Shown here one piece after another: positions 1 to 43,010 of a stretch of DNA of 43,010 nt. Source of the stretch: a virus; the IMG/VR virus record IMGVR_UViG_3300048927_000733, positions 1-43,010 of that record. One strand, given 5' to 3'. Position 1 is the stretch's first letter, and every line of letters starts with the position of its first letter. The notes beneath the pieces were generated by a model. It did no database searches. It worked only from the letters and a program-made list of their open reading frames with translations, and was not told the origin of the DNA. The position numbers and the translations under genes were made by a program.

Positions 1-44
1 TCATAATCCGCGTGTCGGGGGTTCAAGTCCCTCTCCCGCTACCA
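1..44 (+). tRNA. 3' part of tRNA-Met (CAT), prophage attachment core
   Basis: The window opens inside an anticodon loop. Bases 1-6 give the end of a loop with CAT at 2-4, and 7-11 (TCCGC) is the 3' strand of the anticodon stem. A T-stem GGGGG/CCCTC (17-21 with 29-33) encloses the 7-base loop TTCAAGT. The acceptor strand TCCCGCT is 34-40, the discriminator A is 41 and CCA is 42-44. The CAT anticodon could be elongator Met or Ile2; Met is preferred from the general look of the sequence. The 5' half is outside the window. The integrase gene runs antisense through it, so this is the attachment site: either attL, or the attP core if the record is a phage genome. Confidence 0.8.
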
Positions 45-1596
45 CAAGAACAGCCGACAAATCTGCTTGTGTCAGGCTCGACAGGTAGCCCTTGATTTCC
101 AGAACATAGTCCTCACCCGGCTTTCGAGGCTCGACAATTACGCTTGCGATCAGCTGCCGAAAGATCAGCATCGAATCCGCGTCGGGTATTTCTCCGGCTG
201 TTGCGAGGATTTGAGCGAGCTTTTCAATATTGTCTTTGAACCGGCGAACAGCGAGCGGGAAAAACTCAATTACATTAGATGGCTTCTCGGCCTTCGCCAT
301 ATCGGCGGCGAGCTTGTCCCGCGTTGCCCGGAGCCCTGGCAAAATAGCTGCCGCATCATCATCCTCGATGATCCCCTTGGCGACCTTCTCTACAACGCGA
401 GTGATAGCCTGCTTGGCTTCTGCCAGCTGGCGCTCCATGGAAGCCCTGTTGCGCTTCAGGTCCGCATCCACGCGGCGGCTTTCTTCCTCGTATGCATCAA
501 CATAGGCCTTGACCATTTCCGTGTCTGCGAACTGCATTCGAAGCGAGGTAAGAACCTTCTGCTCGATCTTCTCGATGTAGTATCTGGCGGTGTTGTCGCA
601 TGTCCTGGATTCGCGGTGAGTGCTGCACATCACGCGAGGGCCGCTGCGATCAGCGCCGACAACCGACATTCCCCCGCCACATGATCCACAGCGAAGCAAT
701 CCAGACAGGATGCGCCGGTTGCGCACGGCTGGCAGAGAATGTTCTTTCCGGTCTTTCCGCTGTTGTGCCGCCTGAAATAGCTTTTCGTCAACGATGCGAA
801 GGTGAGGGGCTTTCATGGTCTCATGTTCGCTTGGATCGTTCACCCGCGACACCCTACGCCCCGTGCTTGGGTCTTTGACCATGCGAACCCGGTTCCAGAT
901 CATCCGGCCATCGTATACAGGATTGCGCAGGATACCGTTACCCCGCGGGCCATTGCCGTTGATGGTGGATGCGTTCCATTTGTCGCCACGAGGAGGAGCA
1001 ATTCCTTCCTCATTCAGTGCCCCTGCGATCATGCGGGGTGAGACGCCCGAAACAAACTGCTTGAATATGCGGCGGATAATCTGGGCCTCGGCTTCCACGA
1101 TGCGAAGCTCCCCCGGCTTTCCCGGTATCGGCTCATAGCCGTATGCCTTGCCGCCAGCGCTGCGCCCAGAGCGCACGACGCCCACCATTCCCCGCTTGAC
1201 CTTCTTTGCCCCTTCCTCGCGCTGCATCTGGCCGACGACGCCATACATGCCAATTTGCATCGTATCCATGATGCCGCCGTTGACGCAGTTCATCTCGATG
1301 CTTAGGAATTTCAGCGTCTTGTGGATGCTGGCCAGGTCAGCTATGTCACGGGATATGCGATCCGGGGATTCGGAAATGATTATTTCGAATTGGCCCTTAT
1401 CGGCGTCCTGCATGAACGCAGCGAGGCCCGGACGCCCAAACATCGAAGCTCCCGATTTTGCCCTATCGTGATAGACTTTCACGATCTGTGCGCCGATCCG
1501 TTCGGCATGGCTTTCGCAAAGCCTGATTTGATCCTCCACGGACTTATCGTTTTGCAAGTCCGTGGAGTAGCGGGCATATACTGCGGCGCGTTTCAT
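1..1596 (-). CDS. Large serine recombinase (phage integrase)
   Basis: 531-residue large serine recombinase, predicted to integrate and excise the prophage by concerted double-strand breakage through a 5'-phosphoserine link. The resolvase catalytic domain covers about residues 1-150, with nucleophile Ser11 (ARYSTD) and active-site Arg80/Arg83 in SPDRISRD. A recombinase domain follows (about 165-290), then a zinc ribbon with Cys303, Cys306, Cys324 and Cys333, and a coiled coil at about 370-440. It is the last gene of the leftward operon; its ATG overlaps the stop of the preceding 43-residue ORF (ATGA). The last 14 residues (518-531, ending EPPTRGL) are the antisense translation of the tRNA 3' end, and the stop codon lies in the tRNA anticodon loop. 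The C-terminus would therefore differ before and after recombination if crossover occurs in this core. Confidence 0.93.
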   Translation of the reverse strand: MKRAAVYARYSTDLQNDKSVEDQIRLCESHAERIGAQIVKVYHDRAKSGASMFGRPGLAAFMQDADKGQFEIIISESPDRISRDIADLASIHKTLKFLSIEMNCVNGGIMDTMQIGMYGVVGQMQREEGAKKVKRGMVGVVRSGRSAGGKAYGYEPIPGKPGELRIVEAEAQIIRRIFKQFVSGVSPRMIAGALNEEGIAPPRGDKWNASTINGNGPRGNGILRNPVYDGRMIWNRVRMVKDPSTGRRVSRVNDPSEHETMKAPHLRIVDEKLFQAAQQRKDRKEHSLPAVRNRRILSGLLRCGSCGGGMSVVGADRSGPRVMCSTHRESRTCDNTARYYIEKIEQKVLTSLRMQFADTEMVKAYVDAYEEESRRVDADLKRNRASMERQLAEAKQAITRVVEKVAKGIIEDDDAAAILPGLRATRDKLAADMAKAEKPSNVIEFFPLAVRRFKDNIEKLAQILATAGEIPDADSMLIFRQLIASVIVEPRKPGEDYVLEIKGYLSSLTQADLSAVLVVAGEGLEPPTRGL

Positions 1597-1724
1597 TTGG
1601 TTCGTATTTCCTTGGCGTCTGGCTTTTCGTCGTCGTTCGACGGTGGAGGCGCCACAGCGTCAATCCTCGCCTGCCGCCTTGCCAATGCCTTCACGAACTC
1701 AATCAAGAGGTTTGGCTGATCCAT
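1593..1724 (-). CDS. Small hypothetical protein coupled to the integrase
   Basis: 43-residue ORF starting MDQPNLLIEF and ending KEIRTK. It starts 3 bases after the stop of the S24-like gene, with GGGGAT as a possible ribosome binding site. Its TGA overlaps the integrase ATG as ATGA. Position in an otherwise gapless coupled operon is the main argument that it is real; it may simply couple translation to the integrase. The N-terminal half is a predicted amphipathic helix and the rest is charged and probably disordered. No family recognised. Confidence 0.55.
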   Translation of the reverse strand: MDQPNLLIEFVKALARRQARIDAVAPPPSNDDEKPDAKEIRTK

Positions 1725-1727
1725 CGG

Positions 1728-2141
1728 TCAGTTATCCCCGTTATTCGACTTGTCCACAGGCTCCAACGCATTGCGGAGCATCGGTTCGTTCGTGACCTTT
1801 ATGTTGGCCACGACAAAGCCCAGCACCATTTCGTCAAATTCTTCACGGGTGAAGTAGAAGTGACCTTGATCGTTGCCACGATGATACAAGGGGTTATCGA
1901 GGCGCATGCGGATCGGCTTATCTTTGCGACCGGAGCCACTGGCGCGGTAGAGCGTGCTGCCAGCACCCCAATCAACAAGATACACGCCTTCGCACTGATA
2001 ATGGTCAGTTGGCGCGATCATGACATAGTCGCGTTTGCTCATAAGATCGGGAGCCATGCCATCCCCATCTACCATGCGAATGCGCAGGCTATCGGACAAG
2101 ACTTTTTCAGCGGGAATAACGGGGGCGAAGAAGTCGTTCAT
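1728..2141 (-). CDS. LexA/S24-fold protein without HTH, probably non-catalytic
   Basis: 137 residues resembling only the C-terminal S24 (LexA/CI peptidase) domain of a repressor; no helix-turn-helix precedes it. The motif VDGDGMAPDL at 24-33 matches the family GDSM-P signature, but the catalytic Ser is Gly28. The downstream strand reads GSTLYR where the general-base Lys is expected. It should therefore not self-cleave. It might act as a dimerisation partner or competitor for the CI-like repressor encoded at 4009; that role is inference. ATGA overlap with the gene upstream. Confidence 0.7.
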   Translation of the reverse strand: MNDFFAPVIPAEKVLSDSLRIRMVDGDGMAPDLMSKRDYVMIAPTDHYQCEGVYLVDWGAGSTLYRASGSGRKDKPIRMRLDNPLYHRGNDQGHFYFTREEFDEMVLGFVVANIKVTNEPMLRNALEPVDKSNNGDN

Positions 2142-2359
2142 GCCGACGCCCTCCGCTTATCATTACGAGGAACGACCATCACGAACGCAACATTTTCCTC
2201 GTGCTCAATGTGGACCCTCCACGATCTGCCGTGGATTTCCTCCATCAGAAAAGCCAAGTAGTCAGCAACCTGCCGAACCTCATCGGTCGCAACCTTGGCC
2301 GTGGCCGATAGTGACGACAGCGATGGTGGAAGGTTTGGTTTTCGAGATAGGTTTGCCAT
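2138..2359 (-). CDS. Hypothetical early protein (73 aa)
   Basis: Unrecognised. A Ser/Pro-rich N-terminus is followed by a helical segment (EVRQVADYLAFLMEEI) and a beta-like tail ending in basic residues. It lies between the Tat-signal gene and the S24-like gene, with 1-base (TAATG) and 4-base (ATGA) overlaps, so it is almost certainly co-translated with them. Confidence 0.7.
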   Translation of the reverse strand: MANLSRKPNLPPSLSSLSATAKVATDEVRQVADYLAFLMEEIHGRSWRVHIEHEENVAFVMVVPRNDKRRASA

Positions 2360-2802
2360 TACACGGCACCTCCAATCTTGCGGACGAGTGCCAAGCGTAA
2401 ATCCGGCTCAAACATGTACCTGACGCCGAGGTGTTTCGCATCTCGAGGTGTCAGCTTGAAACACCGGCCAAGCTTGATACAGTCACAGTCGGCGCGCCGC
2501 TCTACGAGAAAGATGGGGCGGATTTTTGCGGTGAACTCCACCTCGTAGAAACCCTTGCCCTGCCACTCTACAATGCGCGGTTTGAATGGCTCCAGGAAAG
2601 TAATCAGGGCATTGCCATTGCGGATAAGCTGAACTCCCTCACCATGGACAGCAACCATCGCCGCCTCCAACACCTCAACAGCCGAATCAAGTTGCTGCTG
2701 TGGTGTGATTTCAGGTACTGCGACAATGGCGGATGCGGATGCTGCCACAGGCAACGAAGCGACGGCCACGCCGCCGAGGAAAGAACGACGTGTCGTTTTC
2801 AT
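2359..2802 (-). CDS. Predicted Tat-exported protein
   Basis: 147 residues from ATG at 2802, chosen because the preceding TGA overlaps it (ATGA) and because it places a twin-arginine signal at the very N-terminus: TRRSFLGG at residues 4-11, then a hydrophobic stretch and Ala-rich cleavage region near residue 25. A longer frame reaches 2931 but would bury the signal. The mature part is mixed alpha/beta with a CDC motif and no recognised domain. Export of a folded protein from an early, repressor-controlled operon is unusual; a periplasmic role such as superinfection exclusion is possible but unproven. Confidence 0.7.
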   Translation of the reverse strand: MKTTRRSFLGGVAVASLPVAASASAIVAVPEITPQQQLDSAVEVLEAAMVAVHGEGVQLIRNGNALITFLEPFKPRIVEWQGKGFYEVEFTAKIRPIFLVERRADCDCIKLGRCFKLTPRDAKHLGVRYMFEPDLRLALVRKIGGAV

Positions 2803-3170
2803 ACGTTTGCCCTCCGGTCGAAGGCGGAAATCTTTGTGAGCATGACCGTATGGCCTCCCACGTTCGACGGCAGCACCATGGCCTGAAAGCTTCCGCCCTG
2901 ATAATCCTTGAGCGCTTCGGAAAGCTCCCATGACAGGCGCTCGACGCGATCAACCGGCAAGTCGTCTGGCCTCTGCCCCATCGGGAAAGCGCCGAAACCG
3001 TTGAAGCTCTGAGGGGCCGGGGGCATGACGTAGCCAAACCATTTCCCTTTGTCGCAATGCTCAAGAGTTGCGGACAATTCCTTGAGCAAGCGACGTGCTT
3101 TCACCCAAGGATGTTCGATAGTCGAGTCTGTCGGCATGGCTTCGCCAGCGGCCCGAATCGTGTTCGGCAT
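2799..3170 (-). CDS. Hypothetical early protein (123 aa)
   Basis: Unrecognised soluble protein, rich in short helices (HPWVKARRLLKELSATLEHC, then RVERLSWELSEALKDY). It is the second gene of the leftward operon, 49 bases after rha, and overlaps the Tat-signal gene by ATGA. A second ATG 11 codons in (MPTDST) is an alternative start. Confidence 0.7.
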   Translation of the reverse strand: MPNTIRAAGEAMPTDSTIEHPWVKARRLLKELSATLEHCDKGKWFGYVMPPAPQSFNGFGAFPMGQRPDDLPVDRVERLSWELSEALKDYQGGSFQAMVLPSNVGGHTVMLTKISAFDRRANV

Positions 3171-3219
3171 GATGGTTCTCCAAATTTCAGTTGATTGGGG
3201 TTCCTCCGACGGAGGAGAG

Positions 3220-3927
3220 CTATTCCCGCCGGATCAGTTTGAACCGGCCGTTTATGCTTGGATGTGTGGCTGTAGTGGCGGTCGCCGGAGCGCATTCGCT
3301 GACGAAGCGCTTGAACAGCTTGGTAATGTCGATGATCTGGTAAACAGCAAAGCTGCTGCCCTGCGCGTTCTCATGGCCGTTCTTCACCATAGCGAAGACA
3401 GGCGGGCGATATGAAATTGAGGTTAGGACCTCGTCCACCAGCCAAGCAGGCAGACCGTGCAGCTTGTTAATGCGTGCCTTGATTTCAGTCTTCGTCTCGC
3501 AATGCTGCGGCTTGTCGGTCAGAGCGGTCATGGAAGCGATCATGTCAACGCGCTGCTCAACCGCTGACTGGCGGCGCTCGAAGTCCACAAGCGCTTGAGC
3601 GTTCTGCAGAACTATCTCTGCCGTTGTCATAGGGCGGGGCGCGGAAAGCGCAGCCTCCATCTCGCGCATACGGCGGATCACAGCCAGGCGGGCGGCGGCG
3701 CTGTAGCCCAGAAGCAATGTTTCGGTCAGGTCGCGGTCAAGCCGGTACTCTGGCCGATCCTTGTTCTGGCTGTCTTTATAGGTGAACGCAAATTTGCTCT
3801 CACCGATTTCGAGGTCGGCAAACATCACCCGGATATCCCGCATAACGTCTGCGTGTCTCTTAGTCGTCAGATCCGCGATCTCGCGGCTCGTCATGGTGAC
3901 AGTTGAGGTTGTGAGATGCGATTGCAT
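3220..3927 (-). CDS. rha: Rha-family phage regulatory protein
   Basis: 235 residues. The N-terminal part carries the Rha (pRha) signature: MTSREIADLTTKRHADVMRDI at about 12-32 followed by the YRLDRDLTETLLLGY segment, typical of the phage Rha DNA-binding-like domain. A helical linker leads to a C-terminal region (about 130-235, KIEIKARIN-like and YQIIDITKLFKRF) resembling anti-repressor C-terminal domains. In P22-like and other phages Rha-type proteins interfere with lytic growth or integration-host-factor-dependent events. Here it is first in the leftward operon, directly behind operator-covered promoter sequence, so it should be silenced by the CI-like repressor in the lysogen. Confidence 0.85.
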   Translation of the reverse strand: MQSHLTTSTVTMTSREIADLTTKRHADVMRDIRVMFADLEIGESKFAFTYKDSQNKDRPEYRLDRDLTETLLLGYSAAARLAVIRRMREMEAALSAPRPMTTAEIVLQNAQALVDFERRQSAVEQRVDMIASMTALTDKPQHCETKTEIKARINKLHGLPAWLVDEVLTSISYRPPVFAMVKNGHENAQGSSFAVYQIIDITKLFKRFVSECAPATATTATHPSINGRFKLIRRE

Positions 3928-3949
3928 GTTCGCTCCATCGAGTTGATGG

Positions 3950-3963
3950 ATGCATTAATGCAT
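3950..3963. promoter_or_regulatory. Repressor operator, leftward copy 1
   Basis: Perfect palindrome ATGCATTAATGCAT. It is one of four copies of the 12-base core TGCATTAATGCA, all flanking the CI-like repressor gene and nowhere else noticed in the window. Confidence 0.75.
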
Positions 3964-3983
3964 AATTAAATTATTAGCGTCAA
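3954..3983 (-). promoter_or_regulatory. Predicted leftward promoter of the rha-int operon
   Basis: Reading leftward there is TTGACG (3983-3978), an 18-base spacer and ATTAAT (3959-3954). The -10 lies inside the operator palindrome at 3950-3963, so repressor binding would block polymerase. The -35 matches 5 of 6 and the -10 4 of 6 bases of the sigma-70 consensus. Confidence 0.5.
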
Positions 3984-3992
3984 CAGAAATAA

Positions 3993-4006
3993 GTGCATTA
4001 ATGCAC
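3993..4006. promoter_or_regulatory. Repressor operator, leftward copy 2
   Basis: Perfect palindrome GTGCATTAATGCAC, centred 43 bp from copy 1 (about four helical turns) and just upstream of the rha -35. It abuts the 3' end of the repressor gene. Confidence 0.75.
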
Positions 4007-4008
4007 AA

Positions 4009-4821
4009 TCACTGAAACGGGTCGATAATTGGCTTCGTTCTTTCCTGCGCCAATGACCTGTCTCGAACATCTCGAACGGAATACAGCGCGGTGCCTAACA
4101 CCTTGTATGTTCGATGTTTTGGGTCAGTCGTCATTTCAATGGTTTCACCGTAGCGCGGATCGTCACTGTCGAACTGAAAATATGATTTAACGCCTGATCT
4201 GATGATAGCGCGCCTGATTGTTATCTCCATAAGGCCGTTCGTCCACCGCTCGATTGCTACCAGATCCCCGTGCCTAGGCTCATCGTCTTCTCCATACGGT
4301 CGCCTGAAGAGAACGTACTCACCTTTGCGAGCGTAGGGGGTAGCAGAATCGTCAACCATCTCCAAAGCAAACACTTCGGATTCTTTCGCGTCTGGAATAG
4401 CCAGCCACAGCACCTGTACAGAATGACTATTGGTGATTCCGGGATTCCTCCAAACTCCTGCTGCGGCCTCTCCAATGACGTATGTGAGATTTCTCGGCGT
4501 AGGTTCGTCAGACATCGTCACACGGCCGAGCGGACCGCGTGTATACATGTCTTCCCTGTGCATCGGAGAAAGCGCCATCTCGGCATAGTCTTTCGCCTGG
4601 AAGAACGGGGCTGGGCTTATGCCGCTAAATTTGGCGATCTTATTAATTGTTGTCGTAGAGAGATTGAACTGATGAGTTGGGTCGTTCAGCGCTCGTGTGA
4701 GAGTGGTGGACGCCAGCTTTGCTCCCTTAGCCAAAGCGGATGGCGTAAGGTTCATCTCCCTCATCACAAAGGCAGCGTATGCTTTTCCAGCGGAATTTAT
4801 ATCGGTCATAGGATTTTCCAT
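4009..4821 (-). CDS. CI-like repressor (HTH plus S24 domain)
   Basis: 270 residues from ATG 4821. A longer frame to 4845 starts with GTG, and ATG 4809 (MTDINS) has a slightly better GGAAAA site, so the start is uncertain. The N-terminal HTH (about 24-66) reads NLTPSALAKGAKLASTTLTR. The C-terminal LexA-fold domain (about 112-230) has an Ala-Gly pair (121-122) where such repressors are cut and Ser159 in DDSATP at the nucleophile position. The expected catalytic Lys position reads Arg-Arg (203-204). It is expected to bind the TGCATTAATGCA operators on both sides and maintain lysogeny. Lack of the Lys suggests that RecA-stimulated autocleavage may be weak or absent. Confidence 0.88.
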   Translation of the reverse strand: MENPMTDINSAGKAYAAFVMREMNLTPSALAKGAKLASTTLTRALNDPTHQFNLSTTTINKIAKFSGISPAPFFQAKDYAEMALSPMHREDMYTRGPLGRVTMSDEPTPRNLTYVIGEAAAGVWRNPGITNSHSVQVLWLAIPDAKESEVFALEMVDDSATPYARKGEYVLFRRPYGEDDEPRHGDLVAIERWTNGLMEITIRRAIIRSGVKSYFQFDSDDPRYGETIEMTTDPKHRTYKVLGTALYSVRDVRDRSLAQERTKPIIDPFQ

Positions 4822-4847
4822 AGCAAAAGGTGTGCAGAAAAGCACGA

Positions 4848-4859
4848 TGCATTAATGCT
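4848..4859. promoter_or_regulatory. Repressor operator, rightward copy 1 (imperfect)
   Basis: TGCATTAATGCT, 11 of 12 match to the core. It is centred 21 bp (two helical turns) from the perfect copy at 4869, an arrangement that favours cooperative binding on one face of the DNA. Confidence 0.65.
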
Positions 4860-4862
4860 TGA

Positions 4863-4868
4863 AGTATA
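4863..4868 (-). promoter_or_regulatory. Possible -10 of the repressor promoter
   Basis: Leftward TATACT, 5 of 6 to consensus, between the two operator copies. No good -35 is seen at 17 bp, which would fit a repressor-maintenance promoter that needs activation. Confidence 0.35.
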
Positions 4869-4880
4869 TGCATTAATGCA
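4869..4880. promoter_or_regulatory. Repressor operator, rightward copy 2
   Basis: Perfect TGCATTAATGCA placed exactly in the spacer of the rightward early promoter and next to the leftward -10, so one bound dimer could control both directions. Confidence 0.75.
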
Positions 4881-4896
4881 CTATGAATGTCTGGCT

Positions 4897-5109
4897 ATGA
4901 CATTTCACACCGATATCCAAAATATTGAGAGGCGCTTGCGTTCGGCTCGCATTCCCCTCCAGAGACTTTTTCAAGAAGCCGGTATCAATGGGTCTACGTG
5001 GACCCGTTGGCGCGCGCACAAGACCAGCCCTCGTTTAAACACATGGAATGATGTGCAGCGGGCTGCTGAAGATTTGATCCTTCGGAAGGCTGGCGAGGTG
5101 AAATCATGA
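4897..5109 (+). CDS. Cro-like small DNA-binding protein
   Basis: 70 residues, divergent from the CI-like gene and first in the rightward operon, the usual place of cro. It is helical and basic with an HTH-like segment (LQRLFQEAGINGSTWTRWRA, about 21-40). The frame is open further upstream, but ATG 4897 follows the predicted promoter; ATG 4876 inside the operator is the alternative. No Shine-Dalgarno sequence is present, so translation may be leaderless. ATGA overlap with the next gene. Confidence 0.72.
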   Translation: MTFHTDIQNIERRLRSARIPLQRLFQEAGINGSTWTRWRAHKTSPRLNTWNDVQRAAEDLILRKAGEVKS

Positions 5110-5264
5110 TCACTACCGCCGCCATCTGGCTTTCCAATCTCCCCACATGGCCACCGGAACCCGCCCAGGAGTGGGCGACACGGTTTGGCATTTCGCTGTT
5201 CGACGCTGCGCAGGCAGTCGAGGAAGCCCGCAACATGCTGATGCTGCGGAGGGCTTTCGGATGA
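5106..5264 (+). CDS. Small hypothetical early protein (52 aa)
   Basis: Starts MITTAAIWLSNLPTWPPEPA and ends LMLRRAFG. Both junctions are ATGA overlaps (5106-5109 and 5261-5264), which argues strongly that it is translated. It has Trp/Pro-rich first half and a helical second half (ISLFDAAQAVEEARNML), reminiscent of a small HTH-type or protein-protein helix. Family not recognised. Confidence 0.65.
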   Translation: MITTAAIWLSNLPTWPPEPAQEWATRFGISLFDAAQAVEEARNMLMLRRAFG

Positions 5265-6118
5265 AGGCGGCTTACAAGAGAAACCGCGATGGCTCCCAGC
5301 AATTCCTCTTTGGGAAAGTCATTCTCAAAGAGCAGCCGAACCGCAAGCGCGATCCTCGCTTCCAATGGAAGTTCTCGCTCGAAATCATGCGGTTGCGCGA
5401 AATTGAACTGATTATCCGCCATCGCCATGAGCGCGGCATTCCTGACCCTGAAGGCACCGACGACACAGAAAACTGCATGGCTTACATTCAAGCGGTCGCC
5501 AGTACCCCACGTTCGCAGTCGGTCGTTGATTGGTGCAAGACGTGGGCCCCATGGATATCCAACGACGCCCTGCTTGGACTCGTATGGACCCATCGCAGAC
5601 GCAAATACATGCTCGGCGCGGAATCCACTGCAAAGCTGCTCCACGTCACGATGAAAGAGCGAGATGCTCTTGGCCTGAAAACCATTGGCGCCTGCGATGT
5701 GTCGGAGGAAGAGCGAAAGGCGATCAGCAAGAAGCTCAAGCAAGAGCGGGATCGCATCCGGCAACAGGAAAACAGACAGGCAAAAGGCACTGTTCCTCGC
5801 GGTTCCTATGAGGCTGCATCTGCTGAAAGTCTCAAACCTTGGGAAGCCGCTGGGGTGTCTCGCAGGACATGGTATCGCAAGCGTGGCACAGGTCCGTCGC
5901 GAGTAGATATATACAGGAATGGCGACACACCTGTGCCAACGTCTCAAACTCCTCTTTCAAAAGAGAAAAAACCAGCACTCGCAGATATCCCAACCGATAT
6001 GCATCAAGCACGCGCAGCGGGGTTGATGGTGGGTCTGGGGGATCATCCCCCAGCGGGGCTCCAAGGGGCCGCGCCCCATGGGAATGGCGACACTGGCACT
6101 CATGAAAGGGCGGCGTGA
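5261..6118 (+). CDS. Putative DNA-binding early protein, possible replication or regulatory role
   Basis: 285 residues from ATG 5261; a longer frame from 5147 is rejected because 5261 overlaps the previous stop (ATGA). Two HTH-like stretches are visible, at about 118-140 (GAESTAKLLHVTMKERDALG) and 190-208 (LKPWEAAGVSRRTWYRK), separated by a charged helix rich in Arg/Lys/Glu. The C-terminal 70 residues look disordered and are partly encoded by GC-rich palindromes (6035-6077). It is the largest early gene, in the place where many phages keep replication genes, but no polymerase, primase or helicase motif is present. Confidence 0.75.
   Translation: MKAAYKRNRDGSQQFLFGKVILKEQPNRKRDPRFQWKFSLEIMRLREIELIIRHRHERGIPDPEGTDDTENCMAYIQAVASTPRSQSVVDWCKTWAPWISNDALLGLVWTHRRRKYMLGAESTAKLLHVTMKERDALGLKTIGACDVSEEERKAISKKLKQERDRIRQQENRQAKGTVPRGSYEAASAESLKPWEAAGVSRRTWYRKRGTGPSRVDIYRNGDTPVPTSQTPLSKEKKPALADIPTDMHQARAAGLMVGLGDHPPAGLQGAAPHGNGDTGTHERAA
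6035..6077. repeat. GC-rich double palindrome inside an early gene
   Basis: CTGGGGGATCATCCCCCAG (6035-6053) is a perfect palindrome around a central base. It is followed by GGGGC elements (6055-6059 and 6065-6069) that can pair with GCCCC at 6073-6077. It is translated in frame as part of the preceding protein's tail. It may be a REP-like mobile palindrome or an origin-type structure. Confidence 0.6.
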
Positions 6119-6399
6119 TGGATACCAAGCCAACGGCCCAGATCATCCCGTTCCCAGTTGATCAAGAAGTTCTCTTCATCCGCGAAACGGCACGCATCCT
6201 CGCGATCCGCCAAGGCGTAGCAGCAGATCGATTTTGGCAGATGACGTGTCGTCGTCTTTACGCGCGTCTTCAGGTCCAAGGCATGGCGCAGCCCGACATC
6301 GAGCGGGAGGTCAAGAGCTTCGCCGCCGCAGTGTTTGCCCAGATTGACCGCGTGAATGCCCTTCAACACCAGCATCATAATCCCCGAGGTGCAGCATGA
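6118..6399 (+). CDS. Small early protein, DUF6074-like
   Basis: 93 residues from ATG 6118 (TGATG overlap); a GTG at 6115 would give GTGA overlap, but AAAGGG at 6105-6110 is better spaced for the ATG. The N-terminus (AQIIPFPVDQEVLFIRETAR) has the IIPFP...R.TA pattern that I associate with the DUF6074 family of alphaproteobacterial phages and islands; the assignment is from memory. A helical C-terminal half follows. Function unknown. Confidence 0.72.
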   Translation: MDTKPTAQIIPFPVDQEVLFIRETARILAIRQGVAADRFWQMTCRRLYARLQVQGMAQPDIEREVKSFAAAVFAQIDRVNALQHQHHNPRGAA

Positions 6400-6869
6400 C
6401 CGATATTTCAGGACCTCTGTCCAAAGCCGACGCGATGGCTTTTTACGACTTCCTCCATCAGCGGCTTTTTGGTTGGAATATTTCCATATCGTCAAACAAT
6501 CCACGCGGGATGATCGACGGTAGGTGCAAATCTGCCAAGATCGGTGACCGGCTGCTGAAGGATGTATTCCTGAATGGTCCGCACTGGCGGGAATTCGTCG
6601 CATTCGCCATGGATGGCCGAGATCCGATAAGCCTTTGGCCCGAGCAGATGCAAGAGTTCGTGCGCTTCTGCCTTAATCATCGATGCCTAAGAGAGATCAA
6701 CGAACCGCTGTCTGTTGGTGGTCTTGAAAAACGAACGATGTGCCAAGGCATGCCGGCATGGCCTGAATTCCTAAACCGCTACGATAACACCGCCACGCTC
6801 GCAGACATGCCCACACTGCCGCCTGCCTCTGAAATCTATCGGGCGATGGAAGCCAGGAGGCGCGCATGA
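6396..6869 (+). CDS. Hypothetical early protein (157 aa)
   Basis: Unrecognised soluble protein with aromatic-rich segments (FYDFLHQRLFGW; WPEQMQEFVRFCLNHRC). ATGA overlaps at both ends tie it into the early operon. No catalytic motif seen. Confidence 0.75.
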   Translation: MTDISGPLSKADAMAFYDFLHQRLFGWNISISSNNPRGMIDGRCKSAKIGDRLLKDVFLNGPHWREFVAFAMDGRDPISLWPEQMQEFVRFCLNHRCLREINEPLSVGGLEKRTMCQGMPAWPEFLNRYDNTATLADMPTLPPASEIYRAMEARRRA

Positions 6870-7147
6870 TCCTGCTCGACATCATCAAAATCAAGGTCAG
6901 GCTTCTCTTCTCGAAGGTGGGCAGAACCATTATCAGCGAACCGACCTTGCTTGAAGCATGGGTATCCCTTCAATCCCGTGTCTGCACTATCGAGCAAGCA
7001 CTTGTCATCATCGCGCGGGCCAAGCGCGATCACGGCGACAGCGAATCGCTGAACGAAGTCGAGCGGACGCTAGTTGGCATGCTTGGGGATGCTGAAGGTG
7101 GCCGGGACAGCTTTGCTTCCCGGGTCCAAGAGCGGAGGGCCTTGTGA
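6866..7147 (+). CDS. Hypothetical early protein (93 aa)
   Basis: Predicted all-helical; the N-terminal 20 residues (MILLDIIKIKVRLLFSKVG) are hydrophobic/basic and could associate with membrane. Helices follow up to ERTLVGMLGD. ATGA overlap with the gene before. Family not recognised. Confidence 0.7.
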   Translation: MILLDIIKIKVRLLFSKVGRTIISEPTLLEAWVSLQSRVCTIEQALVIIARAKRDHGDSESLNEVERTLVGMLGDAEGGRDSFASRVQERRAL

Positions 7148-7434
7148 TGGCTTTTATAAAAACCCCTTGGGACGATCACTGGATGTATGCCGATTACATC
7201 GGGTTCTTCCATCATGCGCTAGGCGAAAAAGAGCTTCTTGACGAATACCGAAAGGTGAGCGGCAACAGCTGGACACCAGCAGCCACAACCGAAGGCAGGA
7301 TGATTGACAAGGCAACGGGCGCTGATGTGGCCTTCTTGCAAGGGTATTCTGATTGGCTTGTCGCGAATGTGTTTGGCTCCCCGAAGGATGTTTTCGGTGA
7401 GGACGCCACCCAGCACGGGGAGACAGTTCACTGA
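7147..7434 (+). CDS. Hypothetical early protein (95 aa)
   Basis: ATG 7147 (TGATG overlap) is well spaced from GGAGGG at 7134-7139; GTG 7144 is the alternative. It is aromatic-rich at the N-terminus (DDHWMYADYIGFFHHALG) and ends acidic. No family recognised. Its TGA overlaps the CTG of the next gene. Confidence 0.7.
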   Translation: MAFIKTPWDDHWMYADYIGFFHHALGEKELLDEYRKVSGNSWTPAATTEGRMIDKATGADVAFLQGYSDWLVANVFGSPKDVFGEDATQHGETVH

Positions 7435-7877
7435 CGCAGATACTCAACGTCACGCCTGCCGACGATGGCAAATTTCAGATCAGCGACGGAAGCGGCCACC
7501 TGGTCGAAGGCCCATTCGACACCAACGCGCAAGCTTGGGACGCCCTTGACCGACTGAGCAATGACGACGGCAACCGACCAGACAAGCGCCGCAGCAACAA
7601 GAAAGTGCTGTGGGGTAAACCCGACAACAAGCCATGGAAGAAAAGGCGGCGGCAAAAGGAAATGGATCGCATCGCCGCGAAGAAGGAATCGCAAATCAAA
7701 GCGAATGCCGCAAAGGCAACCGGTTGGATCAAGAAGGCAGCGCTGGGCAAGTTCGATCCGAAGGGCGAAAGCGCCTACCGTGATTACAAGCTCGGGACAT
7801 TCGGTGCGGCTTCCGAGGTCAAGCATATCGATCCGGCGCAGTACATGGCTGAAAAAGCCGCGCGAGGTGAGCGTTGA
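7431..7877 (+). CDS. Hypothetical early protein with apparent CTG start
   Basis: 148 residues if translation starts at CTG 7431. The frame is open from 7401 and contains no ATG, GTG or TTG before GTG 7605. The CTG has GGGGAG at 7417-7422 (8-base spacing) and forms a CTGA overlap with the previous stop, just like the other junctions of this operon. The first 58 residues look like real protein (FQISDGSGHLVEGPFDTNAQ). The rest is very basic (KPWKKRRRQKEMDRIAAKKE) and may bind nucleic acid. The conservative annotation would be 7605-7877 from GTG (90 residues). Confidence 0.7.
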   Translation: MTQILNVTPADDGKFQISDGSGHLVEGPFDTNAQAWDALDRLSNDDGNRPDKRRSNKKVLWGKPDNKPWKKRRRQKEMDRIAAKKESQIKANAAKATGWIKKAALGKFDPKGESAYRDYKLGTFGAASEVKHIDPAQYMAEKAARGER

Positions 7878-8299
7878 ACCGATCACCCAACGGCATCAAC
7901 GTGCATCGCTTCCTTGAAGGCTACGGCGTCAAGGTGCTGCCGTATCATCTGAAGCGCGACCCTCGTCCAGCCAACGTGGTTTATGGCGGCCGAGAGGTTG
8001 CGCGCCTGATGCGCCGGGACATCGATCGCACCGGCCTAGTGGTCCGCTGCATCCAGGCAAGCAATCCCGTTTGCTTCGAAGACATCTATCTGTGGTCAGT
8101 CTTCCGTTTTCTGGCCATCCATTTCCCCCACAGCCCCGCAAGGGACGTGGTTGCCGGATTTTCCGGCATCGACATAGCCAAGATCAGACAAACCGCTCAG
8201 CGCCTTTCTGTTGGCGAGGGTGGCGCGCTCACAAAATCAGCAGTGGTAATCAGCATCGAGTTGGCACGGGCCATCATTCTAAAGGACAAAGCGGCATGA
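7874..8299 (+). CDS. Hypothetical early protein (141 aa, TTG start)
   Basis: Starts at TTG 7874 (TTGA overlap) behind GAGGTGA. It is mixed helix/strand with a conserved-looking core (VARLMRRDIDRTGLVVRCIQ). No family recognised. The C-terminal helix ends IILKDKAA, with an ATGA overlap into the next gene. Confidence 0.72.
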   Translation: MNRSPNGINVHRFLEGYGVKVLPYHLKRDPRPANVVYGGREVARLMRRDIDRTGLVVRCIQASNPVCFEDIYLWSVFRFLAIHFPHSPARDVVAGFSGIDIAKIRQTAQRLSVGEGGALTKSAVVISIELARAIILKDKAA

Positions 8300-8922
8300 C
8301 CAGATCAACGGCAATGACAGTTGAGCAAGAAACCATTCTCGAGCGTTTAATTGAAGCGTTCGAAACAGACATCGCGCTGCCGGTGCGCGTCGGCCCGCAA
8401 TCCTTCGGGAGCTCGATGCCGGATTATATCCACACGCCAGCTGAGAACTTCGCCCGCGAGCGTGAAGACATTGCCGAGGGTCGCCGCTGGAAAAAGGACA
8501 TGGAGGCCGAGGAGCGCCGCCGCACTATGCGCCGTGCCAAGTGTTCACGGGAACGCATCAGTCGCATGGAAGAGGCTTTCGACTGGATCCGGAAATACAT
8601 CTGGGACGAGGAAGCCCGACAGGTGCTGCTTGCATATGCCGAGGTAAAGGCCCGCGGATGGGAGTGGGGGCGATACATCAACTCCCGGAATCGCAAGAAC
8701 CCGAAAAAAACAGCATGGGTTAAACGAACCGTCCAGCGATGGATTGTTCGGTCTTTGCAAATAATTGAGAGGAATGTTCGCCAGACGGGAACAGTCTGGT
8801 CTGTTGAGGGAGGTTTACAGGTGTCCCACGAAGCGGCAAAACACGAGTGCAAATCAGTAAGTTCGGGTTTGCGTTCGTGGATAGCACCTGATGGAAATCC
8901 CTCCCTTGGGAGGAAGGCTTAG
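8296..8922 (+). CDS. Putative DNA-binding protein, last gene of early operon (DUF6362-like?)
   Basis: 208 residues from ATG 8296 (ATGA overlap); a longer frame from 8071 is rejected. After an acidic helical N-terminus comes a basic coiled segment (WKKDMEAEERRRTMRRAKCS). A helical domain at about 95-165 follows (RISRMEEAFDWIRKYIWDEE, then TAWVKRTVQRWIVRSLQII) that resembles HTH domains of the DUF6362 type found in phage genomes; this match is from memory. Last gene before the convergent XRE regulator. Confidence 0.68.
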   Translation: MTRSTAMTVEQETILERLIEAFETDIALPVRVGPQSFGSSMPDYIHTPAENFAREREDIAEGRRWKKDMEAEERRRTMRRAKCSRERISRMEEAFDWIRKYIWDEEARQVLLAYAEVKARGWEWGRYINSRNRKNPKKTAWVKRTVQRWIVRSLQIIERNVRQTGTVWSVEGGLQVSHEAAKHECKSVSSGLRSWIAPDGNPSLGRKA

Positions 8923-8949
8923 CCAGGGCGTCCGTTAATTTTGAAACAA

Positions 8950-8979
8950 AGCCCGCTGCACCAACCAGAACAGCGGGCT
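8950..8979 (-). terminator. Intrinsic terminator of the XRE gene
   Basis: Perfect 9-bp stem AGCCCGCTG/CAGCGGGCT with a 12-base loop, followed leftward by TTTGTTTC. It lies between the convergent early operon and XRE gene and may act in both directions. Confidence 0.8.
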
Positions 8980-8985
8980 CAAATA

Positions 8986-9381
8986 TTATCCACGGACAAA
9001 CATATGCCTAAGGAGAGCTTCAACACCAGCCGCGTTTGGGTGATGAGCTTCCTTTTGGGTTTCGATAACGTCAATAATCATGTCCGCAACGTCGGTTTTA
9101 TCAAGAACATTCAGAGCGACGAGCTTGTTAATGAGTGCCTGCGTTAGGATAAGGTTAGCGTCAATCACGACGCCGGCGTCAACGGAGGATGAAGTGGTAG
9201 TGGTCATGCCAATTTCCTTGTGGAAGATCGCTTCTAGAGCGGTTTGATGGTGAGGTTTGAGCGGGCTGGCACCGCTTTCGAGCTTTTGATAACCACGCAG
9301 CGTGAAGCCAAGTGCTTCGGCAGTCTGTGCTTGGGTAAGTTTCGCGGCGCGGCGTAGTCTGATGAGCTCTGCAGGTTCCAT
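8986..9381 (-). CDS. XRE-family transcriptional regulator
   Basis: 131 residues from ATG 9381, preceded by AAGGGG; the frame reaches 9426 but without a good ribosome binding site. The N-terminal HTH_XRE domain (about 1-55) reads LIRLRRAAKLTQAQTAEALG then FTLRGYQKLESGASPL. A helical C-terminal region (70-131) probably dimerises. It has its own promoter and palindromes (9557-9607) unlike those of the CI-like repressor, so it is a second regulatory circuit. What it controls other than itself, perhaps the tRNA-like gene or late genes, is not visible. Confidence 0.85.
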   Translation of the reverse strand: MEPAELIRLRRAAKLTQAQTAEALGFTLRGYQKLESGASPLKPHHQTALEAIFHKEIGMTTTTSSSVDAGVVIDANLILTQALINKLVALNVLDKTDVADMIIDVIETQKEAHHPNAAGVEALLRHMFVRG

Positions 9382-9556
9382 TTTCAACCCCTTGAGTGTG
9401 GTGATTTTGGGCAACTTAGGGTTCATTAAGACCCCGGCGTGCCCAAAGTTTTCGCAAAATAATGATCGTCACTCACAGTTTCACGAACCGGAGCTTGCAC
9501 CAAATCATGCCTCTGAACGCACATTCTTCCAGACGCAAGATTACTTCGGCGATTGC

Positions 9557-9585
9557 AATTTACGAACTTAGTTCGTTAAAGTCAA
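9557..9585 (-). promoter_or_regulatory. Promoter of the XRE gene
   Basis: Leftward TTGACT (9585-9580), a 17-base spacer and TAAATT (9562-9557). The spacer is almost entirely the palindrome ACGAACTTAGTTCGT, so autorepression is expected. The transcript would have a leader of about 170 bases before ATG 9381. Confidence 0.65.
9562..9576. promoter_or_regulatory. XRE operator 1
   Basis: Perfect inverted repeat ACGAAC-TTA-GTTCGT in the promoter spacer. Confidence 0.7.
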
Positions 9586-9592
9586 GCGAAAA

Positions 9593-9607
9593 GAGAACTT
9601 AGTTCGT
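9593..9607. promoter_or_regulatory. XRE operator 2 (degenerate half-site)
   Basis: GAGAACTTAGTTCGT, 13 of 15 bases as in operator 1, centred 31 bp (about three turns) away and upstream of the -35. Confidence 0.6.
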
Positions 9608-9725
9608 ATTTGTGCGGTGGAGATACTGGTAGCGTGGGGTTGGTTGTTTATTCCAGTTGACCGGCTTCGGCTTGGTCCTAAGTCCCGCAAGGGCAAACCC
9701 GGTTGGTTGCCAGGTTATACCAAAG

Positions 9726-9760
9726 AGCCCTCTGCCTATAATCTGGGTGGAGGGCTTTAT
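9726..9760 (+). terminator. Hairpin upstream of the tRNA-like gene
   Basis: AGCCCTC (9726-9732) pairs with GAGGGCT (9750-9756), extended by two wobble and two GC pairs, then TTTAT. It looks like a weak terminator. Its loop carries TATAAT (9737-9742), a perfect -10 hexamer 24 bases before the tRNA-like gene, but without a matching -35. Confidence 0.45.
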
Positions 9761-9766
9761 AGTTTC

Positions 9767-9838
9767 GCGGGCTTCTTCGAGGCGAGGCAACAGCCTTCCA
9801 AGCTGCCAAGGTGGGTTCGACTCCCACAGTCCGCTCCA
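9767..9838 (+). tRNA. tRNA-Gly(TCC)-like gene with degenerate D arm
   Basis: 72 bases fold as a tRNA. Acceptor GCGGGCT (9767-9773) pairs with AGTCCGC (9828-9834) with one G-T pair. The anticodon loop CTTCCAA (9795-9801) has anticodon TCC on a 4-bp stem plus one mismatch. T-stem GTGGG/CCCAC encloses TTCGACT, and the end is discriminator T plus encoded CCA (9836-9838). The D arm is abnormal: CTTCG/CGAGG with a 3-base loop. It may be a functional phage tRNA, a decaying one, or a mimic. A strong terminator follows directly. Confidence 0.6.
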
Positions 9839-9845
9839 ATCCAAC

Positions 9846-9878
9846 AGCCCCGCCCGTAACAAGGCGGGGCTTTCGTTT
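9846..9878 (+). terminator. Intrinsic terminator after tRNA-Gly-like gene
   Basis: Perfect 9-bp stem AGCCCCGCC/GGCGGGGCT (9846-9854 with 9863-9871), 8-base loop, then TTTCGTTT. Confidence 0.85.
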
Positions 9879-9891
9879 ATGGAGATGAGAG

Positions 9892-10215
9892 ATGAAATTC
9901 TACCGCGAGACGGAATGTATTTCTGCGCAAATCCAAGCGACTGGCGCAAGCCTTCAGATCGGCTCGACCATCTGGGGCGTGGCACCCGAAAGATGGTTTG
10001 AACCGGGTGGTCGTCGCAGGGATGGTGGAAGCCGGTTTTTCGGCAGGCTGATCATCAATGCACCTGAATGCTCTCGGGGCCTCAAGGTGGCGTTTGAACT
10101 CCGCACGCCTTGGTTCACGCTCAAGCGGATCGGGATTGCATCGCCAGACAGTTACGACCGCTCGTCTGTCGGTTGGTATCTGCGCCGCCAGATGTGCAGC
10201 GGCGTCAATATCTGA
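9892..10215 (+). CDS. Hypothetical protein (107 aa)
   Basis: Unrecognised, basic, with a beta-rich look (GASLQIGSTIWGVAPERWFE; LKVAFELRTPWFTLKRIGIA). A good site GGAGATGAGAG precedes the ATG. It starts just after the tRNA terminator, so it needs its own promoter, which I do not see clearly. Confidence 0.6.
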   Translation: MKFYRETECISAQIQATGASLQIGSTIWGVAPERWFEPGGRRRDGGSRFFGRLIINAPECSRGLKVAFELRTPWFTLKRIGIASPDSYDRSSVGWYLRRQMCSGVNI

Positions 10216-10260
10216 CCGCCGCCGTCTGACCTTTTCACCCGCCCATTCATGGAGAGCTCG

Positions 10261-10410
10261 ATGCTCATGCTGCTGTACGCGGCCATATCCTTGGCTGTGG
10301 TTGATGCCCCGCGCGTGCTGCCAGATATCCCCAAGCTTCCGACCCCGTGGATGGAGCAGGGCAATCGTCATGCCCGTCGGCGTGATCGTAAGCTCTGTTC
10401 CGCCGCATGA
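10261..10410 (+). CDS. Small hypothetical protein (49 aa), possible membrane anchor
   Basis: Starts MLMLLYAAISLAVVDA, a short hydrophobic N-terminus, then Pro-rich and ends Arg-rich. GGAGAG at 10251-10256 is 4 bases before the ATG; an in-frame ATG at 10249 is the alternative. Convergent with the next gene. Weak evidence. Confidence 0.4.
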   Translation: MLMLLYAAISLAVVDAPRVLPDIPKLPTPWMEQGNRHARRRDRKLCSAA

Positions 10411-10416
10411 CCACTG

Positions 10417-11109
10417 TTACCGAGCAAGAGCGGGAGAGCCAAGACATTGATCGAGTTTTTTGTAAATTTCTAAAACGACGGCGTAGGTTTCCCAAGTGAC
10501 GTCAAACTTTAGCAGTTCGCCTTTTCTAGTCTCAGTGTAGGTGCGATCCAAGAGATTTCCCGACAACATGACCGCCGTGCCTTTGGTTTTTTTAATGTAG
10601 GGGCCCGTTAGACCACCTCTGTGGGCGTTTTTGCCGAAGTTGTTTGAAATTTCGCTGCGGTGGGACGAAGCGTGTCGCGCGAGGATCGCCTTATTGAATT
10701 TTTTTTCGAAGTCGGCAAATAAATCCGCAACAGACGCTCGATCAATCTGGGTAATTTCTGCGGGGAAATTTTGGACACACAGATCAATCTCTTTGAGCGC
10801 CCAGTGGAAATTGTATAGGGCACCAAGTGCTTCTCTCGCCGCAATGAATGGCCAAGTCCGCGTCAGCCGCATGTCCCTCTGCAATTTAGTATTTGCGAAT
10901 CCTTCGGGGCTCATGGTCTCTTGAAGAATTGAGTGCGTCAGGGCCGAGGAATGGTCAAATAAAGCGATGCAGCTTTGTAATGTTTGTGTTTCTCTGTAGA
11001 GGCTAGAGCGTAACTCTCGAAGTCGATTTGACGCACTCTGATCTACAAGCTGGAGATTGGTTGGTGTTGGAACTTCGCCCAAAATGTCGACTGTTTCGTC
11101 TAATGTCAT
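10417..11109 (-). CDS. Helical cargo protein with RX4H motif (HEPN-like?)
   Basis: 230 residues, nearly all helical, no recognised family at full length. The central part (about 85-165) has a helix (REALGALYNFHWALKEIDLC), then ARHASSHRSEI, in which Arg145 and His150 form an RX4H spacing like the RX4-6H active site of HEPN ribonucleases. The C-terminal part is beta-rich (KKTKGTAVMLSGNLL). Base composition looks more AT-rich than the neighbours, suggesting later acquisition. It is transcribed after the Cas2-like gene, 76 bases apart. A defence or toxin role is inference. Confidence 0.55.
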   Translation of the reverse strand: MTLDETVDILGEVPTPTNLQLVDQSASNRLRELRSSLYRETQTLQSCIALFDHSSALTHSILQETMSPEGFANTKLQRDMRLTRTWPFIAAREALGALYNFHWALKEIDLCVQNFPAEITQIDRASVADLFADFEKKFNKAILARHASSHRSEISNNFGKNAHRGGLTGPYIKKTKGTAVMLSGNLLDRTYTETRKGELLKFDVTWETYAVVLEIYKKLDQCLGSPALAR

Positions 11110-11185
11110 GTCCTATCCTCTAGGTATCTAGGGTCTTCGGAATATTTTTGAGTGAAGCTCCTAGATAGACATCTCCGTCATTGAG

Positions 11186-11440
11186 TTAGCCATTTAGATA
11201 TTTTGCATCATGCGGCATCTGATACGAGGCCCAGTCAGAGATCTGAACAACCATCAGCTCGTCGTTTTCGTCAAGGCAACCTTTCAGGTGATCACGGATC
11301 ACCTTGCAATTTGTCTCGCCCTTATAAAGCCACACCGAACCTTGCGAATGAAATGCATTCATCGCTTTCAGTTTATCTGTGATGCACGTGTAATTCTGGC
11401 CGGATTTTTTGAGATCGTAGGCGATCATGAACTTAGCCAT
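11186..11440 (-). CDS. Cas2-like / SinR-family ferredoxin-fold protein
   Basis: 84 residues with the pattern of stand-alone Cas2-like (SinR/VapD-type) proteins: a first strand ending in Asp9 (FMIAYDLKK), a helix with NYTCITDKLKAM, a second strand GSVWLYKG, a helix CKVIRDHLKG, the signature LDENDELMVVQIS and a final aromatic. VapD and Cas2 relatives include ribonucleases and nucleic-acid binding dimers. It is not beside a CRISPR array or cas1. GGAGGG precedes the ATG. First gene of the leftward cargo pair. Confidence 0.65.
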   Translation of the reverse strand: MAKFMIAYDLKKSGQNYTCITDKLKAMNAFHSQGSVWLYKGETNCKVIRDHLKGCLDENDELMVVQISDWASYQMPHDAKYLNG

Positions 11441-11488
11441 TAATTCCCTCCATTGTTGGCAACATAATCAAGCCCTAAATCAACCAAG

Positions 11489-11502
11489 AGTCGATTTCGA
11501 CT
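11489..11502. promoter_or_regulatory. Palindrome upstream of the cargo pair
   Basis: AGTCGATTTCGACT, a 6+2+6 inverted repeat in the divergent gap between the Cas2-like gene and the capsid staple gene; a candidate operator. Confidence 0.4.
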
Positions 11503-11578
11503 AAAGTCTAATGGACCGAGAGAGCTACGAAATTGACTGACCACATGGACACATCACCAGTCACAAAAGGCGAAGCCG

Positions 11579-11908
11579 ATGTCGAAACTCGTTGATCTGG
11601 CCCGAACCAAGGCTGAGAAGAAGGAAGAAAGCGACCGTTGGGAAAAGGGGATGACGGAAGACCGCCCCGATTATCCCTATGGCCTGACGCTTTCCCTCGA
11701 TCACGCCACGCTCAAGAAGATGGGCATGACAGACCATGACTTCGACACAGGCCAGCCGGTCACTATCACGGCTGAAGCAATGATCACCGAAGACCGGATC
11801 GAAACCATCAACGGCGAGAAGCGTCATTCGATTTCGCTTCAGGTGCAGAAGATGGCGCTGGACCAGGGTGGCGACCCGAAGGTGGCCGAGAAGTTCTATG
11901 CTGGGTAG
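11579..11908 (+). CDS. Capsid staple-type protein
   Basis: 109 residues. The N-terminus MSKLVDLARTKAEKKEE, a disordered acidic linker, the PDYPYGLTLSLDHATLKKMG core and a beta-rich C-terminal half match proteins annotated as phage capsid staple proteins, which bridge capsomers and lie at the start of head modules. First rightward gene of the structural region; site AAGGCGA before ATG. Confidence 0.65.
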   Translation: MSKLVDLARTKAEKKEESDRWEKGMTEDRPDYPYGLTLSLDHATLKKMGMTDHDFDTGQPVTITAEAMITEDRIETINGEKRHSISLQVQKMALDQGGDPKVAEKFYAG

Positions 11909-11952
11909 GTTCGAAGCCTGAGTTTTGCGATTGCAGCGAAGGGAACTCGCAA

Positions 11953-12426
11953 TCAGCGGAGAGTGGGCCCCTTCAACTCGCCATCCGGCGATACTGGTGT
12001 GAAAACTGCGTTCAAAGTGCTCAGGGGCAATACCGTTACGTTCGCCGCAGTTAGAGCAGCCCCAAAATCCTTGACTTGAGTGTCGCTTGGCGTCGTGCTT
12101 GATACTTGTTCATATTTATCCAGCAACTCGGCAAGAGCTTGGCTCTGAGCCTGTGGCGTGATGCTTTTCTCTACGGCAGCAAATCGGGCTTGGACCGAAT
12201 CCAAATTCTCTTGCGCTTCTGCCAATTTCAACTCTAGTCCGCTGAGCTTGATCGCAACTTCGTCCCATTTGAAGGTGGTCATGAGCACGACACCGCACAC
12301 CAGAAGCAACGGCCCCATGGCGCCAACACCAATAGTGCGGAAGTAGCGGTTGGCTGGAAGCGCGCAGAGTAAGATACCAACCAGCATGCAAACGCAGCTC
12401 GCCAAGAATACAAAAGTTTCATTCAT
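11953..12426 (-). CDS. Two-TM membrane protein with coiled coil
   Basis: 157 residues from ATG 12426 (site GGGGGA); the frame extends to 12519 but without initiation signals. Two membrane segments (about 4-24 and 33-53: FVFLASCVCMLVGILLCALP; GPLLLVCGVVLMTTF) are followed by a coiled coil (LELKLAEAQENLDSVQARF) and an Ala/Thr-rich tail. It is a leftward gene inserted between rightward head genes, so it is probably a moron expressed in the lysogen. Function unknown. Confidence 0.68.
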   Translation of the reverse strand: MNETFVFLASCVCMLVGILLCALPANRYFRTIGVGAMGPLLLVCGVVLMTTFKWDEVAIKLSGLELKLAEAQENLDSVQARFAAVEKSITPQAQSQALAELLDKYEQVSSTTPSDTQVKDFGAALTAANVTVLPLSTLNAVFTPVSPDGELKGPTLR

Positions 12427-12500
12427 CAAAAATCCCCCAACCAATTCCAAAGTCATAGACGAAGAATCAACCGTGAGTCGACACGCCTTAGGAAACCAGA

Positions 12501-12941
12501 ATGTCACGAAAGAGCGCATATCAGCCTGAGTACGCTGAGCAGGCCGAAAAGCTGTGCGAGCAAGGCCTGACGGATAAGCAGCTTGCGGAATTCTTCGGGG
12601 TTACTGACCGCACCATCTCAAGATGGAAGCTCGAATACCCGGAATTCTGTCAGTCCCTAAAGGCAGGCAAGGAAATATCCGATGAAGCCGTAGTGCGCAG
12701 CCTATTCCAGAGGGCAATCGGTTACTCGCACCCGGACGTCGATATCAAGGTAATTGATGGGCAGGTAGTGAAGACCGAAGTCACCAAGCACTATCCGCCG
12801 GACACGACCGCCGCCATCTTCTGGCTGAAGAACCGCAAGCCGAAGGACTGGCGCGACAAGCAGGAAGTCGAGCTCAACGTGAATGGCTCGCTCGCTGAAC
12901 GTCTCAACCGCGCCAAGGCAAGGAAGCCAGCACAAAAATGA
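12501..12941 (+). CDS. terS: Terminase small subunit
   Basis: 146 residues. N-terminal HTH (about 12-45: AEKLCEQGLTDKQLAEFFGV, then TDRTISRWK) recognises the packaging site. The central region has the phage terminase small subunit pattern (SLFQRAIGYSHPDVDIKVID ... HYPPDTTAAIFWLKNRKPKD). ATGA overlap with the large subunit. Forms the packaging motor with it. Confidence 0.93.
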   Translation: MSRKSAYQPEYAEQAEKLCEQGLTDKQLAEFFGVTDRTISRWKLEYPEFCQSLKAGKEISDEAVVRSLFQRAIGYSHPDVDIKVIDGQVVKTEVTKHYPPDTTAAIFWLKNRKPKDWRDKQEVELNVNGSLAERLNRAKARKPAQK

Positions 12942-14428
12942 TGACGGCAGAGAAGCGCGACCCAGATGAAGAAATTCTGGATGCCGCAGCTGAATGTCAG
13001 TTTGACCCGCAAGGATGGGCGTTGTTCGCATGGGATTGGGGCAAAGGCGATCTTAAGGACATAGAAGGCCCGCGTGAATGGCAGGCCGATATCAACGAAG
13101 AGATCCGGCAGCACCTTAACAGCGAGAACCGGTACCAGCCTTTACAAATCGCGGTGGCAAGCGGTCACGGTATCGGCAAGTCTGCTGAGATGGGCATGCT
13201 CTCCAATTGGGCTATGTCCTGCTTTGTCGATTGCAAGATTGTTGCCACGGCCAACACTGAAAGCCAGCTGCGCACAAAGACGTCGCCCGAGATTGGCAAG
13301 TGGTTCCGCTCGTCGATTACGTCACACTGGTTCGATGTGCAGGCCATGTCGGTCAAAGCCCGTGATGCCGAACACGCTGACCTGTGGAGGCAGGACTTCG
13401 TTGCATGGTCGGCCCACAACACGGAAGCCTTCGCCGGACTGCATAACAAGGACAAGATCATCCTTCTGTTGTTCGACGAGGCTTCGAAGATTGCCGATAG
13501 CGTCTGGGAAGTGGCCGAAGGTGCGCTGACTGACGAAAACACGATCATCATTTGGATTGTGTTCGGCAACCCTACGCAGAACACCGGACGATTCCGCGAG
13601 TGTTTCCGCCGCCACCGTCGGCGCTGGATCAGAAGGCAGATCGACAGCCGGACAGTGCCAGGCACCAACAAGAAGAAGCTTGACCAGTGGGTTGAGGACT
13701 ATGGCGAAGACCATGATTTCGTAAAGGTGCGAGTGCGCGGCATGTTTCCATCAGCATCGGCAAAGCAGTTCATATCGGTTGACGATGTTGATGCTGCGCA
13801 GAAGGTCCACCTTCGTCCAGAACAGTACGATTTTGCGCCGAAGATCATCGGTGTCGATCCAGCTTGGACGGGTGACGACGAACTGGTCATATATTTCCGG
13901 CAAGGGCTTTATTCCAAGCTCCTGATGGTCATGCCGAAGAATGACAACGACATCCTCGTAGCCAACCATGTAGCTAGGTTTGAGGACGAGTTGCAGGCTG
14001 ACGCCGTGTTCATCGACCTCGGCCACGGTACCGGCATTTACTCCGCTGGCATCACGCTCGGCCGCACTTGGCAGCTTGTCAGCTTCGCAGAAAAGAGCGT
14101 TGACCGTGGCTGCCTGAACAAGCGTGCTGAGATGTGGAAGGGCATACGTGACTGGCTCAAGCAGGGCGGCGCGATCGATCCAAAGGATGACGTGCTTTAC
14201 CAAGACCTGATCGGCCCAGAGCTTGTTGCCCGCACGGATGGCAAGCTGCAACTTGAAAGCAAGGAAGACATGAAGATCCGTGGCCTTCCATCTCCAAACC
14301 GAGCTGACGCTCTCGGCCTAACCTTTGCCCGCCCTGTGGTGGCAAAGGAGCGTGAAGACGAACGATACAATCACAGTCGAGACACCAGCTATAGCGGTTC
14401 AAACGACGACTACAATCCTTACGCATAA
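12938..14428 (+). CDS. terL: Terminase large subunit
   Basis: 496 residues. The ATPase domain has Walker A GHGIGKS at 76-82 and Walker B ILLLFDE at 175-181. The RNase H-like nuclease domain has candidate metal-binding acidic residues Asp307 (GVDPAW), Asp360 (FIDLGHG) and Asp457 (RADALG). It cuts and translocates DNA into the prohead. The length is usual for the family and no frame damage is seen. Confidence 0.95.
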   Translation: MMTAEKRDPDEEILDAAAECQFDPQGWALFAWDWGKGDLKDIEGPREWQADINEEIRQHLNSENRYQPLQIAVASGHGIGKSAEMGMLSNWAMSCFVDCKIVATANTESQLRTKTSPEIGKWFRSSITSHWFDVQAMSVKARDAEHADLWRQDFVAWSAHNTEAFAGLHNKDKIILLLFDEASKIADSVWEVAEGALTDENTIIIWIVFGNPTQNTGRFRECFRRHRRRWIRRQIDSRTVPGTNKKKLDQWVEDYGEDHDFVKVRVRGMFPSASAKQFISVDDVDAAQKVHLRPEQYDFAPKIIGVDPAWTGDDELVIYFRQGLYSKLLMVMPKNDNDILVANHVARFEDELQADAVFIDLGHGTGIYSAGITLGRTWQLVSFAEKSVDRGCLNKRAEMWKGIRDWLKQGGAIDPKDDVLYQDLIGPELVARTDGKLQLESKEDMKIRGLPSPNRADALGLTFARPVVAKEREDERYNHSRDTSYSGSNDDYNPYA

Positions 14429-14440
14429 GGGATCAGCACC

Positions 14441-14686
14441 ATGTGGTATGAAATTGCCCGCGCCAAGAACGCGGCTGCAAACGGTCGCCTATTCAATGCG
14501 CTGATGTTCGCCCTTGTGCTGTTCATCGCCTTCAGGATCGACACAGCTGCTCTGTGGCTCGCGTTCTTCCCTCCGTTGTCGATTGGTGTGGGCTATCTCG
14601 CGGACACGTTCGGTCAGCGCGTCATGTTGTCCTACGTCAGCATTGCCGCAGCGGTCATCCCTCTGCTCTCCATCTTTTACATCTGA
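14441..14686 (+). CDS. Small membrane protein in head module
   Basis: 81 residues, with predicted membrane segments at about 19-52 (LFNALMFALVLFIAFRI ... LWLAFFPPLSIGVGYL) and 61-81 (VMLSYVSIAAAVIPLLSIFY). It lies between terminase and portal, rightward. Family not recognised. Confidence 0.68.
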   Translation: MWYEIARAKNAAANGRLFNALMFALVLFIAFRIDTAALWLAFFPPLSIGVGYLADTFGQRVMLSYVSIAAAVIPLLSIFYI

Positions 14687-14694
14687 GGTTCAAC

Positions 14695-14910
14695 ATGTGT
14701 GTTTTCGGAAGCCCGAACGTCGCCAAGGCGGCAGACCCGAAGCTGCCAATCGAATACGCCGCCCAGCGCGAGCCGGACAACAAGACGACGACAGGGGCAG
14801 GCAATAAAACTCGTGACCGCCTCCGCGCTGCCACATCGACGATGCTGACAGGCTCTCAGGGCGTCGGTGCTGTCGATACATCGGGCAAGAAAGCCCTGTT
14901 GGGAGCCTGA
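14695..14910 (+). CDS. Small structural-module protein
   Basis: 71 residues from ATG 14695 (site GAGGTT); a longer frame from 14554 is a shadow of the preceding gene. It has an MCVFGSP start and a C-terminal LTGSQGVG...KKALLG motif, seen in small proteins next to portal genes of podoviruses. It may be a minor head or connector component; this is inference. Confidence 0.65.
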   Translation: MCVFGSPNVAKAADPKLPIEYAAQREPDNKTTTGAGNKTRDRLRAATSTMLTGSQGVGAVDTSGKKALLGA

Positions 14911-14911
14911 T

Positions 14912-16621
14912 ATGGTGGACAGCACGCGGGAACGCCACGAACGACGCCTTACGGCGCTCAAGAAAGAGCGCAACCCATATGAGGCGCAATGGCAGGAACT
15001 GAATGATTTCATCGTTCCTGGCCGTTATCGCAAAGGCGATGCTCGCGATCCCAAGGGCATAAACAGCAACAAGAAGATCATTGACAACTCACCCAAGCTT
15101 GCGCACCGCGTGGCGCAATCCGGGATGCAGGCCGGTTTGACGTCGCCCACTCGCCCATGGATGCGCTACAGCACGCCTGATCAGGATCTGAAAGAGTTCG
15201 GCCCGGTCAAAGATTACCTCTATCAGGCAACACGCAAGGCTCGCGAGCGGCTGGCTGTCTCAAACATCTACAATTGCCTGCACACCGGATATGGCGACGA
15301 ACTGCTCTTCGGTCAGTTCTGCATGGTGCTGACACGTGCCAACAAGCGGCTGCATGGCATTCTGCCGCCGGTCGGGCAGTATTGGCTTGCGCAAAGCCAG
15401 TATTCGCAGCGGGTGGACACCTGCTATCGCCGCATCTGGATGACGGTTGAACAGATCGTTGGCCGCTGGGTGGCGCAGCCGAATGGCGACATGGATTGGT
15501 CGAAGGTCTCCACCACGATCAAGAACCTATGGGACAAAGGCTCTTATGACGATGTCGTCGAGGTGTTCAATGCCGTTGAGCCCCGCCTGGTACGTGACGC
15601 TCGAAGCCCCACGAAGCAGAACAAGCCGTTCATGTCCAACTATTGGGAGTCCGGCAACAACGCTGAGAAGATGCTGGAAATCAGCGGCTTTGATCGCAAC
15701 CCGATCATTGCGCCGCGCTGGGATGTCGTGGCCGAAGATGTCTACGCTGCCACATGCCCCGGCATGGATGCGCTGCCAGACGTGAAAATGTTACAGAAAG
15801 AACAGGGGTGGAAGGGCACGGGCATCGAGCATCAGGTAAAGCCTGCTCTTGTCGCGCCGACCTCGCTCCGCAATAAGCGCAATTCCTCACTGCCGGGTAC
15901 AATCACTTACGTCGAAGAGACAGCGACCAACGCTGCTTATCGCCGGGCGTTTGAAGTCAACCTGCAGCTGACGGAACTGACCGCTGATATCAAGGACGTG
16001 AACCGACGCGTGGAGCGGGCATTCTACGCTGATCTGTTCATGGCGATCAGCAGCATGGACGGTGTGCAGCCTCGCAACCAGTTCGAACTCACACAGCGCA
16101 AGGAAGAGCAGCTTCAGCAGCTCGGCCCGACGGTTGAACGCCAGCACCATGAGCTTATTCAGCCCCTTGCTGACTGGGTGTTTTACCAGTTGGAAGATGA
16201 CAACGAACTGCCGGAAGCTCCAGAGGAACTGCAGGGCGAAGACCTGAACGTCGAAAACATCTCGACGCTGGCACAGGCGCAGCTTGCCGTGTCCACCGGC
16301 TCCATCGAGCGCATGATGAGCTTCGCAGGCAACATCAGTTCCGCTAGCCCAGAATCAATGGACAAGATCGACTTTGACCAGGCCATTGACGAATACGGCG
16401 ATGCGATCGGCGTGGCGCCAACCATCGTCCGTGCTGATGACAAGGTGAAAGAGATACGCGAACAGCGCGCCGCCGCCCAGCAGCAGGCGAAGAACGCAGA
16501 GATGGCTGCCACCATGGCCCCCGCGCTTAAGCAAGGCGCCGAAGCAGCATCGCTCCTCGCTGCCACTGATGAGAACGGTGGCGCTGCCGATCTCCTAAGC
16601 CGAATTGGGATAGCCGGATGA
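14912..16621 (+). CDS. Portal (head-to-tail connector) protein
   Basis: 569 residues from ATG 14912, behind GGGAG; the frame opens earlier. It fits the head-to-tail connecting (T7 gp8-like) portal family: N-terminal RLTALKKERNPYEAQWQELN and DFIVPGR, the QAGLTSPTRPWMRYS segment, then FGQFCMVL, and a long helical C-terminus ending in an Ala/Gln-rich coil. It forms the dodecameric DNA gate and binds terminase and the tail adaptor. ATGA overlap with the next gene. Confidence 0.93.
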   Translation: MVDSTRERHERRLTALKKERNPYEAQWQELNDFIVPGRYRKGDARDPKGINSNKKIIDNSPKLAHRVAQSGMQAGLTSPTRPWMRYSTPDQDLKEFGPVKDYLYQATRKARERLAVSNIYNCLHTGYGDELLFGQFCMVLTRANKRLHGILPPVGQYWLAQSQYSQRVDTCYRRIWMTVEQIVGRWVAQPNGDMDWSKVSTTIKNLWDKGSYDDVVEVFNAVEPRLVRDARSPTKQNKPFMSNYWESGNNAEKMLEISGFDRNPIIAPRWDVVAEDVYAATCPGMDALPDVKMLQKEQGWKGTGIEHQVKPALVAPTSLRNKRNSSLPGTITYVEETATNAAYRRAFEVNLQLTELTADIKDVNRRVERAFYADLFMAISSMDGVQPRNQFELTQRKEEQLQQLGPTVERQHHELIQPLADWVFYQLEDDNELPEAPEELQGEDLNVENISTLAQAQLAVSTGSIERMMSFAGNISSASPESMDKIDFDQAIDEYGDAIGVAPTIVRADDKVKEIREQRAAAQQQAKNAEMAATMAPALKQGAEAASLLAATDENGGAADLLSRIGIAG

Positions 16622-16917
16622 CTTGGACAAAGAGGGACCAACAAGAGCTCGATCTCGCAACGGAGTTCGTGCTGTCGGAGCCGCGTGCCCGCGAATTCAT
16701 CTGGTGGGTGCTGGCAAAGTGCGGCGTCTACAACGCGCCTCATGCCGTCAACGGCGAGACGGGTATTCACATCGGTCGCCGGATCGTCGGCGTAACCATC
16801 ATCGACCAAATCAACGAAGTCAAACCCACGGCCTACGCAGAAATGATGATCGAGGCCCACAACCGCGCAGAGAAGCGCGAAAGGGAAGAGCATGTTCCGA
16901 CACCTGATGATGAATAG
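16618..16917 (+). CDS. Bbp19-family phage protein
   Basis: 99 residues. The pattern FVLSEPRAREFIWWVLAKCG, then HIGRRIVGVTIIDQINEV and AYAEMMIEAHNRAE, matches the Bbp19-like domain encoded after the portal in Bordetella phage BPP-1. Structural role unknown. Overlaps the scaffold gene by 26 bases. Confidence 0.8.
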   Translation: MTWTKRDQQELDLATEFVLSEPRAREFIWWVLAKCGVYNAPHAVNGETGIHIGRRIVGVTIIDQINEVKPTAYAEMMIEAHNRAEKREREEHVPTPDDE

Positions 16918-17680
16918 CGTGGTCTTCGCCCCAGAGGGCGTCGCTGACGGCGGTGGCGACAACGGCACGGCTGACGATGCCAGCAAGCCTGAAACGCTTC
17001 TCAACGGCGCTGTGATTGACCCCGCCGCACCAAAGGAAGGTGAAGGCGATACCGCGAAGCCGGAATGGAAAGAATTCGAGGCCGACGCCTCCAAGTCGGA
17101 CGAAGAGAACGCCGCCGCCAAAGCCGAGCACGACAAGACAAAGCCAAAGGAAGGCGACGACAAGGGCAAGGAAGAACCGAAAGACCCAGCCGATATCGTC
17201 CCTGAAGATGGCAAGTATGACATCAAGCTTTCGGACGGCATCGAACTCGACGCGGCTCTGCTCGAAAAGGCTTCGCCGGTCATGAAGGAAATCGGCCTGA
17301 CAAATGCACAGGCCACGAAGCTCGCTGGCGTCCTCGCTGAAACACGCAAGGCTGAGTTCGACGCCCTGAACGAGCGCCACCAGAAAGTTACCACAGACTG
17401 GCAGAACGAGATCAAGGCCGACAAGGATTTCGGCGGCGACAATCTCGACACCAGCTTGAACAACGCAAACCGCGTGATCGCAACATTCGGAGACGATGCT
17501 TTCCGTCGCGATCTCACAGAAATCGGGATGGGAAATCATCCTGGTCTATTCCGGCTTTTGGTCCGTGTCGGCAACGCCCTCAGTGATGACAAGCCCGCTT
17601 CGTCGGAAACCGCAGCAGCCCCTCCTAAAGCGCCAGAAACGGCGATGTACGGAGCCACCACACCAAGCACACGAGGTTAA
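16892..17680 (+). CDS. Putative scaffolding protein
   Basis: 262 residues from ATG 16892 with the strong site GGGAAGAG; ATG 16907 is the alternative. It is highly charged and low-complexity at about 15-105 (Asp/Glu/Lys-rich), then a predicted helical region (DAALLEKASPVMKEIGLTNA ... EFDALNERHQKV). Placement directly before the major capsid gene and this composition are typical of phage scaffold proteins. Confidence 0.78.
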   Translation: MFRHLMMNSVVFAPEGVADGGGDNGTADDASKPETLLNGAVIDPAAPKEGEGDTAKPEWKEFEADASKSDEENAAAKAEHDKTKPKEGDDKGKEEPKDPADIVPEDGKYDIKLSDGIELDAALLEKASPVMKEIGLTNAQATKLAGVLAETRKAEFDALNERHQKVTTDWQNEIKADKDFGGDNLDTSLNNANRVIATFGDDAFRRDLTEIGMGNHPGLFRLLVRVGNALSDDKPASSETAAAPPKAPETAMYGATTPSTRG

Positions 17681-17683
17681 AAC

Positions 17684-18679
17684 ATGGCCACTGTTGGCAA
17701 CATGTACCCCACTCTTTCCGACATGAAAAAGATGGAAGTGGGTGACGATATTGCGACGATCATTGATATGCTCGTCCAGTACAACGCGATGTACGAAGAT
17801 GCACCCTTTCTTGAGTGCAACATGGGCGCATCGCACCTGACAACTGTTCGCACGGGTTTGCCGATCCCAACCTGGCGCAAGCTCTATAAGGGCGTGCTTC
17901 CAACCAAGGGCACGACGACACAGGTCAAGGATGCCACCGGCATGCTTGAAGACTGGTCGGAAGTTGACGCCAAGCTCGTCGATATCTCGAAGAACCCAGC
18001 CAAGTTCCGTTTGACTGAAGCCCGCGGCCACATCGCAGGTATGGCCAATATGCTTGGCTCGACCGTCTATTACGGCGATACCGATGTGAACCCAGAGCGG
18101 TTTACCGGCCTTCATGCCCGCTTTAACTCAAAGTCGGCAGGCAACGGCAAGCAGATCATCGACGCAGGCGGCACTGGCTCGGATAATACTTCGATCTGGT
18201 TCATCACCTGGGGCGAGGATTCGGTTCACCTTCTTTATCCAGAAGGCACGAAAGCTGGTCTTCAGCGCGAAGACAAGGGCAAGACCACGAAGGAACTGCC
18301 TGACGGTTCGCTGTACGATGTCTACCGCGAGAAATTCTCGCAGGATATCGGACTGTCCGTGCGTGACTGGCGCGGCGTTTCCCGCATCGCCAACATTGAC
18401 GTGTCGGACCTTCGTGCCAACGCAACGGCTGGCGGCGCCGACCTCATCAACCTGATGATCGACGGTTACTACGCCCTGCAGAACCCGAACCAGCCAACCG
18501 GCAAGACCGTCATCTACGCACCGAAGACGGTTCAGACCTTCCTGCACAAGCAGGCCATGAACAAGACAAACGTCAACCTGACGCTTGATCAGGCTCAGGG
18601 CAAGCCGCAGGTTTCGTTCCTCGGCCTGCCGATCCGCCGCGACGACAACATCCTCGAAACAGAAGGTCAGATCGTCTAA
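17684..18679 (+). CDS. Major capsid protein
   Basis: 331 residues. Order scaffold-capsid-cement and the N-terminal segment YPTLSDMKKMEVGDDIATII fit the major capsid proteins of BPP-1-like podoviruses (HK97 fold). The C-terminal part has the domain-swapped look KPQVSFLGLPIRRDDNILET. Site GAGGTT before ATG. No proteolytic cleavage site is evident. Confidence 0.9.
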   Translation: MATVGNMYPTLSDMKKMEVGDDIATIIDMLVQYNAMYEDAPFLECNMGASHLTTVRTGLPIPTWRKLYKGVLPTKGTTTQVKDATGMLEDWSEVDAKLVDISKNPAKFRLTEARGHIAGMANMLGSTVYYGDTDVNPERFTGLHARFNSKSAGNGKQIIDAGGTGSDNTSIWFITWGEDSVHLLYPEGTKAGLQREDKGKTTKELPDGSLYDVYREKFSQDIGLSVRDWRGVSRIANIDVSDLRANATAGGADLINLMIDGYYALQNPNQPTGKTVIYAPKTVQTFLHKQAMNKTNVNLTLDQAQGKPQVSFLGLPIRRDDNILETEGQIV

Positions 18680-18706
18680 CGGCGGTCTGGTAGAAGGTGA
18701 AAACCA

Positions 18707-19150
18707 ATGATCTTCGACGCACAGAATCTTTTCTCGGATGCCCAGGCTATCACCGCCTCGGCGGCATCCACCAACGTCATCGATTTCGGCCAGGCTGGTA
18801 AGCCAATTGGTGCCGCTGCCAATATCCGCAAGGATCTCGGTCGCGGCGGCAAGGTCGATGTTCGTGTGCAGATGGTAGAGGCAGCGCTTGCTGCCGGTGC
18901 CGCAACGCTGACCATTGATCTCCAAACCGACGATAACGAGGCGTTCGCGTCTCCAAAGGTCGCTTGGACTTCCGGTCCTATCCCCAAGGCCCAGCTTGTT
19001 GCGGGCTATGTGTTCCCGCTTGAATTCTTCCCACGCGGTACCGACGAGCGCTTTGCTCGCCTGTATTACACCGTGGCTACGGGTCCACTCACCGCCGGTA
19101 AGATCACCGCTGGCGTTGTCGCTGCATCGGAGGATAACAACTATGACTAA
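18707..19150 (+). CDS. Bbp16-family capsid cement protein
   Basis: 147 residues, beta-rich, starting MIFDAQNLFSDAQAITASAA, with NVIDFGQAGKPIGAAANIRK and the FPRGTDERFARLYYTV motif typical of the Bbp16 cement family, which decorates and stabilises the capsid. Follows the major capsid gene. Confidence 0.87.
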   Translation: MIFDAQNLFSDAQAITASAASTNVIDFGQAGKPIGAAANIRKDLGRGGKVDVRVQMVEAALAAGAATLTIDLQTDDNEAFASPKVAWTSGPIPKAQLVAGYVFPLEFFPRGTDERFARLYYTVATGPLTAGKITAGVVAASEDNNYD

Positions 19151-19628
19151 GACTGTGATGGCAACCCAGCCCGGTACATACGGCCATTACCGTGAATATG
19201 GCGATGTCTTCGAACTGACCGACGACAAACACTTCTCCAAGGTGTGGATGACGGAAGTCTCCTCTGCCGAAGCGAAGGCATTGCAGAAGGCCGCACAAAG
19301 CCAGCCAGAAGCAGAGCGCCATGTCGTCGATACGACTGTTGTGGACAACGCCGAGCTCGAAGGCCTCCGCGCTCAAATCTTGGAGAAAGATGCAGAAATC
19401 GAGCGCCTGAAGCGCAACAAGCCTGCATCCACCGCCAAGAGCGAAGGCGACAAAGGCGAAGGCAACGACCAGGGCAAGACACCTGCCGAAGTCCTCGCCA
19501 TGGCCAGCGACCCAACCGTCGAATTCATGACGTTCAAGGCCGCTGCCCGCAAGCTGCTTGGCGACAAGACGCCTTCCACCAAGGCCGAAATGATCGCCGC
19601 TCTTGAGGACTTGGCCACCGCGCCCTGA
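19143..19628 (+). CDS. Head-module protein with HeH-like C-terminus
   Basis: 161 residues from ATG 19143, which overlaps the cement gene by 8 bases. A compact N-terminus (GTYGHYREYGDVFELTDDKH) is followed by a coiled coil (LEGLRAQILEKDAEIERLKR), a low-complexity linker and a C-terminal helix-extension-helix (HeH/SAP-like) segment (TFKAAARKLLGDKTPSTKAE). Probably a minor head protein; exact role unknown. Confidence 0.78.
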   Translation: MTKTVMATQPGTYGHYREYGDVFELTDDKHFSKVWMTEVSSAEAKALQKAAQSQPEAERHVVDTTVVDNAELEGLRAQILEKDAEIERLKRNKPASTAKSEGDKGEGNDQGKTPAEVLAMASDPTVEFMTFKAAARKLLGDKTPSTKAEMIAALEDLATAP

Positions 19629-19656
19629 TCTTCTCGACAAGACAGACTGAAAATAG

Positions 19657-19686
19657 ACCCGGCTCATTCATTTGGGCCGGGTTTTT
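19657..19686 (+). terminator. Intrinsic terminator after head module
   Basis: ACCCGGC (19657-19663) pairs with GCCGGGT (19676-19682), then TTTTT. It lies inside the late operon between the head and tail modules. Confidence 0.85.
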
Positions 19687-19705
19687 CATTTGATGGAGAG
19701 CCGGA

Positions 19706-20287
19706 ATGTCGTCTGTAACCACAATCTGCAATCTCGCGCTGTCCAATATTGGCAAGAAGACCATCGCTGACATCAACGAAGCTTCGACAGAGGCAAAAAC
19801 ATGCCGAATTCACTATGCGTTGACCCGCGATACTATGCTTCAGGCTTACGAATGGGAGTTTGCGAAGACGACGGTTGACCTTGCCGAAGTCACCAACATT
19901 CGCAGCGAACGGTGGCAGCGCGCTTATGCCCGCCCGCAGAACTGCCTGAAGCCGCTTCGCATCGTGCAGGATGTCTACGTCCCCGATGATACTGACGAGG
20001 TGCCCTATGCGGCAACTGAAGGTCTTATCTTTTGTGACCTCTCTCCGGCGAAACTGGAATTTATCCAGCGCTTCGAAGATCCATCACGCTTCCCGCCTTT
20101 GTTCGAAGACGCCTTGTCGTGGGCTTTGGCTGCAAAGATTGCCATCCCCCTGACCGCTGACCAGTCCAGCCGAAAAGATGCGTACCAGATCGCCCGTTCG
20201 TCGCTCGATACCGCGAAGACAGCGGACGCCAACGAAAACCAGACGACATGGGCGAACAATTCCGCGCTCATCGACGCACGAGGCTAA
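19706..20287 (+). CDS. Head-tail adaptor (T7 gp11 / tail tubular A-like)
   Basis: 193 residues. N-terminus TTICNLALSNIGKKTIADIN, then EAKTCRIHYALTRDTMLQAY and EWEFAK, the signature of tail tubular protein A-like adaptors that extend the portal. Site GGAGAG before ATG. Followed closely by the nozzle gene. Confidence 0.87.
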   Translation: MSSVTTICNLALSNIGKKTIADINEASTEAKTCRIHYALTRDTMLQAYEWEFAKTTVDLAEVTNIRSERWQRAYARPQNCLKPLRIVQDVYVPDDTDEVPYAATEGLIFCDLSPAKLEFIQRFEDPSRFPPLFEDALSWALAAKIAIPLTADQSSRKDAYQIARSSLDTAKTADANENQTTWANNSALIDARG

Positions 20288-20290
20288 CCA

Positions 20291-22906
20291 ATGGCATTGA
20301 TGAGAACGATGCAGCCTGCCTTTACAGCGGGTGAGCTTAGCCCTGGTCTCTGGGCGCGTGTTGACCTGTCCAAGTATCAATCCGGGTTGAAGGTAGCCAA
20401 GAATATCATCGTTCATCCGCATGGTGGCGCTTCCAATCGGTGCGGTTTCGAGTTCATCGGGCGAACACGAGGTTCCGGCTTTGCTGTCCTTCTGCCTTTT
20501 GTATTCGACGCTGAGAGCGACCAAACGTACAATCTGGAACTGTCTCACTTAAAACTGCGTGTTTATCGCGCTGGTAGCCCGGTACTGGAAGCGCCAAAGG
20601 CAATAACCGGCATTTCGAAGGCTACGCCAGGCGTCGTCACGGTCAACGCTCACGGATTATCGAACGGTGATGAGTTCCTTCTAGCTGGTGTCGCTGGGCC
20701 GACGGCGCTAAACGGCCGAAACTTCATAGTTCGGAACGCGACCGCAAACACTTTCACGCTTGAGGATTTGCACGGCGTAGCTCTCTCAACGGCTGCACTC
20801 CCGGCTTATGTCAGCGGCGGAACGGTGCGGCGCGTCTATGAGGTAGACACCCCATATACCAGTGATGAGGTTCGCCGGGTGGTTTTTGCACAGGAGAACG
20901 ACGTGATGTACTTGACGCATCAGTCGCACGCTCCGCGCAAGCTATCGCGCCTTGCCGACAATAACTGGGTGTTTTCTATGCTCACGTTCGCTCCCGAAGC
21001 GGCGAAGCCTACAGGGTTGACTGGGACGGTCTATTTCAAGCGCAAAGCGGGCGATAGCACCACGATCCAGTATCGCATCTCTGCCATCAGTGCTTCCGGC
21101 GCTGAGAGTGCGGCAGCCGCGCCCGTAGGCGTCGTAGTCCAGTACTCCGAAGAGGACGGGCGTCGTATTCGGTTGACGTGGAATGCAATGCCTGGCGCCG
21201 CGCTCTACCGAATTTATAGGTCTGACGCGAACACGGGTATCCTCGCTGAAACAGCAAACACTGAGATCGAAATTGACCAGACGCAGTATCTGGGTGACGG
21301 CACTGCAATTCCAACGACCTCGGCGCCAGGGGCGCCATCAACCCCAACAGGTGTAACCGGGGCTATCGTCTTTGGTAAAGAACTCACCTACGTGGTGGCA
21401 TCCATCTCTGACGAGACAGGGGAGGAAAGCTTGCCTTCTGATCCTGTCACGCTGCGCAACGATATGAGCTATCAGGGCAACCGCAATGTTCTGTTCTGGA
21501 CCGCCACGGCAGGAGCTGGAAGCTACGTGGTCTATCGTCTCGACAATGGGCGCTATGGTTACATCGGGCAAACCGACATCACCTCGTTCACGGATGAAAA
21601 CATCACCGTTGACCTGTCGAGCGGCCCACAGGAGGGAAACAATCCTTTTGATAGCGCCGGAAACTATCCGGCGTGCGTGAACTTCTACGAACAGCGCCTT
21701 GCCATGGCCGGAACACAGAACGTCCCTTCCGGCCTCTGGCTCGGGCAGTCAGCGAACTATGAAAACTTCGGCTCCGCAACGCCGGTCAAGGCGAGCGATT
21801 CCATCACGGTTCGCGTCAAGTCGAAAGAGAAGAACCAGATCAGGGCGATTGGCGAATCCCGCGGCATGGCAGTGTTTACCACAGCGACGGAGTTTGCAGT
21901 GTCTGGCGGTTCCGACGATTTCCTGACCCCGACAAACACGGTAGTGAAGAAGCAAAGTAACCGCGGATCTTCGTGGCTTCAACCTATTGCGGTAGGCGAT
22001 GTGATGCTGTTTGCGGTAGCGCGTGGCGGCGTCATCCGGGATTACTCATACGAGTTCGCGAACGACAACTTCACAGGCAAAGACCTGACCATCATGTCAC
22101 GGCACCTGTTTGAAGGCCGCAAGGTAGTTTCATGGGCATTTGCGCAGGCGCCGTATTCGATTGTGTGGGTGATACTTGACAACGGCCAGTGCGTGAGCCT
22201 GACCTATATGCGCGAGCACGAGGTGTGGGCATGGACGCGCCACGAGACAGACGGCGTGTTTGAGGCGGTGAACGTAGTCCCAGAAGGGGATGAAGACGCA
22301 GTTTACTTCGTGATCAAACGCACCGTAGACGGTACCGACCAGCGTTACATCGAGCGGATGCACTCTAGGCTCTTCAGCATGTCCGAAGACGCTTTCTTCG
22401 TCGACAGTGGGCTTTCCTATGTGGGCGCGGCAACAAACACGGTGCGTGGGCTGTATCATCTTGAAGGTCGGTCACTCGTCGCGCTCGCTGATGGCAATGT
22501 CATCAAGAACCTTGTCGTCTCAGACGGTACGGTAACGCTGCCAATCTCGGCGTCCAAGGTTCACGTCGGCTTGGCATACGAGGCGGAAATGAAGACGCTC
22601 GATATTGATCTTGGCAGTGTTCAAGGACTCGGCTCCGTTCAGGCCCGAAACAAAGCTATCGCAAACATCACTCTTCGCGTCGAAAAGACGCGCGGTATCT
22701 GGGCTGGTCCTTCGGAAGACACGCTTGTTGAACTGAAGCAGCGCGAATTCGAGAACTGGAACGAGGCAACGCGCCTGGCCACGGATGACGTTGAACTGAC
22801 GCCTACAGCCGATTGGACAAAGGGCGGCACAATGATCATCAAGCAGTTCGACCCGCTGCCTATGACGATCCTTGCCATCCTTCCTGACCTGAAGATTGCA
22901 GCATGA
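20291..22906 (+). CDS. Tail nozzle protein (tail tubular B-like) with fibronectin-type repeats
   Basis: 871 residues. The start MQPAFTAGELSPGLWARVDL and NIIVHPHGGASNRCGFEFIG are diagnostic of podoviral nozzle/tubular B-type proteins. The middle (about 235-455) contains two fibronectin type III-like units (RIRLTWNAMPGAALYRIYRS; NVLFWTATAGAGSYVVYRLD). The C-terminal platform part includes FYEQRLAMAGTQNVPSGLWL. It forms the short tail tube through which DNA leaves. Confidence 0.9.
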   Translation: MALMRTMQPAFTAGELSPGLWARVDLSKYQSGLKVAKNIIVHPHGGASNRCGFEFIGRTRGSGFAVLLPFVFDAESDQTYNLELSHLKLRVYRAGSPVLEAPKAITGISKATPGVVTVNAHGLSNGDEFLLAGVAGPTALNGRNFIVRNATANTFTLEDLHGVALSTAALPAYVSGGTVRRVYEVDTPYTSDEVRRVVFAQENDVMYLTHQSHAPRKLSRLADNNWVFSMLTFAPEAAKPTGLTGTVYFKRKAGDSTTIQYRISAISASGAESAAAAPVGVVVQYSEEDGRRIRLTWNAMPGAALYRIYRSDANTGILAETANTEIEIDQTQYLGDGTAIPTTSAPGAPSTPTGVTGAIVFGKELTYVVASISDETGEESLPSDPVTLRNDMSYQGNRNVLFWTATAGAGSYVVYRLDNGRYGYIGQTDITSFTDENITVDLSSGPQEGNNPFDSAGNYPACVNFYEQRLAMAGTQNVPSGLWLGQSANYENFGSATPVKASDSITVRVKSKEKNQIRAIGESRGMAVFTTATEFAVSGGSDDFLTPTNTVVKKQSNRGSSWLQPIAVGDVMLFAVARGGVIRDYSYEFANDNFTGKDLTIMSRHLFEGRKVVSWAFAQAPYSIVWVILDNGQCVSLTYMREHEVWAWTRHETDGVFEAVNVVPEGDEDAVYFVIKRTVDGTDQRYIERMHSRLFSMSEDAFFVDSGLSYVGAATNTVRGLYHLEGRSLVALADGNVIKNLVVSDGTVTLPISASKVHVGLAYEAEMKTLDIDLGSVQGLGSVQARNKAIANITLRVEKTRGIWAGPSEDTLVELKQREFENWNEATRLATDDVELTPTADWTKGGTMIIKQFDPLPMTILAILPDLKIAA

Positions 22907-23361
22907 CGTTTCGAATTATCCCGGCCACGGTCGAGCATATCGATGTTATCGCGCCGCGTATGCGAGAAGCAGACAAGGAAGAGGTTTTTGCAGCCACCGG
23001 GCGCGGTCCACGGTCTGCCCTGCTGCATTCCCTTAACCGGTCTGACTTCGCGTACACGGTCGAATTTGACGGCGTTCCAGAAACAATGTTCGGGTGCGGT
23101 ACTACCAGCATCCTTACAAAAACCGGCGCGCCTTGGCTTCTCGGTACCGACGCGCTTGAAAAGCACTATCGGCACTTCCTGCGCGGCTCGCTCTATTGGG
23201 TGGACCAGATGCGGCAAATGTACAGTCACCTTCAAAACGTGGTTGACGACCGAAACGAAGTGTCAAAGCGCTGGCTGAAATGGATTGGCTTCACGCTCTC
23301 CGAACCGTTGCCCCTTGGCTATGAACAGCGCCCTTTCCGTATTTTTGAAATGAAGGTTTGA
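22903..23361 (+). CDS. Internal virion protein A-like (T7 gp13 / GNAT-like)
   Basis: 152 residues; start MTFRIIPATVEHIDVIAPRM and the RWLKWIGFTLSEPLPLG end match gp13-type proteins with an acyltransferase-like fold. In T7 gp13 is needed for virion assembly. ATGA overlap with the nozzle gene. Catalytic activity should not be assumed. Confidence 0.83.
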   Translation: MTFRIIPATVEHIDVIAPRMREADKEEVFAATGRGPRSALLHSLNRSDFAYTVEFDGVPETMFGCGTTSILTKTGAPWLLGTDALEKHYRHFLRGSLYWVDQMRQMYSHLQNVVDDRNEVSKRWLKWIGFTLSEPLPLGYEQRPFRIFEMKV

Positions 23362-23362
23362 T

Positions 23363-23719
23363 ATGTGCGATTTCGGATTGGTTCTCAGCACGGCGTTGAC
23401 TGCAGCATCAACGATGGTTGGTGTTCAAGGGGCAAAGCAGGAAGCTGCGTCTGCATCCGCTGCATCCGAATACAACGCCAAAGTCCAGGACATGAACGCT
23501 CGGCTTTCCGAGCGTCGCGCTCGTGACGCCCTTGAACGCGGAGCACAGGAAGAGCAGCAGAAGCGAAACGAGAATGCCCAGATCATGGGGCGCCAGAAAG
23601 CGGCTATGGCTGCCAACGGTGTTGACCTGACGTTCGGCTCTCCGCTCGACACACTCGTTGACACGGCGACGCTGGGCGAGATCGACGCGCTCACGATCCG
23701 CCGAAATGCCGCCAACTAG
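23363..23719 (+). CDS. Internal virion protein B-like (T7 gp14 family), truncated by amber codon
   Basis: 118 residues before an in-frame TAG at 23717-23719. The N-terminus has the MC... start and a membrane-like stretch (LVLSTALTAASTMVGVQG), then an Ala-rich helix, RLSERRARDALERGAQEEQQ and the MAANGVDLTFGSPLDTL motif of the gp14-like virion core family, which helps build the DNA-ejection channel. The frame continues after the TAG to TAA 23897-23899, giving the normal length, so this is a nonsense mutation, a sequencing error, or a readthrough site. Confidence 0.85.
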   Translation: MCDFGLVLSTALTAASTMVGVQGAKQEAASASAASEYNAKVQDMNARLSERRARDALERGAQEEQQKRNENAQIMGRQKAAMAANGVDLTFGSPLDTLVDTATLGEIDALTIRRNAAN

Positions 23720-23899
23720 GCTTATGACTACAATGTCGCCGCTGCGAATGGTCGGGCCGACGCAGGCCTGTCTCGCGCCAATGCGAAGAACAGCAAAACG
23801 GCAGGAAATTTGAAGGCCTACTCAACGATGTTAACTGGGGCAGGCAAAGCATACGGGCAGGCGTTCCCTGATGGTCTGTCCTTTGGAGGCAAGCGTTAA
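23720..23899 (+). pseudogene. In-frame remainder of the gp14-like gene after the amber codon
   Basis: 59 codons continue without shift: AYDYNVAAANGRADAGLSRA ... and ends LSFGGKR. The stop TAA overlaps the next ATG (TAATG), as expected if this is the original end of the gene. A single base change from GAG or CAG would restore it. Confidence 0.8.
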
Positions 23900-26217
23900 T
23901 GCCAACCGTACCCGTTTATCAGCAAACCGAACGCCGCCGTCCCGTTCACCAGCAGGGTATTACGACGCAGGCTTCACCAAATGACTTCGGCGCCCAAATT
24001 GGACAGGGATTGCAGTCTGTTTCGCAGGGTCTCGAAAATGTCGGGGATGTCGTCACGCGAGTCCGCGATATTCAGGCCACCAACGCTGCCAAGGACCAGC
24101 TCACAGCGATGGAGCGGGAGAAACTGAACCTTGATTATGGACCGAATGGGTTCATGACAAAGCAAGGTCAAGCAGCCGTTGATGGGCGCGCTGACTACGA
24201 TCAGGCTCTTGAAGAGCTTAAGAAGAAGTACCAGCCGCATGATCCGACAGCCGCACGGAAGTATGGAGATGCCGCAACCGCTGTCGTCACGCAGGGTATG
24301 CGCTCGGGCATCATGCATGCGGCTCAGGGGCAGAAGGACTGGGCAGCATCGTCTTCGACGGCCCGCATGGAGTTGTTCAAAGACCAGGCGCTGGCGGGTT
24401 ACGACAAACCAGAGGAAATCAAGAAGTCTTTGGCGCTCGGTGCAGCCGAGATTAACGAGCAAGGCAGATTGATGGGCTGGGATCAGTCCGTGCTCGATTA
24501 CAAAAAGCAAGAGTTTGCTTCCACGGTCCATTCAAACGTTGCTCTTGCTATCGCTTCGAAACCGAACGGCGCACGGTCAGCCCTTGAGTATCTGAAGGCC
24601 AACAGCGCGACGATGGATGCAAAGACAAAGCTTGATATCGAAAGCAAGCTTCGCCCATTTGCCGCCGATGAGGAAGGACTTTCTGTAGTCAACGAGATCA
24701 TCAGCGGAAAGCGTCGCGTTGCCGATGTTCCCGGTGACATCGTTGGCAAAGTCGCTGGCGTCCCGAGCAAGGCGAATAAGCCCGTTCAGGCAGGAGGTGG
24801 GCCCACGCGTGCGAAAGCGTTCCTCTCGTCGATCTCGGCCAACAAGAGCCGCCCCGGCGACACGCTGAACCTTGACGATTCCTTTGCCGACAACCTCCAT
24901 GCTATGATCCAAGATGCGCCCGAGAGCGTCCGCAAGGGTTTGGGCATCGGCTCCGGGTATCGTTCCAATGAGCGTCAGAAGGAGCTATTCGCCAACAGCG
25001 ACGGGACAGGCCGCATGGTCGCATTCCCTGCCGGTTACGAGAAGCCAGACGGCACCATTGCCAAAGGCTCCAACCATCTGCACGGGCGCGCTGTCGATCT
25101 GATCTACAACGGCCAGCGCCTCGACAAGGCGCCTCAAGAAGTCCGAGACTGGGTCCATTCCAACGCCGCGAACTATGGCCTTCGTTTCCCTATGTCGTGG
25201 GAGCCTTGGCACATCGAACCTACGTCGGCCAGCCGGGGCGGGAGCACGGTCGTTCCGTCCCGAGATGGCATTGCTGCACGGACAAGCATGCCTTCCTATG
25301 GTGAGGCAATGGAGCGCATCAACCAGATTGCAGACCCGCAAGTCAAAGCGTCGGCTATCAAGCAGCTCAATGCTCAGTTTGAGATGCGGTCAAAGGCTGA
25401 GACTGCCAACTCTGATGCAGCTAAAACGCAAATATTTGCATCAATGATGCAGGGAACACCTTTCTCGCAAATCCCGCTCGATCTGAAGATAGCGGCCGGA
25501 CGCGAAGCTGTGTCGGGCTTCATGGATTTTGAAAGTAAGGCTGGTGATGTGAAAACTGATCCTGTCGCCTACAGTAGCCTTTCGACGATGGCTGCCGCCG
25601 CTCCCGAGACGTTCAAGACCATCGACATGACCGCGCCGGAAGTCATCAACAGCCTCTCTCGTGAAGACTGGAAGGCGCTTTCCAACAAGCAGAGTTCTAT
25701 TCTGGGTGATGAAGCAAAGGCCGTCAGAGAAGGCACCGTTTACAATGCCGCTTTCAAGCAGGCTGAACAGACGTTGTCGGGTATCGGCCTCACTACAACA
25801 GGCATCAAATCCGATGACGCGCAAAAGCGTACGGAAATGGAATTGCGGATCGCTCGCTTCCAAAACGAACTGCGCTTGCGGATTGATGACTTCCGGACGC
25901 AGGAAGGCAAAACGCCAACCTATGCGGACACGCAGAAAATGATTGGCGAAATGACCCTGGAGATGATTGGGCAAACCGAGAAAAGCGCTTGGGACATTAC
26001 AAAAACGCCATGGTCCAGCACGAGGGGTGAAAAGGCATTTGCTTTCGAAGCTCCCTATCAGGAGCCGGGCACTGAACTCGTACCAAACTTCAAAGTGGAA
26101 AGTATCCCGCAAGATATCCGTGTCCGGATCATAGGGAGCCTTCAGAAGGAAAAAGGCAGAAAGCCAACGCCAGAGGAAGTCGTGGCAGAATATGCCCGCC
26201 TTGTCATTGGAAGGTGA
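23899..26217 (+). CDS. DNA-ejection protein with M15 peptidase domain
   Basis: 772 residues. A helical, Gln-rich N-terminus resembles internal virion proteins. A VanY/peptidase M15 domain at about 305-445 has the zinc and active-site motif SNHLHGRAVD (His393, Asp400) and EPWHIE (Glu435, His438). It is predicted to cut peptidoglycan stem peptides during DNA entry. The C-terminal 300 residues are helical, with a last helix carrying KEKGRKPTPEEVVAEYA. Its ATG overlaps the stop of the gp14-like gene. Confidence 0.87.
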   Translation: MPTVPVYQQTERRRPVHQQGITTQASPNDFGAQIGQGLQSVSQGLENVGDVVTRVRDIQATNAAKDQLTAMEREKLNLDYGPNGFMTKQGQAAVDGRADYDQALEELKKKYQPHDPTAARKYGDAATAVVTQGMRSGIMHAAQGQKDWAASSSTARMELFKDQALAGYDKPEEIKKSLALGAAEINEQGRLMGWDQSVLDYKKQEFASTVHSNVALAIASKPNGARSALEYLKANSATMDAKTKLDIESKLRPFAADEEGLSVVNEIISGKRRVADVPGDIVGKVAGVPSKANKPVQAGGGPTRAKAFLSSISANKSRPGDTLNLDDSFADNLHAMIQDAPESVRKGLGIGSGYRSNERQKELFANSDGTGRMVAFPAGYEKPDGTIAKGSNHLHGRAVDLIYNGQRLDKAPQEVRDWVHSNAANYGLRFPMSWEPWHIEPTSASRGGSTVVPSRDGIAARTSMPSYGEAMERINQIADPQVKASAIKQLNAQFEMRSKAETANSDAAKTQIFASMMQGTPFSQIPLDLKIAAGREAVSGFMDFESKAGDVKTDPVAYSSLSTMAAAAPETFKTIDMTAPEVINSLSREDWKALSNKQSSILGDEAKAVREGTVYNAAFKQAEQTLSGIGLTTTGIKSDDAQKRTEMELRIARFQNELRLRIDDFRTQEGKTPTYADTQKMIGEMTLEMIGQTEKSAWDITKTPWSSTRGEKAFAFEAPYQEPGTELVPNFKVESIPQDIRVRIIGSLQKEKGRKPTPEEVVAEYARLVIGR

Positions 26218-26225
26218 AAAAGAAC

Positions 26226-26552
26226 CTAATTGCGGCGTCGAACTTCAACGATCCACGACGACGCTGTCTTCGCATCATTGACTTGCATTTGATCAAAGAC
26301 CATCGCCGTGACACGGGCATTGTTGTCTTTTCTAAACGCGGTTTCCAATTTCATTCTGGTGGAATTACAGGCTGACGACACTGCAATCCCAAGCTCTAAC
26401 GGGCCACCTTGCTCTTGGGCGTACTCGCGAGATTTGGTCGACAAGCATTGTATGTGTGTCTTGGCCTCAGGATAGTCGGTGATGCTTTTCCCTGAACTCG
26501 TAACGCAACTCGAAAGAGCAAAAGGCAAGAGCAGAACAGCGTAAAATTTCAT
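26226..26552 (-). CDS. Lipoprotein moron
   Basis: 108 residues from ATG 26552 (site GGGGGATC); an earlier TTG is rejected. Signal peptide MKFYAVLLLPFALSSC with lipobox Cys16, so an outer- or inner-membrane lipoprotein. It is leftward and convergent with the ejection gene (8 bases apart), inserted between two rightward ejection genes. This is the classical place and form of a lysogenic-conversion or superinfection-exclusion gene; function not recognised. Confidence 0.8.
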   Translation of the reverse strand: MKFYAVLLLPFALSSCVTSSGKSITDYPEAKTHIQCLSTKSREYAQEQGGPLELGIAVSSACNSTRMKLETAFRKDNNARVTAMVFDQMQVNDAKTASSWIVEVRRRN

Positions 26553-26635
26553 GTGATCCCCCAAAAGTTGAGGGATTATGGCTCAGCGGGCACGTTTGTC
26601 CAGACAGCCAAAACACACGGTCAAAGAAGATGCAC

Positions 26636-26664
26636 AAGGTGGTCCTGTTGGAGCCACCTTTTTT
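26636..26664 (+). terminator. Intrinsic terminator before the giant ejection gene
   Basis: AAGGTGG (26636-26642) pairs with CCACCTT (26654-26660), followed by a T-run. Read rightward it would stop transcripts just before the 2130-codon gene. Confidence 0.8.
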
Positions 26665-26676
26665 CATGGGTGATAG

Positions 26677-29600
26677 ATGCCAACTGTTGAAGAATACGAC
26701 ACACTGAAACGGCAGGATCGCGAGCAATCCGCTGCCAAGACGGGCGTTGTGTTAAACTTTGCGAAGGGTACGAACCCGGACGAGTATGCCTCTGATGCAA
26801 AGCTTGGCGCCGCGTTCGGCGTTCCGGCTGACGTGGCTTCGACAGTGCGAGTCCCTTTGCAGGAACGCCTGAACATTTTGCGCGCCAAATCGATCCTTGG
26901 AGACAGCCCACGCACTGCGGAATGGCTTCAGTCCACTGATAATGCGAAGGCCGCATGGGATGACGTCGAAAGCCTGACGTGGTTTGAACAGGCGGGCAAC
27001 AGCGTTGTCGAAGCTGGTAAAGGCGTTCCCGGCGGCGCTGTGTCTGCCGTAGGCACAGGCCTTGAAGGTACAGGCCAGTTGCTCACGCCGCGGCCTGAAA
27101 GTGACCGGTCGCCTATTGTTTCAAGGATTGCGTCCGCTCGCGCTTTGTCGCCTGAAGATATCGGGCAACTGCGCCAAGACATCTTTGCGCAGGGCGTGAT
27201 CAACCCCACCATCGCCCAATCTGTTCTTTCGGATGTGCTTTCCGGTGACATGACCAACGAAGAGGCGCAGGCCATCTTTGAGCCTGTGCTCGCAGGCGTC
27301 AGTGCTGCGCTACAGACGGGCGGCGAAGCAACTCAGGATTATGGCGCTGGTGTGCTGCCTGCCGCTCCTGGCATGGAAGAAAGCTTTTCGCGCAAGGTTG
27401 GCTCTGGCCTTGGCTCGATGATCCCGATTATTGCGATTGGGCTTCTGACTGGTAGCGCAGGCGCGTTCACCTTCGGCGCTGCGCAGGGCGCGGGCGAATC
27501 CACCTCCCGCGCTCGGAAAGCCGGACAGGACGAAGAAACGCAAACGACAGCAGCGGTTGCCGGTATTATTCCCGGCATGACGGATGCCGTTCCCGTCGAA
27601 CGCCTTCTGAACAATCGTGTTGTGCGTGAAGGCTTCATGTCCGCTTTGCGCAGCATCGGCGCCCAGGCGGCTCTGGAAGGCGGGCAAGAAGCTGCTCAAG
27701 AGATGATGCAGAACCTGATTGCCCAGCAGCTTTATGCTCCTGACCAATCGTTGATCGAAGGGACAGGTGAAAGCGCAGCTGTGGGCGGTACTGTCGGCGC
27801 GCTCGTAGAAGTCGCGAAGCTTGCATTTCAGGCAGCGCTGCCTGGTCGCGTCGGTAAGATGCGCATCAAAGCTCAAGAGGCCGAACAGACCAAGCAGACC
27901 ATCGACCAGCTGGGCGATAACTCCGCGTCGTCGAAGCTTCGTCAGCGACTCGATGGTTCATTCATGGATTTTGTCGGCAAGGCCACGGAAGGCACGCCGA
28001 TCGAGGATGTGTATGTCCCCGCTGAAAAGATGCAGGAGATGTTCCAGAGCTTCCGCTTTGAGCCACAAGATTTCCTTGCTGAACTGCCAGGCGTTGATGT
28101 TTCAGACTGGGAGACTGCTCTTTCCACAGGTGGCGATGTCAAAATACCGACCGCGAGCTATGCCGCAAAGCTAGCAGGAACCGACTTCGACCAGTTCCTG
28201 CGTGAGAACATGCGGTTTTCACCCGACGCAATGACGTTCTCCGAAGCACAGGAATTCAATTCTCGTTCTACAGAAATCCAGATGGAGGCATTCGAGGAAT
28301 CGGAAGCCGCCCGTGTTGCGGCAGAAAACGAACGCAGCGTTGATGTGCAGGAAACGGACGAATTGGTTGGCCGCCTTCGTGCCGCTGGCCGCTCTACCGA
28401 TGTCGCCCGGTACGAGGCAATGCCCTTGGTCGCGATGCGCCGGACAATGGCTGAACGATCCGGCTTGACGCAGGAGGAGTTTGCCCATCGCTATCCTCTG
28501 CCCGAAATCCGCGGAGCAGTTCCGGAAGGCTTGAAGCCGAAGAACGTTGACGCGCTCAACCGTCAGCTTGCGGAAATGCGCTCCTATGTGCCGGAGCCTG
28601 TAAAGAATGGGCCTTCACTGCTGGAAGCCATCTCTGAATATGGCGGCATTAGCGATACCGGTGGCGAACTGAAGGCTCGTGATGCTGCCGTCATCAAGCG
28701 CGGTCGCGGGAAGAAGACCCTTCGCCTTGCTCGTGGCGGGATCATCGATGGCATGAAGGACATGTTCGGCGGACCATCTGGCAAGAAATTTGGCATCGAC
28801 GATGTGGCGCAGGCCATGATCGAAGCAGGCTATCTGCAAGACAATCCTGTCGCGACTGAGTACCGGGCCGCTCTCGAAGCCGGAACGGAAGTGCTTGATA
28901 TCGGCAAGGCGTTGCTTGACGCCATCGACGAGGAACTGCGCGGCAACGTTCAGTATGCTGGTGAAACCGTTGTCGATGAGCGCGCAACGTCGCTTGAGCG
29001 AAACATTGCCTATCTCGACGAGCTCGGCGTGTCCCTGAACGATAGTGACGACGCGATCCGCGCAGCGCTGGAAAAGGCTGGGGCTGAAAACGGCAAGGTC
29101 TTCGGCCAAGCTGGCCGCCGTGGATCGATCCAGATACCGCTAGGCGGTGCAGAGAACAGCGCGGTCATCATCAGCCTGTTTGAAAGCGCCGACCTCTCGA
29201 CCTTCCTGCACGAGACCGGCCACTACTTCCTCAACACGCTTCAGGATATGCGCACCGTCTCGCCGGATATTCAGGAAATGCATGACGGCGTGCGCACATG
29301 GTGGGGCGAGAATGCTGAAGCGGTAGCCGCTGATGCAAAACAGGTCACTGGCTTGGATGTCACTGCCGACCAGGTAAAAGCCGTGCTTGAAGCCGGGACA
29401 ACGGGCGATGCAGCGATTGACGTTGCTGTCGAGGTCGGCATGCACGAACAGTTTGCACGCGGTTTCGAAAGCTACCTGATGGAGGGCAAGGCTCCCTCTA
29501 TCGAGATGCGATCAGCATTCGAGCGCTTCACGCAATGGTTCGTTCGCCTCTACAAGAACCTGCGCGGGCTCAACGTTCAGATATCGCCTGAGATGCGGGC

Positions 29601-32600
29601 CGTATTTGACCGCCTGCTGGCCACTGACGCGGAAATCGAAGCTGCGCGGTCGGATATGTCGGACGAGATGCTTTTCGCTGCTGCTGAAGCTGCTGGGCTG
29701 AATGCGGAGGATTACCGTCACCTTGTGAAGCTTCATGACCAGTCAGTCGAAGCGTCGAATGAAAAGCTGCGCCGTGAAATCATGGCGCCGATCAAGCGAG
29801 AAACCGAACGCTGGTATCGTGAAGAGAAGGCCCGTGTGCGTGACGAGGTAGGCGAACAGATCAATCGCACGCCGGTCTATCGCGCCCTCGAATGGCTTGG
29901 CAACCGGCGCTGGCTTGGCGATGAAGCGCCGGAAGGAATTCCGGACATGCGTCTTGATCGCCAGACGCTGGTGAATCGCTATGGCGAAGGTGTGTTGCAA
30001 ACCCTGCCGCGTGGCCGCTTCACCATCTATGCGAACGAAGGCGGTATGGACCCGGACGAGGTTGCTGGCTGGTTCGGTTTTGACAGCGGCGACGCTCTGG
30101 TGAAGGCGCTTGAACAAGCCCAGCCTCGGCGCGAAGCTATCGAAGCGGAGACGGATCGCGTCATGCGTGAACGTCATGGCGATGTCTTGCGCGATGGCCA
30201 GATCGAAGAGCGGGCCCTTGATGCACTACACAACGACAAACGGGCGCAATTCCTTGCTGCCGAGTTGAAGGTTCTCAAGGCCCGAGCCGGTGACACTTCG
30301 GTAGACATGACCGTTGCGCAGGCCAGAGAGGCAGCACGTCTCACGGTCAACCGGATGAAGGTTCGTGACGCTGTTGCAAGCAATCGCTTCCTTACAGCTG
30401 AACGGAAGGCTGCCAACGAATCAATCAAGCTGGCTCGCCTCGTCGAGCGTGAAAACCTCTGGTCAAGGCAGCGTCGGCGCGAGGTGCAAGCCGCTGTCAA
30501 GGCCGGTTCACTGCGCGCAACCAACTCCGCAACAGACAGGGCAAACACTTCCACCGATCGGTACAACGATGCTGTGGCCTTGCTGGTCGAACAGAAGAAG
30601 CGCCAGCTGCTCAACCACATGCTCTACAGCGAAAGCGTGAAAGCCGCGGAGGAAATCGAGAAGACGGAACGATACGTCTCGCGCCTCTCGAAGAAATCAA
30701 CACGCACGGCACTTGCTGGCGACTATCTCGAAGCCATTGACGAACTGCTTGAACGGTACGATTTCAGAAAGCTTTCCGCCCGCGCTGAAGATCGCCGTGG
30801 GTCGCTGCTGAACTATGTTGCGAGAATGACGGCTGATGGCCGTGAGAACGAGCTGTCTATTCCTGATGAGGTTCTAAAGGACGCGCAGCGCCGCCCTTAC
30901 AAGCAACTGACCGTAGACGAACTGCGCGGCGTTGTGGACACCCTCAAGAACATAGAGCACACGGCTCGTCTCAAGCAGCGACTGAAGGATGCCAAGCGGG
31001 AACGCGATCTGGAAACTGTTGTTGACGATATCCTTGCCGAGTTCGACGAGAACGTGAAGGGCAATGCTCCGTCTCGGGCAAAGTCCGGGCGCGGCGGGAC
31101 CAAGGAAGGATTCCGTAGTTACCTCTACCTGGTGAAGACAGCCGACACCATCCTTCGGGAAATCGATGGCTTCGACGATGGTGCAGCTTATCGCCACGTC
31201 AAGGCGCCGGTCGACGAGGCGGTCAATGATCTGACGATCAAGCGCCGCGAGGCTGGTGAGAAGTTCGACCAGTTGTATTCGGTTTATTCGAAGGAAGAGC
31301 GGCGGGCGATGACGGCGCTGCAATCTGTTCCAGAATTGAACGGCCAGTTCTCCAAGTGGGATCTGATCTCGCTGGCGCTGAACGTGGGCAACGAGGGCAA
31401 CTATCAGCGGCTTACTGATAACCGTGTGAAGGGACACTTCCAAACCGGACAGATTGAAGCGGCTTTGACCCGCCTCGATGCTCGTGACTGGAAGTTCGTT
31501 CAGTCGGCATGGGATATGATCGACGGCTACTGGCCGGAGATCGAGGCCCGTGAAAAGCGCGTGACCGGCGTGGCGCCAGAGAAGATTGCGCCGCGTGAAG
31601 TCCAGACCAAGTTCGGCACGTTCAAGGGCGGCTATTATCCGCTCAAGTATGACGCTGAAATTTCATCGCTGGCTCGCGACGATGATCTTCATGACTTGGC
31701 TGCATCAATGACCGGTGGCCGCTTCGGCAAGGCCCAGACCAAGAATGGTCACACCAAGGAACGTTCAAACTCGTCTGGCCGTCCGGTGCTGATCGATATC
31801 GGTGTTCTGCATGGCCACCTTAACCAGGTCATCCATGACTTGGCGCTTTCGGAGGTTGTCGCCAATTCGTGGCGGATCCTGCAGAACAACGAAGTGAAAA
31901 GCGCGTTTCTCGATCGAGGGCTGAAGTCTGACTTCGATGCGCTGGAAGTGTGGTTGCAGGATGTGGCAAGTGGAGAGGTGCGCGGCGCCGACTTTATGAA
32001 CCGCTGGTCTCGCAAGCTGAAATCCGGTTTCACAGTTTCGAAGCTGGCCTTCAATCTCACAACAGTGCTGTTGCAGCCCACGGGCCTCGCACAGTCGTTT
32101 GTCGTGGTTGGCAAGAAGAATATGCTGCTCGGAATGCAAGACGTGTTCCGGCGCCCTCTGAGCGGGCCGGGCAGCGCGGCGAACATTATCATCAGTAAGT
32201 CGCCATTCATGCAGGAGCGCGAAACGACGTTCAACAAGGATATCTATGACATCCTTGGAGACACGAAGACCGGGCCGACGCAGAACCGAGTGTCACAGTT
32301 CGCGAGTGACTATCTCGCACCGTGGGGCTTCTGGTTGATGCAGAAGGCGCAGTTCTACACCGTGGACATGCCGACATGGCTTGCTGGCTATCGTCATGCT
32401 TTGGATCAAGGCAAGAGTGAGCCCGACGCTATCGCTCATGCTGATCGGATCGTAGCGCGGGCAGCTGCTTCCGGTAACTTCGCAGACCGTACGCCGATCG
32501 AGCGCGGATCTCTGTCTCGCAACGTTCGGCAGAATGACGTGGTGCGCCTGTTCACGGCGCTCGGCTCATACATGTTTGCGAAGTTCAACGTCGCTTACGA

Positions 32601-33069
32601 GAAGACCCGGCAGACGGAGTTTAACGACCCTCGACAGGTTCTATCGTGGACCTCGGACATGGTCATGCTTTTTACTGTCGAAGCCCTCCTGGCAGCTGCA
32701 GTGCGTGGCCAGTTGCCATGGGGCGATGACGATGATGACGAAGAAGACGGCTGGGCTGAGTTCCTTGCCAAGCAAACAGCTTTCTCTGTCGCAGGAACGC
32801 TGCCCTTCGTCCGTGACATCGCGAGCGGTGTGCAAGGCTTCAGTGGTGGCGGGGCTTATGGCTCGATAATGGACACCATCGCGAGGCCAATCTTCCAAGC
32901 CTCGCAGGGCGAAGTCGATAAGGCTCTCATCAAATCAATGGTAGATGTCGGCGGACTTTTCTTCCACGTGCCATCGACACAGATCAACCGCTTCGTTGAT
33001 GCGACCTGGCGACAGGCCGAAGGGGATGACGTTTCGCCCATCGAATTTATCATGGGCAAATCGAAATAG
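26677..33069 (+). CDS. Giant internal virion/ejection protein (polyvalent, HETGH zincin-like)
   Basis: 2130 residues. A glycine-rich hydrophobic segment is visible at about 247-272 (IPIIAIGLLTGSAGAFTFGA). A metalloprotease-like HETGH motif at 845-849 (TFLHETGHYF) is typical of large polyvalent proteins. A very long charged helical region (about 1020-1450) follows. The C-terminal part (about 1780-2130) has membrane-prone stretches (KLAFNLTTVLLQPTGLAQSF). It is likely the T7 gp16-like large component ejected with DNA. Site GGGTGAT before ATG. No frame break is seen. Confidence 0.85.
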   Translation: MPTVEEYDTLKRQDREQSAAKTGVVLNFAKGTNPDEYASDAKLGAAFGVPADVASTVRVPLQERLNILRAKSILGDSPRTAEWLQSTDNAKAAWDDVESLTWFEQAGNSVVEAGKGVPGGAVSAVGTGLEGTGQLLTPRPESDRSPIVSRIASARALSPEDIGQLRQDIFAQGVINPTIAQSVLSDVLSGDMTNEEAQAIFEPVLAGVSAALQTGGEATQDYGAGVLPAAPGMEESFSRKVGSGLGSMIPIIAIGLLTGSAGAFTFGAAQGAGESTSRARKAGQDEETQTTAAVAGIIPGMTDAVPVERLLNNRVVREGFMSALRSIGAQAALEGGQEAAQEMMQNLIAQQLYAPDQSLIEGTGESAAVGGTVGALVEVAKLAFQAALPGRVGKMRIKAQEAEQTKQTIDQLGDNSASSKLRQRLDGSFMDFVGKATEGTPIEDVYVPAEKMQEMFQSFRFEPQDFLAELPGVDVSDWETALSTGGDVKIPTASYAAKLAGTDFDQFLRENMRFSPDAMTFSEAQEFNSRSTEIQMEAFEESEAARVAAENERSVDVQETDELVGRLRAAGRSTDVARYEAMPLVAMRRTMAERSGLTQEEFAHRYPLPEIRGAVPEGLKPKNVDALNRQLAEMRSYVPEPVKNGPSLLEAISEYGGISDTGGELKARDAAVIKRGRGKKTLRLARGGIIDGMKDMFGGPSGKKFGIDDVAQAMIEAGYLQDNPVATEYRAALEAGTEVLDIGKALLDAIDEELRGNVQYAGETVVDERATSLERNIAYLDELGVSLNDSDDAIRAALEKAGAENGKVFGQAGRRGSIQIPLGGAENSAVIISLFESADLSTFLHETGHYFLNTLQDMRTVSPDIQEMHDGVRTWWGENAEAVAADAKQVTGLDVTADQVKAVLEAGTTGDAAIDVAVEVGMHEQFARGFESYLMEGKAPSIEMRSAFERFTQWFVRLYKNLRGLNVQISPEMRAVFDRLLATDAEIEAARSDMSDEMLFAAAEAAGLNAEDYRHLVKLHDQSVEASNEKLRREIMAPIKRETERWYREEKARVRDEVGEQINRTPVYRALEWLGNRRWLGDEAPEGIPDMRLDRQTLVNRYGEGVLQTLPRGRFTIYANEGGMDPDEVAGWFGFDSGDALVKALEQAQPRREAIEAETDRVMRERHGDVLRDGQIEERALDALHNDKRAQFLAAELKVLKARAGDTSVDMTVAQAREAARLTVNRMKVRDAVASNRFLTAERKAANESIKLARLVERENLWSRQRRREVQAAVKAGSLRATNSATDRANTSTDRYNDAVALLVEQKKRQLLNHMLYSESVKAAEEIEKTERYVSRLSKKSTRTALAGDYLEAIDELLERYDFRKLSARAEDRRGSLLNYVARMTADGRENELSIPDEVLKDAQRRPYKQLTVDELRGVVDTLKNIEHTARLKQRLKDAKRERDLETVVDDILAEFDENVKGNAPSRAKSGRGGTKEGFRSYLYLVKTADTILREIDGFDDGAAYRHVKAPVDEAVNDLTIKRREAGEKFDQLYSVYSKEERRAMTALQSVPELNGQFSKWDLISLALNVGNEGNYQRLTDNRVKGHFQTGQIEAALTRLDARDWKFVQSAWDMIDGYWPEIEAREKRVTGVAPEKIAPREVQTKFGTFKGGYYPLKYDAEISSLARDDDLHDLAASMTGGRFGKAQTKNGHTKERSNSSGRPVLIDIGVLHGHLNQVIHDLALSEVVANSWRILQNNEVKSAFLDRGLKSDFDALEVWLQDVASGEVRGADFMNRWSRKLKSGFTVSKLAFNLTTVLLQPTGLAQSFVVVGKKNMLLGMQDVFRRPLSGPGSAANIIISKSPFMQERETTFNKDIYDILGDTKTGPTQNRVSQFASDYLAPWGFWLMQKAQFYTVDMPTWLAGYRHALDQGKSEPDAIAHADRIVARAAASGNFADRTPIERGSLSRNVRQNDVVRLFTALGSYMFAKFNVAYEKTRQTEFNDPRQVLSWTSDMVMLFTVEALLAAAVRGQLPWGDDDDDEEDGWAEFLAKQTAFSVAGTLPFVRDIASGVQGFSGGGAYGSIMDTIARPIFQASQGEVDKALIKSMVDVGGLFFHVPSTQINRFVDATWRQAEGDDVSPIEFIMGKSK

Positions 33070-33093
33070 GCGGACAAAACCGCAATTGCTTCA

Positions 33094-33118
33094 AGCGCTC
33101 CACTGGGGCGCTTTTTTT
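33094..33118 (+). terminator. Intrinsic terminator before tail spike
   Basis: AGCGCTCC (33094-33101) pairs with GGGGCGCT (33105-33112) around a 3-base loop, then seven T. Confidence 0.88.
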
Positions 33119-33130
33119 ATGGGGTAAAAT

Positions 33131-35524
33131 ATGACTATCTCTAGTGAAATCAGCGCATCCGGCCCGTATCTGGGGAACGGTTCCACAACCGTCTTTCCTT
33201 ACGAATTCAAGATCGTAAACGAATCCCACATCAAGGTTATATTTTCTTCGATTGACGGGAATGTTTCAGAGCTTTCGATCGGGAGCGGTGACTACCGTGT
33301 GACCGGTGTTGGTGACGAGAACGGCGGTAACGTCATAAAGACTGGTGCGTTGCGCTCGGGGGAGCGGCTTATGATCGTCCGGCGCCCTCCGTTCACTCAA
33401 GAAACTTCCCTCACGAACCAGGGTCCGTATTATCCCGATGTCGTAGAGGACGCTTTCGATAAATTCGTCATGCAGACGCAGGCGGTAAAGGAAGCCACTG
33501 ACCGATCGGTAAAAGTCGAGCATGGTGTCGTCGCGCCAACTATTGCGCACGGCATTCCGAACGGCTCCACTTTGATGCTGGAAGATGATCGCCTTGTGGG
33601 TGGCCCAGATATCCTCGCTCTGTCCAATGCCGCAGAAATTGCGCGCAACATCGCGGAGGGATTTGCATCGGATATTGTTTCGCAAGGCACCGTACCGATC
33701 TACGCCACGACGGACGGGCTTGCGTTGATCACAATTCCCGTTGGCATCAATGCCGTGCGGGTGAACGGCAAGGCTGCTGCTGGGGACGGAGGCGGCGGGT
33801 CGTTCCTGCGTGTGGGTGCAGAGCCTGACCACGGCGCAAAATTCCAGTCAGCTGGCGGCGTTTGGTGGGAATTGCAAAGTTTCGATGTGAGATTCCATGG
33901 AAAGTTTATCGCCCAGGTGGCAAACGAAATGGCGACAGGGCAGGATGTCTTAGTTGCCTGTTTTGGTGACAGCACTGAGGCAGGTTATGATAACACACTG
34001 CCGCCGCCCTACATTGATCCGCTGAATGCACCAGCCGTCGCACAAAACACCCTACAGAATTACCATTTCAATGATGGCATCATCTTTGAAAATTATGGTG
34101 TTAGCGGCACGAACTCCACTGCAATCATCATTAATTTCCGGAATCAGGTGGCTGTTCTCAAGACGCGCGGCTGCAAAAGTATCGTGATGAATACCGGCAT
34201 GAACGAGATGCAGAGCCCAACGCCGGTTGATATCAATCGCACGCGTATGCTGCTCATCGCCTTCGAACAGATTGCCCGCTCGGCTGGCATGGCAATTATC
34301 TTCAAGACGCCAAACCCTGTCTGGGCGGTGCCTGGTGTCGGGACGATGGATAAGGCCGAGCGCTCGAAGAATTATTCGCAGGTGGTTCGGGATGTGTGCC
34401 GTGCAACGGGTGCCGTTCTGTGCGATGTCTACGACCACTGCATCAAGCTCCAGTCGACGGGCATCTGGTCTATCCTTGAAACCATTCCTGACGGCGTTCA
34501 CCCCAGCAATACGATTGCTGGTGTCTATCGCTCGATCGGTCGTTTGGTGGCCTCAGTGTTCTGTCATCCGCAGGCAGGAGTTGACCGGCCAAACCAGTTT
34601 CTCGTCGCTGGGGGGCCGGGAACGACTTGTTTCCCGACCGAAGGCGCCACACTGGCCAAGAACACGAGAATGGGTTTGCAAGTCGTCTCGTCGGATTACA
34701 ATGGCCCGAAGACGCTGAATATGCTTGTGATGGTCGAAACAACAGGGTTGGATGTTGTTCTTGCTTATCCGATGTGGATCGGGGGCATTGCATCCGCAAA
34801 CGTGCTTGTTGATGGTGTGGGTATCGGAACCATCTCGCAATACAATGTGGGCGACTACGGCACGTATTATGCGCAGCAGCATGAATTGACCGTCATCCGC
34901 AACGCAGTGCCGGGTCTGCACCTTATCCAGATATCGTCTGCTTCTGGTGTCGGTGCTGTTGCGGCCAACTATTTGCGCACGCGTCAGACCAACGTCTCTA
35001 AACCTTACAAGAACAATGCGCCTTACATTTCGCACTCGCGGCTTCTGGCTCCAAAACTACAAATGGATGTCAGCAACGGCTCCGACAATGCTATCTGCTT
35101 GCTCGACCATCTACCGGCCTCTCGTTTGAATGATGGAATCGATATCGAGTTCGAAGCGAAGCTTGCTAAGGGTGAATTCTTCATTGTGCATGGCTTGTGG
35201 GCAGCCGATAATTTCAGTGGTGCGGCAGTGTGCGGTACGGCCTTTGGATGTGCGATGGGAACTGGCTACGGTGTCATTCGTGAAGGCGAAGGATATTCCG
35301 GGTTTCTTGACACGGTGCTCAACCTTGTCGACCTCACCCAGCAAGAACGCCTGTGGCGGATTTCCATCCCTCCTGGCCTAAACCAGCCAGCCACTCTCAT
35401 TATCGACGGCAACGCTTACACGCCGCACGTTTTGGGTAAACCTTATCTTGGCGGGTGGATGGGCCTGCAGAAGAACGGCAATGGCACGATGATCATCAAA
35501 AACCTGCGAATGCTGGATCACTGA
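33131..35524 (+). CDS. Tail spike/fibre with SGNH (GDSL) esterase domain
   Basis: 797 residues. The N-terminus (about 1-130: GPYLGNGSTTVFPYEFKIVN) is a T7-type tail-fibre virion-binding domain. The SGNH hydrolase domain (about 270-480) has block I FGDS with nucleophile Ser281, Gly in NYGVSG, Asn358 in TGMNE and the Asp454-x-x-His457 pair in PDGVHP. The C-terminal part (about 500-797) is beta-rich and probably binds carbohydrate. It is predicted to deacetylate capsule or O-antigen on the cell surface. Exact substrate unknown. Confidence 0.87.
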   Translation: MTISSEISASGPYLGNGSTTVFPYEFKIVNESHIKVIFSSIDGNVSELSIGSGDYRVTGVGDENGGNVIKTGALRSGERLMIVRRPPFTQETSLTNQGPYYPDVVEDAFDKFVMQTQAVKEATDRSVKVEHGVVAPTIAHGIPNGSTLMLEDDRLVGGPDILALSNAAEIARNIAEGFASDIVSQGTVPIYATTDGLALITIPVGINAVRVNGKAAAGDGGGGSFLRVGAEPDHGAKFQSAGGVWWELQSFDVRFHGKFIAQVANEMATGQDVLVACFGDSTEAGYDNTLPPPYIDPLNAPAVAQNTLQNYHFNDGIIFENYGVSGTNSTAIIINFRNQVAVLKTRGCKSIVMNTGMNEMQSPTPVDINRTRMLLIAFEQIARSAGMAIIFKTPNPVWAVPGVGTMDKAERSKNYSQVVRDVCRATGAVLCDVYDHCIKLQSTGIWSILETIPDGVHPSNTIAGVYRSIGRLVASVFCHPQAGVDRPNQFLVAGGPGTTCFPTEGATLAKNTRMGLQVVSSDYNGPKTLNMLVMVETTGLDVVLAYPMWIGGIASANVLVDGVGIGTISQYNVGDYGTYYAQQHELTVIRNAVPGLHLIQISSASGVGAVAANYLRTRQTNVSKPYKNNAPYISHSRLLAPKLQMDVSNGSDNAICLLDHLPASRLNDGIDIEFEAKLAKGEFFIVHGLWAADNFSGAAVCGTAFGCAMGTGYGVIREGEGYSGFLDTVLNLVDLTQQERLWRISIPPGLNQPATLIIDGNAYTPHVLGKPYLGGWMGLQKNGNGTMIIKNLRMLDH

Positions 35525-35593
35525 TCCGCTTCTTGCCGTCTCAGCTGTGAGCAGCGCGGCAATCAAGAATCCTAAACTTTGAAGGAAATCGAC

Positions 35594-36322
35594 ATGACCA
35601 CGACGCTGGACACGCAGCGGCGCTTGATCGCGCTTGGCTACAATCCTGGCCTGCCCGATGGGATACCCGGGCCGAAAACCACAGACGAGATAAAGCGCTT
35701 CCAGAAAGACTACGGCCTTGTCGTGGATGGGATTGCCGGAAAGCAAACCATTGCGGCGATGAAGCAGGCGCAGGCCAGCCCGAAACCTGCAAAACCAGAG
35801 CCGGACAAAGAGGCGATGCAGTTCCCTGCGTCGGTCGGCACGCCGCAAGCGTCTGGCGCAAAGCCGCCTCCGAACGTCTCTTCGCTCAAACTGCTGGATA
35901 CTGCGCGGGCTATCAAAGAACTGATATGGCATTGTGCGGCGACACCGGAAGGCAAGGACTTCACGGTTGAGGATATTCGGTCATGGCACAAGCAGCGTGG
36001 CTGGTCTGACATCGGCTATCACTTTGTCGTCTACCGTGACGGCCGCATCATGGTTGGTCGGCCAGTCGGACAGATCGGCGCGCACTGCGAGGGACACAAC
36101 ACCGGCGCTGTCGGTTGCTGCTATATCGGAGGTGTCAGTGCTGACGGCAAGAAGCCGAAAGACACCCGCACGCCTGAACAGCGCGCCTCGATGCTCTGGC
36201 TCACCGAGCAGCTTGTGAAGAAATTCCCCATCACTCAGGTGACGGGCCACAATCAGTATGCCGCCAAGGCATGCCCATCGTTCTACGTCCACAACGACCC
36301 GCTCTCCAAGCTGGCGCGCTGA
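35594..36322 (+). CDS. Endolysin: peptidoglycan-binding plus N-acetylmuramoyl-L-alanine amidase
   Basis: 242 residues from ATG 35594; a longer frame from 35579 is rejected because GAAGGA fits this ATG. N-terminal peptidoglycan-binding domain (6-58: TQRRLIALGYNPGLPDG; RFQKDYGLVVDGIAGKQT), Pro/Lys linker, and amidase_2 domain (about 105-235). Zinc ligands His113, His219 and Cys227, with Tyr142 and Lys225, match T7 lysozyme His17/His122/Cys130, Tyr46 and Lys128. No signal peptide, so it depends on a holin for release. Confidence 0.94.
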   Translation: MTTTLDTQRRLIALGYNPGLPDGIPGPKTTDEIKRFQKDYGLVVDGIAGKQTIAAMKQAQASPKPAKPEPDKEAMQFPASVGTPQASGAKPPPNVSSLKLLDTARAIKELIWHCAATPEGKDFTVEDIRSWHKQRGWSDIGYHFVVYRDGRIMVGRPVGQIGAHCEGHNTGAVGCCYIGGVSADGKKPKDTRTPEQRASMLWLTEQLVKKFPITQVTGHNQYAAKACPSFYVHNDPLSKLAR

Positions 36323-36346
36323 TCCTCAACCACAAAGGAACTGACC

Positions 36347-36673
36347 ATGAAACGCATTGCGATTCTCGCAGTGGCGGCGCTTTCGCTTGCCTCCTGCACA
36401 ACAACGTCTGGCTCGATTGATACCGCGATCCAGAAGAACCTCCCGCAGATTTGCTCGGCCGGCGAAACTGCCTATGCCGTGCTTCTGCCGTTCATCGCCG
36501 CCGACAGGCTCAAGCCTAAAACCGCAGCGGCGGCAGAGGCCGCCTACCAGAGCCTTCAGGCGCTCTGCGCGAACAAGGAGACGGCAACCCTCGCGTCCAC
36601 GCTGGTGGCTGCTTCTAGCGCCTATCTGACGATCAGCATTGCCGTGCGCGAAGCAAAGAAAGTGGAGGGCTGA
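36347..36673 (+). CDS. Lysis-cassette lipoprotein
   Basis: 108 residues; signal MKRIAILAVAALSLASC with lipobox Cys17, then a Thr/Ser spacer and Ala-rich helices. It lies between endolysin and holin-like genes, where spanin outer-membrane subunits occur, but it is longer and more helical than Rz1. An outer spanin role is possible, not shown. Confidence 0.78.
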   Translation: MKRIAILAVAALSLASCTTTSGSIDTAIQKNLPQICSAGETAYAVLLPFIAADRLKPKTAAAAEAAYQSLQALCANKETATLASTLVAASSAYLTISIAVREAKKVEG

Positions 36674-36676
36674 TCC

Positions 36677-37174
36677 ATGAAGCCGATCCATTACATCATC
36701 GCGGCCGCACTGGCGGTTGTTTGCCTTGCCGCCTTTGTGTTCTCCCCGGCATGGGCGCAGGACGCGGGGCCGGTCATCGCCCCGTCATCCTGGCTCTACG
36801 AACTATGGACGATCGTTCAGCCTGTCGTGGTTCTGCTCGTGTCCACCATCGGCCCGGTGCTGGTGACTTGGATCGCGGCACGACTCATCTCCTTGCTTAA
36901 AGTCACCGACGAGAAGCAACGCGGCGTGATCGAGGCGCAGTTGCGTGAGGCCCTGCATCAGTCGGCGCTCAATGCCATGAAATACGCCTTCACACGGGCT
37001 GGCATTCCAGCGCTTGGCGGCGTCATCAGTCCGACACTGGTTTCTGAGGCCATCAACTATGTAACCGAGAAGAACCCCGGAACGCTGCAAAAGCTCGGGG
37101 TCGACCAGAAGGCGCTTGAAGAAATCCTTCTGTCGAAGATCCCCGAAATCATCCAGACCAAAAAGGGACAGTGA
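36677..37174 (+). CDS. Holin-like membrane protein
   Basis: 165 residues. An N-terminal signal-like segment (YIIAAALAVVCLAAFVFSPA, ending AWA-Q) is followed by a second membrane segment at about 47-72 (VQPVVVLLVSTIGPVLVTWI), then a soluble helical tail (NAMKYAFTRAGIPALG; TEKNPGTLQKLGVDQ) reminiscent of the LLH-type holin family. Directly follows the lysis lipoprotein. Presumably releases or activates the endolysin. Confidence 0.75.
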   Translation: MKPIHYIIAAALAVVCLAAFVFSPAWAQDAGPVIAPSSWLYELWTIVQPVVVLLVSTIGPVLVTWIAARLISLLKVTDEKQRGVIEAQLREALHQSALNAMKYAFTRAGIPALGGVISPTLVSEAINYVTEKNPGTLQKLGVDQKALEEILLSKIPEIIQTKKGQ

Positions 37175-37175
37175 A

Positions 37176-37583
37176 ATGAGCTTGATCAAAAAAGGCGACA
37201 CGTTCGTCTATCACGATGCTCGGGGCGACGAGGTAGGGGCCGAGGTGGTTGTTGCTTTGGCCGTTGACGCGGCAGGCAATCAGGCATCGGGCCTTCCTCC
37301 CGGCCGCGCTGCCGCGTCCGCCTCGGTGCCTACGGTGCTCAGCAATGAGGACTTCGCCCGTATCAGCCAGACATATCGGCGTGCTGCTGCTGTGGCCGCT
37401 GGTGGCGGCGATGCTGTGCTGGTGAGCGGAGTAACCACCGCTGGCCCTGTGACGCTCACACTGGTCAATGGCGGGTCTGCTGTCGTCAGCGTTCCTGTCG
37501 GGTCAACGGTTCTGCCTTTCAGCGCCACGGCTGCTGCAATGGGCAGTACCGGTGGTACCGCGCAGAACCTGTTCTTCACATAA
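37176..37583 (+). CDS. Hypothetical beta-rich structural protein
   Basis: 135 residues from ATG 37176, one base after the previous stop. An SH3-like N-terminus (SLIKKGDTFVYHDARGDEVG) is followed by Ala/Gly-rich repeats and VTLTLVNGGSAVVSVPVGST. It looks like a virion accessory or fibre component; no family recognised. Confidence 0.75.
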   Translation: MSLIKKGDTFVYHDARGDEVGAEVVVALAVDAAGNQASGLPPGRAAASASVPTVLSNEDFARISQTYRRAAAVAAGGGDAVLVSGVTTAGPVTLTLVNGGSAVVSVPVGSTVLPFSATAAAMGSTGGTAQNLFFT

Positions 37584-37595
37584 AGGAGTAGGCCG

Positions 37596-38033
37596 ATGCC
37601 TTTCTGGTCAACAGGCCCGACGATTCCGCTCGCGGATGAAAACCCCACGGCGGAAGGCAGGACTGCCAAGCCTGGCACGATGTCTGCTGCATCTCGCGCC
37701 GATCACGAACACCCACGCCTCACAGCGACAGCTACAGGCGTGCTGGGAGCGAATGGAGAGGCGGCGGTGACATTCACCCGCACCTTCCCGACAAAGCCCG
37801 GTCTGACATCGATGTATGCCGAGGCAGCCGATGGCCAGCCAGTTGTGTTCAAGGTCAAGACGTGGACCACCGATGCGAACGGCAATTACGTTGGGTGCGT
37901 GATCAAAGGGTATCGGGCGCAGGCGATCCCTACAAACCTCGTTTCCCTTCTTCTTGGCGGCGTTTTCAATCTCTTCGCGGGATCTGCAAGCGGCGTTGAA
38001 TTTTCACTCATAGCGGTACAGGCATCAAGCTAA
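37596..38033 (+). CDS. Hypothetical structural protein
   Basis: 145 residues with the strong site AAGGAG. The N-terminal part is Pro/Ala-rich with an ADHEHP motif like those of fibre-associated proteins; a beta-rich C-terminal domain follows (AAVTFTRTFPTKPGLTSMYA). Probably part of the receptor-binding apparatus. TAATG overlap with the next gene. Confidence 0.75.
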   Translation: MPFWSTGPTIPLADENPTAEGRTAKPGTMSAASRADHEHPRLTATATGVLGANGEAAVTFTRTFPTKPGLTSMYAEAADGQPVVFKVKTWTTDANGNYVGCVIKGYRAQAIPTNLVSLLLGGVFNLFAGSASGVEFSLIAVQASS

Positions 38034-38188
38034 TGGCTGGCGAACTCACATCGTTCTGGCTCGCCCGTGGGCGGGGAGTGGTTATGGAGGGCGGGGTGGT
38101 GCCGCCGAACCAGATAACAAGCCGCGTCGATGGCACAGCCATCAAGAGCCGCGTTGACGAAACCCCATTGCAGTCGAGGGCCGCATAA
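38033..38188 (+). CDS. Small hypothetical protein (51 aa)
   Basis: MAGELTSFWLARGRG ... SRVDGTAIKSRVDETPLQSR. TAATG overlaps at both ends (38031-38035 and 38186-38190) show that it is a translated link between the structural gene and the second esterase. It contains a near-repeated SRVD motif. Too short for the usual length cut-off. Confidence 0.7.
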   Translation: MAGELTSFWLARGRGVVMEGGVVPPNQITSRVDGTAIKSRVDETPLQSRAA

Positions 38189-39447
38189 TGACCTATTTCC
38201 AGAAAGAAGATTTGCTGCCTGTGTTACCTGACGCCGCAGCTGCCATCTACAGCCTTTCCCTAAAGTCGTTGCTGCTAAAGGGTGGTTTGCGTCCTGTTGC
38301 CACAAACTGCTCAATTCCAGGCATTCGTGGTTCGGCGAATACGTTTATGAATTCCCGCCCCGTGGTTAAAATTCGCGGGCAACATTCGATGCTCTATCCC
38401 GTGTTCCCTGCGTTCTACTGCGCGCAGGACTCTGGCGACAAACTTGAAAACGGAAGTGGCGCGGTAAGTCTGCGGGCTTCACTGGAATATCCGGTCGGCA
38501 CACGCGCCCCGATTGCCTTCGACTTCGGGCAGATGGATGCGATGATCGCTTCGGGGGGCTGGTCAATTGGTAAAATTGCCTCAACTGTTCCAAACGGAGG
38601 AACGGCTTTTTTCCCGTTAGATATTGTTGCGCCGAACGGCGTCATTTTTTCCGACCAGAGAAATGCATCGGCGGGTCTTGAGGAGGGATTGACTGCCGGA
38701 ACAGCGCTTTTGGCCAGTGCCGCCGAAGGACTGCAAACGCCTGCGACAGGTGGCTCCAATTGCTATCATCCACTGGCCGTGCTGGCCTACACCAATCAAA
38801 AGGGATACCTGCTTATAGGTGATAGCATCATGCATGGCACCGGTGATACCCCCGACAGCTCTACGGACATGGGCATAGCAGCTAGGTCTATCGGGCCTTC
38901 CTACGGCTATATCAACATGGGTATTTGGGGTGACACGCTTGTAAAGTTCATGACGAGCTATCGTCGCAGGGCATCGTTTGCAGCGGTGTGCAGTGACGTT
39001 ATCAGCAACTATGGCAACAACGACATTCTGACCCGAACGGCTGCGCAGATCAAAGCTGATCTCATCAAGTCATGGAGTCTCCCCGACTTTGCAAACTGTC
39101 GTGTGTGGCAAGTGAATTTCGGTCCTCGTACTTCAAGCGGAGCGACCACTACCCCGGTGGCTGGATGGGGACCAGGTTCCGTGCAGGCTGATCTAAACGC
39201 GTGGCTGGCTGACGGCGCTCCAATGTCGAATGGGATCGCGGTAGCAACGGGTACTGGTGGAGCGCTCCGATCCGGTTCAAACGGCCATCCTCTGCGGGGT
39301 GTTATTGATATCGCCTCTGTACTGCAAACCGGTGACAGCGGCGTTTGGGCTGATGTCAGCGACACAACAGATTGGGTGCATCCTGACCTGTCGGGCTATC
39401 TTAAGGTCGCTGCCTCTTCGGCGTTTGCGGCTTGCCTGGCAGCCTAA
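38188..39447 (+). CDS. SGNH (GDSL) hydrolase, second esterase
   Basis: 419 residues. The N-terminal 190 residues are beta-rich without recognised domain. The SGNH domain has LLIGDS (Ser213), NMGIWGD (Gly248), NYGNND (Asn278) and DWVHPD (Asp395, His398), so all four catalytic blocks are present. No signal peptide. It lies with tail genes and is probably virion-bound. It is not closely similar to the tail spike esterase, so it is not a recent duplication. Confidence 0.85.
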   Translation: MTYFQKEDLLPVLPDAAAAIYSLSLKSLLLKGGLRPVATNCSIPGIRGSANTFMNSRPVVKIRGQHSMLYPVFPAFYCAQDSGDKLENGSGAVSLRASLEYPVGTRAPIAFDFGQMDAMIASGGWSIGKIASTVPNGGTAFFPLDIVAPNGVIFSDQRNASAGLEEGLTAGTALLASAAEGLQTPATGGSNCYHPLAVLAYTNQKGYLLIGDSIMHGTGDTPDSSTDMGIAARSIGPSYGYINMGIWGDTLVKFMTSYRRRASFAAVCSDVISNYGNNDILTRTAAQIKADLIKSWSLPDFANCRVWQVNFGPRTSSGATTTPVAGWGPGSVQADLNAWLADGAPMSNGIAVATGTGGALRSGSNGHPLRGVIDIASVLQTGDSGVWADVSDTTDWVHPDLSGYLKVAASSAFAACLAA

Positions 39448-39485
39448 CCACCACACAGCATACGCATAGAAGGGCATAGGGGCGG

Positions 39486-39914
39486 ATGGAGCCAACGAGC
39501 ATGCAGATAACACGCGCACCACGCATGGAATGGAACTTGAACACGCTAATCCAATTGGTGACGCTTGTCGGGATGATCGTCGGCGGCGTCGTCATCTGGG
39601 TCGATAAGAGCCGTGACATTGAAGATTTGCAGGTGTGGAGAGTAAACCACGAGCAGCTCCACAAAGAGCGGCTTGTGGACGTGAAGGCCAACGAAGCCCG
39701 AAACGACGAGAAGTTCAAGAGCATCGAGGCCGACGTGCGAAAGCTCAACGGTCTGACGGATAATCTCAGCTTCCGGCTGACCACGAACGAGAATGCCACC
39801 ACAGGCATTGCTCAGACCGTCAAGGACATCCAGCAGTCGCTTTCACAGCAATCCGGCGATCTGCGCGAGATAAAGGTTATCCTTGAGAGGATGGAGAAGG
39901 TGAGGCGTCCGTAG
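39486..39914 (+). CDS. Membrane-anchored coiled-coil protein
   Basis: 142 residues; site GGGGCGG before ATG 39486, with ATG 39501 as alternative. One membrane segment at about 21-40 (LIQLVTLVGMIVGGVVIWVD) and a periplasmic-type coiled coil (about 60-140: DEKFKSIEADVRKLNGLTDN). The topology would suit an inner-membrane spanin, but gene position, apart from the lysis cassette, gives little support. Confidence 0.72.
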   Translation: MEPTSMQITRAPRMEWNLNTLIQLVTLVGMIVGGVVIWVDKSRDIEDLQVWRVNHEQLHKERLVDVKANEARNDEKFKSIEADVRKLNGLTDNLSFRLTTNENATTGIAQTVKDIQQSLSQQSGDLREIKVILERMEKVRRP

Positions 39915-39916
39915 CC

Positions 39917-39942
39917 AAAAAAAGACCCGCTTCGGCGGGTCT
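39917..39942 (-). terminator. Intrinsic terminator of the leftward accessory operon
   Basis: AGACCCGC-TTCG-GCGGGTCT (39923-39942), a UUCG tetraloop hairpin, followed leftward by seven T. It lies in the convergent gap with the last late gene. Confidence 0.88.
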
Positions 39943-39982
39943 CACTCGTGCGGTTGGTTTTGGCAAACAGTCTTCTTTACGA

Positions 39983-40198
39983 TTAGCTGCGGCTGTACGC
40001 GTCAATAGACCCGCGGGGGTTTTCTATTAGCTTCTCGCGATTGTTTTCGTGGCTTGGAGGGCCGAGAATCAATGCCGCATCGCGCATAACGTCGATTAGA
40101 CTTCCTGTATCGCCTGTTCGATCCATTCTGATCGCGGTAAGACCTGAAGTTTCGCGATAAATCGCTGTGGCATCAGTATTCTGATAAAAGATGTTCAT
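39983..40198 (-). CDS. Hypothetical protein (71 aa)
   Basis: Start ATG 40198 with GGAGGG; it overlaps the protease stop (ATGA). Mixed composition (IYRETSGLTAIRMDRTGDTG; VMRDAALILGPPS). Last gene of the protease operon, perhaps its partner or regulator. Not recognised. Confidence 0.7.
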   Translation of the reverse strand: MNIFYQNTDATAIYRETSGLTAIRMDRTGDTGSLIDVMRDAALILGPPSHENNREKLIENPRGSIDAYSRS

Positions 40199-41193
40199 AT
40201 TGCCCTCCATCCTTCAAAAATGCGGCGGTCGTCTAATTGTTCCTGCAATCCATGCGGAGTATTCACAGTTCCCCGGACCATAGTGCCTTCTGAGACGAAG
40301 CCATATGACCCTGTCTCAACGCTTTCGATCAATCCGCGCACCATACTGTAGTTAACGGAAGAATTTGGTGCCACTATGGTCATAGGGTTGAACGGCACTG
40401 CCAGTTCCATCTCGACGCTGTAATCCTTGTGCACGGCTTTCAACTGTTCGTAAAATTCAGCGCTTGGTTTCTCAACTGGCAACCCAAGCGCTAACGCTTC
40501 ACGGCGGTTTATTGTGTAATCATGGCTTCCAGAATCCGCACACAGGAAATCTACTATCCCCTGAACCTTGCCGGAATCTTGCACATGTTCGTTAAGAAGT
40601 TTCTCAGCAAGGAAGCGAATTTGAGCTCGAGATCTAAAAATTTCGCCGAGCACCAAAGGGTGAACCTTGTTCGATAGTTCATTAAGGACCGATGCCAAAA
40701 GTCCGGCGTCTTTTATTCCAAGGTCAGTTTTGGCTGCATCTAGATACCCTCGTACAGCCTCGACGCTTACAGGGATCCGAGCCAGTTGGTTGCCGTTAGG
40801 TACTTGTGGACCGAGCGGATGGGTTAAACTAGGATCAATCGGCCCGAGTGCAGCCTGCTTTGTCATCACGATGTTGCTGGCGCCTAACGAAATCAGCGTT
40901 CCAGCACTCATCGCTTTGTAGGGTATCAAGACCTCAAACTCATCGCAGAATGTCTTGATTAGGTTGACCAGCCGCCAAGCCGCCGCAGTGTTGCCTCCAT
41001 TTGTATGGAGCACCAACGATATTCGCTTTGTCGGTCCAATCGCGTCAAGCGCTTCCACAAAAATGTCAATGCAATCGGCGCCGATTTGAGTTTCAGCATT
41101 TGCCCGATCGCCTGTAACGTATGAAATTACCTTTGTACCTCTGGCGCTCTCTATTGCTTCATAGAGCGGTTTACGTTGCATAAAAGCCATCAT
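40195..41193 (-). CDS. ClpP/crotonase-fold serine protease (SDH proteinase family)
   Basis: 332 residues from ATG 41193 (TAATG overlap with the gene before); ATG 41190 is equally placed. It has the SppA/ClpP fold pattern of the serine dehydrogenase proteinase family: LVLHTNGGNTAAAWRLV at 60-76 (oxyanion TNGG), the nucleophile motif YKAMSAGT with Ser96, and ALGPID at 115-120. There is no signal peptide or membrane segment, so it acts in the cytoplasm. Substrate unknown. A ClpP-fold protease as prophage cargo could serve defence or host control; inference. Confidence 0.82.
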   Translation of the reverse strand: MMAFMQRKPLYEAIESARGTKVISYVTGDRANAETQIGADCIDIFVEALDAIGPTKRISLVLHTNGGNTAAAWRLVNLIKTFCDEFEVLIPYKAMSAGTLISLGASNIVMTKQAALGPIDPSLTHPLGPQVPNGNQLARIPVSVEAVRGYLDAAKTDLGIKDAGLLASVLNELSNKVHPLVLGEIFRSRAQIRFLAEKLLNEHVQDSGKVQGIVDFLCADSGSHDYTINRREALALGLPVEKPSAEFYEQLKAVHKDYSVEMELAVPFNPMTIVAPNSSVNYSMVRGLIESVETGSYGFVSEGTMVRGTVNTPHGLQEQLDDRRIFEGWRAI

Positions 41194-41375
41194 TACCCCC
41201 AAGTTACTTCGCGCATTTCATGTTCCGCAAAGGTTGTCAATAAATCCTCGGGCGTTAATGGGATCTTCCGTGGGGCCATTTGCATTAAGGCGCGGTATTC
41301 CCTAGGTATTAATTTCAAACAATCCACAGTTGATTTTGCGCTCGTCGTGTTATTACAGCTTACCCACAAAATCAT
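41193..41375 (-). CDS. Small hypothetical protein upstream of the protease
   Basis: 60 residues from ATG 41375; the frame is open to 41453 and the start is uncertain. The second half (LKLIPREYRALMQMAPRKIP, then EDLLTTFAEHEMREV) looks like a real helical protein, while the first 15 residues are doubtful because they overlap the end of the gene remnant at 41353. Its TAA overlaps the protease ATG. Confidence 0.55.
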   Translation of the reverse strand: MILWVSCNNTTSAKSTVDCLKLIPREYRALMQMAPRKIPLTPEDLLTTFAEHEMREVTWG

Positions 41376-41576
41376 CCAGCGGGAACGTGCGTAAATCAAT
41401 CTGAACCATCGGCCCCCGCTGCGTGTGCATGGTGAGCGTGCCGATATCGACATTCAGGCCGGACTTGTGGACGTCTCGAATGGCGTCGTTGAATTGACGC
41501 AGCGCGAAGGCAAGCTGGTCTTCGTAATGCTTTTGGCGACCGTGAATAGAATCATCGTCATCAATGATACCGAAAA
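41353..41576 (-). pseudogene. 5'-truncated gene remnant
   Basis: An open leftward frame ending TAA 41355-41353 has clear protein character (KHYEDQLAFALRQFNDAIRD, then NVDIGTLTMHTQRGPM, ending DDFVGKL). No ATG, GTG or TTG precedes it before a stop near 41657, and an intrinsic terminator lies just upstream. It looks like the 3' end of a gene whose start was lost, perhaps at a recombination joint. Confidence 0.5.
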
Positions 41577-41600
41577 AATAAAACCCGCCGGGTGGGCGGG
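41573..41600 (-). terminator. Intrinsic terminator after the excisionase-like operon
   Basis: Leftward CCCGCC-CACCC-GGCGGG (41600-41584) followed by TTTTATTTTTT. Confidence 0.8.
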
Positions 41601-41734
41601 CAAAGTTGAGTATGGCGCGCGTACAAATTACATTTCGCGCTTGAGGCGAATATCCCGTTCAGAAATGAACAGCTGGTGAAGATCGCACCCCAAGAAAAGA
41701 CCTGTCGCAGCAAACATGGGGTTCGACGGGTGGC

Positions 41735-42025
41735 TCAGTCGGCCGTGAAACCTATGCGATTTGTCCTCTCGGTAGGTGCTACTTCGAAATTGAACGCAGC
41801 TTGATCAATTGGAAGAATCAACTCGACCGCGTAGCCAGCTTCATTGAAGCCGGAGAAGCGGAGAAATTTTTCCCCAAATGACGCGACACTGGTCACGTTT
41901 AGCCGGAATTCCTTGGTGGGAAGATAGACAGTGGTAATCACCTCTTGACGATCCGTCAGCCCGTCGTTGAGCCGCAAGAGGCCCTGGACCAGAACTTCTC
42001 TCATCTTATCAGCACTGTTTGTCAT
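41735..42025 (-). CDS. Hypothetical protein (96 aa)
   Basis: ATG 42025 chosen over the longer frame to 42103, since the longer N-terminus is the shadow of the excisionase-like gene. Beta-rich (EVITTVYLPTKEFRLNVTSV; FSGFNEAGYAVELILPID). It overlaps the excisionase-like gene by 17 bases. From its stop to the terminator (41601-41734) no gene is seen. Confidence 0.65.
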   Translation of the reverse strand: MTNSADKMREVLVQGLLRLNDGLTDRQEVITTVYLPTKEFRLNVTSVASFGEKFLRFSGFNEAGYAVELILPIDQAAFNFEVAPTERTNRIGFTAD

Positions 42026-42359
42026 CTCGGATAGCCTCAAATTTTTGCACATCATCAACCAATATCCGGACGAGCTTACCAAGCCGAAACGCTGGTAGTT
42101 CACCTTTGTTAATCAGGTTTCTGACGTGACGATCACTACAATGCCAACGCTCTGCCAGCGTCTTGGGCGTGAATACACGCGGCCACTCGCTTTTCTCCGG
42201 CGCGTTCTTCCCGAGATCGGCTTGCCGTTTCGTAATAGCTTTGGCGAACTGAACTAATGGATCGTCTTCCTCATAGCCCATTCTGATTTTCCCGGTTAAT
42301 ACCCGATGCAACGTGTCAGACTGCTTGCGGCTGTCAAGCTGAAGATCGTACCGCCCCAT
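42009..42359 (-). CDS. Excisionase-like HTH protein
   Basis: 116 residues from ATG 42359 (GTG 42362 and ATG 42281 are alternatives). A winged HTH of the excisionase/MerR type lies at about 63-107: TPKTLAERWHCSDRHVRNLI, then KGELPAFRLGKLVRILVDDV. At the right end of a prophage this is a candidate recombination directionality factor for the serine integrase; it could also be a simple regulator. Confidence 0.72.
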   Translation of the reverse strand: MGRYDLQLDSRKQSDTLHRVLTGKIRMGYEEDDPLVQFAKAITKRQADLGKNAPEKSEWPRVFTPKTLAERWHCSDRHVRNLINKGELPAFRLGKLVRILVDDVQKFEAIRDDKQC

Positions 42360-42380
42360 CACTGCCTGTTAAAGACGGTG

Positions 42381-43010
42381 TCAGCGCTGCGCTCTCGCGG
42401 CCTCAACCTTTTTGCGGTAAGCCGCAAGTGCTTTTAAGGCTTTCGCGCCTTCCGGTGTGAGTGTGACGATGTGGTTGTTCGCTTTGACCTGTCCAAATTG
42501 GACGGTGATGAACCCACGCATCTCCAGCTTCTTGCGTGTGCTCTCGCCCAAACCTTTCAGGGCGCTTACTCGGACAGACTTCCCAACTCCGATTTTAGCC
42601 AGGCGCTTAATTATAGGTTCTTCCCAGTAGTCTAAAGCAAATTCGATTGGCGGCTTATTGCTGATTAGCTGCCATCTTTCGTCTTCTTTTCGCCTCTGCT
42701 TTTCCTGCTCCGCTCTCTCTTCAGCATCAATTTTTGCTTCCCAGTCGTCATCTTCTTTCCAAGCTTTCATCACCGCGGCGATTTGCGCGGATATTGGAAC
42801 AGCCCGGACGATGATGGCCCAACCCCTGAGCCTGATGTTGTAGCGGCGACTGACGGAGAAGAATTTATGCTCTTCCGCATAGTCGATCGCGATTGTATCT
42901 CCGACATTTGGGCAAGACCCAAAGTACGACAGCGGATAGTCGAGTAGCGATGAAAGCGGCTCGCCGTCTACCATCTCATAAATGCGAACACGCACATCGA
43001 AATCGCTCAT
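42381..43010 (-). CDS. Hypothetical protein with C-terminal winged-helix-like domain
   Basis: 209 residues; an ATG lies exactly at the window edge (43010-43008), so an upstream extension cannot be excluded. Beta-rich N-terminal half (about 1-75), a highly charged helix (DDDWEAKIDAEERAEQEKQR) and a C-terminal winged-helix-like part (KGLGESTRKKLEMRGFITVQ ... IVTLTPEGAKALKALA). First gene of the operon with the excisionase-like gene. Confidence 0.68.
   Translation of the reverse strand: MSDFDVRVRIYEMVDGEPLSSLLDYPLSYFGSCPNVGDTIAIDYAEEHKFFSVSRRYNIRLRGWAIIVRAVPISAQIAAVMKAWKEDDDWEAKIDAEERAEQEKQRRKEDERWQLISNKPPIEFALDYWEEPIIKRLAKIGVGKSVRVSALKGLGESTRKKLEMRGFITVQFGQVKANNHIVTLTPEGAKALKALAAYRKKVEAARAQR

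Follow-up and report, generated by a model that had tools for sequence, protein, structure and literature searches.

The early operon and its control region

The window, a stretch of 43,010 nt spanning positions 1 to 43,010 of virus record IMGVR_UViG_3300048927_000733, comes from a temperate phage that resembles epsilon15 and whose host is probably related to rhizobia; it contains the early operon of this phage. Its large terminase is related to those of Salmonella phage epsilon15 and E. coli phage phiV10 (Uetakevirus-type), with ~54-55% identity to phiV10 and epsilon15 over 95-98% (tblastn). Between positions 4897 and 8922 there are ten open frames on the plus strand, here named A to J (Table 1), and the coordinates given for their junctions in a preliminary description were all verified.

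Table 1. Features of the early operon and its flanks
Feature	Position	Strand	Length (aa)	dN/dS	Description
Repressor gene	4009..4845	-			HTH_26 and S24 peptidase domains; divergent from operon
Paired 12-bp sites	4847..4879				Two identical copies, 21 bp apart; repeat search
Putative promoter	4859..4887	+			TTGAAG-17-TATGAA; read by eye
Gene A	4897..5109	+	70		First gene, Cro position
Gene B	5106..5264	+	52	0.28	ATGA junction
Gene C	5261..6118	+	285	0.19	
Gene D	6118..6399	+	93		DUF6074; TGATG junction; start ATG 6118
Gene E	6396..6869	+	157	0.24	
Gene F	6866..7147	+	93		
Gene G	7147..7434	+	95		TGATG junction; Shine-Dalgarno (SD) sequence GGAGGG
Gene H	7431..7877	+	148		CTG start
Gene I	7874..8299	+	141	0.15	TTG start
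Gene J	8296..8922	+	208		phrog_6836, distant DUF6362; last in chain
Inverted repeat	8950..8979				Between J and convergent HTH gene; direct reading of sequence
ATGA junctions	5106, 5261, 6396, 6866, 8296	+			
CTGA junction	7431	+			
TTGA junction	7874	+			
TGATG junctions	6116-6120, 7145-7149	+			1-nt overlap

Upstream, the Pfam matches of the repressor gene were both above cut-off (HTH_26, 1.3e-5; Peptidase_S24, 3.6e-5), and the paired sites (ATGCATTAATGC, with the palindromic core GCATTAATGC) are probable repressor operators, judging from their repetition and their position within the putative promoter. This promoter matches the consensus at only 8/12 positions and ends 9 nt 5' of ATG 4897, so the mRNA of gene A would be leaderless or nearly so. 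A TTG-type hexamer, a 17-nt spacer and an AT-rich -10 element are likewise found 8-9 nt before the ATG in relatives L014, L029 and L035 (TTGACA-17-GATAAT in L035). Promoter and terminator scans gave no excess above shuffled sequences, and neither the operon promoter nor the inverted repeat downstream of J (AGCCCGCTG/CAGCGGGCT), the probable end of the operon, was among their hits.

The dN/dS values of 0.05-0.28 for B, C, D, E, I and J, each against a relative, are those of genes under purifying selection. Gene B is 76-82% identical in many relatives, gene C 77-79% in L002 and L018 and 51% in L015, and gene E 47% in L014 and 36% in L013, while gene D has a Pfam match to DUF6074 (2e-19). Searching viral contigs with E, F, G and H yielded no relatives, although those of H and E were found later adjoining I and J; no relatives were found for A or G, nor for F past its first ~17 codons. 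The gene status of A, of G and of the remainder of F therefore rests on open frame, SD and architecture. Gene A itself has no SD (anti-SD energy +0.4, 88th percentile). A 74-nt DNA match of gene C to Mesorhizobium phage Cp1R7A-A1 lies between tRNA genes and is uninformative on the operon.

In the relatives examined the last gene of the chain, ahead of the late genes, is J, and phrog_6836 was found in 15/15 J members. The best PDB fold match of its model (pLDDT 68.5) was weak (6jnx, a Q-engaged complex; E 2.7, probability 0.28), PF06530 was not matched by J of the window, and a viral fold search with J gave no named match. J is a possible Q-like late activator.

Conservation of junction geometry

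All nine junctions of the ten open frames are stop-start overlaps, comprising five ATGA, one CTGA, one TTGA and two TGATG. At each of them there is an anti-SD match within the tail of the upstream gene (GGAGG in the tail of gene B, serving the next gene), so that both the placement of the SD and the stop-start distance are those expected of a coupled operon (about -8 to +6 nt). The preliminary description had called for comparison with related phages, and in 16 relatives drawn from viral contigs the geometry was kept across unrelated gene contents. With genes called without any overlap bonus, spacings of -4 or -1 were observed at 141/153 early junctions in the window and relatives, compared with 10/29 after the operon (p 5e-11, with the 16 relatives mutually non-independent and their automatic gene calls wrong in places, including a fused call in L017 and a missed J in L021). 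Exactly -4 accounted for 126 of these 141 junctions and -1 for 15, and any other overlap length occurred at only two early junctions. Within the window, late-region neighbours had -4/-1 spacing in 3/19 cases versus 9/9 in the chain (Fisher p 3e-5), the gene finder trained on late genes having been applied to the late region only, as it missed most early genes. In most groups of prokaryotes ~15% of codirectional gene pairs overlap on average, whatever the length of the overlap (PMC6728339). An SD at or beyond the cut-off (-4.4 kcal/mol or stronger) was present in the upstream tail at 93.6% of 140 junctions.

Exchange of genes at the overlaps

The window and relatives together contained 81 tail families and 77 head families in 96 distinct tail-head combinations, with more than one partner observed for 10/20 recurrent tails and 10/20 recurrent heads. 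In most of the 42 swapped junction types the breakpoints lay at or near the tetranucleotide. This comparison shows that the early genes have been swapped exactly at the NTGA, an observation that is new here, and exchange at this point implies that the SD moves together with the gene upstream of it.

One 22-codon microgene moves as a unit, having six different upstream and two different downstream neighbours among the relatives. In the window the first 30 nt of gene F match it at 28/30 positions (MILLDIIKIK versus MILLEIIKIK). No match was found in 397 species genomes by a search that had no positive control and is thus uninformative. In synthetic bicistronic designs, a short leader open frame carries the SD of the next gene and ends in a stop-start overlap. 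The layout of the microgene is similar, as most copies have ATGA at their own start and stop and the tail holds a strong SD (AAATGGAGGG). It is swapped as a 65-bp block, and all of this would suit a pure coupling spacer rather than a protein gene. Against this, the divergent copy in L029 retains the peptide pattern MILLDLIKLKCRLWWRRVTL despite many base changes, and the N-terminus is retained in the window within the longer gene F, so the peptide, which is conserved and probably amphipathic, has probably been selected and a spacer function alone is unlikely. Unlike the synthetic leaders, the microgene occurs naturally, within an operon, and probably codes for a peptide under selection.

Start codons

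The preliminary description had proposed that ribosomes re-initiate along the whole transcript, with which the results are consistent, and that the choice of start codon sets how much of each protein is made, which they mostly do not support. GTG 6115 was refuted as the start of gene D, since relatives have CTG or TTG there while ATG 6118 is invariant; by analogy, gene G would start at ATG 7147, and a non-ATG start is needed only for H and I. In those relatives with readable starts, ATG is retained as the start of J, B and D.

The protein of gene H is 64-67% identical in relatives and aligns from residue 1, the gene being saturated at synonymous sites in the dN/dS comparison. CTG was ruled out as its conserved start, as it occurs only in the window and relatives carry ATG or GTG. 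Given these codons and the position of CTG 7431 at a recombination joint, it looks like a recombination scar rather than a tuned start. It is conceivable, if rather unlikely, that the start has been lost in the window, with hardly any initiation at the CTG and a product confined to the 71 C-terminal residues, made from ATG 7662, which is preceded by AAAAGGA and is chosen by a simple gene finder; efficiencies quoted in PMC11497404 are, relative to AUG, 0.86% for CUG, 58.4% for GUG and 29.8% for UUG. However, the N-terminal half of H is conserved from residue 1 and free of stops, the junction retains its SD and -4 overlap, and CUG may be tolerated in re-initiation.

Gene I is the sole gene with a conserved weak start (TTG in 11 homologs, GTG in at least five and ATG in one). 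Its structure model is good (pLDDT 86) yet had no PDB match, and searches of 397 and 385 species genomes, run without positive control and so uninformative, gave no relatives. Here selection of the start codon to set protein ratios would be clearest, given that TTG or GTG is used in all homologs but one, compared with ATG in 114/123 of the other overlapping genes, and that a change to ATG would mostly be synonymous for the last codon of the upstream gene. However, the first base of I is the last base of the upstream gene, and the start accordingly tracks that gene, being TTG after H and GTG after an RNase H gene, even between L002 and L006, in which the I proteins are nearly identical. After the RNase H gene, GTG is likewise found before an unrelated gene in L035 and L038, there are only about four independent joints at I, and the CTG of H is not conserved. 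Tuning of I is therefore possible but confounded, and as a general explanation tuning appears improbable; start-codon identity would be mostly a by-product of tail-head joining.

Translation along the chain

The explanation that best accounts for these observations, and in which we have reasonable confidence, is an early operon expressed as one polycistronic unit by SD-aided re-initiation, with gene-by-gene exchange at NTGA. A single transcript would run from the repressor-controlled promoter before A to the inverted repeat after J. The last codons of each gene carry an SD, and its stop codon is fused to the start of the following gene (NTGA or TGATG), so that a ribosome finishing one gene would sit on the next start and re-initiate with the help of the SD. 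The first NTGA base, like the SD, is part of the upstream gene; whatever gene follows would therefore receive its initiation site from the gene before it, and one-gene swaps at the NTGA, shown by the comparison, could then occur without loss of expression.

Judged from the arrangement of the sequence, termination-reinitiation coupling along the chain is likely. Re-initiation has been demonstrated for the -4/-1 geometry in E. coli and Haloferax (PMC6728339, PMC10666635). Among five E. coli pairs, SD removal abolished it in one and reduced it by 60-90% in three (PMC6728339), and a 38-nt spacing reduced it by 80-100% (PMC10666635). Genome compaction with independent SD-driven initiation is doubtful as an alternative: the SD at every junction is adequate for de novo initiation and -4, because it evolves easily, is the most frequent spacing throughout the prokaryotes (PMC12548453), but compaction alone predicts mixed overlap lengths such as those after the operon (-20, -8, -7, +2 and others), whereas nearly all early junctions are -4/-1, even between unrelated genes, with gaps elsewhere in the same phages, and the early genes of epsilon15, which differ by annotation, are not so chained (3/10).

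Relationship to known systems

We know of no counterpart in lambda of the TTG, GTG and CTG starts or of the movable microgene. The chain seems to be a non-homologous counterpart of the long-known lambda nin genes rather than a new mechanism. The ninR region, 'a chain of interlinked genes' (Kroger and Hobom 1982, as quoted in PMC8022706), is likewise part of a rightward early operon of small, ATGA-linked genes with variable content among relatives and a late activator at its end (Q in lambda and, by position, J here). From lambda O to Q the -4 overlap is found at 7/11 junctions, compared with 9/9 (-4 or -1) here and 92% when relatives are included, and none of the ten proteins had a hit to the nin family (ninB-ninI) in Pfam or PHROGs. 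The bacterial and archaeal termination-reinitiation pairs share the -4/-1 geometry and the SD in the upstream gene (PMC6728339, PMC10666635), but those studies concern gene pairs, whereas here a whole ten-gene operon is involved and the overlaps mark recombination joints.

Overlaps of the ATGA type are usually viewed as compaction or as coupling of partner proteins, whereas here they outlast changes of partner, and the mosaic joints lie on them. A more speculative extension, with a probability short of an even chance, is that the NTGA is the exchange unit of a plug-in system of early genes, in which cassettes, including the microgene, are expressed immediately wherever they land and overlaps persist because they let genes come and go without effect on the remainder of the operon. 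If so, the overlaps would not be retained solely for the coupling of protein levels, and a 22-codon microprotein gene would double as a translational coupler. The ~130 natural aligned junctions are a resource for testing the role of overlaps in gene exchange, the action of start codon and SD in re-initiation, and the role of the 22-residue peptide.

Overlap architecture of the early operon

All ten plus-strand frames (genes A to J) and nine stop-start junctions that the preliminary description had set out at 4897-8922 were found where it had placed them, with a 4-nt overlap at seven of the nine junctions and, on the best reading, a 1-nt overlap (TGATG) at the other two. Among the late genes of the window, 3 of 19 neighbouring pairs overlap by 4 or 1 nt, and overlapping codirectional pairs account for approximately 15% in most prokaryote groups (PMC6728339). 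Across the window and 16 relatives, 126 of 153 early junctions overlap by 4 nt, 15 by 1 nt and 12 are of other types, compared with 4- or 1-nt overlaps in 10 of 29 cases in the stretches after J in the same phages (Fisher p 5e-11). The count of 153 was made with a gene finder scoring codons, SDs, starts and homology with no bonus for overlap, carries the assumption that comes with rewarding SDs, includes the A|B junction of the window entered by hand, and covers 17 loci related by descent. In the relative L012, all eight junctions overlap by 4 or 1 nt despite mostly unrelated early genes, a DnaB helicase among them. The architecture of the early operon is common to the relatives though gene content differs.

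Relatives having the operon in the same position were collected by searching viral contigs for proteins similar to I and J, and two more came from a microgene search. Which of the genes B, C, D, E, H, I and J have a homolog differs from one relative to the next; no full-length relatives of A, F or G were found in the viral-contig searches. In pairwise codon comparison, dN/dS was 0.05-0.28 for B, C, D, E, I and J (synonymous sites were saturated for H), and by this measure these six are real genes under purifying selection.

Locations of features in the window (no prefix) and in related loci (L prefix)
Feature	Location	Remarks
ATGA junctions	5106, 5261, 6396, 6866, 8296	4-nt overlap
CTGA junction	7431	4-nt overlap
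TTGA junction	7874	4-nt overlap
TGATG junctions	6116-6120, 7145-7149	1-nt overlap, best reading
Microgene copies	L002:5478-5546, L014:5838-5906, L015:5419-5487, L005:5478-5546, L018:6056-6124, L017:6056-6124, L021:5612-5680, L038:5446-5514, L029:5505-5567
Microgene copy	L035	minus strand
DnaB helicase gene	L012:3353-4816	part of overlap chain
RNase HI gene	L021:5677-6582	part of overlap chain
Gene C-like segment	L031:3001-3074	Mesorhizobium phage Cp1R7A-A1, an unrelated large phage; 74 nt, 90% identical to gene C start; unannotated, between tRNA genes
Integrase	1-1596	minus strand; serine-recombinase-like by eye
Repressor gene		HTH and S24 domains; upstream of operon, divergent
Two identical 12-bp sites, ATGCATTAATGC	within 4847-4897	21 bp apart, between repressor and gene A
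Inverted repeat	8950-8979	3' of J
HTH gene	8986-9426	convergent, 3' of J
tRNA match	9767-9835	Rfam, 32.6 bits; no ARAGORN call
Terminase	12938-14428	54-55% identical to epsilon15 and phiV10 terminases

Translation signals and the ends of the chain

Each of the nine downstream starts has an anti-SD match that lies within the preceding gene's coding tail, and seven of the matches rank in the strongest 4.4% of operon positions; the median anti-SD duplex energy over 140 junctions is -7.65 kcal/mol. Where the spacing is 5 or 8 nt, the upstream frame runs through the SD as NGG AGG, and because of this reading unrelated early proteins carry arginine-rich C-terminal tails (e.g. LRRAFG, EARRRA, ERRAL and KWRAAR), with arginine at 16.8% of the last six residues versus 8.4% of the body in early proteins of the window and relatives. 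By analogy with other gene pairs (PMC6728339, PMC10666635), the chain would be translationally coupled, a ribosome finishing the upstream gene re-initiating at the overlap with the help of the SD.

An anti-SD match was looked for at the start of gene A and none was found. The putatively transcribed operon is preceded by a promoter-like TTGAAG-17-TATGAA that ends 9 nt before the ATG at 4897, a placing that would make gene A leaderless; promoter-ATG spacing is similar in L014, L029 and L035, with hexamers better than those of the window, and the first gene is preceded by an SD in L015, L038 and L028. The first gene may reasonably be taken as leaderless or nearly leaderless in several of these phages. 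J (8296-8922) is the last gene of the operon in the relatives as well and may, by position, be a candidate late activator, its best PDB fold match being a weak one to 6jnx (Q-engaged complex).

Gene exchange and start codons

The 132 NTGA junctions comprise 81 families of upstream tails and 77 of downstream heads in 96 distinct combinations. Among tails that recur, half are joined to two or more different heads, and among recurrent heads half follow two or more different tails. One head follows differing tails in 27 junction types and one tail precedes differing heads in 15, and in most of these the fitted breakpoint falls on NTGA or a few bases off, where a match at positions 2-4 is built into the set and the end of homology is not. 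Judged from these breakpoints, gene exchange occurs at the overlaps. A site-directed process at NTGA would be expected to leave the same pattern and is the less simple account; selection of recombinants keeping both frames and the SD is the simpler reading.

GTG had been considered a possible start of D, a suggestion that falls away with ATG 6118 invariant and the preceding codon varying between GTG, CTG and TTG. Homology of H runs from residue 1 onward; most relatives start this gene with ATG, L028 and L029 with GTG, and the window alone with CTG. Gene I starts with TTG at eleven loci, GTG at five or more and ATG only in L012, where its N-terminus differs; with I set aside, 114 of the 123 remaining overlapping genes start with ATG. 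The N of NTGA doubles as the final base of the gene before it, and at the I start it depends on which gene that is (T after H, G after the RNase H gene). L006 and L002 encode nearly the same I protein yet differ in both the upstream gene and the start codon, and in L035 and L038 the RNase H tail and GTG precede a gene unrelated to I. Start identity therefore travels with the upstream tail, which counts against the earlier proposal that start codons tune the level of each protein; of that proposal a preference against ATG at I may remain, seen at approximately four independent joints.

The microgene, a short gene of 20-22 codons carried by ten relatives (commonest form MILLEIIKIKLQLVARKWRAAR), holds the SD AAATGGAGGG in its tail, has ATGA at both ends in most copies, and is found after six different upstream genes and before two different downstream genes; taken together, its tail, start and stop look like a naturally occurring counterpart of synthetic bicistronic leaders. 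The copy in L029 is divergent (MILLDLIKLKCRLWWRRVTL), and therefore it is the peptide that appears to be conserved, and not the DNA. The peptide's net charge of +5 and its hydrophobic moment, which reaches 0.45, point to an amphipathic helix. Gene F of the window matches the microgene at 28 of 30 nt at its beginning and runs on to 93 residues.

Phage context and known systems

The window represents an epsilon15-like temperate phage on account of its terminase, and matches to gene I on plasmids of Rhizobium and Sinorhizobium point to a rhizobium-like host. The annotated integrase of epsilon15 is lambda-type, whereas that of the window looks serine-recombinase-like by eye, which suggests a swapped lysogeny module. 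The tRNA match may be what is left of a tRNA gene or of an attachment site.

The closest known system is the ninR region of lambda, of which a 1982 description, as cited in PMC8022706, speaks as a chain of interlinked genes; the nin genes of every lambdoid phage typically show many ATGA overlaps (PMC8022706), and from lambda O to Q the overlap is 4 nt at 7 of 11 junctions. The two would work alike, but their genes are not homologous as far as Pfam and PHROGs searches of the ten proteins go. Literature searches on joints on ATGA in nin regions found no statement describing them. The chain itself is already known in kind, and the pattern of joints on NTGA and the microgene are the more novel features.
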